Below are positions 1 through 39,910 of a stretch of DNA of 39,910 nucleotides, piece after piece (within the stretch, counting starts at the first letter, position 1; the number at the start of each line of letters is the position of its first letter). Made by a program: the position numbers and the translations under genes. Origin of the DNA: Clostridia bacterium (GTDB taxonomy: Bacteria; Bacillota; Peptococcia; DRI-13; SM3-B62); the NCBI GenBank assembly GCA_018432615.1, contig JAHDSQ010000032.1:1-39910 (forward strand), in the 5' to 3' direction. The notes under the pieces were generated by a model. That model was not told the DNA's origin, did no database searches, and saw only the letters and a program-made list of their open reading frames with translations.

Positions 1-251
1 AGATATAATCTTTATCCACTGTAGATAAGGGTAAATAAGTTTAGGGGAGGAACAGAAATTTAAAAAAAACCGTATATCCTCTTTTAGAAAGGTCAATTTT
101 GAGCTCGCAGGATTTTTAATTATTTTCATGCGTCAGCTCTGGCCCATAGGGTGTTGATTTGCTATATTTCTTAATATGTGGTAAACTGTGATGATGATAT
201 TGTTTTTCAATCGCCTGAGTCCGATGTTAGCGTTAGATATGTTGGAATTAT
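1..251. other. Intergenic, no gene seen
   Basis: AT-rich sequence with no open frame that has a ribosome binding site. The stem-loop that follows at 252-291 suggests this is the 3' untranslated tail of a gene lying left of the window. Confidence 0.5.
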
Positions 252-291
252 AGAGCGGGGAACTCAATGATTATGAGTTTCCTGCTCTTTT
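252..291 (+). terminator. Rho-independent terminator
   Basis: The arms AGAGCGGGGAACTCA and TGAGTTTCCTGCTCT pair with few mismatches around a 7-base loop and run into TTTTG. It probably ends a transcript entering from the left, because the next gene starts about 150 bases later. Confidence 0.7.
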
Positions 292-409
292 GTTCGATTG
301 CTGATTATAACTAATCCCCCACTTTTAGTGAAACTAAGCCCTTGGACGGATTCAAAACAACAAAATAAAGCACGAATTTAGGCATAGAAATGCAAAAAAT
401 AAATCAAGA

Positions 410-434
410 AAGTGGTTTCCCACTTAAGAAGGAG
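410..434 (+). promoter_or_regulatory. Leader hairpin and RBS of the helicase gene
   Basis: AAGTGG-TTTC-CCACTT forms a short hairpin directly before AAGAAGGAG, the ribosome binding site, which lies 8 bases before the TTG start at 443. A stem this close to the RBS could tune translation, for example with temperature. That role is inference only. Confidence 0.4.
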
Positions 435-442
435 AAAACGAA

Positions 443-1612
443 TTGAATTTTGAAGAACTGAACATCATTACACCTATCCTTAAGGCTATAAATGCTGAAG
501 GATACACCAAGCCTACCCCCATACAGGAGCAGGCTATACCCGTCATATTGGAAGGAAAAGATCTGCTCGGGTGTGCACAAACAGGCACGGGGAAAACAGC
601 GGCTTTCGCGATACCCATGCTGCAGATGCTTCATAAAGAACGGAAAAACGAAAAAGGGCCTCGGGCCATTAAAGCCTTGATATTGACCCCGACACGGGAA
701 TTGGCGATACAGATTGACGAGAGCATTGCTTCATACGGAAGGCATACCGGACTTAAACACACCGTTGTATATGGCGGGGTGTCACAATATCATCAAACAA
801 AAGCGTTGAAGTCGGGGGTAGATATCCTCGTGGCCACGCCGGGTCGTCTCCTTGATTTAGTAAATCAGAAATACATCAATTTGAGACAGATAAAGATGTT
901 TGTCCTTGATGAGGCAGATCGTATGCTCGATATGGGATTTTCCCATGATATGAAAAAAATCATTGCCCTTCTGCCGGCAACGAGACAAACACTCTTGTTT
1001 TCCGCAACCATACCCCAGGAGATTACCAAACTGAGAAATGATATTCTGTCAAATCCGGTCAATATTGAAGTGACTCCGGTTTCCTCAACGGTGGATAGTA
1101 TTGAGCAAACAGTATATTTTGTGGAGAAAAAGGATAAGAAAACACTGCTTATCCGACTGTTGGAGAATAAGACCATTGATTCTGCTCTGATATTTACCCG
1201 GACAAAGCATGGAGCCGATAAGGTGGTTAAAGACTTGGCGAAAGCAAAGATAACCGCTCAGGCTATTCATGGTAATAAATCACAGATGGCCCGGCAAATC
1301 GCTTTGCGAGATTTCAAACAGAAACGTACCAGAGTACTTGTTGCTACCGATATTGCAGCGCGAGGAATTGATGTACAGGAGCTGTCTCATGTAATTAATT
1401 TCGATCTTCCGAATATACCTGAAACCTACGTCCATCGGATAGGAAGAACGGGTAGAGCAGGGATGAGGGGCACCGCGATGTCGTTTTGCGACAGGGAGGA
1501 AAAAGGGTATCTGAGAGATATCCAGAAACTCATAGCAAAAAAAATACCTGTTATCAAGGAACAGCTTTATGCTGGAAGCACTATGCTTAATCTGCAGGGT
1601 GCGAAAGGATAA
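443..1612 (+). CDS. rhlE: DEAD-box ATP-dependent RNA helicase, RhlE-like
   Basis: A 389-aa superfamily 2 RNA helicase expected to unwind structured RNA in the cytoplasm, in ribosome assembly, mRNA decay or cold adaptation. The Q motif (F3, PTPIQ), AQTGTGKT (about 45-52), [28 protein letters not shown] and [10 protein letters not shown] are all present in order. The length is that of a bare helicase core, without the long basic C-terminal tail of DeaD/CsdA. The start is TTG, chosen because AAGGAG lies 8 bases upstream and the Q motif begins at once. It is monocistronic, with a terminator on each side. The RhlE assignment rests on the N-terminal wording of the sequence; CshA-like is an alternative. 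Confidence 0.92.
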
Positions 1613-1638
1613 GAAGCCGAAACACAAAAGCTTTGGTA

Positions 1639-1688
1639 GGGGTAGTAAAACAGAGGATTATACAGTCCGCTGTTTTGCTACCCCTTTT
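1639..1688 (+). terminator. Terminator after the helicase gene
   Basis: GGGGTAG-AAAACAG and CTGTTTTGCTACCCC form a long stem followed by TTTT, 26 bases after the helicase stop codon. Confidence 0.85.
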
Positions 1689-1752
1689 GATTATTGTTTC
1701 GTAGCCTTATAATAGAGTAAGTATTTATTTAAAGTTATTTTCAGGAAACAGG

Positions 1753-3042
1753 ATGGGGGAAGTAACATTGCTGACGAAAATTTTACGCAGAGTTATAGCC
1801 AAAAAGAAAGACCCGTTTTTGTTTGAAGCTTATGACACTAATGTCTGTTTTGCCACCATCCCAGAAGAAATAGGCTTATACATTCATATTCCTTTTTGTC
1901 AGACCCTTTGTCCCTACTGTCCGTACAATAAGATCCTTTATAATAAGGAGAAGGCTTTAGCCTATCAGAAGGCTCTCTTGGCAGAATTGTCTCTCTTGCA
2001 TGAACATTTGCGTCATAAGAATATTAGCTCCATATATATTGGGGGAGGAACGCCTACCCTGATGTTGGATGAGCTGCAGGCAGTATTGGATTGGACAAGG
2101 GAAAAGTTCGCCTTTCTTGGGGATATTGGAATTGAAGTATATCCCCAGGAAATAGATCGAAAGAAAATAGCACAATTAAAGGAGATGGGGGTCAGCCTGG
2201 TCAGTATTGGGATTCAAACCTTTAATGACCGGCAGTTAAAATTCTTGGGTCGAAGCTATATGCAGGATGAAGCCAGGAGAACTGTTGAGCTGGTAAAAGA
2301 GGCTGATTTTGCTTGTGTTGATATCGATATCATGTTTAATCTTCCGGATCAAACGCGAGAAGATATCGAGTATGACATATCTACTTGTTACGATTACAAT
2401 ATTGATCAACTCTCAATTTATCCCTTGATTATCTTTCCCATGACGCCTTTGCATGAGATGGTAAAGAAAAATGGCTTACACACATTTAATCGGTTTCAGG
2501 AGTATGGCATTTTGAAAAAGATTGCAGAAATGTCGATGCAACGAGGCTACGACAAAACCTCTATCTGGACATACGGGAAAAGAAACGGCAAAAGGTATAC
2601 TTCCATTACCCGGGAAAGTTTTGTGGGTGTAGGGGCCAGCGCTACTTCCCTGTTCGGAAACTATTTTTATTTAAACACCTTTAATGTGGATACGTACATT
2701 AGCAGAGTGAAAGAAGGAAGACTTCCCATTAATGTGGTTAATGTGATGTCTGACAGAGAAAAAATGGTCTTTTGGCTTTTTTGGCGTTGTTATGACACTT
2801 CTATTGATACTAAACGCTTTGCAGAACTGTTTGGCAGAGAGTTCGGAAGGGAATTCCCTCTGCTTGAACGGTTTTTGCTGGGTTTCGGCCTGGCCGGGAG
2901 ATACGGTGATAGGTTGGAATTAACGGGAAACGGCGCTTATCTTTATCACTTGGTTGAAAAGCAGTACTCTGTAACTTATTTGAATAAGATGTGGGAATCC
3001 TGTATGAAAACTCCGTGGTTAGAGAAAATCTCTTTATCGTAA
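1753..3042 (+). CDS. Radical SAM protein, HemN/HemW-like
   Basis: A 429-aa protein of the oxygen-independent coproporphyrinogen oxidase-like radical SAM family. The CxxxCxxC cluster motif is at C49, C53 and C56 inside IHIPFCQTLCPYC, where it would bind a 4Fe-4S cluster and S-adenosylmethionine. The GGGTPT motif follows at about residue 98, then a HemN-type C-terminal region. HemN itself makes protoporphyrinogen, while relatives (HemW, ChuW/HutW) are haem chaperones or anaerobic haem-degrading enzymes. No haem genes flank it, so the exact reaction cannot be decided. The RBS before ATG 1753 is weak, so the start is less certain than the gene. Confidence 0.8.
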   Translation: MGEVTLLTKILRRVIAKKKDPFLFEAYDTNVCFATIPEEIGLYIHIPFCQTLCPYCPYNKILYNKEKALAYQKALLAELSLLHEHLRHKNISSIYIGGGTPTLMLDELQAVLDWTREKFAFLGDIGIEVYPQEIDRKKIAQLKEMGVSLVSIGIQTFNDRQLKFLGRSYMQDEARRTVELVKEADFACVDIDIMFNLPDQTREDIEYDISTCYDYNIDQLSIYPLIIFPMTPLHEMVKKNGLHTFNRFQEYGILKKIAEMSMQRGYDKTSIWTYGKRNGKRYTSITRESFVGVGASATSLFGNYFYLNTFNVDTYISRVKEGRLPINVVNVMSDREKMVFWLFWRCYDTSIDTKRFAELFGREFGREFPLLERFLLGFGLAGRYGDRLELTGNGAYLYHLVEKQYSVTYLNKMWESCMKTPWLEKISLS

Positions 3043-3163
3043 ATGGTTTTCTCAGGATGAATATTATATGGTATCTTTGCGTATTAATTACTAAACTAGT
3101 CCAAAACACGCTATTGTATAAAGGCTGGATGTAGTTAATGCTTTCTTTGAAAGGAGCTTATTT

Positions 3164-4276
3164 TTGCAAAGGGTACTAATATTCATCCTCATGGGTTTGT
3201 TGTCTCCAGTTATTATGTTAGCGCAAGATGACTTAAAAGCCACCGGTGAAGAAATACAAGCTTGTTATGTCAGGGGACAAGTAATTGAGATTCTGCAGGA
3301 AGACATAAAAAGTAACGAGGCTAGATTTCCTGTCGGAAGGCAGGAATTTACGGTAAGAATAACGGACGGACCATATAAGGGTAAAGAATATACGCTCGAA
3401 AACAATTGTTCAGGGAATCCGGTTTACGGTTATTGGGTAAGCGAAGGGGAAAAGGTCATACTGACGTTACAAATCCAAAATGGGGAAGTCATCAATTATG
3501 GTGTCGATGACTATGAAAGAGATGAAAATGTTTACTATTTAATACTTCTTTTTGTTTTACTCCTCATTCTGGTTGGTCGCGGTCAGGGATTGAAAGCGGT
3601 AATAAGCTTAAGCGTTACCGTTTTTATCGTGGGCAAATTCATGCTGCCCGGACTTTATCAAGGTCATGATCCGGTTTTGCTAGCTCTTTTTGCAAGCATG
3701 GCCATAACAGCAATTGCGATATTAATTATAGGTGGATTTTCCATTAAATCCTTGTCGGCTATTCTTGGGACTTCCGGCGGCTTAATAGCAGCGGCGGAAA
3801 TATCCATGTTCTTTGGAAAAACAGCACACCTGCGGGGAGTGAGTGAAGAAGAAGTTCAAATACTGATGAATACACCCCAGGTATTGCAGATTGATTTCAG
3901 TGGTCTTTTATTTGCCGGCATCATTATCGGGGCGCTTGGAGCAATAATGGATGTAAGCATGTCTATTGCTTCCAGTATGGAAGAAATTAATCGGGCAGGT
4001 AGGATGAGCACGTTTAATCTCATCCGTTCGGGTATGAATGTAGGTAAAGATATCATGGGAACCATGTCTAATACCCTCATTCTTGCTTACACCGGAACCT
4101 CTTTACCCTTGCTTTTATACTATATGGCTGTCAAACCGTCTTTTATTAAGTTGATGAATACCGACTATCTGGTGACGGAATTTGTCAGAGCCTTAGCCGG
4201 AAGTAGCGGTTTAATTTTAGCGATACCTATTACCGCCGTTATTTCTGGGATGCTGTTAAGTATAAATAGACACTAA
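3164..4276 (+). CDS. YibE/F-family membrane protein
   Basis: A 370-aa integral membrane protein. An N-terminal signal-like segment (residues 1-20) precedes a soluble domain of about 110 residues with an OB-like beta pattern. Six or seven hydrophobic segments follow from about residue 125 to the C-terminus, including the glycine-rich LFAGIIIGALGAIMD stretch typical of the YibE/F family. The biochemical role of the family is unknown to me. Translation starts at TTG, with AAGGAG 7 bases upstream. The gene stands alone and is followed by a strong terminator. Confidence 0.8.
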   Translation: MQRVLIFILMGLLSPVIMLAQDDLKATGEEIQACYVRGQVIEILQEDIKSNEARFPVGRQEFTVRITDGPYKGKEYTLENNCSGNPVYGYWVSEGEKVILTLQIQNGEVINYGVDDYERDENVYYLILLFVLLLILVGRGQGLKAVISLSVTVFIVGKFMLPGLYQGHDPVLLALFASMAITAIAILIIGGFSIKSLSAILGTSGGLIAAAEISMFFGKTAHLRGVSEEEVQILMNTPQVLQIDFSGLLFAGIIIGALGAIMDVSMSIASSMEEINRAGRMSTFNLIRSGMNVGKDIMGTMSNTLILAYTGTSLPLLLYYMAVKPSFIKLMNTDYLVTEFVRALAGSSGLILAIPITAVISGMLLSINRH

Positions 4277-4288
4277 AAAAGCATGACC

Positions 4289-4331
4289 AAAAAAAGGAAG
4301 GGCCTATTAAAGCCGGCTCTTCCTTTTTTTT
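4289..4331. terminator. Bidirectional terminator between convergent genes
   Basis: A stem AAGGAAG-GGCC / GCCGG-CTCTTCCTT is bordered by A-runs on the left and eight Ts on the right. It can therefore end both the YibE/F transcript and the minus-strand LysR transcript. Confidence 0.85.
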
Positions 4332-4369
4332 GCTGCGTATTATGTATGGCAAGTATAAGGAACCGCGTG

Positions 4370-5278
4370 CTATAGGATGTCACTCAATAGCTTAATGAGA
4401 TGGGTAGCATAACCCGGAAGGTTTCTTCCTTTGATATAGGCTGCAACAAATTCAGTTGTATGAATATGGCTGCCGACACAGAAAAATGACGGTTTTTTTT
4501 CGAAGTTGAAATACGAAGTATAACTTTCATTACAAAAGGATATTCCCATTCCTTCAACGGTCATACGTAACGAGGTTTCAATGCTGCGGACGCACAAAAG
4601 TTTCGCAGGTTTCATGCCGGTATCTTGAAGTATTTGATCGACCGAAGACCTGAGACTTTGGCCTTCATGCTGCAGAATAAATTGTTCGTTTAGAAAATGA
4701 CGAAGATCAATCCAAGGGTATTTGCTGCCTGTAACGCGCTGGCTGTGTACAGCGCCCGGATGGCCGGGTGGTGTGGCCAGCAATACCGGTTCGCGGCGAA
4801 GAGACACATATTGGAAGTTTTTGTTATAGCTTGGGCAGTTGCAAAAAAACAAGTCGATCTGATTATCCAGTAGCAGACCCTCTAAAAAACGATAGTTTCC
4901 TTCGTGTAGGACGATTTCTACATTCGGATAGTCATTTTTAAAATTTATGAGCAGTGTCGGCGTAATATGTGGAGAGCGAAAGGACTGCATACCAAGGCGG
5001 AGACGACCTTTATAACCATCGATAATGCCTGGCAGTTCGGCATTAAATAAATCTTTGAGGGTGAGCATTTGGCGGGCTTTTTCGGTATACAGCTCGCCGA
5101 CATAAGTCAATATGAGTCGTTTGCCCATTCGTTCAAACAATTTGACGCCTAAAGATTTTTCCAAATTGCTGACATATAGACTCAGTGCTGGCTGGGAGAT
5201 GCCCAACTGATTTGCTGCCTGAGTCATACTCCCGGCATCGGCTAATGTACAGATGTATTCCTGTTCTTTTAGATTCAT
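4370..5278 (-). CDS. LysR-family transcriptional regulator
   Basis: A 302-aa protein with an N-terminal winged helix-turn-helix (residues 1-60, including MTQAANQLGISQPALSLYVSNLE) followed by a type 2 periplasmic-binding-like effector domain from about 90. It is transcribed away from the amidohydrolase/ABC/citDEF operon across about 290 AT-rich bases. This is the classical layout in which a LysR protein controls its divergent neighbour in response to a pathway metabolite. An RBS, GGAGGAAATA, lies just before the ATG. The effector is unknown; a substrate or product of the neighbouring operon is the natural guess. Confidence 0.9.
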   Translation of the reverse strand: MNLKEQEYICTLADAGSMTQAANQLGISQPALSLYVSNLEKSLGVKLFERMGKRLILTYVGELYTEKARQMLTLKDLFNAELPGIIDGYKGRLRLGMQSFRSPHITPTLLINFKNDYPNVEIVLHEGNYRFLEGLLLDNQIDLFFCNCPSYNKNFQYVSLRREPVLLATPPGHPGAVHSQRVTGSKYPWIDLRHFLNEQFILQHEGQSLRSSVDQILQDTGMKPAKLLCVRSIETSLRMTVEGMGISFCNESYTSYFNFEKKPSFFCVGSHIHTTEFVAAYIKGRNLPGYATHLIKLLSDIL

Positions 5279-5485
5279 AATATTTCCTCCAAAAAAAGTT
5301 TTAAAATCAAAACCAAAGTATAAGAAGAAATGATAAATAACAAAATAAATATAATATTAAATATATCCATATGTCAATATAGAAAGAAAAAAACAGCCGA
5401 AAGTTTTGAAAAAATGCGTTATAAATGGCAAATGACTTGGCTTGAAAGATAAGGAAAACAAAACATAATAATAATATAAATTGAT

Positions 5486-5514
5486 TTTACAAATAGATAC
5501 TAGCTTGGTATACT
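5486..5514 (+). promoter_or_regulatory. Sigma-A promoter of the catabolic operon
   Basis: TTTACA (5486-5491), a 17-base spacer and TATACT (5509-5514) lie about 50 bases before the M20 gene. The sequence between here and the LysR start is very AT-rich, with several palindromic tracts that could hold the LysR binding site. No single T-N11-A box could be chosen with confidence. Confidence 0.6.
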
Positions 5515-5566
5515 GAGGGCAGAAAAAACGGTCTTAAATTAATAAGGTTAAAAAATGGGGAGAATT

Positions 5567-6781
5567 ATGAAAAAAGATAATTTAAAAGAACAGATTAACC
5601 AGTATATTGAAAAAATAGTTAATCCATTATGCAGGATGGCTGACACTATTTTTGATTATCCCGAAATGGGTTTTAAAGAGTACAAAACAAGTGCTTTACT
5701 TTGCGATTGGCTGGAAGAGAGAGGCTTTGATATGATCCGTGGAGTGGGTGGATTAGATACTGCCTTTCATGCCGTGTATGAGCAAGGTAACGGCGGACCC
5801 TCAATCGGATTACTTTGCGAGTACGATGCTTTACCCATAGGTCATGCCTGCGGACATCATATGCAAGGGCCGGTGATGCTGGCTGTTGCCGATGCTTTAA
5901 AAAACGTTGCAATAAATAAGCCCTTCAAATTAGTAATTTACGGTACCCCTGCGGAAGAGGGTTTGCAGGGGAAGGCACGGATGTTGGAGAAGGGCTGTTT
6001 CAACGATATTGATGTTGCTTTGATGGTGCATGCGGGAGACCATACGACAGTCGATGTCAAATCATTGGCCGGAGCAAGACTTGATGCTAAGTTTAAAGGA
6101 GTAGCGGCTCATGCCTCCCTTACACCTGAGTTGACACGAGATTCACTCGACGGGTTATTATTGGCTTTGCAGGGGATTGAATTCATACGGGGTCATGTGA
6201 AAAATGATGTGCGTTTGCTTTGCGGAATTAAAGATTGTGTAGGGATGCCGAGCAATACAGATCAGACCAGTGCTGAGGGGTACGTAGTATTCAGGACTTA
6301 TCATTCCTGCGATGTGGAAGATTTGGAAAAAAGACTTACTGATATATTTAAAGGGGCAGCATTGATGACGGGTACTAATGTCCGAGTAGGTAAGTCCCTT
6401 GAAATGGTTGGCAAACTTCCATCCCATATGCTCAATAAACTTATTCTGGATAATGCTCAGAACTTGTCTGCTCCGCAAATACTAAAGCCTCACCGTGAAA
6501 AAACCGGGGCTACCGATTTTGCCTTTGTCAGCCGTCATATACCAAGCGCTGTTTGCCGAGTGGCCTTTGTGCCAAAGGGAACGCCTTCTCATTCCCAAGC
6601 TTTTCTGGATGCAGGGAAATCCCAGCGTGCACATGAGGCAATTCGTTTGGGAGCAAAAATCATTGCAGGTGTTGTCGTTGATTTGATTGATAGCGAAGAG
6701 ACTTTTCAACATGTTTTACAGGAACATCTGGATATTAAAACCGCAGAGGAAAACGTGACGTGTAATAGTACTGCTGTTTAA
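5567..6781 (+). CDS. M20-family amidohydrolase/aminoacylase
   Basis: A 404-aa zinc-dependent amide hydrolase of the AbgB/HmrA-like M20 group. The metal-binding signature GHACGHH (H93, C95, H97, H98), the catalytic/metal pair AEE (about 129-131), and HAGDHTT and GVAAHAS (dimerisation lid) are visible. I start at ATG 5567, because GGGGAGA lies 4 bases before it; an in-frame ATG at 5555 has a poorer RBS. It is the first gene of an operon with a peptide-type importer and citrate lyase, so it probably removes an acyl or amino-acid group from an imported conjugate in the cytoplasm. The substrate is not determined by the sequence. Confidence 0.9.
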   Translation: MKKDNLKEQINQYIEKIVNPLCRMADTIFDYPEMGFKEYKTSALLCDWLEERGFDMIRGVGGLDTAFHAVYEQGNGGPSIGLLCEYDALPIGHACGHHMQGPVMLAVADALKNVAINKPFKLVIYGTPAEEGLQGKARMLEKGCFNDIDVALMVHAGDHTTVDVKSLAGARLDAKFKGVAAHASLTPELTRDSLDGLLLALQGIEFIRGHVKNDVRLLCGIKDCVGMPSNTDQTSAEGYVVFRTYHSCDVEDLEKRLTDIFKGAALMTGTNVRVGKSLEMVGKLPSHMLNKLILDNAQNLSAPQILKPHREKTGATDFAFVSRHIPSAVCRVAFVPKGTPSHSQAFLDAGKSQRAHEAIRLGAKIIAGVVVDLIDSEETFQHVLQEHLDIKTAEENVTCNSTAV

Positions 6782-6850
6782 TGAGCTCTCAGTTTGAGCT
6801 TTATATCTGAACCTGATATTAAAAATATTAAAAAAATGGAGGCGAAAGGA

Positions 6851-8410
6851 ATGAAAAGAAAGAAAATGAGTTTGGTTTCCTTGCTGCTGGTTATTGCGTT
6901 ATTATTGGGCGGCTGCGGGGGAACGGGTGGGGAAACCGGTTCCGGCGGTGAAAGTGAACCCGTAAGGGATACTCTTATCGTAGGAATGGATCGTGAGCCT
7001 GCCGGGCTTGATCCAACATCAACTCACGTCACTACAGCTGTCATGATTTTCAACAACATTTATGACACACTGCTCAGTTTTGACAATGAGATGAAGATTC
7101 AACCCCGTCTGGCTATAAGTTATGAGCAACTCGATGATGTGACGTACAAATTTCACCTGCGTAAGGGAGTCAAATTTCACAATGGTGAAGAATTAAAATC
7201 CAGTGACGTTCTGTTTTCGTTTAAACGTCTTTATGACATTCCTGCTGCGAAGGGACAAGTTAGCATGATAGACCCTAACGGTTTCGAATGTCCGGACGAT
7301 TACACATTTGTTCTCAAAACAACTGAGCCTTGGTCGGCACTGCCTGCTCAGATTTGTTCCAGCTATCTGAATATTGTCAGCGAGAAGGCTGTTACTGAAG
7401 CAGGTGAAGATTTTAACCGTAACCCTGTTGGCACAGGTCCTTTCCAGTTTGTATCGTGGACTGCCGGGGATAGCATTGTCGTGGAACGTTTCGAAGATTA
7501 CTGGGATGAAAAAGCATTGCTTAAGACAATTAATTTCCGGATTATTACTGAAGCCACTAGCCGCGTAATCGATTTAGAGAGCGGCGGAATAGACATCGCT
7601 TTGGCCGTTGGTGTAACCGACATAGAAAGGTTGAGGGAAAATGCGGCGACAGATTTGATTCAATTCAATCATACTGGGATTCGCTACGGTGCGTTTAACT
7701 GTTCGAAAGAGGTTTTTGCCGATAAGCGCGTGCGTCAAGCCCTTAATTATGCCACCAATGTAGAAATCATTCGCGACGTGTTGTATGATAAGGGCATTGG
7801 CGCAATGCCGGCAACTACATCGGTAATACCCATACTTTCCGGCAGAAATACCGATTTGGTACAGTATGATTATGATCCTGAAAAGGCTAAGGCGTTGCTG
7901 GCGGAAGCCGGTTATCCCGACGGTTTTTCTGTGGAATACAACTTCCTTTCTAATACAAAAAACACTCGTTTGGGTGAAATGCTGCAAGCCCAGTGGGCTG
8001 AAGTTGGTGTGGAATTAGTTATGGCTCCGCTGGAGAGTGCTACTCTGACTGCTACACTTAATGCAGGAGAACATGATTTCTGTACAGCCAACTCCACTTA
8101 TGCACTAGGCGATACCATTGAAGGATTATATAGCTTCTACCATTCCTCAATGCATGGGACCAGTCGTTGTCGGGCCTATTTGAGTAACCCGGAGATAGAT
8201 GCGTTACTTGATGAGGCCAGGGTTGAAAAGAATGAAGACAAGAGGGAACAGCTTGCTTATGAGATACAAGCCCTTGTTCACGAGGAAGCTCCCTGGATCT
8301 ATATAGCATACGAGTATTACAATGTTGGATTGCTTGCTGACGTACAAGGTTTTAAACCCGCTCCCAATTCAGCTCATGACTTTTCATGCGTGTATATTGC
8401 CGAAAAGTAG
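6851..8410 (+). CDS. ABC importer substrate-binding lipoprotein (family 5)
   Basis: A 519-aa extracytoplasmic solute receptor of the DppA/OppA/NikA class. It has a lysine-rich start, a hydrophobic segment and a lipobox LLGGC with C22 as the lipidated cysteine, followed by a Gly/Ser linker. The mature domain begins with LIVGMDREPAGLDP, and the family motif RKGVKFHNGEEL lies near 107-118. ATG 6851 is chosen because GGAGG lies 8 bases upstream; an ATG 57 bases earlier would put 19 charged residues before the signal. It binds the substrate of the importer encoded by the next four genes. Dipeptides, oligopeptides and amide conjugates are all possible ligands. Confidence 0.92.
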   Translation: MKRKKMSLVSLLLVIALLLGGCGGTGGETGSGGESEPVRDTLIVGMDREPAGLDPTSTHVTTAVMIFNNIYDTLLSFDNEMKIQPRLAISYEQLDDVTYKFHLRKGVKFHNGEELKSSDVLFSFKRLYDIPAAKGQVSMIDPNGFECPDDYTFVLKTTEPWSALPAQICSSYLNIVSEKAVTEAGEDFNRNPVGTGPFQFVSWTAGDSIVVERFEDYWDEKALLKTINFRIITEATSRVIDLESGGIDIALAVGVTDIERLRENAATDLIQFNHTGIRYGAFNCSKEVFADKRVRQALNYATNVEIIRDVLYDKGIGAMPATTSVIPILSGRNTDLVQYDYDPEKAKALLAEAGYPDGFSVEYNFLSNTKNTRLGEMLQAQWAEVGVELVMAPLESATLTATLNAGEHDFCTANSTYALGDTIEGLYSFYHSSMHGTSRCRAYLSNPEIDALLDEARVEKNEDKREQLAYEIQALVHEEAPWIYIAYEYYNVGLLADVQGFKPAPNSAHDFSCVYIAEK

Positions 8411-8437
8411 TGGGTTCTCTCACAATCTTTAATACCA

Positions 8438-8473
8438 GCAGGCCGGTTAAGGTTCACTCCCCCGCCGGCCTGC
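8438..8473 (+). other. Intercistronic stem-loop without T-tract
   Basis: GCAGGCCGG and CCGGCCTGC pair perfectly over 9 bp but no U-run follows. Such hairpins after binding-protein genes commonly protect the 5' message and raise its level relative to the permease genes downstream. This role is inferred. Confidence 0.6.
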
Positions 8474-8513
8474 CCGGTTCTAGAGGCTAGAGACCAATCA
8501 AAGGAGAAGGCAA

Positions 8514-9440
8514 ATGATCAAATACATTTTACGACGTATCTTGATGATGATTCCGGTAATGCTGGGTGTTACCATCATTGTCTTTACAATGATGTATATT
8601 ACACCCGGCGATCCGGCCGAAATCATACTGGAGGATGGCGCAACACCAGAAGCGGTAGCAGAGCTGCGTGAGGAAATGGGCTTGGATGATCCTTATCTTG
8701 TTCGCTATTTTAGATTTGTTTCAGATTTGCTGCATGGGGATTTGGGAACTTGTTATGCTATAGGTCAGCCTGTATTTGACCGATTAGTTCAAACCTTTCC
8801 CAATACTATGAAACTGGCAGCATTGGCCGTCTTGGTTTCGACTACATTAGGGCTGTTGATGGGTATAATTTCAGCGGCAAAGCAGTATTCCGTTTTTGAT
8901 AATGTAGCCATGGCATTGGCTATGATGGGTAATGCTATGCCTAATTTTTGGCAGGGGCTACTGCTGATGCTGTTGTTCTCCTTATGGTTAGGCTGGCTGC
9001 CGGCGTCCGGATTTTCTTCTTTCAAGCATATGATTCTGCCTGCTGTGACTATGGGTACCAGTTCAGCAGCAATAATTGCCAGGATGACTCGTTCCAGTAT
9101 GTTGGAGGTAATACGAGCAGATTATATTTCAACTGCCCGTGCCAAGGGGCAAGTAGAATACCGGGTAATTCTCCGTCATGCTCTCAAGAATGCGTTGATT
9201 CCGGTTGTTACCATTATAGGGATTCAATTCGGCCGGCAGTTAGGTGGCGCAGTTTTGACCGAGTCGATCTTTGCTATTCCGGGGGTCGGAAAAATGATGG
9301 TTGATGCTATCAAGGCTCGGAACTTTCCGGTGGTTCAGGGTGGGGTTTTGATGATTGCCCTTTCCTTAAGTATAGTAAATCTTTTAGTGGATATCCTGTA
9401 TGCCTATATTGATCCTCGTATAAAATCACAGTATAAGTAG
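8514..9440 (+). CDS. ABC importer permease, DppB-like
   Basis: A 308-aa inner-membrane permease. It begins with the family-typical MIKYILRRILMMIPVMLGVTIIVF helix, has the long extracellular loop with the PGDPA motif, and carries the EAA loop (about 200-225, including DYISTARAKG) that contacts the ATPases. It pairs with the DppC-like permease encoded next to form the channel of the importer. An AAAGGAGAAGG RBS precedes the ATG. Confidence 0.92.
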   Translation: MIKYILRRILMMIPVMLGVTIIVFTMMYITPGDPAEIILEDGATPEAVAELREEMGLDDPYLVRYFRFVSDLLHGDLGTCYAIGQPVFDRLVQTFPNTMKLAALAVLVSTTLGLLMGIISAAKQYSVFDNVAMALAMMGNAMPNFWQGLLLMLLFSLWLGWLPASGFSSFKHMILPAVTMGTSSAAIIARMTRSSMLEVIRADYISTARAKGQVEYRVILRHALKNALIPVVTIIGIQFGRQLGGAVLTESIFAIPGVGKMMVDAIKARNFPVVQGGVLMIALSLSIVNLLVDILYAYIDPRIKSQYK

Positions 9441-9452
9441 GGAGACGAAGTG

Positions 9453-10346
9453 ATGAATAATACTACAAATACGGCAACTTCACAGACCCTTCCTGTCTAT
9501 AAAAAGAGGGGTCAGGGTGCTGAAATCTGGCGGCGTTTTCGTCAAAATAAAAATGCGATGGTTGGGATGTGCATTTTCTTAGTTCTTGTTTCCTTTGCTT
9601 TGTTTGCGGAATTTATTGCCCCTTATGATCCTATCGAACAGGATCTGCTCAACATTATGCAAACTCCCAGTCGCCAACATATTCTAGGAACAGATGAATT
9701 GGGACGGGATATATTTTCCCGTATCGTTTACGGTTCTCGTATTTCTATGACTGTCGGACTTATTGCTGTGGGTATAGCTTTTGTGGCCGGAAGTGCCCTT
9801 GGGGTGATTTGCGGTTATTACGGCGGAATTTTAGATAATGTTATTATGAGATTTGTAGACATTTTGATGTCCATTCCGGCTATCCTGTTAAATATCTCTA
9901 TAGTGGCAGCCTTGGGGACAGGGTTGCAGAACGTGATGATTGCCATCGGGATTTCCAATGTGCCGCGTTTTTGCCGGATTATTAGAGCTTCTGTAATGAG
10001 CTTACGTGAACAGGAATTTGTTGAAGCCTCTCGAGCCGCAGGAGCCAAAGATTTATATATTGTCATGCGGCATATCATTCCGAATTGCCTCGCACCTTTG
10101 ATTATTCAGGCTACGGTTAGCATTGGAAGTTCGATATTGCAATGTGCCAGTTTGAGTTTCATTGGATTGGGTATTGTACCGCCTACGCCCGAGTGGGGGG
10201 CAATGCTTTCTACCGGCCGTGACTTTTTACGTAAGGCTCCTCATTTAACCACATTCCCGGGACTGGCTATAATGGCCGCTGTGTACGCTATGAACCTGAT
10301 GGGGGATGGATTACGGGATGCTCTTGACCCCAAACTAAAAAATTAA
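9453..10346 (+). CDS. ABC importer permease, DppC-like
   Basis: A 297-aa second permease. A short cytoplasmic N-terminus precedes a first helix near residue 38. The LGTDELGRDIFSRIVYGSR motif of OppC/DppC proteins follows, then the EAA loop (FVEASRAAGAKD, about 190). An alternative GTG lies one codon upstream, but ATG 9453 has better spacing (8 bases) from GGGAG. It overlaps nothing and follows the DppB-like gene by 12 bases, in the same operon. Confidence 0.92.
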   Translation: MNNTTNTATSQTLPVYKKRGQGAEIWRRFRQNKNAMVGMCIFLVLVSFALFAEFIAPYDPIEQDLLNIMQTPSRQHILGTDELGRDIFSRIVYGSRISMTVGLIAVGIAFVAGSALGVICGYYGGILDNVIMRFVDILMSIPAILLNISIVAALGTGLQNVMIAIGISNVPRFCRIIRASVMSLREQEFVEASRAAGAKDLYIVMRHIIPNCLAPLIIQATVSIGSSILQCASLSFIGLGIVPPTPEWGAMLSTGRDFLRKAPHLTTFPGLAIMAAVYAMNLMGDGLRDALDPKLKN

Positions 10347-10358
10347 GGAGGGAGCAGC

Positions 10359-11372
10359 ATGTCCCAGCAGGAGAAGCTCCTGGAAATAAAAAACTTGACA
10401 GTACATTATGCTACCGTGGATGGAACAGTCAGGGCGGTAGAAAACCTGAATCTTTCTGTTGATGCCGGACAGACATTAGGGCTGGTGGGTGAAACAGGTG
10501 CCGGCAAAACAACTACTGTAAAAACAATTATGCGGATTTTGCCTGTTCCTCCTTCGATAATTAAAAATGGTGAGATACTTTATAAAGGTGAGGATTTGCT
10601 GAAAAAATCACAAAAAGAGATGCGTTCTATCCGAGGGGAAAAAATATCGATGATATTTCAGGATCCCATGACCTCTTTGAATCCTGTCTTAACGGTTGGT
10701 GACCAAATAAAGGAGGCAATTGAACTTCATACAAAGGTGAACAAGCGCAAAGCCTTTGAACTTGCAGGGGATATGCTGGAAACGGTAGGTATCAAGCGAG
10801 ACCGTGCTAACGACTACCCTCACCAGTTTTCCGGGGGGATGAAGCAAAGGGTGGTTATCGCCATGGCCTTAGCTTGTAACCCTGAACTTTTGATAGCCGA
10901 TGAACCTACCACTGCCTTGGATGTTACCATCCAGGCCCAGGTATTGGAACTGATGAAAAGGCTTAAGGTGCAGTATAACACCTCTATGATTATGATTACC
11001 CATGATTTAGGAATCGTGGCAGAAATATGTGACTATGTTGCCATTATGTATGCAGGCGAGGTAGTGGAATATGGCACTCGAGAAGACGTATTTCTTCGTG
11101 CCCAGCATCCGTATACCAAAGGACTGTTTACTTGTATTCCTGATATGTATTCCGATGATAATAGGCTTATACCTATCAGAGGTTTGATGCCGGATCCTTC
11201 CAACCTGCCTTCCGGCTGTAAATTCCACACAAGATGCGATTACAAATGCGAAAGATGTGAAAAAGAAGAACCATCCGTAGTTGAAGTATCATCCGGACAT
11301 TACGTGAAATGCTTCTTTGCTCTGCCGCAAAACGTGGCATCATCAAAGGTGTCCGTTAAAATGCCGGTGTGA
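10359..11372 (+). CDS. ABC importer ATPase, DppD-like
   Basis: A 337-aa nucleotide-binding subunit. Walker A is GETGAGKTT (about 45-53), the Q-loop is FQDPMTSLNP, the signature is FSGGMKQR, Walker B is LLIADEPT, and the switch histidine sits in MITHDLG. The C-terminal oligopeptide-transporter extension has the cysteine-rich sequence CKFHTRCDYKCERC, a pattern known in DppD/OppD proteins that can carry an iron-sulfur cluster. It energises import together with the DppF-like subunit. Confidence 0.93.
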   Translation: MSQQEKLLEIKNLTVHYATVDGTVRAVENLNLSVDAGQTLGLVGETGAGKTTTVKTIMRILPVPPSIIKNGEILYKGEDLLKKSQKEMRSIRGEKISMIFQDPMTSLNPVLTVGDQIKEAIELHTKVNKRKAFELAGDMLETVGIKRDRANDYPHQFSGGMKQRVVIAMALACNPELLIADEPTTALDVTIQAQVLELMKRLKVQYNTSMIMITHDLGIVAEICDYVAIMYAGEVVEYGTREDVFLRAQHPYTKGLFTCIPDMYSDDNRLIPIRGLMPDPSNLPSGCKFHTRCDYKCERCEKEEPSVVEVSSGHYVKCFFALPQNVASSKVSVKMPV

Positions 11373-11395
11373 CGAAGAAGGAGGTGCGTTTTTAT

Positions 11396-12349
11396 ATGAA
11401 GCTGTTAGAAGTAAAAAACCTAAAAAAGTACTTTGCAACCAAAAACGGGCTACTGCATGCCGTCGATGGCGTGAGTCTTGAGATCAAAAAAGGTGAGACA
11501 CTAGGGCTGGTCGGTGAATCAGGTTGTGGAAAGTCAACGATAGGAAGACTCGTTATTCGTTTACTGGAAGCAACAGAAGGAGAGATCCTCTTTGAAGGAA
11601 AGGATCTGGCGAAACTCAATAAAGAAGAAATGCGTCGCATGCGTTGCAAGATGCAAATTATCTTTCAGGATCCTTATGCTTCACTAGATCCACGCAAGAA
11701 TGTTTTTGAATCCATTGCGGAGCCCTTGCGGGTACAAAAAGTATATTCCGATAAAAAAGAATTAGAGCGACACATTTATGAATTAATGGAAACTGTCGGG
11801 TTGGCCCAACGTCTTGCCAATTCTTATCCTCATGAGCTTGATGGTGGCAGAAGGCAACGGGTAGGTGTTGCACGGGCTATTGCTCTTGACCCGGTTTTCA
11901 TGGTTTTGGACGAACCGGTGTCGGCCCTTGATGTATCGATTCAAGCCCAGATTCTTAATCTCTTGCAGCAGCTGCAAAAGGAGTTTGACCTAACGTATTT
12001 ATTTATCTCACATGACTTAAGTGTCGTAAAACACATCAGTGACCGAGTAGCGGTTATGTATTTAGGGAAATTAGTTGAAGTATCGAATTATAAAGCTATT
12101 TTTAAGGATCCTTTACATCCTTATACTCAAGCCCTATTATCGGCAGTACCTGTTCCTCGTATTGATGTACAAAGAGAGAAAATCATTCTTGAAGGGGACG
12201 TTCCCAGTCCTATCAATCCAAAACCTGGCTGTCGCTTTGCAGGGCGATGCAGATATTGTGAAGAGGTTTGCAAAACAGAAACACCGCCTTTGAGGGAAAT
12301 CTCTCAGGATCATTTTGTTGCCTGCCATTTCCCGGGGAATAGAGTATAA
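11396..12349 (+). CDS. ABC importer ATPase, DppF-like
   Basis: A 317-aa ATPase partner of the DppD-like subunit. Walker A is GESGCGKST, the Q-loop is FQDPYASLDP, Walker B is VLDEPVSALD and the switch is FISHDLS. At the signature position it reads LDGGRRQR rather than LSGGQRQR, so the usual serine is aspartate. The C-terminal Cys motif CRFAGRCRYCEEVC is kept. ATG 11396 is preferred because AAGGAGGTG lies 9 bases upstream; a GTG overlapping the previous stop would add nine residues without an RBS. The D-for-S change would be worth checking for ATPase competence. Confidence 0.92.
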   Translation: MKLLEVKNLKKYFATKNGLLHAVDGVSLEIKKGETLGLVGESGCGKSTIGRLVIRLLEATEGEILFEGKDLAKLNKEEMRRMRCKMQIIFQDPYASLDPRKNVFESIAEPLRVQKVYSDKKELERHIYELMETVGLAQRLANSYPHELDGGRRQRVGVARAIALDPVFMVLDEPVSALDVSIQAQILNLLQQLQKEFDLTYLFISHDLSVVKHISDRVAVMYLGKLVEVSNYKAIFKDPLHPYTQALLSAVPVPRIDVQREKIILEGDVPSPINPKPGCRFAGRCRYCEEVCKTETPPLREISQDHFVACHFPGNRV

Positions 12350-12362
12350 CAGGAGGTTTCTT

Positions 12363-12698
12363 ATGCAAATAAAATGCGTTGGAGAATCCGGAACCACGGC
12401 ATCCGGTGATATTTTAATCAAAATTGAGCCTTGCGAGGGTGAAGATATTGATGTTGAAATTTACAGTACGGTTGGAAAACAATTTAGCAGACAAATAAAG
12501 ACAGCTATTATTAACACGCTTCAGGAGCTTAATGTTTCGGGAATCAGGGTTTTGGCTAAAGATAATGGGGCATTAGATTATGCTATTAAGGCCAGGACTC
12601 AGACGGCTGTATGCAGGGCCGGGAAGGTTCTTAGTTTCGATTGGGGGGTGTTGTCAGATGAACAGAATAAGGAGAACGATGCTGTTTGTTCCCGGTAA
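12363..12698 (+). CDS. citD: Citrate lyase acyl carrier protein, gamma subunit
   Basis: A 111-aa small acidic carrier protein of the citrate lyase complex. Ser14, in GTTASGDI, lies where CitD proteins carry the phosphoribosyl-dephospho-CoA group that holds the acetyl/citryl thioester. The rest matches the CitD pattern DILIKIEP and ATG-proximal fold. The ATG is preceded by AGGAGG at a 6-base distance. The 3' end overlaps citE by 41 bases, which suggests translational coupling. No citC, citX or citG for activation and prosthetic-group synthesis is present in the window, so these must be elsewhere if the lyase works. Confidence 0.9.
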   Translation: MQIKCVGESGTTASGDILIKIEPCEGEDIDVEIYSTVGKQFSRQIKTAIINTLQELNVSGIRVLAKDNGALDYAIKARTQTAVCRAGKVLSFDWGVLSDEQNKENDAVCSR

Positions 12699-13536
12699 TA
12701 ATCCATCAATGATTAATGATCCACACATTTATAAGCCCGACTCGATTATTTTTGATCTTGAGGATTCGGTTTCTCTTAAGGAAAAAGATGCGGCACGGTT
12801 TTTAGTTTATAATGCGCTCAAAAGCATAGATTACGGACAAACGGAGAGAGTTGTAAGGATAAACGCATTAAATACTCCTTATGGAAGGGAAGACCTGGAG
12901 GCGATTGTAAGGGCTGCACCGGATGCTATTCGTCTGCCTAAGGCAGAATCGGCAGATGATCTTTGTACTGCTGATCAAATAATCAGTGAAATTGAAAGCA
13001 AAGCTGGTCTGGCAGAAGGTTCTGTCAAGCTGATTGCGGCAATCGAAACAGCTCTTGGAGTTATAAATGCATATAAGATAGCAAGCGCCGGTCAGCGTGT
13101 AACGGCAGTTGCCCTTGGAGCGGAAGACTTTATAACCGATATGAAGTCGGAGCGAACAAATTCAGGTTTTGAACTACATGTTGCGCGAATCCAGATTCTT
13201 ATGGCAGCGAGAGCCGCTAAGATTGATGCTCTCGACACTGTTTTTTCCGATGTGGCAGATGAAGATGGTTTTAAGCAGGAGGTCATGTATATCAAAAAGC
13301 TTGGTTTTGATGGGAAATCAGTCATACATCCCCGGCAAATCGAGATGGTGCATAGTATATTCACACCTACAGTCGAGGAAGTGAGTTATGCCAAAAGAGT
13401 AATTGAAGCAGCCGTAGAAGCGGAAACGTCCGGTTCAGGAGTTATTGCCCTTGATGGTAAGATGATCGATAAGCCTATTGTGGAAAGGGCTTATCGGGTC
13501 ATAGGCTTGGCAAAGGAGGTTAGGGCACTTGCTTAA
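12658..13536 (+). CDS. citE: Citrate lyase beta subunit (citryl-ACP lyase)
   Basis: A 292-aa TIM-barrel aldolase that cleaves citryl-ACP to oxaloacetate and acetyl-ACP. The characteristic TMLFVPGNNPSM start, IIFDLEDSV, RINAL, RLPKAE and FGADD-like ALGAEDF motifs are present. I choose ATG 12658, where the CitE consensus begins; an upstream in-frame ATG would add 26 residues read from inside citD. The citDEF order, overlaps on both sides and presence of citF argue for true citrate lyase rather than a stand-alone CitE-like (malyl/citramalyl-CoA) enzyme. Confidence 0.92.
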   Translation: MNRIRRTMLFVPGNNPSMINDPHIYKPDSIIFDLEDSVSLKEKDAARFLVYNALKSIDYGQTERVVRINALNTPYGREDLEAIVRAAPDAIRLPKAESADDLCTADQIISEIESKAGLAEGSVKLIAAIETALGVINAYKIASAGQRVTAVALGAEDFITDMKSERTNSGFELHVARIQILMAARAAKIDALDTVFSDVADEDGFKQEVMYIKKLGFDGKSVIHPRQIEMVHSIFTPTVEEVSYAKRVIEAAVEAETSGSGVIALDGKMIDKPIVERAYRVIGLAKEVRALA

Positions 13537-15070
13537 AAATGCGATTGGTAGGGAAATACCGGAAAGAATAGAAGGATTAGGCGAGTTGACTCCATATCAA
13601 GGCCCTTTTGCTATTCGGCCCAAAAACAGGAGAAGGGGACCGCAGCTGAGGCAGGTTGAACCTGGTGAGAAAAAGCTTCTTCCTAATCTTGAAAAGGCCC
13701 TTATTGAAACAGGAGCACATGACGGGATGACGATTTCTTTTCACCACCATTTTCGTGAGGGGGACTATTTGCTGGACAAGGTTATTGATGCGGCTGCAAG
13801 GATTGGCTTAAAAAATCTGGTTATTGCACCAAGCTCTTTAACCAATGTACATTCCTCTCTTATTGAACATATAAAAAACGGCGTTATCAAAAGGATTGAA
13901 ACCAGCGGGTTACGTGGTTCCCTGGGGGAATTTATTTCAAAGGGTATGATGGATACGCCGGTTATCATTCGCTCACATGGAGGAAGAGCCAGAGCTATCG
14001 AAGCGGGGGAGACCAAAATAGATATAGCCTTTTTGAGTGTTTCCTCGTGTGATAACTATGGTAATGCCAGCGGTTGCGTAGGAAGAAATGTTTGCGGTGC
14101 TTTGGGTTATGCTATGGTAGATGCCAAGTATGCGGAGAAAGTAGTCTTGGTTACTGATACACTGGTGGACTATCCAAACGTTCCGGCAAGTATTGACCAA
14201 ACAGATGTGGATCATATAGTAGTTATCGATGCTATTGGCGATTCCGGGGGGATAATGTCCGGACCTCTTCGCCATACCAGCAGTCCCAGAGATTTATTGA
14301 TAGCCGAATACACAGCGAAAGTAGTGGAGTATTCCGGTTATTTTAAGGACGGTTTTTCCATCCAGAGCGGTTCCGGTGGGGCATCTCTGGCCGTAGCCAG
14401 GTTTTTGCGGGATAAAATGCTGGAAAAGAATATTACAGCCAGTTTTATGATGGGTGGCATTTCAGCCCAACATACTGTAATGCTAAAGGAAGGATTTGTA
14501 AGGAAACTATATGATACTCAAACATTTGATTTGGAAGCGGTCAAATCACTTGCGGAAAATCCCAATCATGTTGAAATAAGTGCAGCATATTATGCGAATC
14601 CACATAGTAAGGGTGCTGTAGTGAATTGTCTTGATGTTGGTATTTTAAGTGCACTGGAAATAGATACCGATTTTAATGTTAATGTCATAACAGGTTCCGA
14701 CGGTATAATCAGAGGTGCATCCGGCGGGCATTCCGATATAGCCGCCGGGGCTAAGCTGAAAATAGTTATTGCGCCTCTTGTTCGTAAAAGGATGCCTATT
14801 GTCGTGGATAGGGTCAATACGGTAACAACCCCCGGTGAAACGATAGATGTTTTAGTGACAGACTGGGGTATTGCCGTCAATCAAAAGCAACCTGAACTTA
14901 TGGCTGTTTTGGGAAAAACAGGGCTTCCTCTTTACGATATCAAGGAATTGCAAGAGAAGGCGGAGAGTATCACGGGAAGGCCGGATTTAATAAAGTATAC
15001 CGACAGAATCGTCGGTATCGTTGAATATAGGGATGGTTCTATAATTGATGTGATTAGGCAGGTCATGTAA
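13529..15070 (+). CDS. citF: Citrate lyase alpha subunit (citrate:acetyl-ACP transferase)
   Basis: A 513-aa CoA-transferase-like subunit that swaps acetyl for citrate on the CitD prosthetic group. The N-terminus (NAIGREIPERIEGLGELTPYQGPF) and SGSGGASLAVARFL, GASGGHSDIAAGAKL and ITGSDG motifs are typical of CitF, and the length is normal. The start is TTG, with AAGGAGG 9 bases upstream, and it overlaps the citE stop by 8 bases. It is the last gene of the LysR-linked operon. Related citramalate lyases have the same subunit plan, so the physiological substrate could be citrate or citramalate. Confidence 0.93.
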   Translation: MLKNAIGREIPERIEGLGELTPYQGPFAIRPKNRRRGPQLRQVEPGEKKLLPNLEKALIETGAHDGMTISFHHHFREGDYLLDKVIDAAARIGLKNLVIAPSSLTNVHSSLIEHIKNGVIKRIETSGLRGSLGEFISKGMMDTPVIIRSHGGRARAIEAGETKIDIAFLSVSSCDNYGNASGCVGRNVCGALGYAMVDAKYAEKVVLVTDTLVDYPNVPASIDQTDVDHIVVIDAIGDSGGIMSGPLRHTSSPRDLLIAEYTAKVVEYSGYFKDGFSIQSGSGGASLAVARFLRDKMLEKNITASFMMGGISAQHTVMLKEGFVRKLYDTQTFDLEAVKSLAENPNHVEISAAYYANPHSKGAVVNCLDVGILSALEIDTDFNVNVITGSDGIIRGASGGHSDIAAGAKLKIVIAPLVRKRMPIVVDRVNTVTTPGETIDVLVTDWGIAVNQKQPELMAVLGKTGLPLYDIKELQEKAESITGRPDLIKYTDRIVGIVEYRDGSIIDVIRQVM

Positions 15071-15140
15071 TAAATTCCTTGCAATTGGTACTAATTATAC
15101 ATAGGATATATACAGTTGATGAGTACATTGGAGTGAGGAA

Positions 15141-16577
15141 ATGACGGGAAAGAGGAAAAACGGTATTATGTCGGCTGTTTTGATCATTTTCATAGTACTG
15201 ACAATGCTAGGGTGCGATGGACAGAAAAAGGAGCAAGAGAAAGAAAGTATTAAGCCTCAAGAACGGGACGAACAGGTAGTTTCTGAAGAGACAGACGTAC
15301 AGCAGAACAATCAGGTTGCAGTTGAACAATCAATAGACCTGGTGCCAGATATCTTTATTCAAATGTTGGAAAATCATCCCCTCCATCGGAGTGGAGACTT
15401 AAGCCCTGATAAACGTTATTACGCCTATGAAGAAAGAAGCAGTATTATTTTAGTACGTTTCCCTACGGCTGAGGAATACCGAGCAGATGAGATTTTAGCG
15501 CCAAAGGTATTGTTTACGGACGGGAGGCGGAGGACAAGCTCCTTTGCCGAGATAGAGGCTGATTATATCCAGCGTCTGAGGCAGCCGCTTTTAACTGAAG
15601 AAGAGATTAATGAAGCCGTTTATGATTTAAGGTCTGTTTACGATTGGAACAACTTCTACGGCCAGAAATTTTGCCAAGACGGGCGGTATCTGGCATATTT
15701 GAGCTATAGCGGTTTTGGAAGTCACTGGACTTGTACTGTTTGTGTCCTGGATATTATGGAAGGTTGCGCGGTCAGCAGTTTGCCGGTTGAAGAAAACGGT
15801 GAATATGCGGAAATCGCTTGGTTGGAGGATGGAAAAACCTTAGAGATTTATTTGCCCTGGGCGGAAAGGATTAAAGAGGGCTATCTTGCCCTGCGCCGCA
15901 CTTGGCATATTCCTTCCGGTGAGATCAAGTTGGTATATTTTGACACTGAAAGTGGACAGCAGGTCGCTCTGACAGATGCGCAAAAGGCTATCGCGGAATA
16001 TGACCAGGAAGAAGCGGAGAGCAACCGGGCAGAGGAAGTGTTAGCCGGACTTACCGTACAAGAGCGGGTAGCTGCTTTAACACCGGAGGAGTTGGCGGTA
16101 GAGTATACGAGGTATTTCTCTTTACATACCGAACAGGCAAAAGAATTGAAGGAAAGGGGATACAGTAGCGAGACTATTGCCGGGATGGATAGTCTGGATT
16201 TTGAGAAGGAAGAGAAAGGTTGGCTGATAAGTGAGGATAGTATTCGCCAGACCAGAAAACTATATCCCGAATTAGAAGATGTGGATCTGTCCCAGTGGAC
16301 ATATCAAGACCTTGAGGATTATGTACTACCTTTGAACGAGGCACATAATGCTCCACCCGAAGCACTGCGGCAAGAGATACTTGAGAGGGGTTTGCCTGCT
16401 GATATTTCCTCGCGGGTATCAAAGGAGTTCCATGGCTGGGAGAATATGCTGGCCTATACAAACGAAGCGATCATGGCCATGTATGAAGCTGCAGAGCGGA
16501 CAGAGGCTATGTTTGAAAAAGCAGCGGCCTACCGATTGGCGGTGCGGGAAGCCTATAGGGCACAAGAAAACCATTGA
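15141..16577 (+). CDS. Lipoprotein of unknown function
   Basis: A 478-aa protein with a short basic N-terminus, a hydrophobic stretch (10-23) and a lipobox TMLGC (C25), then an acidic, glutamine-rich linker (26-60). The middle part (about 75-270) alternates short beta-like segments such as YYAYEERSSIILVRFP and RYLAYLSYSG, resembling a beta-propeller or WD-like receptor. The last 200 residues are strongly helical and charged. I recognise no catalytic motif. It sits 70 bases after citF with its own RBS (GGAGTGAGG), so it may be separate from that operon. It is probably anchored on the outer face of the membrane. Confidence 0.75.
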   Translation: MTGKRKNGIMSAVLIIFIVLTMLGCDGQKKEQEKESIKPQERDEQVVSEETDVQQNNQVAVEQSIDLVPDIFIQMLENHPLHRSGDLSPDKRYYAYEERSSIILVRFPTAEEYRADEILAPKVLFTDGRRRTSSFAEIEADYIQRLRQPLLTEEEINEAVYDLRSVYDWNNFYGQKFCQDGRYLAYLSYSGFGSHWTCTVCVLDIMEGCAVSSLPVEENGEYAEIAWLEDGKTLEIYLPWAERIKEGYLALRRTWHIPSGEIKLVYFDTESGQQVALTDAQKAIAEYDQEEAESNRAEEVLAGLTVQERVAALTPEELAVEYTRYFSLHTEQAKELKERGYSSETIAGMDSLDFEKEEKGWLISEDSIRQTRKLYPELEDVDLSQWTYQDLEDYVLPLNEAHNAPPEALRQEILERGLPADISSRVSKEFHGWENMLAYTNEAIMAMYEAAERTEAMFEKAAAYRLAVREAYRAQENH

Positions 16578-16677
16578 TGATATCGTTTGTTAAAGCAGAG
16601 TATGGAACAATGCTGTGTTGAATGGTAAAATTGTGCCTAGAATGTTTTTGTTAATGATAAGGAGCAGATGACAGTCG

Positions 16678-17388
16678 ATGGATTTGTTACGGATTGAGAT
16701 CAAACAGGCCGGTTATTTGGGCAAAAAGGACGCAATCAATAATATAAATATATTGCTGAAAAAGGGCGAATTAGTTGGTATCATCGGTCCTAACGGTGCC
16801 GGCAAAAGTACTGTCATCAAGGCTATTGTCGGTTTGCTGCCTGAACTGGTGGGAGGTGTGTACTTCCTAGGAGAAAACAAGAATTATGCCTATATACCTG
16901 AACAGCCGGTTCTTTATGAAGAACTGACTTTGTGGGAGCATCTTGAATTGGTGGCAGCTGTCTATGAGCTTGAAAGAAAAAAATTTTTAAAATATGCCGA
17001 GCATCTGCTCGGCATATTTAGAATGCAGGAAGTAAAGCACCATTTTCCAACGACCTTTTCCAAGGGTATGCAGCAAAAGCTCATGATTATAATCGGGCTT
17101 TTGCTTGAACCGGATGTCTATATCATAGACGAGCCCTTTGTTGGACTTGATCCTCGTGCAACAAAGGAGTTCATGGGATTGTTGAAGGAGGAAAGGATGC
17201 GGGGGGCCGGCGTGCTTGTTTCGACTCATCAACTTGATATTGCAGAGAGGATATGTGATTCTTTTATCTTGATTGCCGACGGTCGCTTGATAACCCAAGG
17301 AACCCTGGCCGGGATCAGGGCAGAGTGTTGTCTGCCCGAAGCGTCACTTTTTGATTGTTTTGATTTTATTTTGGAGAAGAGAGCATGA
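16678..17388 (+). CDS. ecsA: ABC transporter ATPase, EcsA-like
   Basis: A 236-aa ATPase with Walker A GPNGAGKST (about 37-45), a signature FSKGMQQK, Walker B VYIIDEPFVGLD and the switch STHQLD. The GMQQK signature and short length fit the EcsA exporter type. It overlaps the next gene by 4 bases (ATGA). In Bacillus, EcsAB affects intramembrane proteolysis by RasP and protein secretion. EcsC is absent here. Confidence 0.8.
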   Translation: MDLLRIEIKQAGYLGKKDAINNINILLKKGELVGIIGPNGAGKSTVIKAIVGLLPELVGGVYFLGENKNYAYIPEQPVLYEELTLWEHLELVAAVYELERKKFLKYAEHLLGIFRMQEVKHHFPTTFSKGMQQKLMIIIGLLLEPDVYIIDEPFVGLDPRATKEFMGLLKEERMRGAGVLVSTHQLDIAERICDSFILIADGRLITQGTLAGIRAECCLPEASLFDCFDFILEKRA

Positions 17389-18656
17389 TTACACCGCTTA
17401 GAGTATTTTCTAAACGCCTCTTTGCAGAATTAAAATTTCAGGTCGGCATTTGGAGAATGGTCATTGACTGGACCGTGGCTTTATATATTGTGATTCCTGC
17501 CATTGCTTTGGGGATAAATCAATATTTATCTTGGTGGAGGAATACTCCTGATTGGCTTGAGTTTTTACCGGTGAGCTTGCTCTTTGCCGTCTGTTTTTTA
17601 CTGGCCTGGTCGGGATCGGTGAGAATATTCCTTCAGGAAGCTGATCAGCTTTTTTTGCTGGGTCAAAGGCAGTGGATTAAAAAGATTATGCAGTACGGTC
17701 TTATCTATTCGTATTTCCGTAGTTTCCTTTTTAGCGGGTTCTTTTTTCTTTTGCTAGCCCCGTTGATCCTTAGTTATCATCAGTTTTTCCAAGGGGAACT
17801 GTTCCTGCTTTTTACCATAACATTTCTGGTCAAAGTATTTTTGGGACTGGCAAAGCAGTTCTTATCCATACGCTTTTGTGGTTGGCGGCTGTTCATTATT
17901 TTAAGGGGTATGATGGTTGCGGGTAGCATGTGTTTTATTATCCTGCTTCCTTACATTATTGGTAGCTTTCCAGTGTTTCTAACCGTAAGTTTGCTGTTAT
18001 CCATCGCTTCCGTATTGTTAAGTATAAGGAGGCTGAATCATATACACAGTTTTTTTGTAGACGTGGAGCGGGAACAGGGTGAGAAATTAAAGCATGTAAG
18101 TTTCTTGTTGGGACTCTCCGGGGCAAGCGTCAAAAAGCCAAAAAAACAGAGGAAACGTCCCTGGCTGTTTCCCCGCTCAAATATTATTTTTAGAAAACGC
18201 AATGCGATCAATGGTTTGGTTGAGGTGTGTCTTAAATCAATACTAAGGGATAGTCGACGTGTAGGACAATATCTCCTGTTTGTATTTATTTGCGGTTTTG
18301 TGATTATTGACATTCAAGATAGTGGGAAATTGTTTGTTTGGCTAACGTTATCCTTTGTTCTTGCCGGTTTTGTCGGCTTGTACTGGCAAGAATGTTTGGG
18401 TTCAGAGTTTATTCAACTGTTTTGTCGGCAGAATGAGGAGGAGCATCTTGCCTTAAGAAAGTTTTTATTCCTGATGACACTTCCCGGGATTCTGGTAATA
18501 AGTTTGATACCGGCCTTTCAAGCCTTTTCATGGTTAGGGGTTATGATGATTATTCCTGTTTGCGCAGGACTGGTTTATTATATCAGTAGAATTGTTGCCT
18601 TCTTTTTGGTCATTATGGCAAAGAGATGTGATGAACAGCAGATTTCAGCAGGCTAA
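17385..18656 (+). CDS. ecsB: ABC transporter permease, EcsB-like
   Basis: A 423-aa polytopic membrane protein with about eight hydrophobic segments. The N-terminal segment FSKRLFAELKFQVG and the following LFAVCFLLAWSGSVRIFLQEADQLFLLG region resemble EcsB proteins. It is translationally coupled to the ATPase gene by a 4-base overlap. The central hydrophilic loop (about 205-285) is rich in lysine and arginine and would face the cytoplasm. It ends 12 bases before the convergent HAD gene. The EcsB identification rests on family resemblance and gene context. Confidence 0.75.
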   Translation: MITPLRVFSKRLFAELKFQVGIWRMVIDWTVALYIVIPAIALGINQYLSWWRNTPDWLEFLPVSLLFAVCFLLAWSGSVRIFLQEADQLFLLGQRQWIKKIMQYGLIYSYFRSFLFSGFFFLLLAPLILSYHQFFQGELFLLFTITFLVKVFLGLAKQFLSIRFCGWRLFIILRGMMVAGSMCFIILLPYIIGSFPVFLTVSLLLSIASVLLSIRRLNHIHSFFVDVEREQGEKLKHVSFLLGLSGASVKKPKKQRKRPWLFPRSNIIFRKRNAINGLVEVCLKSILRDSRRVGQYLLFVFICGFVIIDIQDSGKLFVWLTLSFVLAGFVGLYWQECLGSEFIQLFCRQNEEEHLALRKFLFLMTLPGILVISLIPAFQAFSWLGVMMIIPVCAGLVYYISRIVAFFLVIMAKRCDEQQISAG

Positions 18657-18668
18657 AATCTAGTATCA

Positions 18669-19139
18669 TTAGCTTCGGATTGTTGCAACGATTCGTTGGG
18701 GGTTTTCTAACAAACCAAATGCAGCGAAGATGCTGTTGACAACGATATCTGCTGATGAAACTGCTTTTCCAAAACAACCCTCCGGTCCAACAACTAAAAT
18801 GCCGAGTGCGGCTTCTTGAAGCATACAGATATCGTTAGCACCATTACCGATTGCCACAGCTTGTTCACTGCCTAATTGACAGAGATGAGCTGCTTTTTCT
18901 TTGACGTGGTCATCTGTCTTAAGTATCTCTATTTGCAATGGGAGTGAATTACATTGCTGTCTTACGGTTCCAAAGGTATCAGCAGTAAGAAGGTGTATTT
19001 CAAGATGATTGGCAAGACTTACAATACCTTCTTTTACCCCTTTTATTAAGATTCCATCCAAGGCTATTGTGCCGTTGAAGTCCAAAACCAGCTTTGTCAA
19101 TTTGAGGGGTTTAGCACCCGGTATTTCGATTTTTATCAT
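18669..19139 (-). CDS. HAD-like soluble P-type ATPase-related phosphatase
   Basis: A 156-aa compact HAD-fold protein of the soluble P-type ATPase-like group (COG4087 type). Motif I reads DFNGT (D20-T24), motif II is LLTAD, a motif III lysine lies near KTDDHVKEK, and motif IV is GNGANDICML. The usual second aspartate of DxDGT is asparagine, as in other members of this group, so phosphatase activity may be altered. I start at ATG 19139 because GGAGAG lies 8 bases upstream; an ATG five codons earlier has no RBS. It has no cap domain. The function is unknown. Confidence 0.75.
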   Translation of the reverse strand: MIKIEIPGAKPLKLTKLVLDFNGTIALDGILIKGVKEGIVSLANHLEIHLLTADTFGTVRQQCNSLPLQIEILKTDDHVKEKAAHLCQLGSEQAVAIGNGANDICMLQEAALGILVVGPEGCFGKAVSSADIVVNSIFAAFGLLENPQRIVATIRS

Positions 19140-19163
19140 TGATTTACTCTCCATAACGTATTG

Positions 19164-19550
19164 TTATCCGATTTTTCCAAGCAAAAAACTAATAATTAGG
19201 ATACATAAAACGAAGGTGGTTATGAATGAATAAAAGTAATCCCTTTCATGCCCAAAAAGTACAATAGAAGCCGCAACCCTAAACACAGGGGTCAGGATCA
19301 GCACTAATAATCCTAGATCAATAATAGCGTAACCTTCACCCTGGATGAGGCTATGCCATATGTCGATCAAGTTGTTTGAGTAGGTTAGCTGTCGTTGTTC
19401 TCCTACTATGAGCATGAAGAGACCGATCAGCAAAAGAACCAAACAAATTACGACACCTATCCTTAAAGATATACTGATGAATTTCTCGATACTAAAAGGC
19501 CTGCTATCTGTTTTGGCTTGCTTGTAGTTTTGTTCATCGCTTGTCCTCAT
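19164..19550 (-). CDS. DUF1634 membrane protein
   Basis: A 128-aa protein with three hydrophobic segments (about 29-50, 74-95, 105-125) and the SISLRIGVVICLVLLLIGL start typical of DUF1634. Its ATG overlaps the stop of the TauE/SafE gene by 4 bases, and this pairing is seen widely. It is therefore probably an accessory subunit of that permease. Confidence 0.8.
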   Translation of the reverse strand: MRTSDEQNYKQAKTDSRPFSIEKFISISLRIGVVICLVLLLIGLFMLIVGEQRQLTYSNNLIDIWHSLIQGEGYAIIDLGLLVLILTPVFRVAASIVLFGHERDYFYSFITTFVLCILIISFLLGKIG

Positions 19551-20389
19551 TGTGCTCCTAATCCTTTCATAAACATTTCCACAGCAATGAATAGCAAAAT
19601 CGGGATGAAGATTTTTCTCAAGGTAGAACTTTTAATTCGATCCATAATTTTGCATCCGACGGTGCTGCCTAGTAACACTCCAATAGCAACCGGTGCGGTT
19701 ATTTCAGGATTAATGTCGCCTCGGGCGAAATAAACGCCGGCGCTTGCGGCTGCCGTAACCCCTATCATAAAATTACTGGTAGCCGTGGAAACCTTCATGG
19801 GCAGTTGCATGGCTGTATCCATGGCCATTACCTTGAAAGCCCCGTTGCCTATACCCAAAAGTCCTGAAATAATTCCGGCTATATACATTAAACCCAATCC
19901 CTGTGGAACTCCTTGTGTTTTATACTCTACTTTTCGTTGTAAAACTTTATCATAATATGCGTCATTTAATTTCAAATGTTCTGCCCAGGGATGTCCCGTT
20001 TCGTGCTGCGGCAGTTCTTGATTGCGTCTATGAAACATCATAAATGCTGAATACAACATGATGGCGGCAAAAATAATATAAAGAATTTTATTGCTAACGA
20101 TTCCGGCTAAAAAAGCACCGGTAATAGCACCGGTTGTGGTTCCCACCTCTAAGAACATGGCTATTCTTAGATTGGTGATTCTATCCCTCACGTAGGCCGC
20201 GGCTGCTCCGCTTGAAGTTGCGATTACAGATATAATGCTGGCACCAATTGCGTAGCGAATGGGAATATCGAAATAGATAGTCAGTACCGGTACGATAAAA
20301 ATACCGCCCCCTATTCCTAACAAGGCACCTAGTATTCCAAAACCGAAGGATAGTAATGTGATGAAAAAAATGATTGTTAGTGATAGCAT
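19547..20389 (-). CDS. TauE/SafE-family anion permease
   Basis: A 280-aa membrane protein with about eight hydrophobic segments and the two family motifs LGIGGGIFIVPVL (N-terminal half) and ISGLLGIGNGAFKVMAMD (C-terminal half). The family exports or imports sulfite, sulfonates or related organic anions. The start at 20389 is supported by GGGGAG 8 bases upstream; the longer frame from 20416 has no RBS. It is co-transcribed with the DUF1634 gene. No sulfonate-metabolism gene lies nearby, so the substrate is open. Confidence 0.87.
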   Translation of the reverse strand: MLSLTIIFFITLLSFGFGILGALLGIGGGIFIVPVLTIYFDIPIRYAIGASIISVIATSSGAAAAYVRDRITNLRIAMFLEVGTTTGAITGAFLAGIVSNKILYIIFAAIMLYSAFMMFHRRNQELPQHETGHPWAEHLKLNDAYYDKVLQRKVEYKTQGVPQGLGLMYIAGIISGLLGIGNGAFKVMAMDTAMQLPMKVSTATSNFMIGVTAAASAGVYFARGDINPEITAPVAIGVLLGSTVGCKIMDRIKSSTLRKIFIPILLFIAVEMFMKGLGAQ

Positions 20390-20511
20390 GTTGTTATCTC
20401 CCCATAAGATGTTCACTGTATCAGTTTAACATAATGTGGCGGAAATCTGAAACAGTGGGGAAGAAGAAAGTCAGACATGCGATATTACAGTAGAACAAAT
20501 TGTTTAGTAGA

Positions 20512-20534
20512 AAGGTGGCCGAAAAGGCCACCTT
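20512..20534 (-). terminator. Stem-loop, probable terminator
   Basis: AAGGTGGCC and GGCCACCTT pair perfectly around GAAAA. It lies just past the stop codon of the minus-strand gene at 20543. Only a weak T-tract follows on the minus strand. Confidence 0.55.
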
Positions 20535-20542
20535 GACGAGTA

Positions 20543-20833
20543 TTACACAAATTCGACACTACCCCCGGCATCTTTGATTGATGCAATAACGGTAGAGAGA
20601 ACGCTATTATTACCACAAAGGGGTATTCTTATGATGAGACAGATCCCGCTGGGGCTTGTTACTTCTATTAGGTTGAGGAGATTAATAACAGTTCCGGCGG
20701 GGATAAAAATACGTAACAAGGTACCGGGCAACTGTGGGCAAGGACGTAATTTCTTACAATCCATGTCTACGTTTGAGTTATTTGATGCACTATTGGCAGC
20801 ATCTCCCGGTCTAACTGTATATCTAGCACCCAT
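20543..20833 (-). CDS. Small protein of unknown function
   Basis: A 96-aa protein with a convincing AAAGGAG RBS 8 bases before its ATG and a terminator-like stem after it. The first 25 residues are rich in Asn and Ser. Then follow CPQLPGTLLRIFIPAGTVINLL and alternating hydrophobic beta-like stretches, with three cysteines in the whole chain. No signal peptide or known motif is seen. The gene is isolated and divergent from the serpin gene. Confidence 0.6.
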   Translation of the reverse strand: MGARYTVRPGDAANSASNNSNVDMDCKKLRPCPQLPGTLLRIFIPAGTVINLLNLIEVTSPSGICLIIRIPLCGNNSVLSTVIASIKDAGGSVEFV

Positions 20834-21016
20834 TTAATTGACTCCTTTCTGTAAGACTAATATATCTATATGAAGAGGGATGGGTAAGTGTGACAAGTAT
20901 TAAAAAGTATAGAATCGGTTGGGGGCAGGAACTATCCGGCTGTTTTAGACGTCTTTAATACTAAAGGCTTTTTATTCTTGAAGCGCATAACGTGCGTACG
21001 TCAGGAGGGTGAAGAA

Positions 21017-22255
21017 ATGAGAGACATACATAAGAAAAAAATGTTATGTGTGTTGTTGTGTATAACTATGTCAATAGGTCTAATGGCCGGTTGCTCCAGT
21101 GAGATCATGTCCTTTGGTCAAAACAGTGATTTTAGTAAAGATAAAATCAGTACGGAGGTTGTCAAGGGAAATTCTCATTTTGCCTTTGATCTATTCAAGC
21201 AATTAAATAAGGAAGATAGGGACAAGAATATCTTCATATCTCCGCTGAGCATCTCTGCTGCGCTGACAATGACATATCAAGGGGCCGAAACGACAACAAA
21301 GGAAGCTATGGCAGAGGCCTTGGGATACAGGGGAATTGACGATAAAGTGCTTAATGAAAGCTACCGTAACCTTCTCCGGTATTTTGAGCAGTTGGATAAA
21401 AAAGTTGAGTTAAACATCGGGAATTCGTTATGGATAAGAAAAGGGGAGAAAATCAAAGAGGACTTTTTATCAACCAATGAGGAGGTATTCGACGCTTCTG
21501 TAACATTTCTTGATTTTACAAAGGAAGATGCGGCGGATAATATCAACCAATGGATATCTGAGGCTACAAACAAGAAGATAGAAAAAATGGTTGAGTCTCC
21601 AATATCAGCAGATATCGTCATGTATTTGATTAATGCGATTTACTTTAAGGGAGATTGGGCAGAGCAATTTGATAAGCAGTACACTTTTCCCACACAATTC
21701 CATACAGGGGACGGAAGCACAAACGAAGTCATGATGATGAGCAGAAAAGGGGAAATCGAGTACGGACAGGGTGATGGTTTTAAGGTTGTCAGACTCCCGT
21801 ATGGGAGCGGAAATGTATCCATGTACTGTGTTTTGCCGGAGGAAGACACGGAAATCAACGATTTTATTGCGGATTTTAATGAAAAACGCTGGAATACTAT
21901 CAAAGACAGCATTTCGGAGGAAGATGATGTTATATTACAGTTGCCCCGTTTTAAAATGGAGTATGGGATCAAGAATTTAAACGAAAGCCTGAGTGCTTTG
22001 GGCATGGGAGACGCCTTTACGGGTGCAGCCGATTTTTCCGGTATCCGTGCGGGTATTTTTATCAACAGGGTCCTTCATAAGGCGGTAATTGAAGTTAATG
22101 AAGAGGGAAGCGAAGCAGCGGCAGCTACCGTGGTAGAGATGAATGAATCAGCTGTGTTTGAACCGTTGACCTTTATTGCGGATCATCCCTTTGTATTCGT
22201 TATCACAGACGATGAAACCGGCACTATTCTTTTTATGGGAAAGTTGATAAAATGA
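21017..22255 (+). CDS. Serpin-family protease inhibitor, lipoprotein
   Basis: A 412-aa bacterial serpin. A signal sequence with lipobox GLMAGC puts lipidated C26 at the membrane surface. The serpin core follows (NIFISPLSISAALTMTYQGAETTT, then LINAIYFKGDW). Near the C-terminus the hinge EEGSEAAAAT matches the consensus of inhibitory serpins, followed by the reactive loop VVEMNESAVFEP and the shutter/breach end DHPFVFVITDDETGTILFMGKL. Counting from the hinge places P1 near Ser in NES-AV, so the target is probably not trypsin-like; this is an estimate. ATG 21017 is chosen for GGAGGG upstream. A secreted serine protease is encoded 370 bases downstream. Confidence 0.93.
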   Translation: MRDIHKKKMLCVLLCITMSIGLMAGCSSEIMSFGQNSDFSKDKISTEVVKGNSHFAFDLFKQLNKEDRDKNIFISPLSISAALTMTYQGAETTTKEAMAEALGYRGIDDKVLNESYRNLLRYFEQLDKKVELNIGNSLWIRKGEKIKEDFLSTNEEVFDASVTFLDFTKEDAADNINQWISEATNKKIEKMVESPISADIVMYLINAIYFKGDWAEQFDKQYTFPTQFHTGDGSTNEVMMMSRKGEIEYGQGDGFKVVRLPYGSGNVSMYCVLPEEDTEINDFIADFNEKRWNTIKDSISEEDDVILQLPRFKMEYGIKNLNESLSALGMGDAFTGAADFSGIRAGIFINRVLHKAVIEVNEEGSEAAAATVVEMNESAVFEPLTFIADHPFVFVITDDETGTILFMGKLIK

Positions 22256-22292
22256 GTGCGTGTAAACTATAAGCTATAAGGGGTGTGAATTT

Positions 22293-22547
22293 ATGGTGTT
22301 GTCTAGGATATTCAAAAGATTTGTTTCTAATAAAACACTTGTTTATACTGCCATTGGGGAGGAACAGTATTTTCAGATCGTTGATAGATTGGCAACTAAT
22401 GGTGTCAAATTCTCGACAAAATCGCCATTCGATGCTAGAACTCAAAATTGTTTTACGCAGCAAAACCGTATCTATGATATTTATGTCAGTAAGGAGGATG
22501 AAGGGAAAGCGGTGGAGGCGATACATAAATTTGCATGCGATACATAA
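22293..22547 (+). CDS. Small DUF2007-like protein
   Basis: An 84-aa protein preceded by AAGGGGTG and a suitable gap. Residues 18-80 (YTAIGEEQYFQIVDRLATNG ... IYDIYVSKEDEGKAVEAIH) show the beta-alpha-beta plan of small ACT/DUF2007-like domains that bridge to larger partners. No signal peptide is present. It lies between the serpin and the serine protease genes on the same strand. Its function is unknown, and the family link is by pattern only. Confidence 0.6.
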   Translation: MVLSRIFKRFVSNKTLVYTAIGEEQYFQIVDRLATNGVKFSTKSPFDARTQNCFTQQNRIYDIYVSKEDEGKAVEAIHKFACDT

Positions 22548-22621
22548 GTTATATAGACCGACATGAATATAAATGGTAATATTAGGAGTGTGAGTTAATA
22601 ATAAGGAAATGGAGTGGAGAT

Positions 22622-24022
22622 ATGCGAAAGTTTTTGGGGTTTGCCGTCTTTTTTTTATTGTTGATGATAGCGCGTGAATCATACGCAGCACCGGCAGTAA
22701 TGCTAAATCATAACTACATTCAATTTGACACATCGCCTATAATTGAGGAAGGTAGGGTCTTAGTACCACTCAGAGCGATATTCGAATCTCTGGGAGCTTC
22801 TGTCGAATGGGATGAAGCTACACAAAAAATTATCTCAAAAAAAGAGGAAATTCAGATTATACTCACTATCGGGCAAAAAAAAGCTGTAAAAAATGGGCAA
22901 GAAGTTAGCTTAGATGTTCCGCCCAAAGTTGTTGAGAACAGGACATTAGTACCCTTGCGTTTTATCAGTGAGGCTTTCGGTGCTGAAGTGAAATGGGATG
23001 AAGCCGCTCAGAGAGTGACAATAGACAGTCTTGTCACAAAACTTACGACAGAAGAGGTATCTAAGCACGGCAACACTGTTGTAAGTGTAATTTGTGGAGA
23101 AGGAGATGATATGCTGCAAGGCAGTGGTGTTATTCTGAGTTCTCACGGGCATATCATTACCAATGCCCACGTATTGGATGAATATATAACGGGCAAAGTC
23201 GTTCTTTGGGATGGTCGTGAATATAAATTTGCGGTTCTTGAAGTAGATTATGATTATGACCTTGCATTGATAAAAATTAATGCGCTGGGATTACCCTTTG
23301 CTGTAATTGGTGATTCGGATAAGCTGAGTATAGGACAGGATGTTATCGCTATAGGTAATCCGTTAGATTTACAGAACACCGTATCAACCGGTATTTTAAG
23401 CGGGAAAAGAAGTGAAAAGGGATATAATCTCTTACAAGTATCGACCCCTATTTCATTTGGGAGTAGCGGCGGAGCTCTTTTTGATTCATATGGCAAACTT
23501 ATTGGGATTACTACAATGGGCTTTCTGATAGGGGATTTGAATTTTGCCCTGCCTGTCGATGATGTAGCTAGATGGATAGTTGCTAATGATTTTGGCGAAG
23601 ATATCGGAGTGCCATTGGAAATATTACAAGAAGGTAAAGGCTCATATCTTAAATTGTCGGCTGCAGCGATCGTAAAGTTTACTGATGCGGACGATTTGCA
23701 CTTGGATACGGAGTTTAAATCAAGGATTTCCAAGTCGAATGGGGAAATATTCTATTGTGTGGTTTTTAATTACAAACAACCCAACAAATTGGTTTTCTAT
23801 GAACTTACGGTGACTCATTACTTAAAACAGGATGATGGCTACGAAGAGATTTATACAGAGACTTTTTATAGCTTGTGTAAGCCTCATTGGGAAGGTGCCT
23901 ACTTATTTAAAGAAGTGCAGGTAGTAAGGGATCTCAATGGCTGTGCGGTTCCGGGAAACTATAAAACCGTATGTCATGTTGATGGAGTTAAAATTGCTGA
24001 AGGTGAATTTGAGGTGTATTGA
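22622..24022 (+). CDS. Secreted stalk-domain trypsin-like serine protease
   Basis: A 466-aa exported protein. A signal peptide (about 1-22, ending SYA-AP) is followed by two copper-amine-oxidase-N type stalk repeats, each with RxLVPLRxIxExLGAxVxWDEAxxxI (about 45-70 and 107-135), which attach proteins to the Clostridia cell wall or membrane. A DegP/HtrA-like protease domain follows (about 150-330) with catalytic His183 (ITNAHVL), Asp213 (YDLALIK) and Ser282 (GSSGG). The last 130 residues form a beta-rich region without a PDZ signature. A strong terminator follows. It could be a partner or target of the neighbouring serpin. Confidence 0.88.
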   Translation: MRKFLGFAVFFLLLMIARESYAAPAVMLNHNYIQFDTSPIIEEGRVLVPLRAIFESLGASVEWDEATQKIISKKEEIQIILTIGQKKAVKNGQEVSLDVPPKVVENRTLVPLRFISEAFGAEVKWDEAAQRVTIDSLVTKLTTEEVSKHGNTVVSVICGEGDDMLQGSGVILSSHGHIITNAHVLDEYITGKVVLWDGREYKFAVLEVDYDYDLALIKINALGLPFAVIGDSDKLSIGQDVIAIGNPLDLQNTVSTGILSGKRSEKGYNLLQVSTPISFGSSGGALFDSYGKLIGITTMGFLIGDLNFALPVDDVARWIVANDFGEDIGVPLEILQEGKGSYLKLSAAAIVKFTDADDLHLDTEFKSRISKSNGEIFYCVVFNYKQPNKLVFYELTVTHYLKQDDGYEEIYTETFYSLCKPHWEGAYLFKEVQVVRDLNGCAVPGNYKTVCHVDGVKIAEGEFEVY

Positions 24023-24060
24023 ACGGAAATAGTCGCCTAGTCCGGAAGATGAAGGTTCAC

Positions 24061-24100
24061 AATAAGAAGACCCGAGATTAAAGCCTCGGGTTTTCTTATT
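24061..24100 (+). terminator. Terminator after the protease gene
   Basis: AATAAGAAGACCCGAG pairs with CTCGGGTTTTCTTATT around a short loop. The A and T flanks make it effective in both directions. Confidence 0.85.
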
Positions 24101-24150
24101 GCGAATTGTTTTTGGAGTGTAGGGATAGAATACCAGAAAGGTGATTTGCT

Positions 24151-24888
24151 ATGAATGAAGTGTCGGTTGTAATAGTACGCAGTCTGATGGCCTTTTTCAC
24201 ACTCCTGATTTTTACACGCATTTTGGGTAAGCAGGAAGTAAGCCAATTGACTTTTTTCGATTACATCAACGGTATTACCATAGGGTCGATCGCGGCATCT
24301 TTGGCTACAAATTTAAACGGTCGATCTTTGACTGAGTGGGTAGGATTAGCCACCTGGACAGGAGCAGTCTTGGCTTTACAGGTCATTACCGTCAAATCAC
24401 GATACATCTCGAAATACATCAATGGAGAACCGATCGTGATTATCATGAACGGACAAATCATGGAAACTACGATGAATAAAATGCGCTATCAAATGGGTGA
24501 GCTTTTGGAGCAGTTAAGGGAGAAGAGCATCTTTGACATTTCACAGGTCGAGTTTGCTGTTTTGGAGGTGAACGGGAAACTAAGTGTTTTGAAAAAGTCG
24601 TCTTATCAACCGGTCATACCTAAAGATTTAAATATTTCAACTGATTACGACGGTTTATCTGCCGAGCTTATATATAACGGGGTTGTTATTGAGCAAAACC
24701 TAAAACAAGTAAACCTTGACCGTAATTGGCTGGAACAACAGTTGCGGGCAAAGGGAATAAATGATCCGTCTGAAGTTATGCTGGCCCATCTTAATACAAA
24801 AGGTGAACTATATATAGATAAATATAGCGATTTTGTAACTGATTCGGCAGACTTTAGTGAGCGTTACGATCCCAAGGAGGGACAGTAA
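24151..24888 (+). CDS. YetF-like (DUF421) membrane protein
   Basis: A 245-aa protein with three N-terminal transmembrane segments (about 5-25, 38-55, 62-80) and two tandem soluble DUF421 domains. The GKQEVSQLTFFDYINGITIGSIAA motif is diagnostic of the YetF/YdfS/YrbG family. These proteins sit in the membrane of spore formers and have been linked to spore germination traits. The next gene starts at the stop codon, so both are probably one functional unit. Confidence 0.88.
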   Translation: MNEVSVVIVRSLMAFFTLLIFTRILGKQEVSQLTFFDYINGITIGSIAASLATNLNGRSLTEWVGLATWTGAVLALQVITVKSRYISKYINGEPIVIIMNGQIMETTMNKMRYQMGELLEQLREKSIFDISQVEFAVLEVNGKLSVLKKSSYQPVIPKDLNISTDYDGLSAELIYNGVVIEQNLKQVNLDRNWLEQQLRAKGINDPSEVMLAHLNTKGELYIDKYSDFVTDSADFSERYDPKEGQ

Positions 24889-25244
24889 TGAATAGTGAAA
24901 AAGCAGTGGCATATCTGCTTCCGATAGTGGCAATAATCCTCTTCCTTGTGGTTATGCTCAGCCCGTCAATTTTCAAAGGACAGGGGGTATACCAAGAAAT
25001 AAATAGGCTTACTCAGGATGTTAATAAAGAGGATTGGAATTCGGCTAACGCCAGGCTTTTATCTTTGGATAAGGAGTGGCAAAAGGTCATTAACAGGATT
25101 CAATTTGGGGCGGAAAGAGAAGAAATAAACAGCTTGAGTCGAAGCCTGGCCCGGCTGAAAGGCATTATTAACGCGGAGGATAAGGATAGTGCCCTGATTG
25201 AGCTTGCGGAAATAAACCATTACTGGCTGGCTATCGGCAGATAA
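24888..25244 (+). CDS. DUF4363 protein
   Basis: A 118-aa protein with one N-terminal transmembrane helix (about 8-28) and a helical domain outside the membrane, containing WNSANARLLSLDKEW and helix repeats. DUF4363 genes commonly follow YetF genes in Clostridia, and here stop and start overlap (TAATG). It is probably an accessory subunit of YetF. Confidence 0.8.
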   Translation: MNSEKAVAYLLPIVAIILFLVVMLSPSIFKGQGVYQEINRLTQDVNKEDWNSANARLLSLDKEWQKVINRIQFGAEREEINSLSRSLARLKGIINAEDKDSALIELAEINHYWLAIGR

Positions 25245-25313
25245 CAAAAGGTGGCATGTATAACCCTTTCCGCATATAATGTGGTACAAATCGACTTAAC
25301 GAGGAGATGCCAC

Positions 25314-26729
25314 ATGGAAAACTTTAAAAAAATAACTCCCGTCAACGGTTTTGACCCCGATAATCTTGATAATGCCATGCAAAACAACTACTGCTGGTCA
25401 ATGGAGGAGATGGGAGAGTACCTATATGTGGGAACTGCCCGCAATATACCTTATTCAATTATCAGCAACAAAATATTCGGGGATGTTCCTATACCGGATA
25501 TCCTGACCCCTGAAAATGTTGATAATCGTGGCGAAATCTGGCGCTGTAAGAAGTCTTCTCCCGAAAACTGGGAACGGGTTTATAAAGCCCCGGCTGAACC
25601 ATTGAGCATCGGCTTTCGTTTTATGAAAAGATATACAACTCCGGAGAACGAAACAGCTTTATATGCCGGCTTGATGACGCTGACCCCCGACTTTATCATA
25701 TTTAAATCACAGGATGGCGAGAATTGGTATCTTTTACCTTCTGATATACAGGGCTCGGCTACGAGGACTATGATCGAACACAAGGGGATACTTTATCTTG
25801 GGGCACTCCAGGTCATGGGCCTCACGGAATCACAGCTTTTTTACAGTATTGATCCGGAGAAGGACGGTTGGACTAAAATAGATCTTAATGGCGATCCTGA
25901 TAAGAATCCCCGGGGGAATATCGATCTTCTGCTGAGCTTCAATGACCATATATATGTAGGAACAGGACGGCCCACCGGCTTTGAATTATGGCGGACAAAC
26001 GGGTCATTACCTGTTAAGGACGACTGGACTTTAGTGGTTGACCAGGGTGCTGGAGATGCACGCAATGAACACCCTTGGGCAATCACGGTATTCAAGGATC
26101 ATATATATATTGGAACAGCGATTGAAGCCGCTGTTATGAGTCTTGATCCTGAAAAACAGCTTGTGCCTCCCAAGGGTTTTGATGTAATAAGAGTCGATAA
26201 GAATGATAATTGGGAATTGATAGTCGGCGGTCCGCCGGTAGTGCCCACTGACCCGATCACCGGAACCAGGGGGTGTCCGCTAAGCGGTTTCCCTTCAGGC
26301 TTTGGGAATATTTCTAATGCCTACTGCTGGCAGATTGAGACCTACGGTGATGAGATGTATTTGGGGACCTTTAGCTGGTCCATCTTCATACCTGTATTTC
26401 TTCCCTTGCTACCGGAGATCATCAAAAGATTGATAAACGCTAAGAATAGTAGGAGCGTTCAAAATAATGAGATGCTAAAAGAAAGCATGGATGATTTCTG
26501 GCAGTGTTTGGGTGAACTTGTTTTCAGAGCAGGCAAGAATCTTTATGGCTTTGACCTTTGGAAAACGAAAAACGGCGAGGACTGGTCGCCGGTTACACAA
26601 AATGGGTTAGGCAATAACTATAATTATGGGGTCAGGAAGCTGTTTGTTTCACAAGACAAAGACCTCTATTTAGGAACAGCCAATCCTTTTCAGGGCTGCG
26701 AGGTATATAAGAGAGTAAGCGACATGTAA
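25314..26729 (+). CDS. Beta-propeller-like protein of unknown function
   Basis: A 471-aa protein with no signal peptide. The phrase hydrophobic-Y-hydrophobic-GT followed by a polar turn and often ELWR/EVYK recurs at least five times (LYVGTARN, IYVGTGRPTGFELWR, IYIGTAIE, MYLGTFSW, LYLGTANPFQGCEVYK). This implies a repeated four-strand blade, as in beta-propellers. ATG 25314 is preferred because GAGGAG lies 7 bases upstream; the longer frame from 25251 has no RBS. It stands alone after YetF/DUF4363. No catalytic residue set is recognised. Confidence 0.75.
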   Translation: MENFKKITPVNGFDPDNLDNAMQNNYCWSMEEMGEYLYVGTARNIPYSIISNKIFGDVPIPDILTPENVDNRGEIWRCKKSSPENWERVYKAPAEPLSIGFRFMKRYTTPENETALYAGLMTLTPDFIIFKSQDGENWYLLPSDIQGSATRTMIEHKGILYLGALQVMGLTESQLFYSIDPEKDGWTKIDLNGDPDKNPRGNIDLLLSFNDHIYVGTGRPTGFELWRTNGSLPVKDDWTLVVDQGAGDARNEHPWAITVFKDHIYIGTAIEAAVMSLDPEKQLVPPKGFDVIRVDKNDNWELIVGGPPVVPTDPITGTRGCPLSGFPSGFGNISNAYCWQIETYGDEMYLGTFSWSIFIPVFLPLLPEIIKRLINAKNSRSVQNNEMLKESMDDFWQCLGELVFRAGKNLYGFDLWKTKNGEDWSPVTQNGLGNNYNYGVRKLFVSQDKDLYLGTANPFQGCEVYKRVSDM

Positions 26730-26777
26730 GCCACAAAACCCGGATCAGACGCAGCCCCTAGTGCTTAGAGAAGGATG

Positions 26778-27467
26778 TCAATGTTGTGTCGGGCTTTGCG
26801 GATTATCAAAACCTGGGGGAGAGGGATTGTGTAATTCTTGTCCTACGTAATTTCCGGGGGTAGACAAATCAAAGTAGAGACGGGCATCTTCGTCTACTCC
26901 CCAATCTCGATTGGAACCGGTATCCTGAATCTTTTGGAAGCATTCCCTAAACATTGTGTTATGGGCTTCTTCGCGGTTCAATAGAAAATCAATTGTTTCT
27001 CGGACTTTCTTATCCTCAATCTGCCTGTACAGATATTCATAGACTACTTTAGCTCGTTGTTCAGCCGCAATGTTCGAAAGAATATCGGCCGCCAGGTCTC
27101 CCGTGACATTCACATATGCCGCTGTCCACAACTGGCCTGAAGCATTAGTCAGCATCGGATTCAAACCTGACAAGACATGAGCCTCAATATTACCGACTGC
27201 GGCGTTTTGGGCCTGCGGTTCATGGCCGTTGAGGAGATTGATTGTAGTTGCTACCATTTCCATATGACCGAGTTCTTCCGCGGCAATATCCAAAAAAACA
27301 TCCTTGATGGCAGGATCATAGATGCGGAAACTTTGAGAGATGTACTGAAGAGCGGCTTTAAGCTCGCCCTGAGGGCCGCCTAGTTGTTCTTGAAGCATGG
27401 CGGCATAATTGGGGTTAGGTTTTTCTACCCCAACCGGATGGAGAAGATTTTTTTCATGTTTAAACAA
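26778..27467 (-). CDS. Manganese catalase, CotJC-like
   Basis: A 229-aa four-helix-bundle dimanganese protein that splits hydrogen peroxide. Metal ligands are suggested by E and H in the GELKAALQY, DIAAEELGHMEMV and EEAHNTMF regions, as in the Mn-catalase family. The length fits the spore-coat CotJC type rather than the longer lactobacillus enzyme. The start is TTG, with GGAGGT 8 bases upstream. In spore formers such proteins often belong to the coat, but cotJA/cotJB are not adjacent here. Confidence 0.9.
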   Translation of the reverse strand: MFKHEKNLLHPVGVEKPNPNYAAMLQEQLGGPQGELKAALQYISQSFRIYDPAIKDVFLDIAAEELGHMEMVATTINLLNGHEPQAQNAAVGNIEAHVLSGLNPMLTNASGQLWTAAYVNVTGDLAADILSNIAAEQRAKVVYEYLYRQIEDKKVRETIDFLLNREEAHNTMFRECFQKIQDTGSNRDWGVDEDARLYFDLSTPGNYVGQELHNPSPPGFDNPQSPTQH

Positions 27468-27534
27468 TGCGTACTACCTCCATTTCTGTGTTTTTAGTTA
27501 ATCTTTGCAGGCATGCGGCGAATTATTCCTACAG

Positions 27535-27562
27535 AAAAAGCCAGGATATTTCTATCCTGGCC
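27535..27562 (-). terminator. Terminator of the GntR-ABC operon
   Basis: GCCAGGATA and TATCCTGGC pair perfectly around TTTC. On the minus strand the stem is followed by CTTTTTCTG, and it lies 46 bases past the permease stop codon. Confidence 0.8.
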
Positions 27563-27607
27563 AAATTCATGAAATGCAATGTTTTTGATAAGGAGGGAAA
27601 GATTTCC

Positions 27608-28408
27608 TTATTCCAAATTCAGACGTTTGCTCAAGATGTAGTTGGTTACAGCGAAATATGCTGCACATAGAAGTCCGATAAAAGCGATTCCATAAGCGAT
27701 TGACAATTGAATTAGCTGTTGCATACCAAGAAAATCATTAGGATTGACATGCACATCGGAGAAAAGGGTATTTCCGGAGAGCCAGCCGACAAACGTAATA
27801 ATGATTTGTGTGAGAGTAGTGAGGGCGATAAAGGCTCCGAAAGATGACAACATTTTATGACGGTTGAAGAGATGACCGACGGCGATAGAGGCATATATTA
27901 TCAGGATGAATGAAGCTAGAAGCACCAGTAAAAAGATAATGGTTTCGCCGGATAGGACGTACATCGAAAAACCTAATTGTTCAAAAACCTGGTTATAGAA
28001 AAGTGTGATTACCTCAGCTATTGCAGCGATATCCCCTTTTTTCAGGGTGATAATCAGAATAGAGATAAAAGCGGCAAATAGACTGTTCACAATCCATAAC
28101 ATTGATATCAGTAACTTACTGACTATGTGCTGCCATGGTTTGACGGGAAGAGTAAACATTAAATAACCCTCGTCAGAAAGCAGATTTTTGTAAAAGCGCT
28201 GGATCATCATCAGAAAGGTTGTTACGAACATTCCCACCATGATAATGATATAGATGAACATGCTGATGCTTGCAGAAGTGCTCCAATCCCCGGGGCTGAA
28301 AGAAGAGATGACTTTTGTGATTGTAGCAAATAGCAATAAAGCGAGGAAAAGGGGCAGGAATATTCTTCCGGTAGCTTTGATTTCGTACTTTAAAAGCTTG
28401 GCTAACAT
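27608..28408 (-). CDS. ABC transporter permease
   Basis: A 266-aa membrane protein with six hydrophobic segments and an early cytoplasmic MLAKLLKYEIKATGR start, typical of ABC-2 type permeases linked to YtrA-like regulators. Its start overlaps the ATPase gene by 7 bases. It probably acts as an exporter with the ATPase, perhaps for peptide antibiotics or lipid-derived stress signals, as known for YtrBC relatives. The substrate is unknown. Confidence 0.82.
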   Translation of the reverse strand: MLAKLLKYEIKATGRIFLPLFLALLLFATITKVISSFSPGDWSTSASISMFIYIIIMVGMFVTTFLMMIQRFYKNLLSDEGYLMFTLPVKPWQHIVSKLLISMLWIVNSLFAAFISILIITLKKGDIAAIAEVITLFYNQVFEQLGFSMYVLSGETIIFLLVLLASFILIIYASIAVGHLFNRHKMLSSFGAFIALTTLTQIIITFVGWLSGNTLFSDVHVNPNDFLGMQQLIQLSIAYGIAFIGLLCAAYFAVTNYILSKRLNLE

Positions 28409-29100
28409 TTGAACACCTCCCTGAATAAAACATCAACAGATTTACCCTTTTCATCCCGAATGTCATCTACCGATGAGGTCAGAACTATCTTTCCTTGATT
28501 GATGAAAACTACATAGTCCAGGATATTCTCTATATCAGAAATGAGATGGGTTGAAATAACCACTGTTGCATTCTCATTGTAATTGGATAGAATGGTTTGT
28601 AAGATATAATCCCTTGCTGCCGGGTCAACCCCGCCTATCGGTTCATCCAACAAATAGAGTTCGGCTTCGCGGCTCATGACCAGAATCAATTGCACCTTTT
28701 CCTTTGTTCCTTTGGACATGGTTTTTAGTCTGTCATTAGCGTTGATATTGAGGCTTTTCAGCATGCTGTAAGCTTTCTCCGGCTTGAAATCGCTGTAGAA
28801 ATCAGAGAACAGCTCAATAATTTGTTGTACCCGCATCCAATCGTTCAGGTAACTTTTTTCCGGCAGGTATGATACAATTTTTTTAGTTTCAATGCCAGGT
28901 TTTTTACCGTTAATGAGAATATTTCCACCGGTGGGATTCAACAGCTCGTTTGCCAGCTTGATAATAGTGGTTTTACCACTGCCGTTAGGACCTAGAAGAC
29001 CAACGATCTTTCCGCGTTCTATTTTTAAATCCACGACCGAGACGGCTGTTGTGTTGCCGAATTTCTTTGTAAGGCCGTTGCATTCCAGAATAAAGCTCAT
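28402..29100 (-). CDS. ABC transporter ATPase, YtrB-like
   Basis: A 232-aa ATPase with Walker A GPNGSGKTT, the signature MSKGTKEK (instead of LSGGQ), Walker B ELYLLDEPIGGVDP and the switch STHLISD. The MSKG signature is usual in this exporter class. Its start overlaps the GntR gene by 4 bases and its end overlaps the permease, so the three are translationally coupled. Confidence 0.87.
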   Translation of the reverse strand: MSFILECNGLTKKFGNTTAVSVVDLKIERGKIVGLLGPNGSGKTTIIKLANELLNPTGGNILINGKKPGIETKKIVSYLPEKSYLNDWMRVQQIIELFSDFYSDFKPEKAYSMLKSLNINANDRLKTMSKGTKEKVQLILVMSREAELYLLDEPIGGVDPAARDYILQTILSNYNENATVVISTHLISDIENILDYVVFINQGKIVLTSSVDDIRDEKGKSVDVLFREVFKC

Positions 29101-29468
29101 TCTTTCATCCCCTTTGCTATGTCGTTAATAATTGCCAAGATTTCCTTTTGCTTAAAACCCATTAACTGCATTTTTTCCAGGAAGTCCAGGATTTGTCTTT
29201 CAGCCATTTTGGTTTTTGCCTCTTCGATCATGTTTGCATCCTCCGTGATTGTCCGCCCGCTTGTGCGGTGTGTAATGATAAGACCGTCTTCCTCTAATTT
29301 TGCCAGTGCCCTTTGCATTGTATTAGGATTTACTGCTGCCTCTTGTGCCATATCCCGCACAGAAGGCAGTTTGGACCCTAAGGAATAAACACCGGAAAAT
29401 ATCATCAGCTCAATTTGCTCAATCAGTTGAGTGTAAATTGGTCTGTCAGGCTTAAGTTCCCATGGCAT
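29097..29468 (-). CDS. GntR-family repressor, YtrA type
   Basis: A 123-aa protein consisting of a GntR winged helix-turn-helix (residues 10-75: PIYTQLIEQIELMIFSGVYSLGSKLPSVRDMAQEAAVNPNTMQRALAKLEEDGLI, in parts) and a short helical dimerisation tail. The absence of a large effector domain is the mark of the YtrA subfamily, which represses its own ABC operon. AAGGGGTG precedes the ATG. The operator described at 29480-29517 lies immediately upstream. Confidence 0.9.
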   Translation of the reverse strand: MPWELKPDRPIYTQLIEQIELMIFSGVYSLGSKLPSVRDMAQEAAVNPNTMQRALAKLEEDGLIITHRTSGRTITEDANMIEEAKTKMAERQILDFLEKMQLMGFKQKEILAIINDIAKGMKE

Positions 29469-29479
29469 GGTATCACCCC

Positions 29480-29517
29480 TTGTATTATTGTATTAAGCTC
29501 TTAATACAATAATACAA
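29480..29517. promoter_or_regulatory. YtrA-type operator, perfect 17-bp dyad
   Basis: TTGTATTATTGTATTAA (29480-29496), a GCTC spacer and its perfect complement (29501-29517). Each arm is two tandem copies of TTGTATTA, giving four octamers in all. It lies 12 bases before the GntR start, so a bound regulator would block its own operon. Confidence 0.85.
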
Positions 29518-29677
29518 CAATAAAGGATATTGTCAAGAAGAAATTTGTAATTTGTTGATGTGTAATTAAAGAGTTTTAATATCTGTTAGCGTATAATAGG
29601 AATAGATGAAGATATTATCATCGGCATTATTGTGCCGGGTAAATGTGTAAAAATACGTTGAGAAGAAGGTGTTAAAT

Positions 29678-29851
29678 GTGGTTGGTTTTATTGTTTTTGC
29701 AGTATTAGTGGTTACTTCCGTTGCAGCTTGGATCAATACCAAAATCATTATTGATGAGATTGATATAATAAAAAAGCATCTTGGCATCCAAAAGGACAGG
29801 CAAGATGATCTGCTCAGTGTTAGCGAAAATAACAACGAGGAGAAAAATTAA
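29678..29851 (+). CDS. Small single-pass membrane protein
   Basis: A 57-aa protein with one transmembrane helix (about 2-20) followed by a charged helix (IDEIDIIKKHLGIQKDRQDD). I start at GTG 29678, six bases after AAGGTG; a GTG three codons earlier is also possible. It resembles the small anchored proteins common in Clostridia. The function is unknown. Confidence 0.5.
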   Translation: MVGFIVFAVLVVTSVAAWINTKIIIDEIDIIKKHLGIQKDRQDDLLSVSENNNEEKN

Positions 29852-30036
29852 AGAATCGGCGGCAGGTCTATCATAGTTTAAACAGAACTAAGGGTGGTAC
29901 ACGCTGATAATAAAAAAAGCTAAATAATCAGGGTTGTAATAATAATTTAAAATATTTGAAGGAAGTTATTAGAAATATGTTGAATAGTATACAAGAGCTA
30001 TAACGCTGATAATTTGTGTGCTTGGGATGATGTTTT

Positions 30037-31173
30037 ATGTTTGTGAATATCAAGCAAGATGCTAACAATCTAATAATCCAGTTTCCCTATTCAGAAGAGA
30101 ATGTGAGAAGAATAAAAAGCGTTACCGGAATGAGATGGAATAAGGAAATAAGCTGTTGGGTCGGAATGTATAGTGAACAGCTCCTCGAGAATGTTTGCCA
30201 AGTATTCAAAGACAAAGAAATATTTGCGGACGAAACTATAAAACTAAAGATGGAAAGAATCAAAAAGGAGCAAAAAATAAGTAAAGAGAAAACAAGGATA
30301 ATTAAGATTAAAGAAGGCCTTGTAAATGAACTGAAACTACACGGGTACAGGGGCAAAACAATTAAAGCTTACAGTAATCATATTAATAGATTTCTTACAT
30401 ATACAAACAAAAATGATGATAGTTTTGACAATGAAGTAATTAGAGATTATATATTGTATTTAATAGATGAAAAGAAGGTATCAAATACTTATATCAATCA
30501 GTTTGTCAGTGCTGTGAAATTCTACGGTAAACACATAATAGGCAATGAGGAACTAGTGGACAAGGTGCCGCATTTAAAAAAAGAGAACAGCCTACCATCC
30601 ATCCTGAGCATAAAAGAGATAGGTATTATATTAAATACATTTAAAAATATTAAGCATAAGGCGATATTATCTTTAACATATTCGGCGGGATTGAGGGTTA
30701 GTGAGGTAGTATCACTAACATTAGAAGATATAGATGCGGAAAGACAATTAATACATATTAGAAAAGGGAAAGGAAGTAAGGATCGGTACTCTACGCTCTC
30801 ATATATTAGCTTGGGCATTATAAAAGAATACGTAAAAAAATATCATCCTCAGAAATGGCTTTTCCCCGGAGAAACAGAGGGAAAGCATATTTCAGAAAGA
30901 ACAGTACAAAAGGTTTTTCAAAACGTCGTGGAAAAGGCAGGTATTAAAAAAACAGTAACTGTTCACTCATTACGTCATTCTTTTGCAACGCATCTTCTGG
31001 AAAGCGGTACAGATTTGCGGTATATTCAAGAATTACTGGGTCACAATAGCTCTAAAACTACGGAAATATATACACATGTAAGTAAGAAGGATATAAGCAG
31101 AATACAAAGCCCGCTTGACAGGGCATTTCGCAATTCCAGTATTGACGATAATAACAGTATCGACCAGCTATAA
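30037..31173 (+). CDS. Tyrosine recombinase, integron-integrase-like
   Basis: A 378-aa recombinase that would cut and join cassettes at attI/attC. The catalytic set is complete: R220 (AGLRVSEV), K245, H310 and R313 (HSLRH), H336 (LLGH) and Y345 (IYTHV). The ending RIQSPLD is like the RSPLD of IntI proteins. The stretch between the catalytic lysine and HxxR (about 260-295) is short, and the extra patch of about 20-30 residues that defines IntI is not seen. Residues 1-50 (FPYSEENVRRIKSVTGMRWNKE, in parts) resemble a HARP-like domain, and residues 85-165 form the SAM-like core-binding domain. It points toward the cassettes, unlike most integrons, and has only a weak RBS (GGGATG). Confidence 0.9.
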   Translation: MFVNIKQDANNLIIQFPYSEENVRRIKSVTGMRWNKEISCWVGMYSEQLLENVCQVFKDKEIFADETIKLKMERIKKEQKISKEKTRIIKIKEGLVNELKLHGYRGKTIKAYSNHINRFLTYTNKNDDSFDNEVIRDYILYLIDEKKVSNTYINQFVSAVKFYGKHIIGNEELVDKVPHLKKENSLPSILSIKEIGIILNTFKNIKHKAILSLTYSAGLRVSEVVSLTLEDIDAERQLIHIRKGKGSKDRYSTLSYISLGIIKEYVKKYHPQKWLFPGETEGKHISERTVQKVFQNVVEKAGIKKTVTVHSLRHSFATHLLESGTDLRYIQELLGHNSSKTTEIYTHVSKKDISRIQSPLDRAFRNSSIDDNNSIDQL

Positions 31174-31289
31174 CGAAATTACCCGCAACATGTTCGCAAT
31201 AACTACCGTATTTTCCAGTATATACGCAATGCGGGTAAACACATTTTGTGGGAGATATTGCGAAACATTGCGGATAAAAGTAGTTAAAT
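31174..31289 (+). other. attI-like primary insertion site
   Basis: The 110 bases between the recombinase stop and the first cassette joint (G31283^T31284, core GTTAAAT) hold repeated hexamers. CGCAAT occurs at 31195 and 31225, and its inverse ATTGCG at 31257 and 31267. The pair ACCCGCA (31181) / TGCGGGT (31230) adds a dyad. These may be recombinase binding sites. The cassette-1 boundary is supported by its end at 34204-34221, which complements 16 of the 18 bases that start at 31283. Confidence 0.7.
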
Positions 31290-31387
31290 GAAATTGGTCG
31301 CAAAGACCGCGCCGTCCTGGCGCGGATTAACCAAATATTAATAACTCTTATTTAGAGCATGGTACATTAAAAAGGAGGATATTCCTT

Positions 31388-32722
31388 TTGGACGACATTG
31401 TGCGAAATAAAGAAATTGAATATACCAAGGAAAATGCAAAGATAGAATTCAAAAAAGGAAATTATCCTCTTGCAAAAATTATTCTTGAAACCCTTTGGAA
31501 TAATTCAAACAAGGATGATGCATATTTGCTATATTATTATGGCCAGGTTTTGAGAAAAGAAAAAGAAAGTATCACATTTATTGAAATATGTAGAGGATTA
31601 AATTCCAATAAAAAAATAATGTCAAACAGGTGGATTGCTTCCACCCTGTGTTGGTGTTTGTATGATGCCTATATCAGAAATTACTCTATTGAAGACAAAG
31701 ATGGTTTTAATGATTTTATAAAAAGAGCTGAATACATTGAAAATAATTGTACACAGATGAATGCGGAGGAACATTATAAAACTCCATATGTTCTGACGAT
31801 AAGAAAAGTAGTAAAAGCATATAACGATAAGGCTTCGAGAAAATTTAAGGAGATAATAAAGTGGTTGTCATGTTTAGATCCAGATAAGCTTTCCGAAGAG
31901 GTTTTTAACTTTCAAGATGAAACTGGTAAAGACAGAGAATTAGCTTCACCAAAAGAGTTTTATTATTACAATATGGCTAAAGCTCTAGAAAAAACAGAAA
32001 AATACGAACCCTGCATTGCAATCTGTGAAGCAGCTTTTAAACAAATAAAGAAATTTCATTATAGAAATGATGTATGGCTGAAGGCAAGAATGTTTTATTG
32101 TAAATGTATGCTAGAAGAAGATCTCGAAAGCGCAATTGCGGAATATAAGGCATTGGCATACAAAGAAAATTACTGGTTCATGTATCATAAACTAGCGCTA
32201 ATATGTTGGCGAAATAACAAAGTACCAGAAGCTTTGTTGTATGCAAGTAAGGCATTTATAGGGAGATTTGAACATGAAAAAATGGTAAATCTCATGTTAG
32301 ACACTGCACTACTCTGGCAAGCAACAGGAAATAATGCAAATGCTAAATTGTTCTTTCAAGCGAGTGCTTATTATAGGGAACGACAAGGATGGTCATCTTT
32401 AGAGGAACTTGAATATGCCGTTAGTATTCTTGAAATTGATGTTGAAGAAAAACCAAATATCAGAGAAATAAAGCGAATTTCAAATGATTACATCGATACT
32501 ATTGAAGGAAAGCCAGAAAGATTTAATGGCAAAATTAACAATATACTGCCACACGGTGGGGCAGGGTTTATAAAACCAAAAGATGGTGTTTCGAATGTAT
32601 ATTTTAATATGAATGATGTTGTAGAGAAAAGAGTTTTGAAAAAAGATGATATTGTAGAATATGAAATATCAAAAGGTAAAGATGGGAAAATACGGGCAGT
32701 CAAAATAGCGCAAAGGAGTTGA
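31388..32722 (+). CDS. TPR-like protein with C-terminal cold-shock-like domain
   Basis: A 444-aa protein, the first gene of cassette 1. Residues 10-340 are helical repeats of TPR type (for example AKIEFKKGNYPLAKIILETLW and KALEKTEKYEPCIAICEAAF). The last 70 residues (FNGKINNILPHGGAGFIKPKDG, then VYFNMNDVV and KDDIVEYEISKGKDGKIRAVKI) have the strand order and GFI/VYF nucleic-acid contact motifs of a cold-shock/OB domain, so RNA binding is likely. The start is TTG, with GGAGGA 8 bases upstream. It is followed after 4 bases by an RnlA-like toxin gene, suggesting a third component of that system. Confidence 0.75.
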   Translation: MDDIVRNKEIEYTKENAKIEFKKGNYPLAKIILETLWNNSNKDDAYLLYYYGQVLRKEKESITFIEICRGLNSNKKIMSNRWIASTLCWCLYDAYIRNYSIEDKDGFNDFIKRAEYIENNCTQMNAEEHYKTPYVLTIRKVVKAYNDKASRKFKEIIKWLSCLDPDKLSEEVFNFQDETGKDRELASPKEFYYYNMAKALEKTEKYEPCIAICEAAFKQIKKFHYRNDVWLKARMFYCKCMLEEDLESAIAEYKALAYKENYWFMYHKLALICWRNNKVPEALLYASKAFIGRFEHEKMVNLMLDTALLWQATGNNANAKLFFQASAYYRERQGWSSLEELEYAVSILEIDVEEKPNIREIKRISNDYIDTIEGKPERFNGKINNILPHGGAGFIKPKDGVSNVYFNMNDVVEKRVLKKDDIVEYEISKGKDGKIRAVKIAQRS

Positions 32723-32726
32723 GAAA

Positions 32727-33758
32727 ATGAGTGAGATACATATTAATAAAGATGACATTAAATCAATTGTAGAATCATATGTGAGGGAAAACAGTACATT
32801 TGTTATTAAGTCATTTGTTGATAATGATATTAAAAAAACTTGCTGCTGTTTTATTAATGGGAAAGAATGCAAAATTATTTTTTACATCAAAAAGAATAGT
32901 GTAAGAATTCAGCCGGTGGGAAAAAATATTGATGAATGTAATCTATTAATTAAGTTTATTAAATCAAAAGGATTTTCAACAAACGTTGCGGTGAATCAGT
33001 TTGTTTTTTCATGTGCTAAAGAGATTGTTGATAACCTTGTAAAATATGTCACGGACGAGTGTCATGGTTTATTAACTTACACACAGAATGGAAACCTGTA
33101 CAAATTTACCGGTTATAATGGGGATGTATTAACGTTTACATTCTATCCCCAAACGAATAAAGCTATGATACAAGGTAGACCTTTTCATGCATATAGTATT
33201 GTTGTATCTTATTTGTCTGGGCTATCGGAGTTTTCGTTTGATCAAATTGTTGAGATAAACAATGCTTTTGTTCAAATGAACACTCCGAGTTCTTCAATAA
33301 GAAATGAAATGCAAAGTAAATTAGGAGATGCATATTCTTATTTAGATGAAGCGCTAATAAAATCGATATCTGGATCACTAACCTTACTGAAACAAAAAGC
33401 CATATGTGAGGATTATACCGGCTGTGTTACTGGAGACTTTAAAGCATTAGAAGGGTATTTGAAAAAAATATTATCACAAAAGTATAGTTACAGACTAGAA
33501 AAGAAAAACACATTTTCCATGTTTCATAGGGATAGAAGAAATCCTAGTAGAATAGATTTGGATGTAAACATAACTAAAGATGCAAAAGAAGAATTAAATA
33601 AACTTTATGCTTTGTATTCAAACAAAAGAAATGTCTATTTGCATTCAACTGTGGATCCATCCCAAACAAGAATAATTGAAACATTAAAGGAAGCGCAGGA
33701 CTTATCAGATGAGATATTGCAAACAATAAAATATTCATATCCAACTATTTTTAATTAG
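32727..33758 (+). CDS. rnlA: RnlA-family toxin (HEPN ribonuclease)
   Basis: A 343-aa protein resembling RnlA, the RNase LS toxin that degrades mRNA, for example during phage infection. The N-terminal half holds two related alpha/beta repeats (FINGKECKIIFYIKKNSVRIQP; LTYTQNGNLYKFTGYNGDVLTF, in parts). The C-terminal helical domain ends with the HEPN catalytic motif R301-x4-H306 in NKRNVYLHST. It has an AAAGGAG RBS and is followed 40 bases later by an RnlB-like antitoxin gene. Without a search the RnlA call rests on length, the HEPN motif, the partner and general sequence resemblance. Confidence 0.72.
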   Translation: MSEIHINKDDIKSIVESYVRENSTFVIKSFVDNDIKKTCCCFINGKECKIIFYIKKNSVRIQPVGKNIDECNLLIKFIKSKGFSTNVAVNQFVFSCAKEIVDNLVKYVTDECHGLLTYTQNGNLYKFTGYNGDVLTFTFYPQTNKAMIQGRPFHAYSIVVSYLSGLSEFSFDQIVEINNAFVQMNTPSSSIRNEMQSKLGDAYSYLDEALIKSISGSLTLLKQKAICEDYTGCVTGDFKALEGYLKKILSQKYSYRLEKKNTFSMFHRDRRNPSRIDLDVNITKDAKEELNKLYALYSNKRNVYLHSTVDPSQTRIIETLKEAQDLSDEILQTIKYSYPTIFN

Positions 33759-33798
33759 AAAGAGATATTTTGTTAAATATCTTTGTAAGGAGGATATT

Positions 33799-34161
33799 AT
33801 GCAAGAATACCAAATATTTGAGTTCGATGATGATGTGAATCAAAAATTGGTGTTTATTACAAGTACTGAGGATTTATATTATTTGCAGAATGATATATAC
33901 GACGATCTCTCAAGAACAAACGGCGAAAAATTTACAGTATTAGTAGATTTGTTTTTACGCAACGGATTTTCATTTAATAGATTTGTTTCCTTACATTATA
34001 AAGGGAAAGAGCAGTGTCGATCTTTTATCGTAAATCCAAGAGAGGTTTCAGAGGAAATAAAATCAAAAATAAGAAGCTTTTTAAAAACGAACGTCGAACT
34101 GCTTAACAATAGTGCGTTGACGAAAAGTACAGTAAACTTTGTGACAACAATGGAAAAATAG
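33799..34161 (+). CDS. rnlB: RnlB-family antitoxin
   Basis: A 120-aa acidic protein. The central LVDLFLRNGFSFNRFVSL matches the LL-ANG-x-NRFV core of RnlB antitoxins, which bind and neutralise RnlA. AAGGAGGATATT precedes the ATG. It is the last gene of cassette 1 and ends 54 bases before the attC core. The order toxin then antitoxin is the same as in E. coli rnlAB. Confidence 0.72.
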   Translation: MQEYQIFEFDDDVNQKLVFITSTEDLYYLQNDIYDDLSRTNGEKFTVLVDLFLRNGFSFNRFVSLHYKGKEQCRSFIVNPREVSEEIKSKIRSFLKTNVELLNNSALTKSTVNFVTTMEK

Positions 34162-34214
34162 GATTAAAGGGATCGACATCCTATCGATCTCTGAATATGG
34201 GGACGACCAACTTC

Positions 34215-34410
34215 ACTTAACAACGCATTCCCACAAGGTGCGGATTAGCGGGTTCAACGTGGGCCGAGATTTGTAGAAGGGCTGAAGTAAGCCGCACACA
34301 TCCTTCGGCCCAAGACCGGTAGGACCCGTCTCGCTTTCGCCAAGTACAAGTACTAAGGCTTAAGCTTCGTCTTAGGGCCGAAGAACGTCGGGAATGCAAA
34401 TCCGTTAGCT
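34215..34410 (+). repeat. attC-like site 1 (class A)
   Basis: The left core box ACTTAAC (34215-34221) and right core box GTTAGCT (34404-34410) bracket GCATTCCC (34225) and GGGAATGC (34390). Inside are nested inverted repeats: GTGCGG/CCGCAC, TTCGGCCC/GGGCCGAA and AGTAC/GTACT. The joint is after G34404. The site is close kin to site 7 over its 3' 110 bases. Confidence 0.85.
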
Positions 34411-34520
34411 GAAATCGGACGGTAGCCGTGCCATCCATGGCACGGAAATGTTTTAGCGATAAACTTTATAGTATATAACTTGAGGATAATAATTTTGGAA
34501 ACAAGGATGGTGAATATACT

Positions 34521-35066
34521 ATGTTTAAATGGGTACGAAGTTTTATTGTTTTTCTGGCATTGGTAACCATTGTACTTAGTGGTTGTTCTCAGAAAAGTAA
34601 TGATGTAGAAATTGAAAATCAAAAATTAAGATCTGAGGTGGAGCAACTTCAGTTGAAAGTAGAGGAAAAGAATAAGCAAATCGAACAGTATCATAAAGGA
34701 TATAACCTTCAAATAATGTTGTACTACGATATTAGAAAGTTACTTTCTGCATTAGACAAAGGTGAATTTAGTGAAGATGAAAAAGATTTACTAAATGATA
34801 ATATTGCGGTACAGGAAGAGAGATTGGTAATAATTTCTGAGAACAATACTCATGATTTTCTCTTCTTTGAGAATAAATTAGATTTTGAATGGGTCAGGCT
34901 AATGTATTTTCACTTAGATGATGAAGGAAGATTTGTTATCGGCTATGAGGTTTATGATAAAACTGACAATGAGGAAGAAAAAATCGCAAGTAGAAGAATA
35001 GAAGTTTTTACATTTATTGAAAAGCCTTCAGGGTGGAAATTGGTTGATATCGGAACAGATGTATGA
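34521..35066 (+). CDS. Cassette 2 lipoprotein of unknown function
   Basis: A 181-aa protein with a signal sequence and lipobox VLSGC (C22). A coiled coil follows (about 30-60: ENQKLRSEVEQLQLKVEEKNKQIEQY, in parts), then a small alpha/beta domain ending in EKPSGWKLVDIG, similar to protein-protein DUF4878-like folds. An AAGGATGGTG RBS precedes the ATG. Cassettes often carry exported proteins of unknown role. No enzyme motif is seen. Confidence 0.78.
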   Translation: MFKWVRSFIVFLALVTIVLSGCSQKSNDVEIENQKLRSEVEQLQLKVEEKNKQIEQYHKGYNLQIMLYYDIRKLLSALDKGEFSEDEKDLLNDNIAVQEERLVIISENNTHDFLFFENKLDFEWVRLMYFHLDDEGRFVIGYEVYDKTDNEEEKIASRRIEVFTFIEKPSGWKLVDIGTDV

Positions 35067-35179
35067 AGTATATTTTAGTGAGCTAACAAATGCAACTACG
35101 ACATTTGATCACTATATAGTGGCTTTTGTTTAAGGGGCTGCCGTCCTGGCAGCCTCCAAGTCTGGGGCCGTCCGACATC

Positions 35180-35256
35180 AGCTAACAGTGAATTCCCTAA
35201 ATCTGAGAGATTATGAACGTAATAACCAGACTTCGGGAATTCACGGAACGATAAGC
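35180..35256 (+). repeat. attC-like site 2 (short class)
   Basis: AGCTAAC (35180-35186) is the exact complement of the start of cassette 2 (GTTAGCT). Inner arms are GTGAATTCCC (35188) and GGGAATTCAC (35235). The joint is after G35250, where the next element starts with ATAAGC, giving a GAT rather than a GTT triplet. At 77 bases it is the shortest site in the array. Confidence 0.82.
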
Positions 35257-35428
35257 GGACATCGCTCGCTACGCGAGCTCGTCCGATTATCGCGGCGCGG
35301 GCACTGCCTGGAGATTGGCTCGCTCGCGCAAGCGTTCGCGACACCGCCTATCTCCAGGTTTACAAAATCCTTTCGTCAAGAGTTGCAAGCAACTCTAAGA
35401 CTCAAGTACTTCGTAAACCCGCGCCGCG
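35251..35428 (+). mobile_element. Gene-less 178-bp mini-cassette, copy 1
   Basis: It begins ATAAGCGGAC after G35250 and ends at G35428 before TTATGC. Its start pairs with GTCCGATTATC at 35281-35291, so only about 20 bases lie between the two arms. The remainder is an attC-like site (35285-35434) with arms GCGGCGCGGG (35292) and CCCGCGCCGC (35418), plus internal hairpins, including AGAGTTGC-AA-GCAACTCT (35379-35396). It contains no credible gene. A second copy with six base differences lies at 37056-37233. GC content is far above its neighbours. Confidence 0.8.
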
Positions 35429-35485
35429 TTATGCGCAATTTGCTCTATTAGTATTGCAAAATGAGAATATGAATAGTCAATCCTA

Positions 35486-35497
35486 TGGGGTATAATA
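35486..35497 (+). promoter_or_regulatory. Candidate -10 element of the MazF-type cassette
   Basis: TGGGGTATAATA contains a perfect TATAAT 35 bases before the antitoxin ATG. The same 12-mer stands before the antitoxin of cassette 5. No good -35 box is visible. Confidence 0.45.
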
Positions 35498-35530
35498 TTT
35501 TTAGAAGCAATCTGAGGAAGGTGATTATTA

Positions 35531-35728
35531 ATGAGCTTATCGAAGGATAAACTTCTTGAGTTAATTGAAGACCTACCAGAGAAAGAAATGGGAGAACTGA
35601 TCAATTTCGCAGGATACTTAAGAATGAAAAGAAAAAAGGAAAATTATCAAGAACTACTGAAAGCAAGTGAGAGTAGCTTGGGTTTCTGGAATAATTCAAA
35701 GGATGATGAGGTTTGGAATAATGTTTAA
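35531..35728 (+). CDS. DUF2281-like antitoxin
   Basis: A 65-aa helical protein. The start LSKDKLLELIEDLPEKEMGELINFAGYLRMK is the core of the DUF2281/VapB-like antitoxin group, and its acidic tail would wrap the toxin. AGGAAGGTG precedes the ATG. Its 3' end overlaps the MazF-like toxin gene by 8 bases, as usual for antitoxin-first pairs. A relative is found in cassette 5 with a different toxin. Confidence 0.75.
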   Translation: MSLSKDKLLELIEDLPEKEMGELINFAGYLRMKRKKENYQELLKASESSLGFWNNSKDDEVWNNV

Positions 35729-36062
35729 ACAGGGGGATATCATATTAATTCCAATTCCATTTACAGATTTATCATCAAGTAAGAAAAGACCAGTAATTGT
35801 ACTTTCAAAACATGAATATAACAAAAAAACAAATGATATAGTAGTGGCAGCAATAACCTCAAATTTTGAAGAAAAGCAATACGGCATAGTAATCAAAAAT
35901 GAAGACTTAGCTGAGGGTGACCTTAAGGTAGATTCAATAATAAGGGCTGACAAATTATATACCATGTCTCAGGATATAATCATAAGGAGGTTTGGTCGGG
36001 CGAAAGGTTATATTATTGAAAAAGTAAAAAAACAAATAAGCAGTTTAATTGACGAAAAATAA
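35721..36062 (+). CDS. MazF/PemK-family toxin
   Basis: A 113-aa endoribonuclease-type toxin. FKQGDIILIPIPFTDLSSSKKRPVIVLS shows the first strands and the basic loop of the PemK/MazF fold, followed by IVVAAITSN and DLKVDSIIRADKLYTM, with conserved residues of the active site. I start at ATG 35721, where the family begins, not at an upstream in-frame ATG that would add 18 residues from the antitoxin gene. It probably cleaves mRNA when the antitoxin is lost, stabilising its cassette. Confidence 0.88.
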   Translation: MFKQGDIILIPIPFTDLSSSKKRPVIVLSKHEYNKKTNDIVVAAITSNFEEKQYGIVIKNEDLAEGDLKVDSIIRADKLYTMSQDIIIRRFGRAKGYIIEKVKKQISSLIDEK

Positions 36063-36120
36063 TTAACAGAAATATGTTTTTTATTTTGAATATAAATGAA
36101 TGAATGTTTACGCAAACAAC

Positions 36121-36223
36121 GCATAACAACGGATTGCCGGTTCCGCTATGCTTCACCCAAACCTTTTCGCCAAGTGCAGTCGCACTAGGGCTAAAAGGCT
36201 TCGGCAATCCTGGTACGTTATCT
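36121..36223 (+). repeat. attC-like site 4 (class B)
   Basis: GCATAAC (36121-36127) complements the start of cassette 4 (GTTATGC). Inner arms are GGATTGCC (36131) and GGCAATCC (36203), with the hairpin AGTGC-AGTC-GCACT at 36173-36186. The joint follows G36217, core GTTATCT. Its 90-base interior differs from site 5 at only 4 positions. Confidence 0.87.
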
Positions 36224-36300
36224 GAAATAACGACATATTGGAGCAATATCTTTGTAGTATGGTAAATTACGTAAGAGAAGATAGTAACTGAGTATATACT

Positions 36301-36312
36301 TGGGGTATAATA
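36301..36312 (+). promoter_or_regulatory. Candidate -10 element of the Doc-type cassette
   Basis: TGGGGTATAATA, identical to the element before the cassette 4 antitoxin, lies 34 bases before the ATG. No clear -35 box is seen. Confidence 0.45.
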
Positions 36313-36346
36313 GAAATTAAGTAGCAGTATTAAAGAGGTGTTAAAG

Positions 36347-36520
36347 ATGAGTATGGCTGAAGAATTAATTAAAAGCTTTGAAGAACTTCCGGAAGATAAG
36401 AAAAAGGAAGTGTTTAACTTTATTGAAATTCTTAAAACAAAGACGAGTAAAGAAGTAAACAAGATGATGAATATTATTATTGAAGAAAATAAGTCAGCCT
36501 TGGAGGAGTTAGGGAAATAA
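36347..36520 (+). CDS. DUF2281-like antitoxin paired with Doc
   Basis: A 57-aa protein (MSMAEELIKSFEELPEDKKK, then EVFNFIEILKTK) of the same small antitoxin group as the one in cassette 4. I start at ATG 36347, six bases after AGAGGTG; an ATG three codons upstream lacks an RBS. Its stop overlaps the Doc start by one base. It should bind and block the toxin. Confidence 0.72.
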   Translation: MSMAEELIKSFEELPEDKKKEVFNFIEILKTKTSKEVNKMMNIIIEENKSALEELGK

Positions 36521-36900
36521 TGAAGATGGTTACCTTAAATGATATCCTGTTGTTTCATAAAAAAATAATTGAGGAAACAGGTGGAAGAGAAGGGGTCAGA
36601 GATGTCGGATTGATTGACAGTTCGCTGAATAGAGCTTTTCAAACGTTTAATGAAATCGAATTACATCAGGGTATAATTGAGAAGATATCAGTAATGACAT
36701 TTAGCCTAATAAATAATCATGGATTTGTTGATGGTAACAAAAGAATCGGAATTGCTACGATGTTGCTAATATTAAAGCTAAACAATATTAAGATTGAATA
36801 CACTCAAAATGAACTTGTGAAATTAGGGTTTGGAATAGCTGACGGAACAATTGACGAGAAAGAGATCAAAAACTGGATAGAACATCATTGGGCAAAATAA
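36520..36900 (+). CDS. doc: Doc/Fic-family toxin
   Basis: A 126-aa death-on-curing type toxin. The Fic motif is H67-G-F-V-D-G-N-K-R75 followed by IG, close to HxFxDxNKR of Doc, which phosphorylates EF-Tu and stops translation. The N-terminal GGREGVRDVGLIDSSLNRAF is also typical of the family. Glycine replaces the alanine common in Doc before NKR. It is the second gene of cassette 5, directly coupled to its antitoxin. Confidence 0.9.
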   Translation: MKMVTLNDILLFHKKIIEETGGREGVRDVGLIDSSLNRAFQTFNEIELHQGIIEKISVMTFSLINNHGFVDGNKRIGIATMLLILKLNNIKIEYTQNELVKLGFGIADGTIDEKEIKNWIEHHWAK

Positions 36901-36958
36901 GGCAGTGTGTTTAGATGCCCTTTTTTATTGTGCTAAAGCAGAAAACTGTCGTTACTTC

Positions 36959-37061
36959 AGATAACAACGGATTGCCAGTTTCGCTACGCTTCACCCAAAC
37001 CTTTTCGCCAAGTGCAGTCGCACTAGGGCTCAAAGGCTTCGGCAATCCTGGTACGATAAGC
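36959..37061 (+). repeat. attC-like site 5 (class B)
   Basis: AGATAAC (36959-36965) is the exact complement of the start of cassette 5, and the match extends to 17 of 18 bases. Inner arms are GGATTGCC (36969) and GGCAATCC (37041). The joint follows G37055, where mini-cassette copy 2 begins with ATAAGC. Confidence 0.87.
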
Positions 37062-37233
37062 GGACATCGCTCGCCGCGCGAGCTCGTCCGATTATCGCGG
37101 CGCGGGCACTGCCTGGAGATTGGCTCGCTCGCGCAAGCGCTCGCGACATCGCCTATCTCCAGGTTTACAAAATCCTTTCGTCAAGAGTTGCAAGCAACTC
37201 TAAGGCTCAAGCACTTCGTAAACCCGCGCCGCG
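37056..37233 (+). mobile_element. Gene-less 178-bp mini-cassette, copy 2
   Basis: Same length as copy 1 with six substitutions, two of them in the loop region near the start. The left arm GATTATC is at 37090-37096 and the right joint follows G37233 (GTTATGC). It sits behind a different attC (class B rather than the short class), so the same unit has entered two places. No credible gene is present. Confidence 0.82.
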
Positions 37234-37276
37234 TTATGCGAAATTATTGTTTGGAGCGATAGGAGAGAGATTAGAA

Positions 37277-38689
37277 ATGACTTCAAAAATATTATTGGAC
37301 AATGCAACAGTAACAAGTATCCAGAGAGCTCTAGGTTATATAAATGTTCAAAATGATGCAGTTATTGACCTTGAAATAACAAACTTATCCAATTTATGTG
37401 AAGCAGTATTATTTAATGAAGAAATATATATTCCATATGAGTTGTATAAGAGAGATTTTGTTGATGATAGAAAAGATTTATTCTCTCAACTTGGGATTAA
37501 AGAGCTATCTTTAAATACTGAAACAGAACAAGATATAGATAAAATAGCAACTGCTTCTTTTTCAAAATGGTATCTCGATTATAAAGATGACCAATCAGGA
37601 TTATTTAATCAAATACTAAATTTAATGGATCTCTATATGAAGTTTGTTTGGAATTATCGTTCTTCCGAGTATTGGCTAGTTATGAGGGCTTTCCAATCGG
37701 ATGAAGGAAATATATGTTCAGCAAAAATTCCGATATTTGAATCAATGCTAACAGATAAAAATAATGCAATATGGAACTCATTTGAAAAGTTAGGAAGCCA
37801 TGATATCGTTGATTCTATGGGGAGAATACTTGAAGAAAATAAAGTAAAAAATGGATATAAAACAAGGCCAGGTCCTAATAAAATGATGGCTGCATTAGCT
37901 TGGAATATTTATAGATCAATTTATTATAGAATTCTTGCTACATTAAATGATTGTATTTATTATCCTCATTCGCTTAGAGGGATTGGTGCAGTTATTGATT
38001 CGATAACCGTTTCTGATATAACAATTAATGAGGATACTTTAAGTTCATATGGGTTTCCAAAATCAAGTAAATTGTTAACTGAGTCTTTTCAAGAAATTGT
38101 TGAAAAACAAAAGTCTGAATTGTTTGAGGTAGGTGCAATAAAAGGTGGAGCGACCTTTGCTATACCTCCATTATTGGGACACGTTTTATATCAAACAAAA
38201 TATAAAGAAGACTTTTTTGAAGTGCTTCTAAAATTGAAAGAGGATAGTCGGATAGTAGACCTACGTAAAACTTTAAGGGAATTTGAAGAATCTATTAAAA
38301 ATGGAGATTTATCAGGGATAAGGAAACGGAAAGGTGAATTGGATAAGACAAGTCGTTCGGTTAGAAAAGAAATGGGAATAGATGAATCTAGATTGGAATT
38401 AAATCCTTTATCATATATTTCTGGAGGTATGGTTAATAGTGCAGGTATTGGTATACCTATTCCTAAGAGTTTAAACCAAATACAAATTATAGCAAAACCA
38501 TCCGATTGGAGACTATGGTATAGGGAAGTAGCTATAAATTTAAGAAACGTTGCTAGATTGGGAGCGGAATATGATAAGTTAAAGTCTTGGGCTAAATATA
38601 AAGATATAGAAGCTTATAATTGGTATTCCAAAAAAGATTATCCTATGAAATACACTCATACTCTTGATTTTGGTATAAAAGGTCATTAA
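37277..38689 (+). CDS. Cassette 7 protein of unknown function
   Basis: A 470-aa soluble protein with no family that I recognise. It is mainly helical with a few glycine-rich spots (GAIKGGATFAIPPLLGH near 290; SGGMVNSAGIGIPIP near 395) and a charged helix (about 320-370). ATG 37277 is chosen because AGGAGAG lies at proper spacing; the frame extends 30 bases upstream without an RBS. It is the only gene of its cassette. Large unknown proteins in integron cassettes are often defence-related, but nothing in the sequence proves this. Confidence 0.75.
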   Translation: MTSKILLDNATVTSIQRALGYINVQNDAVIDLEITNLSNLCEAVLFNEEIYIPYELYKRDFVDDRKDLFSQLGIKELSLNTETEQDIDKIATASFSKWYLDYKDDQSGLFNQILNLMDLYMKFVWNYRSSEYWLVMRAFQSDEGNICSAKIPIFESMLTDKNNAIWNSFEKLGSHDIVDSMGRILEENKVKNGYKTRPGPNKMMAALAWNIYRSIYYRILATLNDCIYYPHSLRGIGAVIDSITVSDITINEDTLSSYGFPKSSKLLTESFQEIVEKQKSELFEVGAIKGGATFAIPPLLGHVLYQTKYKEDFFEVLLKLKEDSRIVDLRKTLREFEESIKNGDLSGIRKRKGELDKTSRSVRKEMGIDESRLELNPLSYISGGMVNSAGIGIPIPKSLNQIQIIAKPSDWRLWYREVAINLRNVARLGAEYDKLKSWAKYKDIEAYNWYSKKDYPMKYTHTLDFGIKGH

Positions 38690-38699
38690 AAGAAATAAC

Positions 38700-38869
38700 T
38701 TCGAACAACGCATTCCCACAAGGGCGCGTTGGGCAAGGGTTTGGGGTGTGCGCGCCACATCCTTCGGCCCAAGACCGGCAGGACCCGTCTCGCTTTCGCC
38801 AAGTACAAGTACTAAGGCTCAAGCTTCGTCTTAGGGCCGAAGGACGTCGGGAATGCAGGGACGTTAGGC
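38700..38869 (+). repeat. attC-like site 7 (class A)
   Basis: Arms GCATTCCC (38710) and GGGAATGC (38849) and the 3' two-thirds are nearly those of site 1. The inner stem GGCGCG/CGCGCC replaces GTGCGG/CCGCAC of site 1. The right core is GTTAGGC (38863-38869). The left core reads TTCGAAC, which equals the expected TTCGCATAAC with CAT deleted. Confidence 0.83.
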
Positions 38870-38896
38870 GAAACCCGAGGGATAGGAGAGGTAAGA

Positions 38897-39790
38897 ATGT
38901 CAAATGTATTTAGAGATATTATTGAAGATATGCATCGCAAAGAACTAATAGATTTTGATGCCCTTGCTGACTTACAGACGCTTGTTTACCTACCTGCAGA
39001 ATCCCCAACAGAACTAAAAGTTAATGTAGTATCTGCTATCAAGGCTTATAATGGCGGTTATGCTTCAATAGATTATATTAAAAAGCATTATGGTAAAAAA
39101 TGGGGGGATTATCTAAACAAAAAAGAAGGAACAAGTCAGATCAGAGAAATTATCAATGTTACTTTAGTTAAATTGGAAGATATGGAGAAAATTGCTGAAA
39201 TCAATATTCCTGGAAATATTGGATATGTAATCGCAAGAGGTGCGTTATGGAGGTTACAAACTAGTTTTAAAGCGGCATTACATTTATTACGGAATTCCTA
39301 TTATTATGAAACGCTATCAGTAACAAGATTGATATTCGAACAATTAGCTTGGATTTACAAGATATACGAATTTGATACTGCCGAAGAAATATTGAAAATC
39401 TCGCCAACCAAATCAATTGGGAAAATCAAAAATATTTACCCTGAAGCGGGAGCGCTTTATGGTTTTTTAAGTGAGCATGCACATATTTCATCAAATTTGG
39501 TTTCCGACTATATTCATGTTTCAGATAGTTATTCTGATGTCATATTAAAAAGCCCTCAAAATAATGATAAAAGCGCATATATTATTCTTTCGTTGATTGA
39601 TTTATACTGCATTATCATTGAGTTAATATTTTACGATTTTATAGATGATTGTAGTTCTGTATTTTTAGATGAGGAAGGCAAAACGCTATATATTAACGAT
39701 CTCAGGGATTTTAAAGTGAATTATCTAGATAAATATGAAAAAAAGACTATAAAACAACTCGGGCATCGCCTAACAATTAGAGATTTATGA
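38897..39790 (+). CDS. Cassette 8 helical protein of unknown function
   Basis: A 297-aa protein with an AGGAGAGG RBS. It is largely helical; residues 130-215 (LLRNSYYYETLSVTRLIFEQLAWIYKIYE, then YGFLSEHAHIS, in parts) resemble HEPN/DUF5677-like proteins, where a similar H-A-H stretch occurs. The C-terminal 15 residues (GHRLTIRDL) are encoded by the left box of the cassette's own attC. No catalytic motif can be assigned with confidence. Confidence 0.72.
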   Translation: MSNVFRDIIEDMHRKELIDFDALADLQTLVYLPAESPTELKVNVVSAIKAYNGGYASIDYIKKHYGKKWGDYLNKKEGTSQIREIINVTLVKLEDMEKIAEINIPGNIGYVIARGALWRLQTSFKAALHLLRNSYYYETLSVTRLIFEQLAWIYKIYEFDTAEEILKISPTKSIGKIKNIYPEAGALYGFLSEHAHISSNLVSDYIHVSDSYSDVILKSPQNNDKSAYIILSLIDLYCIIIELIFYDFIDDCSSVFLDEEGKTLYINDLRDFKVNYLDKYEKKTIKQLGHRLTIRDL

Positions 39791-39910
39791 TGTTCAAAAG
39801 AGTCAAAACAAAAAGTTCCGGCTCGAAAAAAAGAAACGGAACGTAATAAATAAAACCACAGACAGAACATCATGACTCTCAGGTTGTACTGAACCGTCTG
39901 CAAATCATAT
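39768..39910 (+). repeat. attC-like site 8, right end uncertain or outside window
   Basis: GCCTAAC (39768-39774) is the exact complement of the start of cassette 8 (GTTAGGC), extended to 15 of 17 bases. ATGATGTTC (39787) and GAACATCAT (39865) may be the inner arms, and GTTGTAC at 39883 a possible right core. The right half is not convincing, and the site may end past the window. Confidence 0.55.

Follow-up and report, generated by a model that had tools for sequence, protein, structure and literature searches.

The window, that is, the whole stretch of 39,910 nucleotides analyzed here, carries a tyrosine recombinase gene (30037-31173) followed by eight units whose joints read G^TTA or G^ATAAGC. 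Its features are as follows:

30037-31173, forward: recombinase, 378 aa, with a HARP-like N-terminal domain (about residues 1-68), a SAM-like domain (96-170) and a catalytic domain (194-350)
31174-31283, forward: attI-like region, with inverted arms at about 31183-31201 and 31256-31273 and the first joint at G31283^TTA
31283-34403, forward: cassette c1, with a TPR/cold-shock protein (31388-32722), an RnlA-like protein (32727-33758) and an RnlB-like protein (33799-34161)
34215-34410, forward: attC-like site of c1, type A, R'' ACTTAAC, R' GTTAGCT, fold computed
34404-35249, forward: cassette c2, with a lipoprotein-like gene (34521-35066)
35180-35256, forward: attC-like site of c2, type D, bottom-strand z -4.5
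35250-35427, forward: cassette c3, a geneless 178-bp unit
35285-35434, forward: attC-like site of c3, type C, bottom-strand z -7.4
35428-36216, forward: cassette c4, with a DUF2281 antitoxin-like gene (35531-35728) and a PemK/MazF-like toxin (35724-36062)
36121-36223, forward: attC-like site of c4, type B, fold computed
36217-37054, forward: cassette c5, with VapB-like (36338-36520) and Doc (36520-36900) genes
36959-37061, forward: attC-like site of c5, type B, fold computed
37055-37232, forward: cassette c6, geneless, 96% identical to c3
37090-37239, forward: attC-like site of c6, type C, bottom-strand z -8.6
37233-38862, forward: cassette c7, with a protein of about 470 aa (37277-38689)
38700-38869, forward: attC-like site of c7, type A, fold computed
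38863-39882, forward: cassette c8, with a 297-aa protein of no assigned function (38897-39790)
39768-39889, forward: attC-like site of c8, type E, holding the joint with a ninth unit at 39883

The joints of the eight units lie at 31283, 34404, 35250, 35428, 36217, 37055, 37233 and 38863, and 28 bases of the ninth unit, which starts at 39883, are inside the contig. This bears out the initial annotation, which had described at least eight units behind a tyrosine recombinase. It had also announced three toxin-antitoxin cassettes, and we found three such modules: RnlA/RnlB in c1, PemK with a DUF2281 partner in c4, and Doc with a VapB-like partner in c5. The toxins and RnlB score above the model cut-offs (RnlA through its DBD model), whereas the DUF2281 and VapB matches fall below them. 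Specifically, c1 matches PF19034 (8.7e-15) and PF15933 (1.2e-11), and its first protein matches the PADLOC TPR+cold-shock model (1.9e-39); the c4 toxin matches PF02452 (3.8e-16) and its partner PF10047 (24.9 bits, cut-off 26.5); c5 Doc matches TIGR01550 (71.7 bits, cut-off 38.65) and its partner a VapB model (29.7, cut-off 60). The c7 protein matched nothing in NCBIfam, Pfam or PADLOC at E 0.01. No tRNA or tmRNA genes were found in the window, and Rfam gave no match there at gathering score; with E up to 1 allowed, it returned two matches in 31100-39910, both at chance level.

Next to the 3' end of each unit, the R'' box can be compared with the first bases of the same cassette. The two are exactly complementary in c2 (AGCTAAC), c4 (GCATAAC), c5 (AGATAAC) and c8 (GCCTAAC), and agree at 6 of 7 positions in c1 (ACTTAAC for ATTTAAC) and in c3 and c6 (GATTATC for GCTTATC). 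The 7-mer rule had been proposed for every gene cassette; it stands for these four and, at 6/7, for c1, but c7 fails it (TTCGAAC for GCATAAC, 3/7 in register). When homology blocks set the sites, agreement covers 25 of the 32 variable positions, a level reached by only 20 of the 40,320 permutations, all of which were enumerated. The complementarity reaches about position 18, interrupted by a mismatch at 11, and thus the 7-nucleotide rule is an underestimate. Across 45 cassettes, three of which (L056, L054) have a HARP-less or broken recombinase nearby, position 11 is mismatched in 43, between two pairing blocks; c7 is one of the two that match.

Each of the eight units ends, as first described, in a long folded site, with folding z-scores between -2.1 and -8.6 when both strands are counted (each site against 100 dinucleotide shuffles). 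The folded attC sites that mark integrons are therefore present by energies and z-scores, computed with RNA energies. The bottom strand has the lower energy in 7 of the 8 sites; at locus L129 the top strand folds better in 8 of 9, as it does in 3 of 4 IntI control sites.

Comparing relatives for differences exactly at the joints had been suggested as a check, and a same-genus genome (G001) differs in just this way at the first joint: it is 95% identical to the window over 4150 columns, the match ends at 31286, directly past GTTA, and other sequence follows. In addition, the geneless type C unit (c3, c6) occurs as seven near-full copies in this genome, in seven contexts, with breaks at both joints, and as one complete copy in the same-genus genome. 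Because of these two observations, the unit joints look like recombination joints. An attI adjoining the recombinase gene, with insertion at G^TT, is what this two-genome comparison indicates. Stretches similar to the attI-like region also lie on two other contigs of the genome, C10 (89% over 97) and C38 (82% over 111), and both run into other sequence.

Integrons gather genes singly, and IntI, complete with its insertion, is regarded as necessary for this. The window recombinase carries R220, K245/K248, H310, R313, H336 and Y345, which we take to be its catalytic residues and which are invariant in our alignment A3, and it has SPLD near the C-terminal end. It scores 232.8 bits against NF040815 (XerA), above the curated cut-off of 220, and 195 bits against TIGR02249 (IntI), below the cut-off of 265. 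The IntI-specific insertion around patch III is absent from every protein aligned, 30 in A3 and 11 in A2; the IntI of two comparison genomes (G344 and G165) carry it. Judged by sequence, then, the window recombinase is not an IntI, as it lacks the insertion and falls below the TIGR02249 cut-off. Other Bacillota have matches as well, among them a Peptococcaceae MAG (L122) with 69% in the best segment (query residues 203-369). These matches point to Bacillota as the source of the window, plausibly a bacterium of Clostridia type.

Structure models of the recombinase reached pLDDT 89.7 and 91.6. A profile of the N-terminal domain matched the SMARCAL1 HARP domain (4o66) at E 7e-4, and Pfam HARP (PF07443), with the E limit set at 10, matched 7 of the 11 Bacillota members, the best of them at 7e-8; at E 0.01 it matched 1 of 30 A3 members and did not match the window protein. 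In VIA, the Z-scores were 7.9 for UvsW, 7.3 for XPB and 4.2 for SMARCAL1 HARP (rank 42), with CASTOR1 (7.1) and eIF1 (about 6) ranking in between, and Foldseek gave no match for this domain at E 0.001. The resemblance to SMARCAL1 HARP and to the N-terminal domains of XPB and UvsW is one of predicted fold, joined for SMARCAL1 HARP by weak sequence similarity; unlike there, the domain is fused to a recombinase, not to a helicase-type motor.

HARP-type relatives also stand in front of cassette arrays elsewhere in Bacillota and in Bacteroidota. Around their genes, exact pairs number 50 downstream versus 3 upstream over two sets: 35 in 151 kb versus 1 in 265 kb for 31 HARP loci, and 15 in 116 kb versus 2 in 147 kb for 21 Bacillota loci, the window included. 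In L128 of Rufibacter sp. SYSU D00344, L129 of Flavobacterium enshiense DK69, L146 of Algibacter onchidii and L147, chosen as the best-looking arrays, small genes, nearly all in the same direction, alternate with sites, and the joints are exact in 22 of 25. The match of R'' to its own cassette start that characterizes integrons was thus found, c7 and the other 3 of these 25 joints excepted.

With sites picked blind to the 7-mer rule, 26 of 113 adjacent pairs from 30 HARP loci were exact, versus a mean of 4.2 and a maximum of 11 in 2000 shuffles. The Bacillota-side loci alone gave a weak signal (6 of 26; shuffles mean 2.4, maximum 6). The HARP-less set gave 3 of 69 (mean 0.7, maximum 4); it covers 21 of 49 loci, including L172, L182 and L183, which were added after showing pairs, and the energy thresholds, not the same in the two sets, were chosen once site energies had been seen. 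Reversing the order as a control left 10 exact pairs in the 31 HARP loci, where the forward order gave 39, and 2 in HARP-less loci, where it gave 11.

By detector, at least two exact pairs were present in only 4 of 11 Bacillota loci with more than 3 kb downstream, the window included. Elsewhere, an array was seen in 6 of 13 HARP loci with 4 kb downstream. A profile search found the extension also in 6 of the 49 loci filed as HARP-less (L137, L139, L142, L145, L149 and L177), most of the 31 HARP loci being the profile's own training rows; adding the two of these with at least 4 kb downstream, L137 and L149, makes it 6 of 15. In each of these six, neither flank holds more than one exact pair. 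As the site detector is weak on its own, with palindromes appearing throughout the window at low thresholds, the absence of an array from a locus means little.

At the level of sequence comparison, we have demonstrated matched cassette ends, folding, unit exchange at the joints and arrays behind HARP-type genes. We therefore regard it as likely that this chromosomal locus serves as an integron-type platform for gene capture and that its driver is a HARP-fused, XerA/IntI-like tyrosine recombinase without the IntI insertion. Against this reading count c7, the HARP-type genes with no array by the detector, the array near a HARP-less recombinase in genome G004, and the description of the insertion as essential for integron function (PMC8138268). 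The integron-cassette reading of the initial annotation is supported by complementary ends, folded sites and an attI-like first joint, but the recombinase does not classify as IntI and c7 departs from the rule. We infer that the HARP-type recombinase is the catalyst, that the route is single-stranded and that the HARP-like domain has a part in it. Our model suggests that cassettes would leave and enter arrays as circles, with G^TT (or G^AT) as the crossover point. Where the two ends of one cassette meet, a folded site would form with its basal stem across the crossover, comprising 10 pairs, a mismatch at 11 and then 3-8 further pairs. The recombinase would act probably on one folded strand, the bottom one more likely, with the HARP-like domain probably reading the fold in place of the IntI insertion, and the circles would enter at the attI-like joint right behind the recombinase gene.

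Alternatively, the arrays may be the work of an ordinary IntI that acted in trans or has disappeared since, leaving them as CALINs, with the HARP-type recombinase beside them a hitch-hiker or a Xer-like enzyme with no relation to them. CALINs are common and more widespread than intI according to PMC9668308, and PMC8138268 describes the IntI insertion as essential for integron function. We consider this unlikely, given that arrays lie downstream and seldom upstream of HARP-type genes in two sets and that an attI-like region ending at a joint sits behind such a gene. Moreover, an IntI above the cut-off was found in none of 15 genomes carrying HARP-type recombinases or sites, and in 2 of 398 Bacillota genomes versus 18 of 398 with a full-length HARP-type protein.

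We give still less credence to the idea that a HARP-less XerA-like recombinase drives the cassettes, the HARP-type gene only marking the place. Such recombinases do share contigs with attC-like sites in this genome (C49, C53, C10 and C26), all oriented against the sites on their own contigs; those of C53 and C10 agree at 96% over 212 aa, C26 being left out of the recombinase comparison. Genome G004 (L056) has two exact pairs and a recombinase nearby without the HARP-like extension, and at G008 (L054) the nearby recombinase is only a broken, truncated relative. Against this, none of 29 HARP-less loci with 4 kb downstream shows an array there (none of 27 without the two bearing the extension), upstream arrays being seen in 2 of 31 (L172 and L183), and in G006, which has a rule-obeying array, a search at E 1e-30 brought up nothing besides the HARP-type gene and one weak Xer-like match. 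A tree of HARP-type and HARP-less proteins does not establish a single origin of the HARP group, with five label changes and open forks; X_L137, one of the loci with the extension, was labelled HARP-less in it. Contigs C14 and C32 of the genome hold two further recombinases, each about 306 aa long, which were taken as XerC/D.

That the repeats are a palindromic mobile family rather than recombination sites, with incidental genes in between, would suit the seven-copy geneless type C unit; this is very improbable, since end complementarity is cassette-specific, site types A to E have different sequences, small genes of nearly one direction alternate with sites in the four chosen arrays, and sequence is exchanged at the joints, both in the same-genus genome and for the type C unit. 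A canonical integron whose divergent IntI lost the insertion is scarcely credible: the best solved-structure match is VchIntIA (2a3v) and the NCBI product name of one HARP-type protein contains "integron integrase", yet the insertion is missing throughout both alignments and three IntI form their own clade with 100/100 support.

The HARP-fused platform shares with IntI integrons its cassettes, folded attC-type sites with R''/R' boxes, G^TT crossover, attI adjoining the recombinase gene and toxin-antitoxin cassettes. In contrast to them, the window recombinase has a HARP-like N-terminal domain in addition to lacking the insertion, its gene points the same way as the cassettes, and a second complementary block lies beyond the mismatch at 11 (a comparison with four IntI cassettes only). 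Like CALINs, the arrays are without IntI, and IntegronFinder would probably class them as such; unlike CALINs, they have another recombinase at their head. The core-binding and catalytic domains, the absent insertion and the score are those of XerA/NF040815, from which the HARP-like domain sets the window recombinase apart.

PMC9024848 gives complete integrons as very rare in Bacillota and Bacteroidota, with one in Firmicutes and, among Bacteroidetes proper, Salinibacter ruber. We lean, by a little, toward a second integron class in Bacillota, Bacteroidota and their plasmids, in which a branched-DNA recognition domain of HARP-fused recombinases, in place of the IntI insertion, reads folded sites with bipartite ends and a fixed mismatch. 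If a different recombinase does serve these two phyla, the distribution, origin and mechanism of integrons look different, searches that demand IntI miss such integrons, and part of the arrays filed as CALINs would be complete integrons with an unrecognised recombinase. The question why attC clusters lacking IntI are so frequent would become testable as well. On two plasmids (L253 and L254), the detector returned 1 and 0 exact pairs and sites were seen on reading the intergenic stretches; in plasmid cassettes, looked at later, position 11 was mismatched in 8 of 8.

The window spans one entire contig (C70) of the 70 that make up a genome of 3.16 Mb (G000). Behind the recombinase gene (30037-31173) come eight units and, at the contig end, the beginning of a ninth. 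We set unit boundaries by homology blocks (attC-like site types A to E, derived from repeats) and checked the first seven bases of each unit against the box that precedes its 3' site. The initial annotation held that the two are complementary in every gene cassette. This 7-mer rule is exact in four of the eight units, the same c2, c4, c5 and c8 for which exact 7-mers had been listed; three more agree at 6/7, and c7 breaks the rule. At the four variable positions per unit, 25/32 agree, a level reached by 20 of 40,320 permutations (all tested). Cassette c7 (37233-38862; 3/7) encodes a protein with no match in NCBIfam, Pfam or PADLOC; the cassette may have decayed or may be a fusion.

G001, a genome of the same genus, aligns with the window over 4150 columns, recombinase included, at 95%. 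The match stops at 31286, right after G^TTA, beyond which the two sequences differ; the proposed check, a relative differing at the listed joints, thus gave a divergence directly after the first joint. Within G000, the geneless 178-bp unit c3 has seven near-full copies, all with left break CG^ATAAGC and right break CG^TTA. Their right neighbours differ in every case, as do their left flanks, several of which come from related type A-like sites. G001 carries one complete c3-type unit with the same two break points, and look-alikes of the attachment region on G000 contigs C10 and C38 pass into other sequence at GTTA. The window joints therefore appear to behave like recombination joints. Sequence comparison shows that the units have matched ends, that they are exchanged as wholes at fixed joints, and that the first joint lies beside the recombinase gene. 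The observation and the integron-type interpretation of the initial annotation stand.

The recombinase scored 232.8 bits against NF040815 (XerA; cut-off 220) and 195 bits against TIGR02249 (integron integrase; cut-off 265). Among solved structures, the Vibrio integrase 2a3v matched it best. The residues that we take to be catalytic are invariant across an alignment of 30 related proteins. The stretches inserted around patch III in the integron integrases (IntI) of genomes G344 and G165 are absent from the window recombinase in our alignment, and the IntI insertion was found in 0/30 proteins of the alignment above and in 0/11 of a second one. In a tree of 57 proteins, three IntI form one clade (100/100), separate from 40 HARP-type proteins, that is, tyrosine recombinases with a HARP-like N-terminal domain and without the IntI insertion; 14 Bacillota rows (13 HARP-type) group with support 100/98. 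The IntI-specific domain has been termed defining and necessary (PMC9668308), and the insertion essential for integron function, yet incompletely conserved in an integron-like subgroup (PMC8138268). Judged by sequence, the array works like an integron, but its recombinase lacks the insertion that defines IntI. The recombinase is the important part of the find. The NCBI product name of one HARP-type plasmid protein is site-specific tyrosine recombinase/integron integrase.

In both predicted models, residues 1-68, an extension at the N-terminus, are mostly of high confidence. Pfam HARP gave no match in the window protein, matched 7/11 Bacillota members when E values up to 10 were allowed (lowest 7e-8), and matched 1/30 in the broader set at E 0.01. 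With a profile of 29 such domains, the top solved chain was SMARCAL1 HARP (4o66; E 7e-4). VIA-align searches with the predicted domain returned UvsW (Z 7.9, rmsd 1.6, 60 residues), XPB (Z 7.3, rmsd 1.6, 54 residues) and SMARCAL1 HARP (Z 4.2, rank 42, rmsd 1.7, 47 residues); CASTOR1 (Z 7.1) and eIF1 (about 6), which we regard as unrelated, rank among them. The N-terminal domains of UvsW and XPB act on branched or damaged DNA. We call the extension HARP-like, with caution as all fold matches of the model lie below Z 8. HARP domains are reported to serve annealing-helicase activity in human and fly (PMC4035279). Four Bacteroidota recombinases (L118, L119, L123, L130), longer at the N-terminus, gave the four best scores in the HARP-like profile search; by eye, they seem to carry two tandem HARP-like units.

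We scanned contigs for related recombinase loci and used the best 80 of at least 588 candidates. The extension was counted in 31 of these, and the profile search found six further loci with it, filed before as HARP-less. In four loci selected as best-looking, from Flavobacterium enshiense (L129), Rufibacter (L128), Algibacter onchidii (L146) and a Flavobacterium MAG (L147), 22/25 cassettes are exact for the 7-mer rule, and the listed downstream ORFs share the recombinase direction with one exception (75 aa, L129). With sites chosen blind to the rule, 26/113 adjacent pairs were exact in 30 HARP loci (2000 shuffles: mean 4.2, maximum 11), 3/69 in 21 loci filed as HARP-less (mean 0.7, maximum 4) and 6/26 in the Bacillota set (mean 2.4, maximum 6), which is weak on this test. 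A looser count in 31 HARP loci gave 39 pairs forward versus 10 in a reversed-order control. Position is the cleaner test: exact pairs number 35 downstream (151 kb) versus 1 upstream (265 kb) in the 31 HARP loci, and 15 (116 kb) versus 2 (147 kb) in 21 Bacillota loci, window included. The contig ends less than 4 kb downstream of the gene in 18/31 loci, as repeat arrays would cause, and less than 4 kb upstream in 4/31. An array is visible behind some HARP-type genes only: two or more exact pairs occur in 6/13 loci with 4 kb downstream (6/15 counting L137 and L149) and in 4/11 Bacillota loci with 3 kb.

IntI above cut-off was found in 0/15 genomes carrying such recombinases or sites, the window's genome among them, and in 2/398 Bacillota genomes; full-length HARP-type matches occur in 18/398, of which two contain an in-frame stop. 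As a positive control we used one of the two IntI genomes, G344, whose array showed three consecutive exact joints. Genome G004 (L056) has two exact pairs near a HARP-less recombinase, and G008 (L054) one near a broken relative. The stretch before the L056 recombinase is similar to that on G000 contig C49. XerA-like genes without the HARP-like part lie on G000 contigs that also carry attC-like sites (C53:2045-2896, C10:16500-17114, C49:616-1296, C26:20715-21422). XerA-like recombinases without the HARP-like part are preceded by three exact cassette-type pairs in a Peregrinibacteria MAG (L172) and by two in a Spirochaetes MAG (L183); they may represent another type of recombinase that has arrays. 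Runs of small genes follow HARP-type recombinases on plasmids of Rufibacter tibetensis (plasmid 1, L254), Pontibacter kalidii (pls1, L253) and Chryseobacterium sp. SNU WT5 (L252); IS110 transposases occur downstream in these runs, as does a group II intron in L252. Cassette-end pairing was observed in L254 and L253.

For Firmicutes, IntegronFinder 2.0 reports a single complete integron, that of Limnochorda pilosa, plus a few CALINs (attC clusters without IntI), and for Bacteroidetes proper Salinibacter ruber. A literature search joining the HARP domain to tyrosine recombinases returned no paper. Searches joining HARP to integrons, or covering integrons of the phyla concerned and of XerA, listed none whose title or opening abstract lines describe arrays of this kind; as all these searches left aside subscription papers and preprints, they do not prove absence.

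The two ends of a cassette, its start and its 3' end, are complementary over more than seven bases. Agreement prevails at positions 1-10, position 11 is mismatched in 43/45 cassettes (18 Bacillota, including three from L056 and L054, and 27 Bacteroidota), and agreement is back at position 12 (17/18 and 21/27, respectively), from where it extends to about position 18 in Bacillota and to about 14 in Bacteroidota. Because an exact or near-exact 7-mer was the basis for choosing all cassettes but c7, only positions 8 and up are independent, not positions 1-7. In 35 of the 45, the bases at position 11 are A (5' side) and G (opposite side). Eight plasmid cassettes from R. tibetensis and P. kalidii, with ends chosen by eye, are likewise mismatched there (8/8; A/G in 7/8). 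Four IntI cassettes from one genome, too few to generalise to IntI integrons, differ in that they agree to about position 10 and have no second block.

Read on the bottom strand, an A/G pair is a T.G wobble; on the top strand it is an A.C mismatch. The tally of such wobbles is 48 to 7 for the bottom strand, position 11 itself contributing 35 of the 48. Using RNA energies, fold energy is lower on the bottom strand in 7/8 window sites, 20/28 Bacteroidota sites and 8/8 sites of L039 and L238; the opposite preference occurs in 8/9 L129 sites and 3/4 IntI control sites. A cassette's own ends probably pair to give a circle, with a folded single strand as the substrate and the HARP-type recombinase itself as the catalyst; the HARP-like domain would then read the fold, a task that falls to the insertion in IntI.

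Small hairpins whose loop is always GTCC, on paired stems of varying sequence, lie at 31307-31325 and 35136-35154 of the window and on G000 contigs C10, C26, C38, C49 and C53; they are rare in relatives. Over 104 kb of array contigs, 14 are on the cassette sense strand versus 0 on the opposite strand (mean for all 4-mer loops, 0.69). Relative to detected sites, 4/14 follow a cassette start at 20-23 nt and 3/14 precede a site by 47-48 nt; several more are similar by eye.

Follow-up and report, generated by a model that had tools for sequence, protein, structure and literature searches.

The 39,910 bp of DNA analysed here, which we call the window and which come from a Clostridia-type bacterium, very probably carry a complete integron that belongs to a lineage of its own, referred to below as a 'HARP integron'. 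A recombinase of the IntI/XerA superfamily that lacks the patch of IntI proteins and has a HARP-like N-terminus sits upstream of its own putative attI and of an array of cassettes on the same strand.

Positions 1-29.5 kb of the window are occupied by ordinary chromosomal genes. The recombinase, HARP-Int, is encoded on the + strand by an intact open reading frame of 378 aa at 30037..31173. Its product comprises a HARP-like domain (residues 1-64), a linker helix, a core-binding SAM_4 domain (residues 96-170) and a catalytic domain (residues 194-350), and a Pfam profile search matched it to PF00589 and Phage_int_SAM_4. The catalytic set R220, K245, H310, R313, H336 and Y345 is complete and, family-wide, invariant or nearly so; with its RKHRH-Y residues and PF00589 match the protein classifies as a tyrosine recombinase. 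The only curated NCBI model whose cut-off it passed was NF040815 ('site-specific tyrosine recombinase/integron integrase'; 232.8 against 220), and the IntI model TIGR02249 scored 195 bits, under its cut-off of 265. The protein ends in RIQSPLD, an IntI-like tail that is conserved in the family. An intact homologue with 95% identity is present in a sister species ('Clostridia bacterium isolate SM3-B6.2').

The IntI-specific patch lies between the catalytic lysine and the HxxR motif, and this segment is short in the window protein, with 65 residues from K245 to H310. Among 37 HARP-Ints measured, the distance from the lysine of KGxKDR to HxxR had a median of 65 residues, as compared with 66-68 in two XerA proteins and 106-107 in IntIs; the one outlier, at locus L121, is probably a motif mis-hit. 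The TIGR02249 alignment of the window protein leaps from model position ~176 to ~232, skipping ~177-231. In an AlphaFold model of the protein (pLDDT 86), a helix at residues 256-269 is followed by a loop and by the next conserved helix at 287-301, with no additional helix between the lysine and HxxR. Sequence and model together confirm that the window recombinase lacks the IntI-specific patch. An earlier note on this DNA had described an IntI-like RIQSPLD end and a lysine-HxxR region as short as that of XerC/D. Both descriptions hold, and the checks it proposed, an IntI profile search and structure prediction of residues 255-300, yielded no clear IntI match and no extra helix.

The same note had likened the N-terminus to HARP. 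The first 64 residues (30037..30228, + strand) were predicted to adopt a beta-beta-alpha-beta-beta-alpha-beta fold with a pLDDT of 91.5. The window protein alone did not match the Pfam HARP model (PF07443), but 13 of 20 members of the HARP-Int family did, the best at 4.8e-9, and the top PDB match of the family profile was the SMARCAL1 HARP domain (4o66, E 6.7e-4). In structural comparison, an AF2 model of the N-terminal domain had its best matches in the N-terminal domain of XPB helicases (Z 7.4) and also matched 4o66 (Z 4.3). Fold matches at Z under 8 may reflect a common arrangement and do not by themselves prove a HARP/XPB fold or function, so the HARP claim is carried by the sequence evidence. 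Foldseek with the N-terminal domain model returned nothing at E below 0.001. The family profile, backed by the predicted fold, indicates that the N-terminal ~64 residues are HARP-like; the earlier claim stands for the family, although not by a Pfam match of the window protein itself. Of 87 homologous loci, 82 encode a HARP-like domain. The HARP match is absent from the other five, some of which are truncated, and one of these, L121, nonetheless has an array and an attI. Several Bacteroidota HARP-Ints carry two or three HARP-like copies in tandem, and proteins of 540-576 aa with three tandem repeats before the recombinase are encoded at L104, L106, L108, L110, L111 and L132. HARP and XPB N-terminal domains recognise forked or distorted DNA, and the HARP family also recognises DNA junctions.

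The attC array occupies the recombinase's own + strand from 31283 to the contig end, in agreement with the earlier observation that the recombinase points at the cassettes. Because the window comprises an entire contig, it is the contig's end that truncates the array. A putative attI at 31251..31295 (+) has the position and flanks of its counterparts in relatives and matches R'' of attC 1 at 6/7 positions. Its crossover point, G^TT, falls in GTTAAAT (31283-31289, +) inside GCGAAACATTGCGGATAAAAGTAGTTAAATGAAAT, 109 nt after the integrase stop codon. Eight cassettes follow, all on the + strand. Cassette 1 (31284..34404) encodes a TPR and cold-shock-like protein, an RnlA-type toxin and an RnlB antitoxin, and has attC 1 at 34215..34410 (R'' ACTTAAC, R' GTTAGCT). 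The TPR and cold-shock-domain protein (31388-32722) matches the PADLOC TPR model at 1.9e-39, and together with RnlA/RnlB in the same cassette it is perhaps a defence module. Cassette 2 (34405..35250) carries a gene for a probable lipoprotein (34521-35066); in its attC 2 (35180..35256), R'' AGCTAAC pairs with R' of attC 1, and R' is the degenerate GATAAGC. Cassette 3 (35251..35428; attC 3 at 35285..35434, R'' GATTATC, R' GTTATGC) is gene-less, consists mostly of hairpins and is 94% identical to cassette 6. Cassettes 4 (35429..36217) and 5 (36218..37055) each pair a DUF2281 antitoxin-like gene with a toxin gene, PemK/MazF-like in the former and Fic/Doc in the latter. Their sites, attC 4 (36121..36223; R'' GCATAAC, R' GTTATCT) and attC 5 (36959..37061; R'' AGATAAC, R' again GATAAGC), pair through R'' with R' of attC 3 and attC 4, respectively. 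Cassette 6 (37056..37233) is the gene-less copy of cassette 3, with attC 6 at 37090..37239 (R'' GATTATC, R' GTTATGC). Cassette 7 (37234..38863) encodes a protein of 470-480 aa and cassette 8 (38864..39883) one of 297 aa, both of unknown family. The R'' of attC 7 (38700..38869), TTCGAAC, is mismatched to the preceding R', and its own R' is GTTAGGC; attC 8 (39768..39889; R'' GCCTAAC, pairing with R' of attC 7; own R' GTTGTAC) ends 21 bp before the contig does.

Across the window, R'' and the R' before it are fully complementary at 4 of 8 sites (AGCTAAC/GTTAGCT, GCATAAC/GTTATGC, AGATAAC/GTTATCT and GCCTAAC/GTTAGGC) and agree at 6/7 positions at three more, attI to attC 1 included; pairing is broken at attC 7, and two R' boxes (attC 2 and attC 5) are degenerate. 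Composite 'attC' sites of 255-281 nt at 35180 and 36959 were considered and rejected, as each consists of two attCs flanking a gene-less cassette. The gene-less cassette of ~178 nt (35251-35428 and 37056-37233), nearly all of it strong hairpins, recurs in many spots of the arrays of this genome, contigs C10, C26, C49 and C53 included. An Rfam search of the window found nothing relevant.

Whether attC-like arrays accompany relatives of the recombinase had been raised in the earlier note. Scanning GTDB species genomes with six HARP-Ints gave a first set of 80 loci from many phyla. To be called by our attC detector, a site had to fold stably, have AACA...GTTR at its ends and contain an inner L box; because attC lengths range from 65 to 280 nt, the detector was rule-based, with strand, side, permutation and Xer controls in place of a covariance model. 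With this home-made detector, whose thresholds were set while viewing the window and the first loci, 137 sites were found downstream on the same strand in the first set, as opposed to 11 downstream in antisense and 49 (20+29) upstream in twice the sequence. At least one attC site was present in 44 of the 51 first-set loci having ≥1.5 kb downstream, and none was detected in the remaining 7. Relatives with such arrays come from Bacillota, Bacteroidota, Nitrospirota, archaea and other groups. A second set of 11 further HARP-Int loci, obtained by a search of the window's phylum and kept outside the design of the detector, had 24 sites over 55.5 kb of downstream sequence and a single one over 96.8 kb upstream; 9/11 loci had an attC site, and the other two have <1 kb downstream. 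Nine Xer control loci yielded 1 site in 85.9 kb downstream and no arrays.

R'' was compared with the R' of the previous site in 77 neighbour pairs. Complementarity was perfect (4/4) in 54, with a mean of 3.40 of 4 variable positions; permuted pairings averaged 1.84, none of 2000 being as high as 3.40, and pairing with a site's own R' gave 2.09. Complementarity between R'' of one site and R' of the one before marks cassettes that are exchanged as circles at G^TTRRRY. Neighbour pairing was weaker in the second set (4/13 perfect, against 1/13 for own R'), a drop that probably stems from missed sites. An exact copy of the attI 7-mer predicted from R'' of the first attC was present in 43 of 50 loci, where permutation gave 3.6 on average and 11 at most, and in 8/9 loci of the second set. 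In relatives it lies 41-254 nt after the integrase stop codon, mostly 90-125, and is usually preceded by an inverted repeat of the type TACGACATTGTCGTA; GTTAAAT in the window has the same flank. Pairs of related loci are 82-95% identical up to attI and 60-64% identical just past it, the baseline for unrelated sequence being 60%; judged by these identities, cassette content turns over completely at attI between relatives. Contigs end within 2 kb downstream of the integrase gene in 38/80 loci, compared with 7/80 upstream, an excess expected for repeat arrays. Sequences of attC sites diverge widely between arrays, and the hairpin and outer boxes (R''/L''...L'/R') are kept. As in IntI systems, the folds also retain a spacer that stays unpaired and a bulge of one nucleotide, which in most cases falls on the '' side (13 vs 2), so that something may still need to read the bulge.

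A quick maximum-likelihood tree (SH-aLRT support only), which took in six IntIs, separated an IntI clade (99) from a clade of HARP-Ints plus a HARP-less branch (95), and both from Xer/XerA (95); the window recombinase falls outside the Xer clade. In this tree HARP-Ints form the sister group of IntI, a relation that needs wider sampling because of the small number of IntIs. The HARP-less branch is nested inside the HARP-Int clade and includes recombinases of the window's own genome. On contig C53 (L062:2069-4045), one such recombinase precedes an IS91-type transposase, and its close relatives lie on the array-bearing contigs C10, C26 and C49; on C53, an element of the IS91 type may have taken up the integrase of a HARP integron. 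The HARP-less recombinases of these four contigs were rejected as the true integrase, since those in the tree form one derived branch and that of C53 precedes the transposase and lies on the strand opposite to its array. A search of viral contigs gave no clear HARP-Int phage among the best 80 relatives, where with one exception the matches leave out the residues before ~54. Among 398 genomes sampled evenly from the window's phylum, 18 had a full-length HARP-Int and 2 an IntI, or about nine to one.

Gene anatomy, the same-strand array, the position of attI, R''/R' complementarity, the crossover point and the cassette units were all read from the sequence. The activity that most likely accounts for them is one in which HARP-Int, like IntI, joins and excises circular cassettes at G^TTRRRY. 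The folded, single-stranded attC would serve as substrate, and the HARP domain would supply structure recognition, reading folded attC as the patch does in IntI. A very different arrangement, in which a canonical IntI acts on the array in trans and the HARP recombinase is an unrelated Xer- or phage-type neighbour, would have precedent in CALINs used in trans (PMC9668308), and 5/49 other HARP-Int genomes do carry IntI as well. Copies of the window's attCs occur on several other contigs of its genome. However, that genome (3.16 Mb, 100% completeness) contains no TIGR02249 match over the cut-off, 44/49 other HARP-Int genomes have no IntI, attI lies just 3' of the HARP-Int gene in the 43 of 50 loci described above, across many phyla, and arrays are confined to one side and one strand of HARP-Int; we regard action in trans as highly improbable. 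The earlier note had left a choice between a distinct integron lineage and a true integrase located elsewhere. For the window's genome the latter was rejected, and the former is strongly supported by the same-strand arrays, the dedicated attI, the lack of IntI and the separate clade beside IntI that emerged from the phylogeny it had suggested. We also think it quite unlikely that a relic integrase now stands beside a static array: the mismatch at attC 7 and the two degenerate R' boxes would fit decay, but the open reading frame is intact with all catalytic residues, the sister species has an intact copy, and neighbour pairing is perfect or 6/7 at seven of the window's eight sites.

If HARP-Int is the active integrase, its substrate could still be double-stranded attC, recombined in the manner of Xer. 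A XerA-like catalytic core, scoring over the NF040815 cut-off, and the loss of the patch that IntI uses on extrahelical bases are compatible with this. It nevertheless appears unlikely, given that attC sequences vary widely while the hairpin and outer boxes persist, and that the cassettes retain their orientation, which strand-specific folding would predict. A more serious alternative concerns the HARP domain: within a HARP integron it might contact attI, a partner protein or replication-fork DNA, the patch being dispensable for these attCs. This is a real possibility, if somewhat less than an even one. The IntI-like anatomy retained by the attCs, the array and attI of L121 in spite of its missing HARP match, the inverted repeat at attI, which could itself be bound, and the loss of HARP from the IS91-linked relatives are all consistent with it. 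Against it, the presence of HARP in nearly all loci, with tandem copies in several Bacteroidota, suggests an important role at the substrate, and the nearest folds are HARP and the XPB N-terminal (damage-recognition) domain, at Z values that are no proof of function.

Members of the HARP-Int clade were also found on plasmids. In Acinetobacter baylyi pJAT2044 (L303:2967-4988), tet(X3) lies behind a truncated recombinase of this clade, which is 73% identical to an Arundinibacter HARP-Int and groups with Bacteroidota HARP-Ints at 96% support. An attI-like TATACGCCATTTGGCGTATAGCCACTTGTTATGTGCC immediately precedes tet(X3), and CTAACAAGCAGTTTTGC, which resembles the start of an attC, follows it, with the gene of an IS91-type ISVsa3 nearby; R'' is mismatched to the attI, so the status of tet(X3) as a cassette is likely but not proven. 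In Aeromonas veronii p158496 (L302:2860-4766), blaVEB-3 directly follows a truncated HARP-Int-clade recombinase and an attI-like GATATACGAATATTTTATTCGGATATTAGGGAGTTAGCG, an order suggesting that a HARP integron once had this gene as its first cassette; similar recombinase matches occur on Klebsiella plasmids. The position of both resistance genes directly behind truncated members of the clade gives these recombinases relevance to antibiotic resistance. Bacteroidota plasmids also carry HARP-Ints with attC-like arrays, in Chryseobacterium (L300:8950-18984) and Rufibacter (L301). A 148-nt element with the ends TCCCAACGGCC...GGCCGTTA occurs three times in the former and is perhaps a mobile element that targets attI/attC.

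A broader reading can be proposed: HARP integrons would be a second, ancient and widespread class, with HARP in place of the IntI patch for recognising folded attC. In Bacillota, Bacteroidota and archaea they would account for many of the attC clusters seen as 'integrase-less', and resistance genes that are mobile in the clinic, tet(X3) and blaVEB for instance, would in part derive from those of Bacteroidota. We put the chance that this joint claim holds in full at close to, but under, one half. The patch defines integron integrases and underlies their detection by IntegronFinder. Should cassettes be recombined in its absence, then this definition, the detection software and the taxonomic map of integrons will need revision. 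HARP-Int makes it testable which integrase serves the many CALINs and, since the tree places HARP-Int as sister to IntI, how single-stranded DNA recombination evolved. We found no description of a HARP domain joined to a tyrosine recombinase, or of a HARP integron, in the library of open papers that was searched; HARP-Int appears to be a distinct integrase class within integrons that is undescribed in the literature searched.

Among known systems, IntI (TIGR02249; IntI1, VchIntIA/IntI4) shares with HARP-Int the catalytic core, the SPLD-type C-terminus and the combination of attI, attC and G^TTRRRY cassettes. HARP-Int differs in lacking the patch of ~41 residues, in its additional HARP-like domain, and in that its gene lies on the strand of the cassettes and is followed at the 3' end by attI. 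The reverse-orientation integrons of Treponema and relatives resemble it in that the integrase faces the cassettes, but unlike HARP-Int they carry an IntI with the patch. XerA, XerC and XerD have an equally short K-HxxR segment, and HARP-Int scores above the NF040815 cut-off; it nonetheless falls in a separate clade (95 support), and the Xer control loci are without attC arrays. The SMARCAL1 HARP (PF07443) and XPB N-terminal domains resemble residues 1-64 in sequence profile and fold; they sit on helicases, whereas the HARP-like domain of the window sits on a tyrosine recombinase. In the 'integron-like' subgroup of tyrosine recombinases of Smyshlyaev et al. 2021, the insertion was called essential for integron function and HARP goes unmentioned (PMC8138268). 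IntegronFinder and the archaeal survey make the IntI-specific domain obligatory, and integrons have been reported as extremely rare in the window's phylum (PMC9024848). The CALINs of Bacillota, Bacteroidota and archaea (PMC9024848, PMC9668308) are, like HARP integrons, attC arrays without a recognised IntI; in HARP integrons, however, an integrase is present, one that IntegronFinder would miss.
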